A stretch of 27,455 nt of DNA from a virus. The first letter of the stretch is position 1; each line of letters opens with the position of its first letter. Positions 1-27,455 of the stretch are shown here, piece after piece. A model generated the notes under the pieces. It saw nothing but the letters and a program-made list of their open reading frames with translations. It was not told where the DNA came from and ran no database searches. Location of the stretch: IMG/VR virus record IMGVR_UViG_3300031707_000141, positions 1 through 27,455 of that record. One strand, written 5' to 3'. The position numbers and the translations under genes were made by a program.

Positions 1-1195
1 TTGAGCTTGGAATAATTGAAGCATCATTATCTCTGGTAAATCCAATTCTAACTTGACCTTCTTCAACATAAGAATAAGAGGCAGAAATAGTACCAGTTGC
101 AGGAGTGGCAGGGCTTCCACTTACAGGATAAGCAAAGGTATTTGCATCAATTACAATAACTCTTTTTTCAACAACATTGTATTCATTTTGAACTGCGCCA
201 GTTACAGTAACATAAGAGCCACTTACTAATCCGTGAGCAGTTGAGGTAGCTGTTGCAATTTGTCCAGCCCTTACAAGGTTTGAAATAGAAATTGAAGCAG
301 AAGTTTTACTTGGTGAAAATATCCAAACTCTTGTTACACCAGCAATTAATTTTGCTTGGTTAATTAGAGCATTTACATTAAAAAACGAAAAAGGAAACTG
401 TATTCTAAATAGAACTCTTGAGCGATAAGAAGCGTCTCCCTCAATATCAGTCCCACCAGATAATTCACTAAAATCAACAAAAACATTATTATTAACGCCA
501 GCAATTGGGCTTCCTAATGTTAAAATTCCACCAGAAGTAATATTTGTATTTTGTCCTTGAGAGCTTGCAACAACAGCTACATTTGCAGTTGTCCATTGTG
601 CAATAATCGTACCACTTGCACTTCCAGCAGTTCCAGCTTGTGTAAATTGAAATTGTGTTGCAGAAGTTACAGTAATTATAACATTTGAAGCATTAAAATC
701 AGAAGGGCTTGCGCCAGTTATTGTAACAGTAATGCCACTTGCTAAATTATGAGCAGCGGTAAAATTAACAGTTACTAAAGTTCCAGTTCTTGACATTGAA
801 GAAACTGAAACGCTGTTTAATGAAATTGTTGAAGTAGATTGTGTTGTATAAGTTATGCTAGATGCGCTTTGAAGGCTTGTGCCAGAAGGAATGGAAGTTG
901 CAGCAGTTCCTGAAAAAACAACATTACCAGTTGCAGATGTTGCAACAGTTCTTGTAACGCCGTAAGTATTGCCCCATCTTTCTAAATAAACGCCAGTTGC
1001 GGTATTTACAAAGAATTGATTAATCATTATCAGAATCTTCTGATAATTGTCATAAACTCTATAAGCTAAACCTTTGATTAATGAACCTAAATAAGAGGTA
1101 GGCAAAAACGCCCCGCTGTCTGGCAACTGCGCGGTTACATCTGAAACAATCCTGTTATATACCTCTTTTCTATTAGAGGGTAGGTTTAATGTCAT
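1..1195 (-). CDS. Baseplate J-like protein (Mu gp47 type), 3' end cut by window
   Basis: Baseplate wedge protein that helps link the tail tube/hub to the tail fibres. The frame is open from an ATG at 1195 to the left edge (398 codons visible). The N-terminus carries typical J-family features: residues 12-60 resemble the helical start of the family, and residues 68-82 read GVYLERWGNTYGVTR, close to the usual LDRWG..YGI.R motif. Residues ~240-290 (FSELSGGTDIEGDASYRSR) fit the central J domain. Two related beta-rich modules are inserted at ~131-200 and ~303-375; the second has TAHGL..G..V.VTGA and PATPATGTI. The same module type occurs in the protein at 11036-12400. The gene follows the gp46-like gene by 11 nt, in Mu order. 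Family assignment is firm; the inserted modules are unusual. Confidence 0.88.
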   Translation of the reverse strand, partial: MTLNLPSNRKEVYNRIVSDVTAQLPDSGAFLPTSYLGSLIKGLAYRVYDNYQKILIMINQFFVNTATGVYLERWGNTYGVTRTVATSATGNVVFSGTAATSIPSGTSLQSASSITYTTQSTSTISLNSVSVSSMSRTGTLVTVNFTAAHNLASGITVTITGASPSDFNASNVIITVTSATQFQFTQAGTAGSASGTIIAQWTTANVAVVASSQGQNTNITSGGILTLGSPIAGVNNNVFVDFSELSGGTDIEGDASYRSRVLFRIQFPFSFFNVNALINQAKLIAGVTRVWIFSPSKTSASISISNLVRAGQIATATSTAHGLVSGSYVTVTGAVQNEYNVVEKRVIVIDANTFAYPVSGSPATPATGTISASYSYVEEGQVRIGFTRDNDASIIPSS

Positions 1196-1206
1196 TAGCC
1201 GTGGTG

Positions 1207-1659
1207 TTAGCTTGCATTAATTGTGTTTATCCATAAATCATAATACTGCACAAATTCAGTATTATCATTTCTTATAGCCGTAATTTTCGCAGTTAATTTT
1301 TCTAAGTCAATGTTTTTTTCAACAATAATATCAATTTCTTTTGCAATTCCTTTATCAATATACCATTGGAAAGCATCTTCTAAATAATTTTGACAAATAT
1401 TAACTGTATCATCGTCTAATTTCTCTTGGAAAAGCGTCCAAACTAAAGAGCCTTGCTCAAATCCATCTTCGTTTAATTCGTTACCACTCCAGCCTCCACG
1501 AGAGCGAGGGTCTTCAATTGAATCTTCTCTTTTTTGGCAATAAATTGTCATCATAAAAGAAGTCTCAAGACCGCCAGTTAAAGCAAAGTCGCCATTCTCA
1601 AAAGAAATATCAAATATTCCGTCAGAATTTTTATGTAGTTTTAAATCTTTAATTGACAT
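1207..1659 (-). CDS. Mu gp46-like baseplate protein (GP46 family)
   Basis: 150-residue protein of the phage GP46/baseplate wedge type, acting with the J-like protein encoded next. Residues 7-30 (LKLHKNSDGIFDISFENGDF) and 45-60 (SIEDPRSRGGWSGNEL) match the family pattern in which a tail-sized protein has an acidic start and an R.GWWG-like motif; here it is RGGWSG. The C-terminal half alternates charged helices and strands. It lies between the spike protein and the J-like protein, exactly the Mu gp45-gp46-gp47 order. Start ATG at 1659. Identification rests on motif and position; no catalytic residue is expected. Confidence 0.8.
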   Translation of the reverse strand: MSIKDLKLHKNSDGIFDISFENGDFALTGGLETSFMMTIYCQKREDSIEDPRSRGGWSGNELNEDGFEQGSLVWTLFQEKLDDDTVNICQNYLEDAFQWYIDKGIAKEIDIIVEKNIDLEKLTAKITAIRNDNTEFVQYYDLWINTINAS

Positions 1660-1688
1660 AAATATTTTTATTTATAATTTTATTTCTG

Positions 1689-1740
1689 GTCTAATAGTTA
1701 AGTTTAGGTGGGGTTGCCTTTGGTGGCTTAACTATTAGAC
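1689..1740. repeat. Perfect 14-bp inverted repeat with 24-nt loop
   Basis: GTCTAATAGTTAAG at 1689-1702 is the exact reverse complement of 1727-1740; the 24-nt spacer is G-rich on the plus strand (AGGTGGGG, GGTGG). On the minus-strand mRNA the stem starts in the last codons of the spike gene and swallows its stop codon (1735-1737). No U-run follows on either side, so it is not a classical intrinsic terminator. It may be an mRNA processing or stability hairpin, or the remnant of an insertion. Confidence 0.7.
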
Positions 1741-2259
1741 TACTGCTCCAGTATTGCCAACGCCAACCGTTACTCCACTATGAGTGTGAGTAATAAATGG
1801 TTTAGTTTCAATAGTTGTAGTCCCAGTTAAATTGCTTGTTCCGCTAACGCTAAGGTTTCCAGTAATATCAACATTCCCAGTAATATTTACCGCTCCAGTA
1901 ATATTAATTCCACCTTGTGCGGTAATATCAATTTGCTTGCTATCAGCTGTTGTAATGCTTATTGAACCATCTTGTTTGAAATAAATTTGATTTTGTTTCT
2001 TTCCATAAATAATCTTCTCTCCCTCAAGTATCTTAGGGGCGTTGTCAACATCATAAGGGATTACATAATTCATGCCGTATTCATCACCAACGCATAAAAC
2101 ATAACAAGAATCACCAACAGAAGGGCAAACATTATCGCCAGTTGGTAAAACTAAAACTCCACTTTCAACATCAGTAGAAGCAGGGTCTTGAAATTGTACT
2201 CTTATTTTGCCAAGTTCGCCAACAAATTCTAACTTCTTTATTTCTGCTATTCTAATCAT
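1735..2259 (-). CDS. Baseplate assembly/spike protein (gpV / Mu gp45-like)
   Basis: Trimeric tail-spike (membrane-piercing) protein at the tip of the tail tube. The first ~95 residues form the OB-fold-like part: strands around LEFVGELGKIRVQFQDP and a VGDSCYVLCVGD segment. Residues ~105-155 are short repeats (INITG, VNITG, VDITG, LSVSG, SNLTG) typical of a triple-stranded beta-helix spike. Near the end HTHSGV gives the H-x-H pair that binds iron in gpV tips. 174 residues is a normal length. It overlaps the end of the upstream hub gene by 8 nt, so translation is probably coupled. Confidence 0.85.
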   Translation of the reverse strand: MIRIAEIKKLEFVGELGKIRVQFQDPASTDVESGVLVLPTGDNVCPSVGDSCYVLCVGDEYGMNYVIPYDVDNAPKILEGEKIIYGKKQNQIYFKQDGSISITTADSKQIDITAQGGINITGAVNITGNVDITGNLSVSGTSNLTGTTTIETKPFITHTHSGVTVGVGNTGAVV

Positions 2260-3679
2260 CTGTTCCTAGTTGTTTTAATATTTTGTTTGATTTTTTTCTT
2301 GGTTTTTTAATTTTTGGCTCAAATACAGAATTGGTATAAGATAATTTGTCAACCAAATTTAATCTAACATAAGAGCCCGACTCTTTGCTTAAATTATAGG
2401 TAATGTCTTTTATCAAAAGGTTATCATCTACTTGAGCCAAGTTATCAGTTATCTGCACCAATTGATTTGCTTGCCAAGGCTCATTTTTTTGCGGCTTAAT
2501 AAAGTTAGAAGGGCTGTTTAATGCCGTTGCTAAAGATTTAAAAGTAATTGGTCTTAAACCTTGTCTCCATCCAACTACGCTACAAGAATAAACATGAGAT
2601 TTAGAATATCTAATATTGCATTCCCATTCAGCTCTATCTTTACATTGAGAGTTGTTTAGGTTAGCCACATAATCAACAAATTTTCTTGTTTTTCTTATTG
2701 ATTCGTCATAAAAAACACCGCTATATTGAACTACATTATTTTTTAAACTATCAATAATAGAAGACTGATTTGGGGCAGGAGGGTTAGTAGCAGGATCAAT
2801 AGTTTTGATTGGATTAGTTCCAGTTGAGCTTGAAATTATTTTGTATTCATAATATCTATTTTTTAAATCCCTTTTAACGGAAGCATCTTTTATATTATTT
2901 TGAGATGTATCTACTGTTGCAGAAGCTCCGCTCTCAAGTAATCCACCAAGTAATCCACTTTTTTTATTAAGTTCAGTCAAGTTTTGTAATTTCACAAGAG
3001 CTTGCTTGTTGCCTATTTTTCTAATAATAATATTTCCATTACCATCAGTGCCTAAGACTAATCTTCTTTTGTCAGCTAGTCTTTGTATTAACTCGTAAGC
3101 ACTTTCATCTTTACTAAATCCAATTCCTTCGGAATTAGAAAATGGCTCTATATCTCCATATTCGTTAATAACTGCAATTTGATTTTCTGCCAAAGCCAAG
3201 CCTTCTTCAAAAGAGGTTGGAATATTAAATTTACTTGCCAGAGATGTTAGGCTTGAAGGTATTTTTATTTTAGAAATCGAAGTTCCTATTTTTGTAGCAC
3301 TTAAAACTTCATAACCAACAGCTTCTAAAACCTTTTTTAAAACATTCTCAAAGGTTGTAGGTGTTGCAAAAACTTTGTTTGATATTCTGCTATCAATCAA
3401 ATCAGAAACTTTATCTCTACCAGAAAATCTTACATCACAAGAGCCAACAGAATAATCAATATCAACCTCATCAATATAGCCAGTTAAAAAAGGCTCATCA
3501 TCTAAATAAAGTTTAATTCCTTGCCCTTCATAGAAAATATCGGCATCTTGAGTTGGAATATTTATGTCAATATTAAAAGTCTTTCCAAAGAAATCCAAAC
3601 TTTCATTTACAGAAACGGATTTAAAGGTTTTAAAGCTAACTCCTGCTATATCTATTGTTATGTTATCTTCAAAAGCCAT
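2252..3679 (-). CDS. Baseplate hub protein (Mu gpP / P2 gpD-like late control protein)
   Basis: 475-residue hub protein sitting between the tail tube and the spike. The N-terminus (DNITIDIAGVSFKTFKSVSVNESLD...) and the following FYEGQGIKLYLDDEPFLTGYIDEVDIDY segment match the opening strands of the Mu gpP/P2 gpD fold. GRDKVSDLIDS at ~85-95 is the typical G.D...DL.D.S motif. Residues ~190-225 (AYELIQRLADKRRLVLGTDGNGNIIIRK) are the conserved 'EL..r.A...G.......G.....r' block. The C-terminal 25 residues are very basic (IKKPRKKSNKILK). Its start overlaps the preceding stop by 1 nt (TAATG). Position after the gpN homologue supports the call. Confidence 0.85.
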   Translation of the reverse strand: MAFEDNITIDIAGVSFKTFKSVSVNESLDFFGKTFNIDINIPTQDADIFYEGQGIKLYLDDEPFLTGYIDEVDIDYSVGSCDVRFSGRDKVSDLIDSRISNKVFATPTTFENVLKKVLEAVGYEVLSATKIGTSISKIKIPSSLTSLASKFNIPTSFEEGLALAENQIAVINEYGDIEPFSNSEGIGFSKDESAYELIQRLADKRRLVLGTDGNGNIIIRKIGNKQALVKLQNLTELNKKSGLLGGLLESGASATVDTSQNNIKDASVKRDLKNRYYEYKIISSSTGTNPIKTIDPATNPPAPNQSSIIDSLKNNVVQYSGVFYDESIRKTRKFVDYVANLNNSQCKDRAEWECNIRYSKSHVYSCSVVGWRQGLRPITFKSLATALNSPSNFIKPQKNEPWQANQLVQITDNLAQVDDNLLIKDITYNLSKESGSYVRLNLVDKLSYTNSVFEPKIKKPRKKSNKILKQLGTDD

Positions 3680-4884
3680 TATTCGGAAAGTATATTAATA
3701 TTTCCGCTAACAAAAGCAGGGTCTTCAATATTGTTTAAAAGAAGTATCTCGTCAGACCTATCGCTAGTTCCATAATAATTATATGTCAAAACCGCACTTG
3801 GTACACTATTTGTTTTTATGCTAACATAAAACGGCAATGTAGTTCTTAAATTTTTAAGAAATGCTGTAGTTCCAACTTTTAAATTTTGTAAGTTGTAATA
3901 AACATCTTCATCTATTTTATCTGGGTTCAAACTATCAAAAGCAGTGCTTAACCTTTTAATCATGCTGTCTATTTCTTCTTGCGAAGTGTAATCAATATTT
4001 GTTGATGCAAGGCAGGCAACAGCTAATGAGGATGTTTTAAAATAATTGTCTAACTCTTGATTATTTATGTTAAGCTGTTCATTCCTTGCAGAAGAAGCTG
4101 GGTATTGTTCGTTTTTGCTTGAATCAAAAATATTCAAAGCAATGTCAACCATTGTTTTAAAACTATCTGTAATTGCAGATATTGCTCCAAATATATTTTG
4201 AAATCTTCGTGAAAGATTCGATGGCGTTTGCATTAGCTCTGTCAAAGAAGCTGTTAAATCTGCAATATCAGCAACAAAAGCCGCCGCTTCATCGGCAACG
4301 CCATTTATAGTTGAAACAATGTCATTTACTGTTTGTGTAGTATTTTTGATATAATCTCTGGCAGTGTTAGCTGCTTCAATTCCTATGTCATAGTATTTAA
4401 CAAGAAAATCAAAAGCAGCTTTAGCACTTGCAAAGTGTTGATCGAACCATTTGGACAAAGCACTTTTACTAGAACCTTCTTCGGGATATTTATTTACAGT
4501 TGATTCGGCAAAGGTTACTTTATACCTAGCAATTCCTAGTTGGTTGATAAAATCTTCATCAACAGAAGCAGAAACAACCACTACTTTTTTCTGGCCAATT
4601 GTAGGATGGGTTAAAGTTCCTCTTCCAATTGCGTTTAAATTATCTTCTAGCTTCTTTTTAGATCGTTTATATCGTGAGAAAGTAGTTTCTTGAATTTCAA
4701 TATCAAAGTCATAAATTCCAGACTTCTTACCCATATCTTGAACATATCTTTCAGAAGAGTTCGGATATTCGTGAATAACTGTTTTTCTTCCTAACCCGCT
4801 ATCAGAAACATTCCTTGCATAAAAAAGAGCATTTTTGCCATTTATGCTATAACTTGCTTTAAAAAATCCGCTTAGTATGCTCAT
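3679..4884 (-). CDS. DNA circulation/tail protein (Mu gpN-like)
   Basis: 401-residue baseplate/hub-associated protein of the 'DNA circularisation protein N-terminus' family; in Mu, gpN forms part of the central hub. The N-terminal ~130 residues carry the family signature: RKTVIHEYPNSSERYVQDMGKK (residues ~33-54) followed by YDFDIEIQ and a late strand IARYKVTFAES. The middle (~160-250) is helical and alanine-rich. The start overlaps the tape-measure stop in an ATGA. Placed between tape measure and gpP-like hub as in Mu. Confidence 0.85.
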   Translation of the reverse strand: MSILSGFFKASYSINGKNALFYARNVSDSGLGRKTVIHEYPNSSERYVQDMGKKSGIYDFDIEIQETTFSRYKRSKKKLEDNLNAIGRGTLTHPTIGQKKVVVVSASVDEDFINQLGIARYKVTFAESTVNKYPEEGSSKSALSKWFDQHFASAKAAFDFLVKYYDIGIEAANTARDYIKNTTQTVNDIVSTINGVADEAAAFVADIADLTASLTELMQTPSNLSRRFQNIFGAISAITDSFKTMVDIALNIFDSSKNEQYPASSARNEQLNINNQELDNYFKTSSLAVACLASTNIDYTSQEEIDSMIKRLSTAFDSLNPDKIDEDVYYNLQNLKVGTTAFLKNLRTTLPFYVSIKTNSVPSAVLTYNYYGTSDRSDEILLLNNIEDPAFVSGNINILSE

Positions 4885-6746
4885 AAACCTCCAGCAATTA
4901 CAGTTCTAGGTCTTGGGGTCATTCCATAAGATCGAGATTCTTGTTTTATAGAAATTCCAGTAGGTAAATTTTCACCAACTATCTTAACAATAACTTCTTG
5001 TTGTGGCATAGAAGATTGAGGGATTGGTGTAAATTGATTATTAAAAGGGTTATCGTTAGCAAAGTTTTTTTTATAATATTCAAAGTTTCCCTGAATAAGG
5101 TTTTCTTTAAGTTGTGACCTACCCTCATTACCACCGTTTTTAAGATCGTAAGTGAATGCACCAACAGCTTGACCAGTTATTTCTGCCCCAACTTCCGCAA
5201 TATCATATAATTTCCTAATTCCTTTTAATGGTGAGCTATTCCAAACAGTCCCCATTATTTCTAATGATTTTGTTAATCTTTGTATTCCATTGTCTAAAAT
5301 AGTAGTCCAATCATTAATCATTGTTCCAGCTTCACCTTGAGACAAAGATTCAACTAATAATGTCCAACTAGTGGTAACCCTATTTAATCTTGCCCCTAAT
5401 TTTTGCATAGCAATATCTAAACCAGAAGTAATTTGAGCGTTGTTATCAATATGTCTTGACACATTGGCTAAAACATCTGAGGTAATTCTTCCATCACTTA
5501 CCAACTTTCTAAATACAGGTTCAGTAAGACCTAAAGAATCAGCAAATAGTTTTACGGCACCTGGTAAAGAATCGCCCAATTGTCTTTGTAACTCCTCTAA
5601 ATTAACAACTCCTTTAGAGGTCATTTGAGTTATCGCATTCATAACCAACTTAAATCTGTAAGGATCAATACCATATACAGTTGATAATTTAGCAAAAGAT
5701 TCAAATTCTTTTCGTGCTTGTGGTAATGATTTTTTGCCAGCAGATGCGGCTAAAAATTTAACATATTCTTCTTTTGTTGCGCTTAAATCTAATCCAAGAG
5801 TTCTGACAACCTTTATCAAATACTGCATTTCATTAGCTGCTAACTGACTAGAGGAAGTTGTTTTGTCGTAAGAAGGAAGCACTGTTTGTAAAGTTGCATT
5901 TAAAGCATCAAATTGTCTTCTAGTATCTATAATTTCGCTAGGTAATCCAACCACTTTATCAATTACAGAATAATATCCAACTGCTTTGGCTACACCTCCA
6001 AAAGAAACGCCATCTCCACCAGCGGAAAAACTGCCTCGTCTTGATGGTCGTTGAGTTTGTGGTTGAGGTTGCGATGGTAATGTTGATTCTTGATTTATTG
6101 TTCTACCAGTTCCAGTAACATCTATCATTGGTCTTTGACCATAAGACATTACAGCGCCGCCTCTTGAATATGGGACTATTCCAGTTCCAGCAGCATCTCT
6201 TCTGTAAGTTGAATTAATTGGTATGTTAAAGTTTGGGCTATAAGCTTTAGGATTATAAATTCCACTAGCACTTCCTCCGTTCATCATAAAGTTTCTAGAA
6301 TTAGCAACTACTAATCCATTTGCATAACTTTGTTTATAAGCCATGTCAACTTTAAGTTGCCTCATCTTAGCTCTAAGTGCCGTCGCATCAGGCGCAATAG
6401 AGGAAGATCCACCATATCTAGTAAATCTATTGCCATAAGGAACTAAGGCATTTTCTAGGCTTCTTCTATAAGCCATATTAGCTCTTAGTGTTGCCGAAGA
6501 AATTGAAGCACTTTGAAAACCACCACCAATTAAACTAAATCCAGTTTTTGCTTTTTTTATTCTTTCAGCAGATTTTGCAATTTTGTCATATTCTTTTGAA
6601 AGCTGGGCAAGTCCTTTAAAATCGCTACTATTAAATTTAAATTCTGTAAGTTTTTTTATTTCAGATAATTCTTCTTTTAATTTTTTTGTAACTTCAGAAA
6701 ATCCATCTAAAACCTCTAAAGTATATTTTATAGTTCCTTCACTCAT
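4881..6746 (-). CDS. Tape measure protein
   Basis: 621-residue tail length determinant. The first ~65 residues are strongly helical and charged (coiled-coil-like). Residues ~65-250 are low-complexity with Gly/Ser/Arg/Tyr repeats (ANMAYRRSLENALVPYGNRF and a related later segment), and residues ~270-440 form the conserved tape-measure domain, including LSATKEEYVKFLAASAGKKS, LEELQRQLGDSLPGAVKLFA and a DGRITSDVL-like motif. It is short for a myophage and has no peptidoglycan hydrolase domain that I can see. By the usual rule of roughly 0.15 nm per residue it implies a tail near 90 nm, which is inference. The ATG overlaps the stop of the frameshifted chaperone (ATGA). Confidence 0.88.
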   Translation of the reverse strand: MSEGTIKYTLEVLDGFSEVTKKLKEELSEIKKLTEFKFNSSDFKGLAQLSKEYDKIAKSAERIKKAKTGFSLIGGGFQSASISSATLRANMAYRRSLENALVPYGNRFTRYGGSSSIAPDATALRAKMRQLKVDMAYKQSYANGLVVANSRNFMMNGGSASGIYNPKAYSPNFNIPINSTYRRDAAGTGIVPYSRGGAVMSYGQRPMIDVTGTGRTINQESTLPSQPQPQTQRPSRRGSFSAGGDGVSFGGVAKAVGYYSVIDKVVGLPSEIIDTRRQFDALNATLQTVLPSYDKTTSSSQLAANEMQYLIKVVRTLGLDLSATKEEYVKFLAASAGKKSLPQARKEFESFAKLSTVYGIDPYRFKLVMNAITQMTSKGVVNLEELQRQLGDSLPGAVKLFADSLGLTEPVFRKLVSDGRITSDVLANVSRHIDNNAQITSGLDIAMQKLGARLNRVTTSWTLLVESLSQGEAGTMINDWTTILDNGIQRLTKSLEIMGTVWNSSPLKGIRKLYDIAEVGAEITGQAVGAFTYDLKNGGNEGRSQLKENLIQGNFEYYKKNFANDNPFNNQFTPIPQSSMPQQEVIVKIVGENLPTGISIKQESRSYGMTPRPRTVIAGGL

Positions 6747-7269
6747 CTTCTATACCCTCTATTTCTTGAGTTAGCTAACTCTTGAGCTTTCTTTGTTTCA
6801 TCAGTGGCTTTTTTTTGCTCGGATTGGCTATCTTTTACAGCTATATCATACCATTCAAATAATTCAGGGAAAGCCATGTTGTTAATATCGTTGTAGGTAA
6901 AAGCATTAGTGTATTTTAGGAAACTAAATAAGGATTCTCTAAACTTGCGCCTTTCTACTTTGTCGGCAAGAAAGGCGATATGTCTAAAAAATTTGAGGTG
7001 TACTCCTCCAATAATATAACAGAAGCCCTAAAGTCTAAATCATCAATTTTAAGTTTTCCGCCTTCAACTGGTGCAATATAACCTTTTTCACAAAGAAAAT
7101 TAAGAGCTTCAAACTTTTTATTCATTGTTAATAAATCTAAAAGCTTATCAGAATCGCAGAATTTAAGAGATAACAAATTTACTTCTTTAGTCTTCTTATA
7201 TTCGCTATTAATGAAATAAGAACATTCTGATAAAAGTGGATATTTTTTTTCTCTTAATAATTCAATCAT
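6743..7269 (-). CDS. Tail assembly chaperone, -1 frameshift fusion (gpG-T-like)
   Basis: Reading 95 codons in frame 0, slipping back one base at the U UUU UUA heptamer and continuing to the TGA at 6745-6743 gives a 175-residue fusion. The -1 extension (80 codons, no stop) includes FSFLKYTNAFTYNDI and MAFPELFEWYDIAVK, which look like the conserved helical T-part of tail chaperones, then a Lys/Glu-rich tail. Without the shift this ~210 bp would be an unexplained gap just before the tape measure. The extension stop overlaps the tape-measure ATG (ATGA), which argues for real translation. Efficiency cannot be judged from sequence. Confidence 0.85.
6949..6994 (-). promoter_or_regulatory. Programmed -1 ribosomal frameshift signal
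   Basis: On the minus strand: slippery run AAATTTTTTA (6994-6985) with T TTT TTA in frame 0, then a 7-nt spacer (6984-6978), then a perfect 9-bp stem CGCCTTTCT / AGAAAGGCG (6977-6969 with 6957-6949) around an 11-nt loop. The frame-0 TAG stop lies inside the 3' arm. All three parts of a canonical stimulatory signal are present; U UUU UUA is the well-known heptamer of HIV-1 gag-pol. Confidence 0.88.
6955..7269 (-). CDS. Tail assembly chaperone, short form (gpG-like)
   Basis: 104-residue product of normal decoding; it should bind the tape measure before tube polymerisation and is absent from the virion. It lies between tube and tape measure, the invariant chaperone position. Residues ~1-90 are helical and charged. 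The reading frame contains the slippery sequence T TTT TTA at 6991-6985 (codons 94-95) only nine codons before its TAG stop, so a fraction of ribosomes should move into the -1 frame. The gene follows the tube stop by two bases. Confidence 0.75.
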   Translation of the reverse strand: MIELLREKKYPLLSECSYFINSEYKKTKEVNLLSLKFCDSDKLLDLLTMNKKFEALNFLCEKGYIAPVEGGKLKIDDLDFRASVILLEEYTSNFLDISPFLPTK

Positions 7270-7271
7270 AA

Positions 7272-7679
7272 TTAGTTAGTTAAAGTTACTTTAGAAGCGT
7301 TCCAAGTTAAGGAAATAACGCCGTCAGAGCTGTGTTGAAAAGTAGGATCATTCATTAAGGAAGCATTTTTGTATAGTCTGCTTTGACCAGCGCCATCTGG
7401 TATAATTTTAAGTATATGACTGCCATTACTAGCTTTCCAAGCTTGAATTATAACCATAGGATCAGAATCGCTATCAGAATCAAGCATCATTATATCAAAA
7501 GTTATTTCAGATACTTGAGTTTCTAAATTTTCCGCTGGCAAGATAACAATAGAGCGACCAGACATTTGCGCCCTTACATTAGTTTCTCCAAATCCAGCTT
7601 TTTCAACTAAAGTATTTGGAACATAAAGAAATGTTTTACCATCTATCTCAATTCGCTTTGGAGTAAAAGTATCTACCAT
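7272..7679 (-). CDS. Tail tube protein (Mu gpM-like)
   Basis: 135-residue inner tube subunit of the contractile tail. The sequence is beta-rich with a long acidic loop (MLDSDSDSDPM) and an N-terminal strand set (RIEIDGKTFLYVPNTL), as in the Mu-type tube family. It lies directly after the sheath gene and before the chaperone. Length is normal for the family. Start ATG at 7679, six bases after the sheath stop. Confidence 0.83.
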   Translation of the reverse strand: MVDTFTPKRIEIDGKTFLYVPNTLVEKAGFGETNVRAQMSGRSIVILPAENLETQVSEITFDIMMLDSDSDSDPMVIIQAWKASNGSHILKIIPDGAGQSRLYKNASLMNDPTFQHSSDGVISLTWNASKVTLTN

Positions 7680-7685
7680 ATTTTA

Positions 7686-9221
7686 TTATAATTGTGGTGT
7701 TAAATCAAAAGTAAATGAATCTAATTGACCCATTAAGTTAAATTTCATTGAACCAGTAACTGCTCCAGAAGTATTAACTACAACGCTTAGGTTTGTTTTA
7801 AATTCAGTTTCAAGTTCTGCTGAATATTGAAGCACATTATAAGGAAAATCAGTCAAATCTAACCAAAGCTTAATAATATAAGCTCTAATTGATTTTTCGT
7901 TAGCATAAGTTGCTAATGGATTGTTTGGTAAATCTCCGCTAGTTAACCCAGATTGAGCATAAAAACTTTTCATATTTTTGAAAATATACTCTCTGGCAAT
8001 AGTGGCGCAATCAGACTTATTTAATGTTTGATAAGTATAACCATCAGCAGTTGGAGTAGCTTGTTTGTAAGCAGTTGTCCAAAATTTATTAGTAACTGCA
8101 ACAATTCCGCTTTCATCCATGCTTAAAGTTGAACCACCTAAATCACCCAAACCTTCAATTTCAATTAGAGTAAATCCTTTTCCAGTTGCAATCGTGTTAA
8201 GATCATTAAGCTTCATGTTAGCATAAGGCAAGCCAGCAGTGAATAAACCACCTCTGTTATTGTTGCTCATCATGAATGAGCTAATAGAAGCGTTTTCTTT
8301 TAATCTTTGCGCTCTCAAGCCAGCAATATAAGCTGGTAAAACATAATCTAACTCAACAATTTCGCTTCCTTTCCAATCAGAATCATTCACTAATTTTAAA
8401 CAGATATAAGGAGTAATTACTTTTGAAGCTAGTGTTGCAGGAGCTAAAGCTGTTACATGGTTAGCATAAGTATCAGTTTTGCAAACTATACCAACGCCAT
8501 CTAAGATAGCATTTCTAGTATTAAACTTAGCTTCTAAATGAGTTTTTACACTTGCCAAAAAGCATACTGGGAAAATAATATCATATCTTGCAGCATCAAT
8601 TTTAGATAAAATACCAGTCAAGACAGGATCGGTTGCGCCACTTGTAAAAGCTGTTATTGTTGCAGCAACTCCACTTGGCAAAGTTTCAACTTTAATAGAA
8701 ATTCTATTGCCTTCCGTTCCATCATTTTTAGCTGTGAAGGTAACTGTTCCAGTTGTATTTGAAGCTGTTACAGGTGAATTACTATCAGCAGTAATAGCAG
8801 TTACTAAATCAGCACCAATAGTTGTTGCTGTTGAGGCTGTTGTTACTGCAATTGCATATTTGTTTTTAGTGTAAGAACCCACAGTTACATATAAAGTGCC
8901 AGCGACAGGAGTTGAGGCGGTAAAAGCAACTGATCCAGTAGCTTGAACGCCAGAAGCATTATCCGAAACAATAATTGCATCCAATCTTGTGTTAGGGCTT
9001 GCTTGTCTAAAAGCGTCAATCATTAAATGACCAATTGAGCCAGCTCCACAAAGGTCTTTACCCGCATTAAGTCCAGTTCCAATATTTGAAACTAAATTGC
9101 CGCTTGTAAAAGAACCAGCAGATGTTCCTTGAGCTAAAATTAAAGGGATTCTTGCTCCAGCATTAATTTTTTGTAGTGAAGATTGTAAATTAGCTTCTGT
9201 AATAGGATAAGTACCAGCCAT
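7686..9221 (-). CDS. Tail sheath protein (Mu gpL-like)
   Basis: 511-residue contractile sheath subunit. Residues ~20-80 (ARIPLILAQGTS, GKDLCGAGSIGHLMIDAFRQASPNT) match the N-terminal Mu sheath pattern. Residues ~95-195 form the Mu-type inserted beta domain (TASTATTIGADLVTAITADS, then TVTFTAKNDGTEGNRISI). The C-terminal part (DLTDFPYNVLQYSAELETEF...MGQLDSFTFDL) is the conserved interlocking segment. First gene after a two-residue-scale spacing from the small gene at 9224. Its presence makes this a myophage. The internal insertion is rich in Thr/Ala and Ser, as in other sheaths. Confidence 0.9.
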   Translation of the reverse strand: MAGTYPITEANLQSSLQKINAGARIPLILAQGTSAGSFTSGNLVSNIGTGLNAGKDLCGAGSIGHLMIDAFRQASPNTRLDAIIVSDNASGVQATGSVAFTASTPVAGTLYVTVGSYTKNKYAIAVTTASTATTIGADLVTAITADSNSPVTASNTTGTVTFTAKNDGTEGNRISIKVETLPSGVAATITAFTSGATDPVLTGILSKIDAARYDIIFPVCFLASVKTHLEAKFNTRNAILDGVGIVCKTDTYANHVTALAPATLASKVITPYICLKLVNDSDWKGSEIVELDYVLPAYIAGLRAQRLKENASISSFMMSNNNRGGLFTAGLPYANMKLNDLNTIATGKGFTLIEIEGLGDLGGSTLSMDESGIVAVTNKFWTTAYKQATPTADGYTYQTLNKSDCATIAREYIFKNMKSFYAQSGLTSGDLPNNPLATYANEKSIRAYIIKLWLDLTDFPYNVLQYSAELETEFKTNLSVVVNTSGAVTGSMKFNLMGQLDSFTFDLTPQL

Positions 9222-9223
9222 AA

Positions 9224-9424
9224 TTATTCTTTTGATTTAGTTTTAAGTGATGATTTTGTAATAAGTTGGAAGTTAGATTTATTTTCTTCAAATCTAAGTT
9301 GTTCAAACCAAATGGAATCTAGGGGAGTGTTAGCTTCATCTACTTCAATTTCTATTGAAGTTTCTGCTTTATACCATTTTTTCTTGATATAAAAGTCTTT
9401 TAAAAACTTTAATTCTGCTTTCAT
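9224..9424 (-). CDS. Small hypothetical protein at the Mu gp38 position
   Basis: 66 residues, charged, with a Lys-rich N-terminus (KAELKFLKDFYIKKKWYKAE) and a Lys/Ser-rich end. In Mu and relatives a small DUF2635-type protein precedes the sheath gene, and position is the main reason to suggest an equivalent; the sequence itself does not clearly show that family's motif. It is the first gene of the tail operon after the divergent terminase promoter region, two bases before the sheath ATG. Function unknown. Confidence 0.6.
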   Translation of the reverse strand: MKAELKFLKDFYIKKKWYKAETSIEIEVDEANTPLDSIWFEQLRFEENKSNFQLITKSSLKTKSKE

Positions 9425-9441
9425 TTTTTATTTTGTTTAGT

Positions 9442-9471
9442 GTGGTGAACTAAAAATTTGGTAGTGGTGAT
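9442..9471 (-). promoter_or_regulatory. Two TCACCAC motifs upstream of the tail operon
   Basis: GTGGTGA occurs at 9442-9448 and 9464-9470, i.e. TCACCAC twice in the minus sense, 18-46 bases upstream of the ATG at 9424. The outer copy extends to ATCACCACT (9471-9463), the exact inverted partner of 9545-9553 before the terminase gene. The same heptamer precedes the protease and portal genes. It could mark a promoter start region; no protein target is known. Confidence 0.5.
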
Positions 9472-9508
9472 ACCTTGAAAATAATTAAACTTATAAAAAA
9501 ACAAGTTG

Positions 9509-9546
9509 CAATTAATATTAACTGTTATTAACTTTAAGTTAATAAT
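9509..9546 (+). promoter_or_regulatory. Conserved 38-bp block with 21-bp palindrome (copy 1)
   Basis: At 9525-9545 TTATTAACTT and its reverse complement surround a single central T, a perfect 21-bp palindrome. The surrounding 38 bases match 19836-19873 at 33 positions. Both copies sit just upstream of plus-strand genes that lie among minus-strand genes. A dimeric regulator binding site is the simplest reading. The terminase ATG follows 14 bases after the block. Confidence 0.7.
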
Positions 9547-9560
9547 CACCACTTATTAAT

Positions 9561-11039
9561 ATGAACTTAGACCCGAACTTCCTAGCCAAATTAGCACAAG
9601 AAAGTGCAAACGAGACAATCAAAAGCAATTTTAGAGATTACTTTAAGAAATTTGCTTATCCGTTTATTCATCCAAGTTCTCCACTAATTGAGACTTGGAG
9701 TATTGATTTAATGTGTGAATATGCTCAAGCCGTTGCTGATGGTGAAATTGAAAGGCTTATCATAAATATTCCTCCTGGTCTAATGAAGTCCACAATATGG
9801 TCTTCCGCCCTCCCTTCTTATATTCTCGGACGAACTCCTTATGAAAAAATATTTGCTATTTCAAACAAAGAAAATCTTGTAAATAGAAATATCGGTTGGA
9901 CTAAAAGAATTACTGAAACAAAAAGATTCCAAGAGCTTTTCCCAGAATTTAAAGCTGATGATCGAAAAAACACAGAAACACATTTTAGAACCACAATGGG
10001 TGGTGAAATGCAGGGCTTTGCAACAGAAGGAAATATTACAGGTGAGAGAGCAAATTATCTTTTATTTGATGACTACATGTCTTCCACAATGATGCAATCA
10101 GAAGCCACTAAAATTAGGCTTTTGAATAAGTTTGCAGATACATTTGAAAGCCGTGGAAGCGTAGTTAGAAATAGCTTTGTAATAATAGAGCAAAGACTTG
10201 GCGTAAGTGATTTAACTGGCTTCCTTTTAAGAACTAGAGGTAAGGAATATACTCACTTATGTTTGCCAGTAGAGTTTGAGAAAAAACAGTATTTTTATTT
10301 TGGTGATTTTAAGAAAGAAATTAACGAAGGAGACTTGCTTGCCCCAGAATTGCCAAGATTTACAAGAGAGAAAGTTGACGAACTCAAAAACCGAACTGTA
10401 GATACTGAAACAGGAATTGCGAATGGCAAGCAAGTATTCTATACGCAATACATGCAAAAGCCAGTTGCAGAAGGTGGCAACATGGTCGATATGAACTGGT
10501 TTCAAAGATTCGACCTTGAAAACTTGCCTTATATGCAATTTGATTCTGTTTATGTCAGTGCAGATACAGCTCAAAAAGTAAAAGAAATAAATGACCCTTC
10601 TGGGTTTCTCAAATTTGGTGTAAAAGGCACTTCTGTTTATCTTATTGATCGTTATAATCAAAGGGCAATATATCAAGATACAAAGAAAAATCTTCTAATG
10701 TTTGCCTCTAAATTTCCAACAGCAAACTCTATTTTAATTGAAGATGCAAACACTGGTTCATCTTTAATTCAAGAGCTGCCAAAAGAGTGTAGTTTTGGTA
10801 TAGTGCCAATTTCTCATGGGGGAATAAAAAAAGAAATTAGATTTTACAATGCAACTGGCGCAATGGCTAATGGAAATATTTATATTCCAAAACAAGCAAC
10901 TTGGTTATTTGATTTTGAAGATTCTTTAATGCAATTTCCAAATGGCTCTCATGATGAAGACCCAGATTGTCTCGCTCAATTTCTTAGTTGGTTTAAAAAC
11001 AACTCTATTGATTGGGATAAAATGTTTACGGTGTTTTAA
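9561..11039 (+). CDS. terL: Large terminase subunit (DNA packaging ATPase/nuclease)
   Basis: 492-residue motor that cuts and pumps phage DNA into the procapsid through the portal. The ATPase domain shows a Walker A-like PPGLMKST (71-78), Walker B YLLFDD (166-171) and the coupling region FVIIEQRLGVSDLTG (~206-220), equivalent to ViiQtR..eDDltG. The RNase H-like nuclease domain shows D335 in YVSADTAQK, acidic residues in LIEDANTG (E394/D395) and D467/D469 in HDEDPDCLAQF. Length is typical. It stands alone on the plus strand, away from the small terminase candidate and portal, and its stop overlaps the stop of the convergent gene by 4 nt. Promoter region shares a palindromic block with the cargo operon. 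Confidence 0.92.
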   Translation: MNLDPNFLAKLAQESANETIKSNFRDYFKKFAYPFIHPSSPLIETWSIDLMCEYAQAVADGEIERLIINIPPGLMKSTIWSSALPSYILGRTPYEKIFAISNKENLVNRNIGWTKRITETKRFQELFPEFKADDRKNTETHFRTTMGGEMQGFATEGNITGERANYLLFDDYMSSTMMQSEATKIRLLNKFADTFESRGSVVRNSFVIIEQRLGVSDLTGFLLRTRGKEYTHLCLPVEFEKKQYFYFGDFKKEINEGDLLAPELPRFTREKVDELKNRTVDTETGIANGKQVFYTQYMQKPVAEGGNMVDMNWFQRFDLENLPYMQFDSVYVSADTAQKVKEINDPSGFLKFGVKGTSVYLIDRYNQRAIYQDTKKNLLMFASKFPTANSILIEDANTGSSLIQELPKECSFGIVPISHGGIKKEIRFYNATGAMANGNIYIPKQATWLFDFEDSLMQFPNGSHDEDPDCLAQFLSWFKNNSIDWDKMFTVF

Positions 11040-12400
11040 GACTCCTCATCAACATCGCCATCAATTTCCATTACAGAAGTTTCAAAACCTTCATTATCTA
11101 AAACATCAAAGTCAAATGTTCTAAAGGCGAATACATCATCAGGTTCAATTGCATCACCTTGGTTATAATAAGCGTTAGCTTGGAAAATATACCTATAAAC
11201 AAAAAAAGCTCGGTTAAATAAAAATTCTCCATCACCATTATATAAAAGACTTGAATATTTTCCTTCTACTAAAGGAAAAGAGGGTTTAAATCCAAGTAAT
11301 GATCTAAAAATATAAGGCATATATGAAAATCCTAAATCTTTTATAGAACTGTATAATAACCTATCATTAGTAGAGCCACAAGGAAGGAAAATATAACAAA
11401 CTGCATTTCTATAAAGTTGACCTCTAATTAAAGAACCATTTAAATTATTACCTATTCCATCTCCACTATTTGTTTGGCTTTTTGTCGGTAAGCCATCTTC
11501 AATAACAACCATAATCCATTTTTTAGATTGATTTGTTTCAGATTCGCTTTGAAAAAGTGCCTCAGCTTCTTGAAAATTATTTACTCCAGTTATACAAGGA
11601 TCAAATCTTGCTGAAATAGTGCCTTGTGCTGGCGTTCCTAAAGTCGAAGTGCAAGCAAAAGTAAATGTTGTAGAGGTCGGCACAGATGCAACAGTTTTAT
11701 ATCCGTTGTAACCATCTTTATAAGTTGTTAGCTGAGTAATTGTGCCAGTTGCTGGGGTTACAGGATTACCGCTTACTTCAAAAATAAAAGTGTAAGCATT
11801 AATTATTTGTTTGCATTGTAAAGATCTGGCAGGGCTTGCAGCCGCATCTTGTGTTGCACCATGAACAGTATAGGTAAAAGTTGTGCTAGTTGGTACGCTG
11901 TTAAGTGTAGTAACTTTGTTGTAATTCTCATTACTAGCACCAAAAATTTGTACTTCAACATTTGCATTATTAACATATCCGTGCGCTGTCTTAGTGGTAA
12001 CTGTTGCAGTAGTTCCGCTAATTGTTATGCTTTCAATATCAATAAGAGGCGCAGATAAAAAATGGTTTTTATCAGTATAAAGCGTTTTAGTTCCATTGTA
12101 GTCAGATTGATTAGCTCCACTTATTTCAACTGTTGTATTGCCTCTAATTAAAGGGTGCTTGCCCGATGTAATTGCTAAAACATAATTACCAACTCTTGTT
12201 AAAGATGTAATTGTTAAAGGCACTTTTGCCCCAACAATTAAAACTTTTTCTCCAACTGCTAGTCCGTGAGCTGTTGCTGTTGTAGCCGTTGCAACTCCTG
12301 CTGTTTGTGTTAAAGAACTAACTGATAAATTGGTTGTAAAATCACCAGTATATCTTGGTAATATTGCTTTAAGCTGGTTTACTATTTCCTCTGTTTTCAT
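11036..12400 (-). CDS. Tail terminator-like protein (Mu gp37 position) with inserted beta modules
   Basis: 454 residues in two parts. Residues 1-20 (EEIVNQLKAILPRYTGDF) and ~270-454 (YIFLPCGSTNDRLLYSSIKDLG...FVYRYIFQANAYYNQGD) look like one split protein at the tail-terminator position. Between them, residues ~24-265 hold several related beta modules with TATAHGLA.GE.V.I.GA, TKTAHGY, ISGANQSDYNG and PVTPATGTI motifs. Pattern resembles modules that databases often label E1 FCCH-like in phage proteins (recollection, not searched). Similar modules occur in the J-like protein. Tail-terminator role is inferred from gene order (upstream of the sheath except for the inverted terminase). The C-terminus is acidic. 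Confidence 0.55.
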   Translation of the reverse strand: MKTEEIVNQLKAILPRYTGDFTTNLSVSSLTQTAGVATATTATAHGLAVGEKVLIVGAKVPLTITSLTRVGNYVLAITSGKHPLIRGNTTVEISGANQSDYNGTKTLYTDKNHFLSAPLIDIESITISGTTATVTTKTAHGYVNNANVEVQIFGASNENYNKVTTLNSVPTSTTFTYTVHGATQDAAASPARSLQCKQIINAYTFIFEVSGNPVTPATGTITQLTTYKDGYNGYKTVASVPTSTTFTFACTSTLGTPAQGTISARFDPCITGVNNFQEAEALFQSESETNQSKKWIMVVIEDGLPTKSQTNSGDGIGNNLNGSLIRGQLYRNAVCYIFLPCGSTNDRLLYSSIKDLGFSYMPYIFRSLLGFKPSFPLVEGKYSSLLYNGDGEFLFNRAFFVYRYIFQANAYYNQGDAIEPDDVFAFRTFDFDVLDNEGFETSVMEIDGDVDEES

Positions 12401-12405
12401 TTTAA

Positions 12406-12699
12406 TTAAAAATGTTTATTATTGTCTTGGTCATAAAGACTAACTATTTTTTTGTTTTGATCTATTAACTTTGATCCATAAGAAGAATCATTGATATATC
12501 TTTGTTTATTATTAATTTTATCCTTACTTATCATTAAACTTAAAAGCCAATCACAGCAAACACTAGCATAGACTATTGTTGGAGATGGTAATTTTTCTTT
12601 ATTATCCTCACAAAATTTACTAAATTCTGAATATGTTTTTAAATTTAAATATTCGTAGTAAAATTTTGGAAAAAGTAATTTAAATAGTTTTAATTTCAT
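12406..12699 (-). CDS. Hypothetical protein
   Basis: 97 residues, not recognised. N-terminus is basic and aromatic (KLKLFKLLFPKFYYEYLNLK). A CC pair sits in a hydrophobic segment at ~48-55 (ASVCCDWLLSLMI), followed by a polar Asn/Lys-rich tail ending in HF. It lies between the lysis-like small genes and the tail-terminator-like gene, six bases before the latter. No signal peptide is obvious. Confidence 0.55.
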   Translation of the reverse strand: MKLKLFKLLFPKFYYEYLNLKTYSEFSKFCEDNKEKLPSPTIVYASVCCDWLLSLMISKDKINNKQRYINDSSYGSKLIDQNKKIVSLYDQDNNKHF

Positions 12700-12730
12700 T
12701 TTCTTAATTTATTTCTTCTTAAAGATATGA

Positions 12731-12931
12731 CTAAGTATCTCTTTTTTTAATATTACTTATTCTATGACATTTTTCTAAAGGAATACAAATAATCATTCCA
12801 ATTACAAGAAGAGACGCAAAGCTATATAATTCGTCATATCCCAAGTAAAGTAAAAATTTATATAATCCATAAACAAGTAAATATAATGCAAATCTTGCCC
12901 AATTAAATATATTAGTTAGTTCTGTTTTCAT
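12731..12931 (-). CDS. Small membrane protein, possible holin
   Basis: 66 residues with two predicted hydrophobic stretches: ~11-32 (ARFALYLLVYGLYKFLLYLG) and ~38-52 (FASLLVIGMIICIPL), then a basic tail (CHRISNIKKRDT). Two-helix architecture and basic C-terminus fit small holins. Its ATG overlaps the stop of the secreted protein upstream (TAATG). No endolysin is visible nearby, so a lysis role is only inference; another membrane function is equally possible. Confidence 0.5.
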   Translation of the reverse strand: MKTELTNIFNWARFALYLLVYGLYKFLLYLGYDELYSFASLLVIGMIICIPLEKCHRISNIKKRDT

Positions 12932-13242
12932 TACTGCCTCGTGTTTTTTAATCCATTACCATATCTTAAATCTAAGATTGTAATAGTATTCTCATAATAT
13001 TCTCTGTAAACTAAAAAAGCATTAGTTAAATATTCAACTTTAGCTTCTAGGCAATTAATTCTTTCTTTATCGGTTTTTGGATTAATTTGTTTGCAAAGCT
13101 TGTTATATTCTTTTTCTGATTTTGTTTGCAACTTCTCGAAGTGTTGAGCGGCATCAACTGCGTGAGCTGGTTGACAAGAGCTAAAAAATGACATTAAAAA
13201 AGCTATTTGTAAAATTTTTTTTGGTAAAAAGTTTTTAAACAT
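12931..13242 (-). CDS. Secreted small protein, possible spanin-like
   Basis: 103 residues with an N-terminal signal: KNFLPKK, then a hydrophobic core ILQIAFLMSFFSS, then CQPAHA followed by VDAA. Both a type-I site (AHA/V) and a weak lipobox (FSSC) are possible. The mature part is helical and charged (AAQHFEKLQTKSEKEYNKLC..., LEAKVEYLTNAFLVYREYYENTI), a coiled-coil-like character shared by spanins. It overlaps its upstream neighbour by 8 nt and is translationally coupled to the putative holin. A lysis role is suggested only by this company. Confidence 0.55.
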   Translation of the reverse strand: MFKNFLPKKILQIAFLMSFFSSCQPAHAVDAAQHFEKLQTKSEKEYNKLCKQINPKTDKERINCLEAKVEYLTNAFLVYREYYENTITILDLRYGNGLKNTRQ

Positions 13243-13504
13243 TTTTTAATTCAAAATTGCGGTTAGTTCTGTTTTCTGTTAATTCAACTCTAGGAAAATT
13301 ATTTATTGATTCAATTTCAAGCGCAAATCCTGCTATGTAAGGTCTTTTTTGGTTATAATGCACTATTGAATAGCCATATAAACCGTCACACTCAATTATT
13401 TTTAGGAAATCTTCCCACGAAACAATTATCTTTTCATTAGGAAGTAAAGTACCTGCAAACAAAAGAACTTGTTCGTATATTGATTTTGTAAAAATTTTAG
13501 TCAT
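13235..13504 (-). CDS. Hypothetical protein
   Basis: 89 residues, not recognised. Mixed alpha/beta character with WEDFLKIIECDGLYGYSIVHY in the middle and an Asn/Arg-rich end (LTENRTNRNFELKN). It overlaps the secreted protein by 8 nt (ATGTTTAA), so it is part of the same small-gene cluster. The region upstream contains a cloverleaf-like set of inverted repeats (13515-13580). No signal peptide or catalytic motif is visible. Confidence 0.55.
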   Translation of the reverse strand: MTKIFTKSIYEQVLLFAGTLLPNEKIIVSWEDFLKIIECDGLYGYSIVHYNQKRPYIAGFALEIESINNFPRVELTENRTNRNFELKNV

Positions 13505-13514
13505 ATTTTTTAAG

Positions 13515-13580
13515 TTGTAGTTATTTTTTTGTCAATTTTAGATTGAGTATTAACTTATGGTTAATAAAAATAACTTACAA
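13515..13580. repeat. Nested inverted repeats upstream of 13235-13504 gene
   Basis: Outer arms TTGTAGTTATTTTT (13515-13528) and 13566-13580 pair along ~14 bp with one bulge. Inside are two small hairpins: TCAAT/ATTGA (13532-13536, 13542-13546) and TATTAAC/GTTAATA (13548-13554, 13560-13566). The second is a degenerate version of the palindrome found at 9525 and 19853. It may be a terminator/operator for the gene at 13504, or a structured 5' leader. Confidence 0.5.
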
Positions 13581-13583
13581 TAA

Positions 13584-14057
13584 CTATTTTATTTTAGAGT
13601 TTATGGCTTGTCTTATGTTGTTCATAATGTTGCCGCGAGCTAAAGTAATTGGGCGAATAAGGTTGTTTCTTGGGGCAATATAAGCTCCGCTTTCATTTCT
13701 ACCGCCTTTCTCTTGAATAGCCGCATAAGGTGTATTTGCAGAAATTTCTAATCTATTAGTACCAAGTGTTTTCCCTCTAACGCTTCTTGCTAATTCTCCA
13801 GATAAGATTGCAGAGCTTTCTGATCCACTTTTATTTGAGGCTTGATGATTTATATATCTTCTTCTTTTCTTTACAATTATTGGGTAAATTTTGCCTGTTT
13901 TAGGCTTGTTCATCTCATTTTTAATAAGTCCGCCTGTTGTAGTTCCTGCGCTACCTGCAATTTCTATTGAGCTATTTTGCAAGCCCTTTCTAATTCCTTG
14001 TTGAATTATCTTGTCAAGATTAAAAATTGATTTTGGAATTTTAGACTTAACATTCAT
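13584..14057 (-). CDS. Tail completion/neck protein, HK97 gp10-like
   Basis: 157-residue protein of the HK97 gp10 / tail-completion type that acts at the head-tail or tail-terminator junction. Residues ~105-135 carry the characteristic YAAIQEKGG...YIAPRNNLIRP pattern. N-terminus is basic and helical (SKIPKSIFNLDKIIQQGIRKGLQ). It follows the adaptor genes as expected in neck operons. The first 31 nt are duplicated 205 bp upstream, and the 5' leader is an inserted element. Start ATG at 14057 has no strong SD visible because the element now supplies the leader. Confidence 0.75.
   Translation of the reverse strand: MNVKSKIPKSIFNLDKIIQQGIRKGLQNSSIEIAGSAGTTTGGLIKNEMNKPKTGKIYPIIVKKRRRYINHQASNKSGSESSAILSGELARSVRGKTLGTNRLEISANTPYAAIQEKGGRNESGAYIAPRNNLIRPITLARGNIMNNIRQAINSKIK
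14027..14057. repeat. 31-bp direct repeat, copy A (start of neck gene)
   Basis: Identical to 14232-14262. Copy A is precisely the first 31 nt of the 13584-14057 gene (ATG to codon ~10). The copy at 14232-14262 contains the stop of the upstream 98-residue gene. Together they bracket a 174-bp segment, as expected if an element inserted and duplicated a target, or by a slippage/recombination event. Confidence 0.85.
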
Positions 14058-14231
14058 ATTAGTGTCCTTACTTTAATAATTCGCTCTCAATTAGTTTTAC
14101 TATCAACTATTACTAATTTTTATGGCTATAAACTCGGCTGATTAAAGTTGATATGTCGGGTGTTGCTTACCATGCAACTAGGTAAAAGTAAGGACATCCA
14201 CTATTTAACAAATACTAAAATAATAAGCAAC
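14058..14231. mobile_element. 174-bp insertion with structured ends (small element or RNA)
   Basis: This stretch lies between the two 31-bp repeats and has no convincing ORF. It contains TGTCCTTACTTT (14063-14074) and its exact reverse complement (14185-14196), enclosing 110 bp with further stems: TATCAACT/AGTTGATA (14101-14108, 14146-14153) and GTTGC/GCAAC (14162-14166, 14174-14178). Removing it with one repeat copy would join the upstream stop and downstream start in an ATGAATGTTAA overlap. It could be a non-autonomous MITE-like element or a structured RNA. Nothing proves which. Confidence 0.55.
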
Positions 14232-14262
14232 TTGATTTTGGAATTTTAGACTTAACATTCAT
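14232..14262. repeat. 31-bp direct repeat, copy B (end of 98-residue gene)
   Basis: Exact second copy of 14027-14057. It overlaps the 3' end of the gene at 14252-14548, which stops inside the repeat (TAA at 14252-14254 in minus sense). It still contains a complete copy of the neighbouring gene's first ten codons, running into the inserted element. Confidence 0.85.
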
Positions 14263-14548
14263 GCCATTCTTTTTTAAAATTAGGCAATCCCATTTCTTCC
14301 CAATTAGTTGGAGGCTCTGTTGCTTTAAAAATAATTTGATTATTATTTAAACAATTTTTATCTGCACAATTACATTGTTTGTGAAAAGAATAATGTCCTT
14401 TTTTTGTAAAAAGTAAAAAAATTAGATCATTGTTTTTTTGATATTTTTCTTTAAAAAAAGAAGGTGCTTTATTAACAAATAAAATATCACTAAATAATTC
14501 GTTGTTTAATTGGAATTTTTCTCTAAAAAGATTGAGTATGTTAGGCAT
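14252..14548 (-). CDS. Hypothetical Cys-containing protein
   Basis: 98 residues, not recognised. A Cys cluster CNCADKNC lies at ~59-66, preceded by a GHYSFHK segment with two His, and the protein ends WHEC; a small metal site is possible. The N-terminus is helical (NILNLFREKFQLNNELFSDILF). It lies between the head-tail adaptor and the gp10-like gene, starting just after the adaptor stop. The gene is flanked by an 18-bp inverted repeat and stops within a 31-bp direct repeat, so it may be a mobile cassette rather than a virion gene. Confidence 0.55.
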   Translation of the reverse strand: MPNILNLFREKFQLNNELFSDILFVNKAPSFFKEKYQKNNDLIFLLFTKKGHYSFHKQCNCADKNCLNNNQIIFKATEPPTNWEEMGLPNFKKEWHEC

Positions 14549-14549
14549 A

Positions 14550-14945
14550 TTATATTTTAGTATTTGTTAAAGTCGCATCACCTCTAATTGAGCATTTTAA
14601 AAGCGTTAGTTCGCTTCTTCCTTCGTAATCAGGAATTACTTCAACAATTTCATATCTATTGCCAGCATACTCTAAAAGATGGATTTTTGAGGCAGTGATT
14701 GCACCATAACGAATAAAGAAATGGTCAGTAATTTTGCCAATCATATTTACGCCATCAAATATCTCTTCACCACTTACACTTTTTTGTAAAGCCCAAGTTG
14801 CAACAACTAAAGTAAGATTTAGATTTGGATCAACGGCAGTGGTGCTTGTAGCTTGCTTTGTTTTCTTATAAATAGAAACATAGGCTTTCATATCACCTAT
14901 ACAAGCTTTAGCTGGTCTTATTTTAATTCTTGCACAACTTCCCAT
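14550..14945 (-). CDS. Head-tail adaptor/joining protein
   Basis: 131 residues, beta-rich, of the SPP1 gp16 / phage head-tail joining type (stopper). The order connector then adaptor then gp10-like is typical of neck modules. Residues ~18-30 (DMKAYVSIYKKTKQA) match the opening strand, and ATWALQKSVSGEEIFDG with RYGAITASKIHLLEY and RYEIVEVIPDYEGRSELTLLKC match the family's remaining strands. The N-terminal 17 residues before DMKAYV look extra, so a later start is possible. Its last codons form one arm of the 18-bp inverted repeat. Confidence 0.65.
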   Translation of the reverse strand: MGSCARIKIRPAKACIGDMKAYVSIYKKTKQATSTTAVDPNLNLTLVVATWALQKSVSGEEIFDGVNMIGKITDHFFIRYGAITASKIHLLEYAGNRYEIVEVIPDYEGRSELTLLKCSIRGDATLTNTKI

Positions 14946-15075
14946 CTTTACTAATCATTTTCATTAAAAGGGTTGGTTTTAGAACCATACAATATTTATT
15001 ACCAGTCAATACAAAATATTTAAAAAATAAATTCATCCACAATGGTCTTAATAAAATTCTTTTTCTTTTTATCAT
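14923..15075 (-). CDS. Possible 50-residue basic protein between neck genes
   Basis: An ORF from ATG at 15075 to TAA at 14923-14925, one base after the stop of the connector gene (TAATATG), overlapping the start of the adaptor by 23 nt. It would fill an otherwise unexplained ~130 bp gap. The product is basic and hydrophobic (MIKRKRILLRPLWMNLFFKY). Nothing recognisable. The tight spacing is the main evidence, and it could be only a coupling sequence. Confidence 0.4.
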   Translation of the reverse strand: MIKRKRILLRPLWMNLFFKYFVLTGNKYCMVLKPTLLMKMISKDGKLCKN

Positions 15076-15076
15076 A

Positions 15077-15745
15077 TTAGAAATCAATAATTTTAAATTG
15101 GCTGAATAAGTCCATTGCTGCTTGCATATCTTTTGAACTTGCACAATCCCCTCTATTTTCATAAAGGTAAGTAATAAATTGTAAAAGAGCTTGTTTTGCA
15201 TCTTCTGGCACACTTGCATCAGAAGAGCCATAACCAGCAACAAAGTTAATTACAACTGCTTGTTTTCTAATGTCAATATCAGATGGAAATTCTTTGTCAG
15301 CTACTAAGTAAATTGCAGAATAATCAGGTAAGTCTGTAATATAATAATTAGTGGAACTCCAAGTTGTCAAAACTCCGTTAAGATAATATTGAACTGAAGT
15401 GATTGATTGTAGCTTAGATTTTTTTAAAATAATTCCGTTGTCATTATATTTCGGAGCTAAGGAACTTACACCTGTATAATAATTAAGCCCATCAACGCAA
15501 GGAAAAGAATCTAGGTAAGTTTTATAGGTCTTGTTGATTAAATCTCTGCCTGTTATTTTTTCAAATGTTGCGGCACCAGATTTAATAACGGCAGTGATTA
15601 GATTATCATCAGCAGTAATAGTGCTGGGTACTTTCAACCAAGTTTTAACATCAGACAAACTAACTGGCAATGTTGATCCAGCTCCAGTTACCAAAATATA
15701 GTTAAGTGGTTGCTGGAAAGGTAGCCAGTTAGTGTTGTTTGCCAT
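15077..15745 (-). CDS. Head-tail connector protein (phiE125 gp8 / gp6-like)
   Basis: 222-residue adaptor that docks on the portal ring. The N-terminus (PVSLSDVKTWLKVPSTITADDNLITAVIKSGAATFEKITGRDLINKTYKTYLDSFP) is the classic start of this family: 'SL.e.K..L.v....DD..i...I..A....e..tgr.l...t....ld.fP'. C-terminal helical segment VPEDAKQALLQFITYLYENRGD also fits. Length is normal. Starts at the stop of the preceding gene (TAATG). Strong call. Confidence 0.85.
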   Translation of the reverse strand: MANNTNWLPFQQPLNYILVTGAGSTLPVSLSDVKTWLKVPSTITADDNLITAVIKSGAATFEKITGRDLINKTYKTYLDSFPCVDGLNYYTGVSSLAPKYNDNGIILKKSKLQSITSVQYYLNGVLTTWSSTNYYITDLPDYSAIYLVADKEFPSDIDIRKQAVVINFVAGYGSSDASVPEDAKQALLQFITYLYENRGDCASSKDMQAAMDLFSQFKIIDF

Positions 15746-16104
15746 TACGCTAATCTTCTATTTACTAATTTAATTGTAGTTGCCGCTCCACTTTGAGCAG
15801 TTCCAGAAACAATCTTTAAAAACCTAACTGAAGCAAAGTCAGCAGGGTTTGTTGCATATTGCCCAGATACAGCAACAACAGCGGTTAAAGTTGTCCCATC
15901 AGACATTCTCTTTAGCGGCACATAAGTTCCAGCTAAATTGTCAGAAACTGTAAAAGTAAAAGCAGTCCCATTTAATGCAGCATCGGTAACAAAGGCTAAA
16001 AGACTAGTACCTAATAAATCCACTGCATTAGATGTTGTTGCGCCGTTAGCAATTACAACTTGTAAATCAAAATTAATAACTGGTTGAAAGTCTTTAGTAG
16101 CCAT
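15745..16104 (-). CDS. Hypothetical beta-rich structural protein
   Basis: 119 residues, dominated by Thr/Ala/Val strands (VVIANGATTSNAVDLLGTSLLAFVTD; FASVRFLKIVSG). No family recognised. Overall pattern resembles the 155-residue protein at 16911-17378 in opening strand and the 'RFLKIV/YLKLLI' strand, so a shared fold is possible. Position between capsid and connector suggests a virion surface or head-completion component. Overlaps both neighbours by one base (TAATG). Confidence 0.6.
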   Translation of the reverse strand: MATKDFQPVINFDLQVVIANGATTSNAVDLLGTSLLAFVTDAALNGTAFTFTVSDNLAGTYVPLKRMSDGTTLTAVVAVSGQYATNPADFASVRFLKIVSGTAQSGAATTIKLVNRRLA

Positions 16105-16544
16105 TAGCTTAATGTGATTTCGACTACAATAGTTGCTCTAACTGTATTAGTAGAGGCATTATTAGCAGTAAAGTTGATATTATTTCCTGCAACAACAGTA
16201 TTTAAAGCGGTAGGAGTTGTAGAATTTACTTGACCAGCAGCAGAGCCAGAAAACGGAATTGTAACTGCGCCACTAGTAATTGCAGTTGATCCAATTCTAC
16301 CTGTTAAAATGGCGTTAGCTGTTGCAATAGCTCCATTAATAATAGTTGTAATTTTGGTAATAGTTCCCGCAACTGGAGATGGTAAATAAACTACCGCAGC
16401 AGAAGAAATATTTGTCATATCAACAGTCAAATAAACTTCTTTAAGTGATTGACCAGTTGCAGTTTCAACTGATCCACCAAAAATATATTTATTATCGTTG
16501 CCAGAGCCTGGTTGCTCAATTCTATTTAATACATTTGCTGTCAT
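16104..16544 (-). CDS. Hypothetical structural protein
   Basis: 146 residues with Ala/Thr/Ile-rich strands and little charge in the second half (GAIATANAILTGRIGSTAIT; NNINFTANNASTNT). Such composition is common in phage decoration or tail proteins but does not identify a family. Start overlaps the upstream stop by one base, as do several genes in this operon. It sits in the head cluster, so a virion location is plausible but unproven. Confidence 0.58.
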   Translation of the reverse strand: MTANVLNRIEQPGSGNDNKYIFGGSVETATGQSLKEVYLTVDMTNISSAAVVYLPSPVAGTITKITTIINGAIATANAILTGRIGSTAITSGAVTIPFSGSAAGQVNSTTPTALNTVVAGNNINFTANNASTNTVRATIVVEITLS

Positions 16545-16855
16545 TATTTTTTACCTTTCTTTTTATTGTTAATTTTAATTTCTTCTTCTTTGTTTTCAGA
16601 TACTTCTTCAACAATTTCAGAAGTTATTTCTTCTTCTTTGTTTTTAGGAGAAGAAAAAATAGCTTTGTTTTCAAATTTTGATAACATCTTTTCTTCTATA
16701 AATTCTTTAACGATACCTTTATTCTTCCAAGACTTAAACAAGAACTCGTTAAGCTGAAGTCCATCAACATTATAAATAGAATCTTTGACAAAATCTTTAA
16801 CTGTAATTCCATTTATAGAGCCGCTTACATCATTTAGAAAAATTGCTTTTTTCAT
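16544..16855 (-). CDS. Hypothetical protein with Lys/Glu-rich tail
   Basis: 103 residues. The first ~60 contain an F-rich ordered part (AIFLNDVSGSINGITVKDFVKDSIYNVDG). Residues ~70-103 are low-complexity Lys/Glu/Asn ending in KKKGKK. Similar small acidic-basic proteins lie downstream of capsid genes in other phages, but I do not recognise this one. A hairpin with a T-run precedes it (16874-16908). Confidence 0.55.
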   Translation of the reverse strand: MKKAIFLNDVSGSINGITVKDFVKDSIYNVDGLQLNEFLFKSWKNKGIVKEFIEEKMLSKFENKAIFSSPKNKEEEITSEIVEEVSENKEEEIKINNKKKGKK

Positions 16856-16873
16856 ATAATTTTAATTTTAATT

Positions 16874-16908
16874 TTAAAGGAGGATTTTAACCCTCCTTTA
16901 ATTTTTTT
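16874..16908 (+). terminator. Hairpin with T-run between decoration-like and next gene
   Basis: A perfect 10-bp stem (TTAAAGGAGG / CCTCCTTTAA, 16874-16883 with 16892-16901) around an 8-nt loop is followed on the plus strand by seven T (16902-16908), the form of an intrinsic terminator. In the minus direction, in which the head genes are transcribed, the tract after the stem is only TTT-AAAA-TT, so it would be a weak or partial terminator. This may set a higher level for capsid and decoration mRNA than for genes downstream. Confidence 0.65.
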
Positions 16909-16910
16909 AA

Positions 16911-17378
16911 CTAAGCGTTAGCTTTGCCAGTTTCTGGAGAAACTTTTAAAGTTCCTTTAATAGCAACTGCCGCCACTGGAGTTCCGTTTGTATGGGTTCC
17001 TGTTGCGTTAATTAACAATTTAAGGTATTGCTTGTTGCCAGGCACTTTGTAAGAAATCTCAAAGTTTTTCTGATCTTCAGTTGGAGCGGCAACTACAATT
17101 GATGTTGCCCCGTCTTGCTTAACGCCATTAATAGCAATCAAAAGACTTTCAGAATCAGTAACATCTGCAAATGTAGAGATATCTGAACTATCTTGCAATT
17201 TAATTGTCCAAAAAACGCTTCCACTTAAAGTGTCGGCTGAATTTCCCATATTAACTAAGAAGTCAACGCTTGAAGCATCTGACATATCAATTACTGTTGG
17301 CGTAGCTGATGCTGTTAAAACTTGAGCAATAACAACATTTTCAATTTTAATTGAATTAAATATTTCTCTTGATGACAT
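16911..17378 (-). CDS. Putative capsid-associated (decoration-like) protein
   Basis: 155-residue beta-rich protein directly downstream of the capsid gene, where decoration proteins usually lie. Strands such as VDFLVNMG, GSVFWTIKLQDSSD and QYLKLLINATG, with GTPVAAVAIKGTLKV at the end, suggest a beta-sandwich. No catalytic residues. I do not recognise a specific named family; the role is taken from position. It follows the capsid stop by 6 nt. A partial terminator hairpin lies after it. Confidence 0.55.
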   Translation of the reverse strand: MSSREIFNSIKIENVVIAQVLTASATPTVIDMSDASSVDFLVNMGNSADTLSGSVFWTIKLQDSSDISTFADVTDSESLLIAINGVKQDGATSIVVAAPTEDQKNFEISYKVPGNKQYLKLLINATGTHTNGTPVAAVAIKGTLKVSPETGKANA

Positions 17379-17384
17379 TTTAAA

Positions 17385-18674
17385 TTATGCTTTAATTTTT
17401 AATATTTTGTAAGCTTCGGTATTTACAACACCGCCACCACTTCTCTTGCGAGCTGAAAACTTAACAGCACCATCTTGAGTATAAGGGTCTCTAAGAATAG
17501 AAACTCCTAATCTATCAACAATAGTGTATGCAGTTCTAATATCGCCGAACATAATTGGTAATTGACCAGCAACAAAGGCAGTAGTTAAACTAGCTTGCAA
17601 CATGTCATCACAGAAAACTACAGGATAGCCTAAAATTGAATAAACAATTTTACCTTCCTTTGGATCTCTAAATGACTCAATAATATATTCGCCAGTTCCT
17701 GTTTTGAGTGTTAAGATTTTTGAAAAGAAAGTTACTCTTGACATCAACCAAGCAGAGTTATTGTGATAAATTGCTTTCAATTTACCAGCTAAATTTAACA
17801 AATCATCACTAGTAACATTAAGTGAGTTTTGTGTTTCAACTTGCTCTACTTTACCATAAACAGTGCCATTAGTGTAAGAAAGCAAACCTTTAGCTTGTCC
17901 AACACCATTACCAGACACAAAAGATGTAGCTTCTGATCTAGCAAATTTGTTAGCTAGTTTTCCGATAACATAAGATTCAATGTTAATAGAGCTATCTTCC
18001 AACATTTTATTAGAAATAAGAGGTTTAGCATAAATTTCTTCTGCTTCAATTCTTACTTTGCTAAAAGTTGTATTAGAGGTTACATTTTTTGTTGCTAGTT
18101 CTGCAACATAAGCTGCTTCAAAATCATCAAAATCAACAATTTGTTCGTAGCTATCAGTAGAAATATTAACTGAAGTAGCTAATGCACGAATTGGTGAAGT
18201 CTCAAATGATTTTTGAATAATAGTAGTTGCCATTTGAGGGCGAACTAAAAAACCACCTTGAGAATCATCGCCTACTTGCAAAGTTTTGATTTCAGAGCTA
18301 TCAAGAAAATTAAGATTCATTGATTTTCTTAGCAATTTTTCAAATGAACTTTGATAAGCGGCAAGTTTTTCAGAGGTGACTTCTTCTTTTTTGCCATAAG
18401 CAAGTAAAGAATTAGAAAATGTCTTAACTTCTAATTCATCAACATCATTTGATTTGCCACCCATATTAGGTCTTGATAAAATAGCTTCACGAGCCTTAGA
18501 TTCTTTTTCAAGATTTTCACGAGCCTTTCTTTCTTCAGCAATTTCGTTTGCTAAAACTGAAGCTTTCTTTTCGTGAGATTCCATAAAAGTGCTAATTTTT
18601 GTAGATAGTTCTACATTATTAGTCTTTACAGCTTCTTCTAAGCCTTTTACCACTTCTAAAAATTTTTGTTCCAT
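17385..18674 (-). CDS. Major capsid protein, HK97 fold
   Basis: 429-residue HK97-type major head protein. Residues ~1-70 form a coiled coil (EERKARENLEKESKAREAIL), the delta/scaffold domain normally cut off by the prohead protease. Residues ~135-165 (VGDDSQGGFLVRPQMATTIIQKSFETSPIRALAT) are the conserved N-arm/E-loop start. The middle region around VVDRLGVSILRDPYTQDGAVKFSARKRSGGGVVNTEAYKILK gives the C-terminal P-domain signature (DP....g.v.....R..ggv......). No crosslinking Lys/Asn pair can be asserted. Immediately downstream of the protease. Confidence 0.92.
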   Translation of the reverse strand: MEQKFLEVVKGLEEAVKTNNVELSTKISTFMESHEKKASVLANEIAEERKARENLEKESKAREAILSRPNMGGKSNDVDELEVKTFSNSLLAYGKKEEVTSEKLAAYQSSFEKLLRKSMNLNFLDSSEIKTLQVGDDSQGGFLVRPQMATTIIQKSFETSPIRALATSVNISTDSYEQIVDFDDFEAAYVAELATKNVTSNTTFSKVRIEAEEIYAKPLISNKMLEDSSINIESYVIGKLANKFARSEATSFVSGNGVGQAKGLLSYTNGTVYGKVEQVETQNSLNVTSDDLLNLAGKLKAIYHNNSAWLMSRVTFFSKILTLKTGTGEYIIESFRDPKEGKIVYSILGYPVVFCDDMLQASLTTAFVAGQLPIMFGDIRTAYTIVDRLGVSILRDPYTQDGAVKFSARKRSGGGVVNTEAYKILKIKA

Positions 18675-18680
18675 AAAGTA

Positions 18681-19781
18681 TTATTTAAAAATTGTTTGGT
18701 TTTGAATTGAAATTAATAAAGTATTAAGTTTTATATTTTGCGTTGCATCTCGCAATGCCTCTATTGTCTCATCGCCTTCAACATCGCATTGAACTTGATT
18801 AGAAAATTCTTTTACTTTTGAAATAAGTGTTTTTGCCTCTTTATTAGAAAAGCCACTTTCTTTCAAAATAGACTCTACTTCTTTAATAGAAGAAACCTCA
18901 TCAAGGCTTTTACCTTTTAAAGGACTTGTTAAAGAAGGGTCATTAAACTCTTTTTCCATCGCAATATATATGTTGTTGATAATTTCTTTGATTTTAGCCT
19001 TATCAGCTTCGGGAATATTAACGCCTTCTCTTGCTCCTTCTAAAACTCCAGCAATAGCAAAAATAGCTCTTGGCACAATATAAGGCTCGCCGTCAATAAT
19101 ATCTATGAAAGGTAATTTGTAGGCATCGAAGAATTTTGAACGACCATTATCAAAATACATAAAGTATCTGTTGTAAGAAGCGGCAGGCTCATTTTCGCTT
19201 TCAGTATATTCTCTTATTCTTTTTTCAGCACTTGAAGAGTCCCATTCATAATTTCTATCAGCGAAAGGAAAGTTAGTTGTTGGATTAACTGTTTTGATTC
19301 CAGTAAGTCTTGCTTTGTCATTCATTGGAAAGGTAACTACTGATCCTTCCATTAATTGAGCTTTATTAATTGCCCTGCATCTTTTACCTTCAACTGTTTT
19401 AAACTTGCAATCATCTGATTTAGTCATATAGCCCATTGAGAAACCAGAAATATCACCATTTTTAAGGTTGGCATATTTTTCAGCAGCGTAAGGAACTAAG
19501 AAGTTGCCAGTTTTTTCATCACGCATTAAGTTAAACTTAGCGTTTTTGAATTTTACACCATAGTTATCAAATTCTATTTGGAATTTACCAATTGGCTTCT
19601 TAGTATCGTGGTCAGCAAGTAGTGGGTAATATTTTCCAACAACCTCTTCTTGAAAGGCTTTTGAATCTAAAATATCATTGCCAAAATCAATATTATTAAA
19701 GGCAGCAACATAGCCTTCAAAAGAGCCATCTTCTTTGAGTTCTTTTATTTCTAATGTAAATTGCTTGTAGCTTAATTCCAT
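18681..19781 (-). CDS. Prohead protease (HK97 S78-like) with extra C-terminal domain
   Basis: 366 residues. Residues 1-165 are the serine protease that matures the procapsid: H58 in LLADHDTKKPIG, S115 in GFSMGY and E145 in EGSVVTFPMN form the expected triad pattern (H, S, and acidic E). Residues ~168-280 are a second domain found next to or fused to such proteases in several phages, with FADRNYEWDSSSAEKRIREY, YKLPFID and PRAIFAIAGVLEGAREGVNIPEADK. The end (280-366) is a charged helical tail. Seven bases separate it from the capsid gene. First gene of a minus-strand operon, with a TCACCAC motif directly before its ATG. Confidence 0.88.
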   Translation of the reverse strand: MELSYKQFTLEIKELKEDGSFEGYVAAFNNIDFGNDILDSKAFQEEVVGKYYPLLADHDTKKPIGKFQIEFDNYGVKFKNAKFNLMRDEKTGNFLVPYAAEKYANLKNGDISGFSMGYMTKSDDCKFKTVEGKRCRAINKAQLMEGSVVTFPMNDKARLTGIKTVNPTTNFPFADRNYEWDSSSAEKRIREYTESENEPAASYNRYFMYFDNGRSKFFDAYKLPFIDIIDGEPYIVPRAIFAIAGVLEGAREGVNIPEADKAKIKEIINNIYIAMEKEFNDPSLTSPLKGKSLDEVSSIKEVESILKESGFSNKEAKTLISKVKEFSNQVQCDVEGDETIEALRDATQNIKLNTLLISIQNQTIFK

Positions 19782-19782
19782 A

Positions 19783-19789
19783 GTGGTGA
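19783..19789 (-). promoter_or_regulatory. TCACCAC motif at protease start
   Basis: GTGGTGA on plus (TCACCAC in minus sense) ends two bases before the ATG at 19781. Upstream in minus sense is TTATTAACCATAA, partly like the palindrome half-site. If this is a transcription start signal the protease mRNA would have almost no leader. The heptamer also lies upstream of the tail, terminase and portal genes. Confidence 0.45.
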
Positions 19790-19835
19790 TTATGGTTAAT
19801 AATATTTTGAATAAATGCTATTGCTTATTAAATAG

Positions 19836-19873
19836 CAATTAATAATAATCTCTATTAACTTTAAGTTAATAAT
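19836..19873 (+). promoter_or_regulatory. Conserved 38-bp block with 19-bp palindrome (copy 2)
   Basis: At 19853-19871 ATTAACTT and its reverse complement flank a central T, extended by T/A on each side to a perfect 19-bp palindrome. The 38-bp region matches 9509-9546 at 33 of 38 positions. The ATG of the first cargo gene follows six bases later. A partial GCTATT/AATAGC hairpin lies just upstream (19817-19836). Confidence 0.7.
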
Positions 19874-19878
19874 TATTT

Positions 19879-20151
19879 ATGCGTGGAACTTCAAAAACAT
19901 ATCAATATTTAATTAGAATAAGAGAATTTTATTCTGATCTAGTTGAGCAAGGAAAAATGAAAGAACCTACAAGAGAATCATTTTTTAAAGATTATCTTGG
20001 TTATGGTAAAACTTATTGGATAAAGCTTTACGAGAAAAATGATTTAAGAAAAGTTTTCTATGTGGTTATAGAACTTTTAGAAGAAATCAAGGATCTACGA
20101 GAAGACAGGGACAATTTAGAAAAACAACTTAATGAATTATTAAAAAAATGA
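19879..20151 (+). CDS. Hypothetical helical protein, first cargo gene
   Basis: 90 residues, entirely helical in look, basic N-terminus (RGTSKTYQYLIRIREFYSDL) and a long charged C-terminal coil (ELLEEIKDLREDRDNLEKQLNELLKK). This is compatible with a small DNA-binding protein that forms dimers, or with a structural coiled coil. Coupled to the lipoprotein gene by an ATGA overlap. Immediately downstream of a conserved palindromic block, so autoregulation is one idea, not shown by the sequence. Confidence 0.6.
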   Translation: MRGTSKTYQYLIRIREFYSDLVEQGKMKEPTRESFFKDYLGYGKTYWIKLYEKNDLRKVFYVVIELLEEIKDLREDRDNLEKQLNELLKK

Positions 20152-20609
20152 AAAAAATTATAATCCTATTACTATTATCGCTTTTAGTCTCTTGTGCATC
20201 AAAACAAGAGTCAGTTATTAAAATTATTGAGCAATCAGGTAAAATTGAAATAACTCTAAAAGGCAAGAAGTGGCAAACAATTAAATCAACTGGTTCTGCG
20301 GCAATTCTTGTTAAAGATGAAGACGGAATTGAACAAGCAATGAATGTTGCAACATTAAGAGCAAAGGCAAATATTGTTGAGTTTTTAAATTCAGAAATTT
20401 CTTCAAATAGAAAAACTGAATCTAGTCTTAACTCCTCTTTGCAAGAAAAACAATTAAATCAAAAAGTATTAGAGACCATTTATCAAGAAGCAAAAGGTAA
20501 TATAAAATACTCTTATGTTGTAGAAAGAGAAATTAAGCAAGACTACGCAAAAGTGGTCGTACTTTTGGATAAGAATGTTTCAGATCTAAGTATAAATTTA
20601 TCTAACTAA
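20148..20609 (+). CDS. LPP20-like lipoprotein
   Basis: 153 residues. Residues 2-16 are a lipoprotein signal (KKIIILLLLSLLVSC) with lipobox L-V-S-C and Cys16 as the acylated residue. The mature part shows an LPP20-like pattern: helix with A-rich repeats (QAMNVATLRAKANIVEFLNSEI), then YSYVVEREIKQDYAKVVVLLDKNV. Likely anchored to the outer membrane of a Gram-negative host. Family is related to Helicobacter Lpp20 by look only. Part of the plus-strand cargo block; a lysogenic conversion (moron) role is inferred from the location and opposite orientation to morphogenesis genes. Confidence 0.68.
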   Translation: MKKIIILLLLSLLVSCASKQESVIKIIEQSGKIEITLKGKKWQTIKSTGSAAILVKDEDGIEQAMNVATLRAKANIVEFLNSEISSNRKTESSLNSSLQEKQLNQKVLETIYQEAKGNIKYSYVVEREIKQDYAKVVVLLDKNVSDLSINLSN

Positions 20610-20611
20610 AA

Positions 20612-21403
20612 ATGTTTATAATATTTCTTCTTTTATTTTCTTTTTCTGCAAATGCCAAAACTGTACAAGCAACTGGTTATGGTAAAGATAAGAAAATTGC
20701 ATTAGAAGACGCAAAAACAAAAGCGGTTGAAATGGTTGCTGGTTCTTGGGTTGATTCTTCTAAAAAATCAGTTAATGGATCAATGCAGCAAGAAATAAAG
20801 CAATTTACAACTGGAGTTGTTGAAAATTACAAAGTTATTAATGAAAATGAAACAAGCATAACAATTGAGGCAAATGTTATAGCCAGAAGGGATAACTCAA
20901 TTGATAGTTCTTCATTTAAAACTAATCCAAGCCAATTAGTTGATTCTTTTCAAAATATTGAGAATGAAAAAAAATCTGGTATGGCATTAGATAGTTTGTA
21001 TAAAGCTATTGAATTTAAGGTAAAATCAATAAAACCGCTTAGAAAAGAAGATGATCTTTTTTATATTAGCGTTATTGGCAAATACTCCTATTCAAAAAAA
21101 TGGCTTAATGATTATGAAGAGTTTTCTAGGCTAAATACAAATTATCAATTTAAAATTTTAGATTGTAGACGAATTATTGCTATTGCTGAATTTGACCTTG
21201 GAGATAAAAAAGAATTTATTGCATCTTATCAGTCTGTTAATGTTCAAAGAGCTTATTTATCAGAGAACCAAGATAACTTATGGATTGGATATAGTGAAAC
21301 AATTGAAACTTTCTACGCTTTACCAAATATTGAAAATATTAAATCGGTCAAAGTTAATTTTGTTTGTGAAAATGAAGATTTAAAACTTTTGCTGAAAAAA
21401 TAA
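20612..21403 (+). CDS. Secreted LPP20/FlgT-N-like protein
   Basis: 263 residues with a clear Sec signal peptide (FIIFLLLFSFSANA, cleavage after ANA). The following segment (TVQATGYGKDKKIALEDAKTKAVEMVAGSWVDSS) has the 'a.G.G..k..A...A...A....g' arrangement of LPP20/FlgT N-terminal-like domains, parallel to its neighbour. Residues ~130-260 are mixed alpha/beta without known motif, with C-terminal Cys at ~249. It begins three bases after the lipoprotein stop. Together they look like a partnered periplasmic/outer-membrane pair; a role in virulence or surface exclusion is not shown. Confidence 0.66.
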   Translation: MFIIFLLLFSFSANAKTVQATGYGKDKKIALEDAKTKAVEMVAGSWVDSSKKSVNGSMQQEIKQFTTGVVENYKVINENETSITIEANVIARRDNSIDSSSFKTNPSQLVDSFQNIENEKKSGMALDSLYKAIEFKVKSIKPLRKEDDLFYISVIGKYSYSKKWLNDYEEFSRLNTNYQFKILDCRRIIAIAEFDLGDKKEFIASYQSVNVQRAYLSENQDNLWIGYSETIETFYALPNIENIKSVKVNFVCENEDLKLLLKK

Positions 21404-21404
21404 T

Positions 21405-21647
21405 ATGATAAAAAAAGGAATTAAAATATTTTGTACTGAAGATCATTTAATCGCTACGGTTTTAGTAGATATTAAAGAAGGCGATATAATGAGTGCGTCA
21501 GATTTTAACTGGCATCAATCCATTTTAAAAGACGGAGAAACCGCTCCTTCCTGTAAATTATGTGGCAGTCATTTTATTGCAAGCAATTCAAAGGGTGAGG
21601 GATTTTTTTTGAATACCAGCACTTACAGACAAATATCATTTAAATAA
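21405..21647 (+). CDS. Hypothetical protein with CxxC motif
   Basis: 80 residues. One CKLCGS pair at ~50-55 and a second Cys earlier in IFCTED suggest possible metal binding, though only three Cys exist. Middle segment EGDIMSASDFNWHQSILKDGETAPS is acidic. Starts one base after the preceding stop. No family recognised; a small cargo gene of unknown purpose. Confidence 0.55.
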   Translation: MIKKGIKIFCTEDHLIATVLVDIKEGDIMSASDFNWHQSILKDGETAPSCKLCGSHFIASNSKGEGFFLNTSTYRQISFK

Positions 21648-21667
21648 TGAATTACTAAAGAAATAAT

Positions 21668-21889
21668 ATGTTTTACGACAATTTTACCAAAGTAGATAAA
21701 CAAGAATTTGAAAAATTTCTTATTGATAACAAAACTTTAGAAAAGCATGTATCAACAATTAGTTTTCCAGAAATTGTTTCTTATCATAAAAAAGAAACGC
21801 ATTATATAAATGACGCAGTTGCCGCTTATGTATTTCCAGTAAATATTGGATCAGTAAATTCTCCCGAACAATTTTATATAAAGAACTAA
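21668..21889 (+). CDS. Hypothetical protein
   Basis: 73 residues, charged helical N-terminus (NFTKVDKQEFEKFLIDNKTLEKH), then strands (AAYVFPVNIGSVNSPEQFYI). Twenty bases after the preceding gene and one base before the next. Not recognised. Probably co-transcribed with the rest of the plus-strand block. Confidence 0.5.
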   Translation: MFYDNFTKVDKQEFEKFLIDNKTLEKHVSTISFPEIVSYHKKETHYINDAVAAYVFPVNIGSVNSPEQFYIKN

Positions 21890-21890
21890 T

Positions 21891-22127
21891 ATGTTTATAA
21901 GAAGTTCGACTGCTATTAATGATCGCTTAATTAAATTATCAATAATAGAAAAATGTTATAAACGAACAAGTTACGAAGCACATTATATTGATCTGGAAAT
22001 ATGCAAGTGTAACTGTTCCGAAGAAAATTATTCTTATAAATACGAATCACAAGAAGCCAGAGATAAAGCCTTTGAAGAACTTTGTACTTATCTTACTAGC
22101 AATTACAAATTAAGGGATTTTACTTAG
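21891..22127 (+). CDS. Hypothetical Cys-containing protein, last cargo gene
   Basis: 78 residues with a CKCNC cluster (~40-45) and a single Cys in KLSIIEKC and one in ELCTYL. The rest is charged and helical (ESQEARDKAFEELCTYLTSNYKLRDFT). Metal binding or disulphides are possible. No family recognised. It ends the plus-strand block; a GC-richer, inverted-repeat-bearing gap follows. Confidence 0.5.
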   Translation: MFIRSSTAINDRLIKLSIIEKCYKRTSYEAHYIDLEICKCNCSEENYSYKYESQEARDKAFEELCTYLTSNYKLRDFT

Positions 22128-22272
22128 AATAACGAAAGTTAAAAGAACGCACTGCTTCGATCATAAGAAGACTCGACAACAGGCAGCGGGTCGAAAGAGG
22201 GGGGAGATGTTTAGAGTTTTCGGGGAATTAACAGTGCTTTTCTATTTAACTCTAATCTCCTCAATGCCTGAT
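22128..22272. other. Structured GC-richer gap between convergent genes
   Basis: 145 bp clearly richer in G and C than the flanks. It holds a 13-bp stem with a 3-nt bulge: GGAGA + TTAGAGTT at 22203-22207 and 22211-22218, pairing with AACTCTAA + TCTCC at 22248-22260. Further pairs are GCACTG/CAGTGC and CTGC/GCAG plus TTCGA/TCGAA, the last two interleaved as in a pseudoknot. No T-run follows in either direction, so it is not a simple intrinsic terminator. A structured RNA, a terminator of another type, or a remnant of the cargo insertion are options. Confidence 0.5.
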
Positions 22273-23175
22273 TTATTTCAAATACTCAACATAGCAACGG
22301 CATCTCAAGCTTTCAGAAGCTGGAAGCTTAGGATCTCTGGGCGTTTGTGCTAAATAACCACCGACAATAAAGTTTTGATTTAAAGGTACTGTTTGTCCAT
22401 TTGCCGCTAAATGATTTGGTCTAATTCTATCATCTAAAAATCCACGCCAAACCTTTTTTATCTGCAATCCAAGATTTAATGCAATTAAAGTTGCTTCTTC
22501 TTGTCTTGACCAGCTTTCAGCACTTCCAACCAAAGTTTCAGCAATTAGCTCTGCTCTTGATTCTTCCTTCTTATCCAAAGCAATGTTTATCTCTTCCGCA
22601 ACTTCGTTATCCTTAGTTTCTTGTAAAGCGGCTAATTCTTTTTTATATTTTGCCAATTTGCTATTCAATTTACTTAAATCGGTTTCTCTGCCTTGAATAA
22701 ATCCTTGAAAGCGAATTTGCATTATTCTTTGCTCTAACTCTTGGATAATTGTTTGCAGCTTTGCTTCTTTTCTAATGTGTTTGGTTAAAGCATTGATTTG
22801 GGCTTCTGATAGCTCTTTTGCATTAGTGTTTTGAATATAAAGGGCTTGGCGTTCACTTTCAGTTGCTATAAAAAGAATAGCCAGTCTTTCAAACTCTTTA
22901 TTAATGTTTTCTAGTTGATCTTGGTTCATCTCAACATCTAGGGCTTTTTTACTTGGCTTGCGTTCTAAATAGCCAAAAGTCTGGATTGTTTCCCTTAGGC
23001 AGTCTTTAGAAACTTTTAGAAAGTCGGGGTTGTAATTTCTTGCAACTGATTCAGCATTTACGGATTTAGTGGCTTTGTAAAGATTAATAGCATCTTGATT
23101 CATTTGACGAAAGATAGCACGGATAGGCTTTATATATCGGCTTTCTATCTTTCTTTTTTCTATGTCAATGTTCAT
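22273..23175 (-). CDS. MuF-like head morphogenesis protein
   Basis: 300-residue minor head protein of the Mu gpF/SPP1 gp7 type, placed next to the portal. N-terminal and central regions are helical with several coiled-coil-like stretches (LAKYKKELAALQETKDNEV). Residues ~235-300 carry the MuF C-terminal signature: WRGFLDDRIRPNHLAANGQ, then the sequence up to PASESLRCRCYVEYL (H...G..v...f.v.g...P.DP...ase...CRC). Starts overlap the portal stop by 11 nt. No toxin-like domain is fused. Confidence 0.85.
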   Translation of the reverse strand: MNIDIEKRKIESRYIKPIRAIFRQMNQDAINLYKATKSVNAESVARNYNPDFLKVSKDCLRETIQTFGYLERKPSKKALDVEMNQDQLENINKEFERLAILFIATESERQALYIQNTNAKELSEAQINALTKHIRKEAKLQTIIQELEQRIMQIRFQGFIQGRETDLSKLNSKLAKYKKELAALQETKDNEVAEEINIALDKKEESRAELIAETLVGSAESWSRQEEATLIALNLGLQIKKVWRGFLDDRIRPNHLAANGQTVPLNQNFIVGGYLAQTPRDPKLPASESLRCRCYVEYLK

Positions 23176-25060
23176 TTACTAATTTCTCCACTTCCTCATC
23201 AGAATAAACTCTATTACCTTTAATATCAAGAGTTGTGTTTAAAAGCTTAGTAAGAATATCTTTTTCTGTCTCTTTGGTCTTCATTCTTGAGTTTTGGATT
23301 TGTTTCCATTTAGAATTAGCCCAAGAGCGACCAGAATCTCCACCCCAAAGCAACCAAGCGATATAATGATTAGAAGGTTCGCCGTTAGGTTTCTTATTTT
23401 TGCCTTCGTTCACTCCATGTCTAGCAAAATAAGATACCATTCTTCCAATTGTTTTAGGCGTTAGATTCTCACGACTTCTTAATTGAACGGCGCGGGCTAC
23501 TCCAACTTCAGTTCCACCTCTGCCATATTTCTTACGAAGTTCTAAACCACGAGCGGCATTTCTTGCCATTGTATCAGTAGGCTTTAGATTAATCCCCATA
23601 GCCTTTTCTTCTGATTCATCGTCTTCTTCAAATTCAGTCTCATCACCTTCAAGAGTTTCTTGCTCTTCCTCGTCTAATTCGTCATTTTCTTCATCTTCAT
23701 CAGGCATATTTACCATTCCTGCTGGAATACCAATAGTATCACTCATATTTTCATCACCAGCAACCGCAACTTGGTTTCCATCAACATAAAGAGCATCGCC
23801 ACCAACTCCGCAGCGTCCTAATCCAATAAATTCTCTTAGTTCGTTTGAAGTAGCTATTTTAGCTGCTTGTAAAACTTTTACTGTGTCAAATAAGCGAGGT
23901 TGCAAAGCTGGAATTGAAGATTCTTCAAAACCAATCTCAAAAACACCATCATCTTTGTAAAAGTTGGAATAAACAAAACAGTAATAATATTCACAATATT
24001 TAGAAAGAAGCGGCAGAACGGCTTTATCATAAAAGTTTAGGTTAGCCTCTTTCATGTTTGTATTTGAGGTGAACTCACCTTCAACCATAGGAAGCGGAAT
24101 ATTTAGTTTATTGTAAATAGCCACCCTCATTCTTCGCATCAACTTCTCAAAATCCATGTCTTTGAGGTTTATATCCAAAGGCTTAACATCAAAAGGCATT
24201 CCAATAAGTAGGTTCTTGCCAGCATTATTAAAACCAGAGTAAGCACTTTTTAAATAATCTCTTATTTTATCTAGCTGATCTTGATTTGGCGGATTTGATC
24301 CATCTTTAGGAGTAAACAACATCTTAGAAGATAAGCCATTCTTCAAAAGGTTAGCATTGTGTATTGACGCTTCTAAATACTGATTAATTTCGATTTCAAC
24401 ATTCTGCAAAGGTGAATCACCATAAAGCATTGAGAATAGTTGATTATTGGAAGGTTCTTTCCAATGCAATAACACTCCAAAGCCATCATCTTCAACATAA
24501 GCTTCAATTAATTGCCCATTTATGTTATTTATATAACTCTTATGGAAACATTTTTGTTTTCCATTTGGGTTGTAAAGGTAATATTCTGGGTAACCAGACA
24601 TGTCTTGAACTGGCGTAATGTAATCAGGGCGTAGATTATAGACTTCTAAGGGACTTTGATAAACACTTCTCTTGTCAGCACTTAAAACACCAGAAAGATA
24701 AATATAATTATTTCCAGTGGCTAAGTAGTGTATAAAACCCTCTTGCTTAAAATCTATCCCAGTTTGCTTAAAATTAGGTTTACGGAAAGTTTTGACAAAA
24801 GGGCTATTCGTTAAAGCTATTCTTGATTCCTTTTCAGCTTTAGCGTAAGGAAAAAGAGCAACGCAAGAAGTTTCACTAGCTATTTTATTTATTGCATCTC
24901 CAACAGGAGCGACTTGGCAGTAATATTCTAAATATTTAGCAGATGTGGTGCCAAAAGCAAAATCATTAGTAAGAAAGTTAAACAATAGAGGACTGTAAGC
25001 ACTTCCCTTTTTTTCTAAGTAATTTAGAGCTATCTTTCTTTTAAAGTTCTCAAAAGCCAT
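23165..25060 (-). CDS. Portal protein with acidic linker and C-terminal extra domain
   Basis: 631 residues. Residues ~40-430 are an HK97-like portal: early YCQVAPVGDAINKIASE, the wing/stem region up to GFNNAGKNLLIGMPFD (274-290) and LDINLKDMDFEKLMRRMRVAIYNKLNIPLPMVEG (295-328). Residues ~453-487 are a nearly pure Asp/Glu linker. Residues ~493-585 form a separate domain (MARNAARGLELRKKYGRGGTEVGVARA, WLLWGGDSGRSWANSKWK) that occurs near protease or portal proteins of other phages. C-terminal end is LNTT..VYSDEEVEKL. The domain makes the protein ~200 residues longer than usual. Confidence 0.9.
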   Translation of the reverse strand: MAFENFKRKIALNYLEKKGSAYSPLLFNFLTNDFAFGTTSAKYLEYYCQVAPVGDAINKIASETSCVALFPYAKAEKESRIALTNSPFVKTFRKPNFKQTGIDFKQEGFIHYLATGNNYIYLSGVLSADKRSVYQSPLEVYNLRPDYITPVQDMSGYPEYYLYNPNGKQKCFHKSYINNINGQLIEAYVEDDGFGVLLHWKEPSNNQLFSMLYGDSPLQNVEIEINQYLEASIHNANLLKNGLSSKMLFTPKDGSNPPNQDQLDKIRDYLKSAYSGFNNAGKNLLIGMPFDVKPLDINLKDMDFEKLMRRMRVAIYNKLNIPLPMVEGEFTSNTNMKEANLNFYDKAVLPLLSKYCEYYYCFVYSNFYKDDGVFEIGFEESSIPALQPRLFDTVKVLQAAKIATSNELREFIGLGRCGVGGDALYVDGNQVAVAGDENMSDTIGIPAGMVNMPDEDEENDELDEEEQETLEGDETEFEEDDESEEKAMGINLKPTDTMARNAARGLELRKKYGRGGTEVGVARAVQLRSRENLTPKTIGRMVSYFARHGVNEGKNKKPNGEPSNHYIAWLLWGGDSGRSWANSKWKQIQNSRMKTKETEKDILTKLLNTTLDIKGNRVYSDEEVEKLVNEH

Positions 25061-25070
25061 GTTTTATTAT

Positions 25071-25077
25071 GTGGTGA
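25071..25077 (-). promoter_or_regulatory. TCACCAC motif upstream of portal
   Basis: GTGGTGA on plus, TCACCAC in the minus sense, 10-16 bases before the portal ATG at 25060. Upstream in minus sense is an A/T-rich tract with TTATAATTATTTTTT that could serve as a -10-like region. Same heptamer as at 9442, 9464, 9546 and 19783. Confidence 0.45.
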
Positions 25078-25123
25078 GTAGTAATTCGCCAAAAAATAAT
25101 TATAAGCATTTAATTAGCAAGAA

Positions 25124-25627
25124 TTATTTATGGCTTATTTTATAAATTCCATCTTCATACCTTATTTTTACCTCTAATTTCTCCCTTAGCTCTAAAATAT
25201 CCTTCCATTTGCCTTTTCCATAGAATAGAGGGTTAAGATAATAAACACCTCTTCCCTCACGAATAAGTATTTTGCTTTCAGACAATTTGGTAATATATTG
25301 ATTTACAGTATTGAAGGTTTTACCAAGTCTAACGGCAATATCTCTTTTGATGTAGGAGTTGATTATAATCTTATTTCCATAACTCATGCACTTAATTAAT
25401 TCATAAATCAACCCCTCTAAGCCAGAAGGCAGATTTGATAAATAGTTTATGTGCTTAATATAGATTTTGATGTAATCATCCTCACCAGCAATCGAATAGC
25501 TTTGAAAACTCTCTTTTTGGTGAACTTCTCCAAATTCATCAATAAAATTGGTGATTGTTTGGTTTTTAATTCTGCGAGCCATTATATTTTTAAAATTTTG
25601 TAAAGGTTTCCAATTTCTTAACGCCAC
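25124..25627 (-). CDS. RepL-like replication initiator (winged helix)
   Basis: 167 residues from a GTG at 25627; an ATG at 25582 (MARRIKNQTI...) is an equally good start, placed 8 nt after the SerRS-like micro-ORF. Residues ~85-135 give the recognisable RepL pattern: INSYIKRDIAVRLGKTFNTVNQYITKLSESKILIREGRGVYYLNP, then LFYGKGKWKDI. This matches plasmid/phage RepL proteins that open an origin. It precedes the portal gene. An iteron-like region ~600 bp away could be its target. Not proved to be active; also could be a regulator of the same winged-helix fold. Confidence 0.7.
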   Translation of the reverse strand: MALRNWKPLQNFKNIMARRIKNQTITNFIDEFGEVHQKESFQSYSIAGEDDYIKIYIKHINYLSNLPSGLEGLIYELIKCMSYGNKIIINSYIKRDIAVRLGKTFNTVNQYITKLSESKILIREGRGVYYLNPLFYGKGKWKDILELREKLEVKIRYEDGIYKISHK

Positions 25628-25700
25628 CCATATAACTTAATTTTTCCATTGTCGCATCAAAAGCCGCTGGATTTTCTCTAATCCATTTTATGTCTAACAT
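25590..25700 (-). CDS. 36-residue ORF resembling SerRS N-terminus
   Basis: ATG at 25700, TAA at 25590-25592. The first ~16 residues read MLDIKWIRENPAAFDA, strikingly like the start of bacterial seryl-tRNA synthetases (MLDIK.IRENP..FD). After residue ~20 (EKLSYMGGVKKLETFTKF) the resemblance ends. It overlaps the stop of the 13-residue micro-ORF upstream and ends 8 nt before the alternative RepL ATG. It could be a captured host fragment, an attachment-site remnant or a coding leader. Too short to be a working enzyme. Confidence 0.5.
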   Translation of the reverse strand: MLDIKWIRENPAAFDATMEKLSYMGGVKKLETFTKF

Positions 25701-25735
25701 TGTTTTGTTGTAATAGCAATTGCCGTAGTAATCAT
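25694..25735 (-). CDS. Possible 13-residue leader micro-ORF
   Basis: ATG at 25735 overlaps the stop of the preceding gene (ATGA) and lies 8 nt after a strong AAGGAG. It reads MITTAIAITTKQC and ends in TAG overlapping the ATG of the SerRS-like ORF. Seven of thirteen residues are Thr or Ile, superficially like amino-acid attenuator leaders. Translation is supported by the SD and overlaps; function unknown. Confidence 0.35.
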   Translation of the reverse strand: MITTAIAITTKQC

Positions 25736-26124
25736 TTTACTTTCTCCTTTTCTTTGCTAAATCTTTCTTTATATTCTTTAGTACCTTTCCATAAATATCT
25801 CTCAAAACCACATTCATCAGCCATTTTAGCCTCAAACTTTTCAGAAAGTTCATTAAGTATTATCTGATAAGTTTGCTCCTCATCTTTTACCAAAACAAAT
25901 CTTCCTTTTCCATATGTTCTACCATCAAACAAACCATTGAAGCGGTTTAAGGGGTCTTTCTGGTCTTTGAATTGCTCTCTGTACTCTTGACAAGCTGTAT
26001 CAATAAAAAAATATCCAGATGATCTAGTGAAAATAATAAAATCTCCACCATATAAAAAATCCTTCCCAAGCTCTAAAAACCTTTCAAACTTACCGTCTTT
26101 GTATTCTGCTAATCTTAATTTCAT
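25732..26124 (-). CDS. Hypothetical protein upstream of RepL-like gene
   Basis: 130 residues, not recognised. Middle part contains GGDFIIFTRSSGYFFIDTACQEYREQF and FDGRTYGKGRFVLVKDEEQTYQIILNELSEKFE; the end is a Lys/Glu-rich helix (FSKEKEKVK). Mixed alpha/beta and soluble. Its stop overlaps the start of a 13-residue micro-ORF with a good SD. First coding gene downstream of the iteron-like non-coding region, so it may belong to the replication/control module. Confidence 0.55.
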   Translation of the reverse strand: MKLRLAEYKDGKFERFLELGKDFLYGGDFIIFTRSSGYFFIDTACQEYREQFKDQKDPLNRFNGLFDGRTYGKGRFVLVKDEEQTYQIILNELSEKFEAKMADECGFERYLWKGTKEYKERFSKEKEKVK

Positions 26125-26199
26125 TTCATAACCTCATTTTTAAATTATTAACCCCTAAAAACTTACCAATTAAAAACTAATAATCAAGAGATAATATAT

Positions 26200-26295
26200 G
26201 TGAAACATTTACACTTGTATATCCACAGTATACAACTTATATATCCACAGTATAATAGTTATATATTGGGGATATATAAGTCAAAAATGTTTCAC
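26200..26295. other. Iteron-like repeats within an 11-bp inverted repeat; candidate origin
   Basis: Two 20-nt direct repeats (26213-26232, 26235-26254; one mismatch, 22-bp spacing) share the core TATATCCACAGTATA. A third copy is inverted at 26262-26281 with two differences. The core contains ATATCCACA, one base from the DnaA-box consensus TTATCCACA. Arms GTGAAACATTT (26200-26210) and AAATGTTTCAC (26285-26295) enclose the set. With a RepL-like gene nearby this looks like an origin or regulator-binding cluster. The GTGAAACA/TGTTTCAC arms are also half parS-like, but not joined. Confidence 0.6.
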
Positions 26296-26338
26296 GGGCT
26301 GGAATAGACACAGAGAGTAAGGATTCCAGCTTTTTTTT
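26229..26338 (+). ncRNA. Possible small RNA (~75 nt) from promoter-like site to terminator
   Basis: TATACA (26229-26234), a 16-nt spacer and TATAAT (26251-26256) form a fair sigma70-like promoter within the repeats. A transcript from ~26263 would end at the terminator at 26298-26338. No ORF explains a plus-strand terminator here, so a short RNA is the natural reading. It could control replication or be a by-product. RNA evidence is required. Confidence 0.4.
26298..26338 (+). terminator. Rho-independent terminator
   Basis: Perfect 8-bp stem GCTGGAAT / ATTCCAGC (26298-26305, 26323-26330), 17-nt loop, then eight T (26331-26338). Classic plus-strand terminator. No plus-strand coding gene lies upstream, which is why a small RNA is suspected. 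Confidence 0.8.
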
Positions 26339-26340
26339 AA

Positions 26341-26828
26341 AATCCATTTCCTATCTCTATTTTATACATGTTATTATCGTACTTTTAACAAACTCGGACA
26401 AAAAACAAATTCAATACATCTTATTATTAGATTTTGAAAAAAGGTTTAAATGGAAAAATTTTTAGAAAACTCTAAAATGGATTTTGGAAAATAAAAAAAA
26501 AGAAAAATCAGTTTTAAAAAAGAGGGGGGTAGGAAGAGTTTTAGAAATGTTTAATGGGTGATTGTGTATTTATTAGCAGAAAAGTGTTGTGTGAGGCTAA
26601 AAAGGGGGTTTATGATTGTTTTATTGTGGTTGTTGAGTTGTGGATTAGGTCTGGTGCTGATTTTTTTTTAGAAATGGTTGGGGTAGGTATATCCAAACAT
26701 ATAGGGGGGGGTCGTCTATTTTTCAACAATACCCCCCTCGATTCCCCGCCTATCTATTTCTTACCACCACCGCCAACATTTAATTTGACATAATGCATAT
26801 TATGGGTGTTGTCTCAAGCCTTGTGTCT
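26341..26828. other. Non-coding AT-rich region with G/C runs
   Basis: I find no convincing gene here. A 79-residue plus-strand ORF (26554-26793) has a disordered-looking composition and no SD. The stretch holds a GGGGGG/CCCCCC hairpin-like pair (26706-26711, 26732-26737), several other G-runs, and an ATAAT..ATTAT palindrome near 26790. AT-rich ends with GC-rich runs are also seen around replication origins or packaging sites; no further claim. Confidence 0.5.
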
Positions 26829-27455
26829 CTAAGCTCCAACCACTACTTTCAAATTCTTCTCAAGTAAAACTTCTATTGATTCCTTCACAACTCGCAATTG
26901 TTTTTCGTCAAGCTTTTGAATTAGATTCTTGATTGCCAACATTGCAATATCTGAACTAACTTCACCAGCTCCCGCCGTTGCTATTGTGTTGGCGTCTGCC
27001 TCAATATACTTTGCCGCGAATTGTAGTGAGTTGAAAGCAAGTCTCCCGTCTCTCATTTCCTCAACTTCTCGCGCGTTCATTCCCTCGCCGTAAGATCTAA
27101 CAACTTTTTCTTTATTATAATTTAGAAATTCATCCTTTGCAATTCTTGCAATTTCCTCTTTTCCAAGTCCTGCTTTTTCAAACGCTTCAGCCAGCGACTT
27201 TACCGCTTCATTGCTTTTGAGATAAACAGACGCTTGACTTATACTAAGACCAACATTTGAAGCCGTACTTTTCAAGTTGTTAGTTTTCAAATATTCTTTA
27301 ACAACTTTCCTTCTGTTAATTTCGCCAATAGTTTTTTTTCTTTTGGCACCTCTTTTCGTGTTTCTTCGGGAACTCTCTTTTTGCGCCAAGCTTTTAAAAT
27401 TCCCCAACTCCGCTGCCGCTACTTTTGCTTCTCTCTCTCTTAACGCCGCCGCTGC
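26829..27455 (-). CDS. Small terminase subunit-like protein, 5' end outside window
   Basis: The frame is open from 26829 through the right edge, so the true start probably lies outside; a TTG at 27407 is only an internal possibility. Visible domains: basic N-terminal helix (RRNTKRGAKRKK), an HTH-like segment (TASNVGLSISQASVYLKSNEAVKSL) and a helical C-terminal half with GLGKEEIARIAKDEFLN and RLAFNSLQFAAKYIEADANT, a pattern reminiscent of small terminases (DNA recognition, oligomerisation). Not accompanied by the large terminase, which lies far away. Family call is moderate; a different DNA-binding phage protein is possible. Confidence 0.55.
   Translation of the reverse strand, partial: AAAALREREAKVAAAELGNFKSLAQKESSRRNTKRGAKRKKTIGEINRRKVVKEYLKTNNLKSTASNVGLSISQASVYLKSNEAVKSLAEAFEKAGLGKEEIARIAKDEFLNYNKEKVVRSYGEGMNAREVEEMRDGRLAFNSLQFAAKYIEADANTIATAGAGEVSSDIAMLAIKNLIQKLDEKQLRVVKESIEVLLEKNLKVVVGA

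Follow-up and report, generated by a model that had tools for sequence, protein, structure and literature searches.

Late genes of phages in the P2/P4 group are expressed from weak promoters that carry dyads of the form TGT-N12-ACA and are served by the Ogr and Delta activators, and in the P2-like phage Smp131 a single dyad has been attributed to a pair of divergent promoters, PP' and PO' (PMC3931495). The Mor and C proteins of phage Mu are dimeric activators that act on short inverted repeats above weak middle and late promoters, with the Mor site centred at -43.5 and replacing the -35 element (PMC4390567, PMC4461284). The viral DNA analysed here, a stretch of 27,455 nucleotides that we refer to throughout as the window, contains two 38-bp blocks (9509-9546 and 19836-19873) that are identical at 33 of 38 positions in a pairwise comparison and that hold perfect odd palindromes of 21 bp (9525-9545) and 19 bp (19853-19871), values that reproduce those of a first-pass annotation of the sequence. 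The degenerate dyad that it listed at 13548-13566 is also real and belongs to the same system, but no plus-strand gene lies there. The sites and the genes that flank them are as follows.

9526-9544, no strand: site A, 19-bp dyad TATTAACTTTAAGTTAATA, in the gap between the terminase gene (plus) and the p66-sheath tail operon (minus)
13548-13566, no strand: site B, degenerate dyad TATTAACTTATGGTTAATA, flanked by p157 and p89, both minus
19853-19871, no strand: site C, 19-bp dyad identical to A, between p90 and the cargo genes (plus) and the protease-capsid head operon (minus)
7686-9221, minus: tail sheath (PHROG 165)
9224-9424, minus: p66, which opens the tail operon and is the constant minus-side neighbour of site A
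9561-11039, plus: terminase large subunit (PHROG 38), its ATG 16 nt past dyad A
13235-13504, minus: p89, which opens the variable cassette behind site B
17385-18674, minus: major head protein (PHROG 10)
18681-19781, minus: head maturation protease (PHROG 80), first gene of the head operon
19879-20151, plus: p90, candidate dimeric regulator, its ATG 7 nt past dyad C

A 21-letter pattern with up to three mismatches finds five matches in the window, corresponding to these three sites, two of which match on both strands; the expectation from shuffles is 0.07. Sites matching at least 16 of 19 positions number three in the window, four in G001 (a complete circular relative of 55.5 kb whose ends overlap by 55 nt) and three in G006, compared with 0.05-0.12 per shuffle; all are intergenic in the three sequences, and in the window and G001 every one falls within the late (structural) region.

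Apart from the terminase and the cargo genes the window has no convincing plus-strand unit, as originally described, and each of the two had been named as the partner of its block. Both blocks separate divergent genes, however, so that the minus-strand operons also lie downstream of them, and it is a predicted minus-strand late promoter, rather than the terminase, that is the conserved partner; the plus-strand gene at site A varies. Read in the minus direction, sites A and C show the same order of dyad, 14 nt, TTGC[AT]N, 17 nt, a TTTATT-like box, leader and late gene, and the predicted promoter elements in the window are these.

9506-9511, minus: TTGCAA, the predicted -35 box of the late promoter for the tail operon, separated from dyad A by exactly 14 nt
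9483-9488, minus: predicted -10 box TTAATT of the same promoter, after a 17-nt spacer; predicted transcription start near 9476
19833-19838, minus: TTGCTA, the predicted -35 box of the late promoter for the head operon, separated from dyad C by 14 nt
19810-19815, minus: predicted -10 box TTTATT of the same promoter; predicted transcription start near 19803

The dyad-14-TTGC-17-TT.A.T spacing is kept in 14 of 14 site examples, and TTGC is invariant in all of them, a run of invariance absent from 2,000 shuffles; the centre of the dyad lies near -59 relative to the predicted start. These promoters match the sigma70 consensus at only 7-9 of 12 positions, none having an A at position 2 of the -10 box, and a consensus promoter scan did not call the dyad-linked -10 boxes, which are poor matches in AT-rich DNA. 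Relatives with a sheath about 45% identical have no dyad and carry near-consensus promoters in the equivalent position (TTGACA with TATTTT or TATTAT, 10-11 of 12 positions). The conserved GCAA was also considered as an element of a plus-strand promoter or as an extended -10 element, a reading rejected because the opposite-direction alignment fits better. From the weakness of the dyad promoters, the constancy of the minus-side gene and the near-consensus promoters found where the dyad is missing, we infer that the dyad serves activation of late operons, a reading for which the sequences offer moderate support. TTGC at 14 nt is missing from sites B and D, so this activator geometry does not extend to every dyad.

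The resemblance to P2/P4 lies in the contractile tail, in the recurrence of a dyad of comparable span at several late operons, and in weak promoters; the dyad shared by divergent promoters in Smp131 resembles sites A and C. As in P2, where a hyphenated dyad of about 18 bp precedes each late promoter, the dyad stands upstream of head and tail late promoters (14 of 14 examples), but its half-sites are other, being TAnT-N11-AnTA in this group rather than TGT-N12-ACA, and its position differs too, 14 nt from the -35-like box with a predicted centre at about -59. The Ogr zinc finger (PF04606, CX2CX22CX4C) was found in none of seven related contigs, the circular one included, and the Mor family (PF08765) in none of seven; the arrangement also departs from that of Mor in retaining a separate -35-like TTGC box. 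This suggests a P2-like promoter logic in a phage that is not a member of the Ogr/Delta system.

Among 2.9 million viral contigs in IMG/VR, 24 stretches contain the exact 19-mer, and about 20 of these are relatives of this phage in which the dyad is placed alike, with terminase and p66 on either side of A, p157 and the cassette gene that follows it flanking B, and p90 and the protease flanking C. The other carriers, G011, G014 and G012/G013, are unrelated phages that do not share the structural proteins, and their 19-mers, judged convergent or chance, show that such background occurrences amount to a few loci. G012/G013 is a temperate phage with the exact dyad at 7786 and variants at 2000 and 9970 (G012 positions), located around genes for a CI-like repressor and an integrase, and its dyad is a probable convergent operator. 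Operators of the CI type resemble the present system in having repeated palindromes at several intergenic sites, one of them beside the gene of the candidate regulator itself, and G012/G013 shows the same 19-mer with variants around a CI-like repressor. They differ in that this group has its sites all in the late region and no match to integrase, resolvase or rve transposase (PF00589, PF00239, PF00665) in five related contigs, the circular one included, so that the block on packaging and cargo during lysogeny that had been suggested is unsupported.

More distant relatives, with terminases about 72-85% identical, carry a different 19-bp sequence at these places, and yet the copies within a genome agree at 15-19 of 19 positions. 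Sites A and C match at 19/19 in the window, 19/19 in G009, 18/19 in G003 and 15/19 in G002, whereas identity between lineages is 8-15 of 19 and usually 8-10; the 14-nt spacers beside the dyads agree within a genome far less than the dyads do. The versions concerned are listed here.

G003: site A, TAGTCATAACATACCACTA; site C and a third site, TAGTCATAACATACTACTA, the third copy at 33083 being identical to C
G009: TAGTAGTAATATAATACTT, the same at A and C
G002: site A, TAGTAATAACAAATAACCA; site C, TGGTAATAACAAACTACTA; site B counterpart at 34936, TAGTCATAATAAATAACTA
L039: site C, TTTTATCTTTAAGATAATA

Two pairs of dyad columns covary, 3-17 (T-A to G-C) and 7-13 (C-G to T-A), and there are 20 double-change cells compared with 9.5 in shuffles (0/500) and at most four in slid controls, these being counts of sequences, which overstate the number of independent changes because the lineages are few and many members are close kin. 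Sequence descent alone is insufficient to account for dyads that change in parallel within a genome and by paired substitutions, and a DNA site for a dimer would account for both. The dyad is thus very probably, on these sequence comparisons, the operator of a dimeric regulator encoded by the phage, and the shared dimeric regulator proposed at the outset is well supported, A, B and C changing together in each genome with compensatory changes. A pattern scan for additional lineages returned only G002 and G003, and otherwise chance matches. Profile searches of genome contigs with the terminase and sheath alignments found no relative; among isolate phages there was no terminase above 60% identity (about 30% among the best matches listed) and no p90.

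We consider it slightly favoured over the alternatives taken together that the dyad is bound by a phage-encoded dimeric regulator of late transcription, most likely p90. By analogy with P2, the dyad probably turns on late genes in much the same way through an unrelated protein. A dimer occupying the 19-bp dyads A and C, near -59, would most likely recruit RNA polymerase to the weak tail and head promoters, as P2 Ogr does; the promoter adjoining A would then read p66 and sheath, and that adjoining C the protease and capsid genes. Since only 0-16 nt separate the dyad at A and C from the start codon on the opposite strand (that of terminase, p157 or p90), occupancy of the dyad would also hinder transcription on that side, and if p90 is the regulator, occupancy at C would constitute negative feedback on p90.

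The first-pass annotation had offered the 90-residue protein as one guess at the regulator, and it proves a reasonable candidate that lacks a family assignment. Its model (AlphaFold, AF2; pLDDT 90) is all-helical, with predicted helices 32-40 and 46-52 that resemble a helix-turn-helix, followed by a long helix of 36 residues (54-89) that could be a dimerisation element; Ogr, a zinc finger, is unrelated to this predicted fold. p90 is present at site C in every relative whose C region is in hand except G025, which has the A dyad and no p90 within its 25-kb contig; that contig, which has an unrelated-looking protease, may be incomplete or chimeric, since it carries two sheath genes. G021 encodes a distant p90 homologue divergent to the protease. 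The putative recognition helix varies in step with the dyad, with p90 versions sharing K-T-[YH]-W-[IL]-K-L-Y where the half-sites are TATT or TTTT, and K-[NY]-S-W-K-N-F where they are TAGT. No match to p90 was found in Pfam, PHROG, PDB, Foldseek or viral structure searches, and the match to HTH_69 is weak (E=0.13). p90 is the leading candidate regulator, with moderate support as the protein that binds the dyad.

A different binder is unlikely, though not greatly so. The rivals to p90 are the small terminase, which has a weak HTH match, a host regulator, and the following protein.

25124-25582, minus: RepL-like winged-helix protein, near the portal gene (PF05732, E=8.6e-9)

The RepL-like protein is a genuine member of a winged-helix family and is nearly invariant (91-99% identical) across the dyad-bearing contigs, but G002 and G003 have no copy of it although their system persists with a different dyad sequence, and for this reason we reject it as a general regulator. 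No small terminase is known to act at several promoters, and dyads that are specific to each genome are not expected from a host factor. CtrA boxes of alphaproteobacteria have the form TTAA-N7-TTAA, which is included in the window dyad; this match is not conserved, being absent from G002, G003, G004, G009 and L039, and relatives have TAGT-N11-ACTA in its place.

A little less likely again is a role for the dyad as an operator at which the terminase and p90/cargo genes are repressed, with p90 or another repressor bound ahead of the start codon and the minus-strand promoters as mere neighbours; this comes near to the model of the first-pass annotation. The short gap between the dyad and the plus-side ATG at sites A and C, like the 15-45 nt to the cassette gene at site B, would suit this, the position being typical of autorepression, as would the good sigma70-like plus-strand promoters (TTGACA-16/17-TA...T) that are directed into dyad A in G002, G003 and G009. 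Because such promoters face the dyad, it may serve the plus side also, and transcription in both directions may be subject to regulation. The invariant TTGC and 17-nt spacer, however, fit a minus-strand promoter, and the minus side of site A is always p66 followed by sheath, whereas its plus side is the terminase in most relatives, p157 in G009, or, in G025, a different cassette that includes a p89 relative. Moreover, in G009 and L021 the relocated terminase directly follows a late gene and has no dyad.

It is very unlikely that the dyad acts at the RNA level, as a hairpin in the leaders of terminase and p90, and not as a DNA site. The window version can be folded as RNA, and paired changes would be expected of a stem, but every G003 copy has mismatches at the inner pairs 5-15 and 6-14, which leaves only short stems, and the distance to genes is different at sites B and D, the fixed spacing being to a promoter-like box on the opposite strand. 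There are hairpins of another kind at the late genes, as follows.

9460-9474, minus: RNA hairpin GGUA-UCACCAC-UACC, in the 5' leader of p66
9436-9454, minus: RNA hairpin UUUAGU-UCACCAC-ACUAAA, in the 5' leader of p66
9538-9560, plus: RNA hairpin GUUAAUAA-UCACCAC-UUAUUAAU, ahead of the terminase ATG, its 5' arm being the right arm of dyad A
19778-19795, minus: hairpin CCAUA-AUCACCAC-UAUGG, with the protease start codon inside the stem
25077 (portal), 7700 (p135) and 1207 (baseplate), minus: further occurrences of the CACCAC/UCAYCAC motif in the window

The motif stands a short way ahead of the start codons of late genes and often forms the 7-nt loop of a hairpin; UCAYCAC is a YCAY repeat. Across the window and the collected relatives, all 27 distinct instances with a stem of at least five pairs are on the sense strand within 60 nt upstream of an ORF, and their stems covary strongly. 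Permuted control loops gave 0-1 instances, with the exception of the reverse-complement loop (33 instances, mainly the same hairpins on the other strand, none before a start). The hairpins persist in L142, L145 and L146, in which the region upstream of p66 yielded no dyad element, and an Rfam search gave no match. The UCAYCAC hairpin is possibly a new RNA regulatory element, separate from the dyad.

Use of the dyads as recombination or packaging sites, at which cassettes and the terminase segment are moved or inverted, is marginally more improbable still. The terminase-bearing segment, from A to B or p157, is inverted in L016 (G009), L021 and L127/G025 with junctions near dyads, the latter two being contigs of sample 3300020042, and the genes behind sites B and C vary between relatives. 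After inversion, however, only one junction retains a dyad, the five contigs gave no match to the enzymes named above, and the strict TTGC spacing is left without explanation. Contigs of the same sample, G025 (L227, L228) and G005, combine two unrelated sheath or baseplate modules, which points either to chimeric assembly or to phages that carry two tail modules; G025 has two sheath genes. The cargo genes behind C and B (window 20148-21403; G004 29087-29650) encode small envelope proteins, lipoprotein-like or FlgT_N-like (a weak match), that differ among relatives. A gene behind the extra dyad at 33083 in G003 (32455-32973; also G005 14039-14557) encodes a 172-residue protein with likeness by eye to a proteasome-beta/HslV-type hydrolase, and in the window a 34-bp direct repeat (14024-14057 and 14229-14262, 97% identical, 205 bp apart) spans the start of p157. 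Chance similarity, to which an AT-rich genome and the 19-mer near the repressor and integrase of G012/G013 might point, is refuted by conservation at equivalent places in some 20 relatives, by the shuffles, and by the parallel and compensatory changes.

Returning to late activation through the dyad, we tentatively raise a broader possibility, itself somewhat doubtful, that p90 founds a new family of small late regulators in which one dyad would activate the head and tail operons while limiting p90 and the opposite-strand gene, with the UCAYCAC hairpins as a second layer read by an RNA-binding factor. Little is known of late-gene control in uncultured aquatic myophages, and the site, the promoter geometry and the candidate protein together provide a testable circuit obtained from sequence alone. 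The genome-specific dyads and the diverging p90 versions offer ready pairs of protein and site for work on specificity. A P2-like promoter logic operated by an unrelated regulator is suggested, and the hairpin that accompanies it may be a new RNA regulatory motif.
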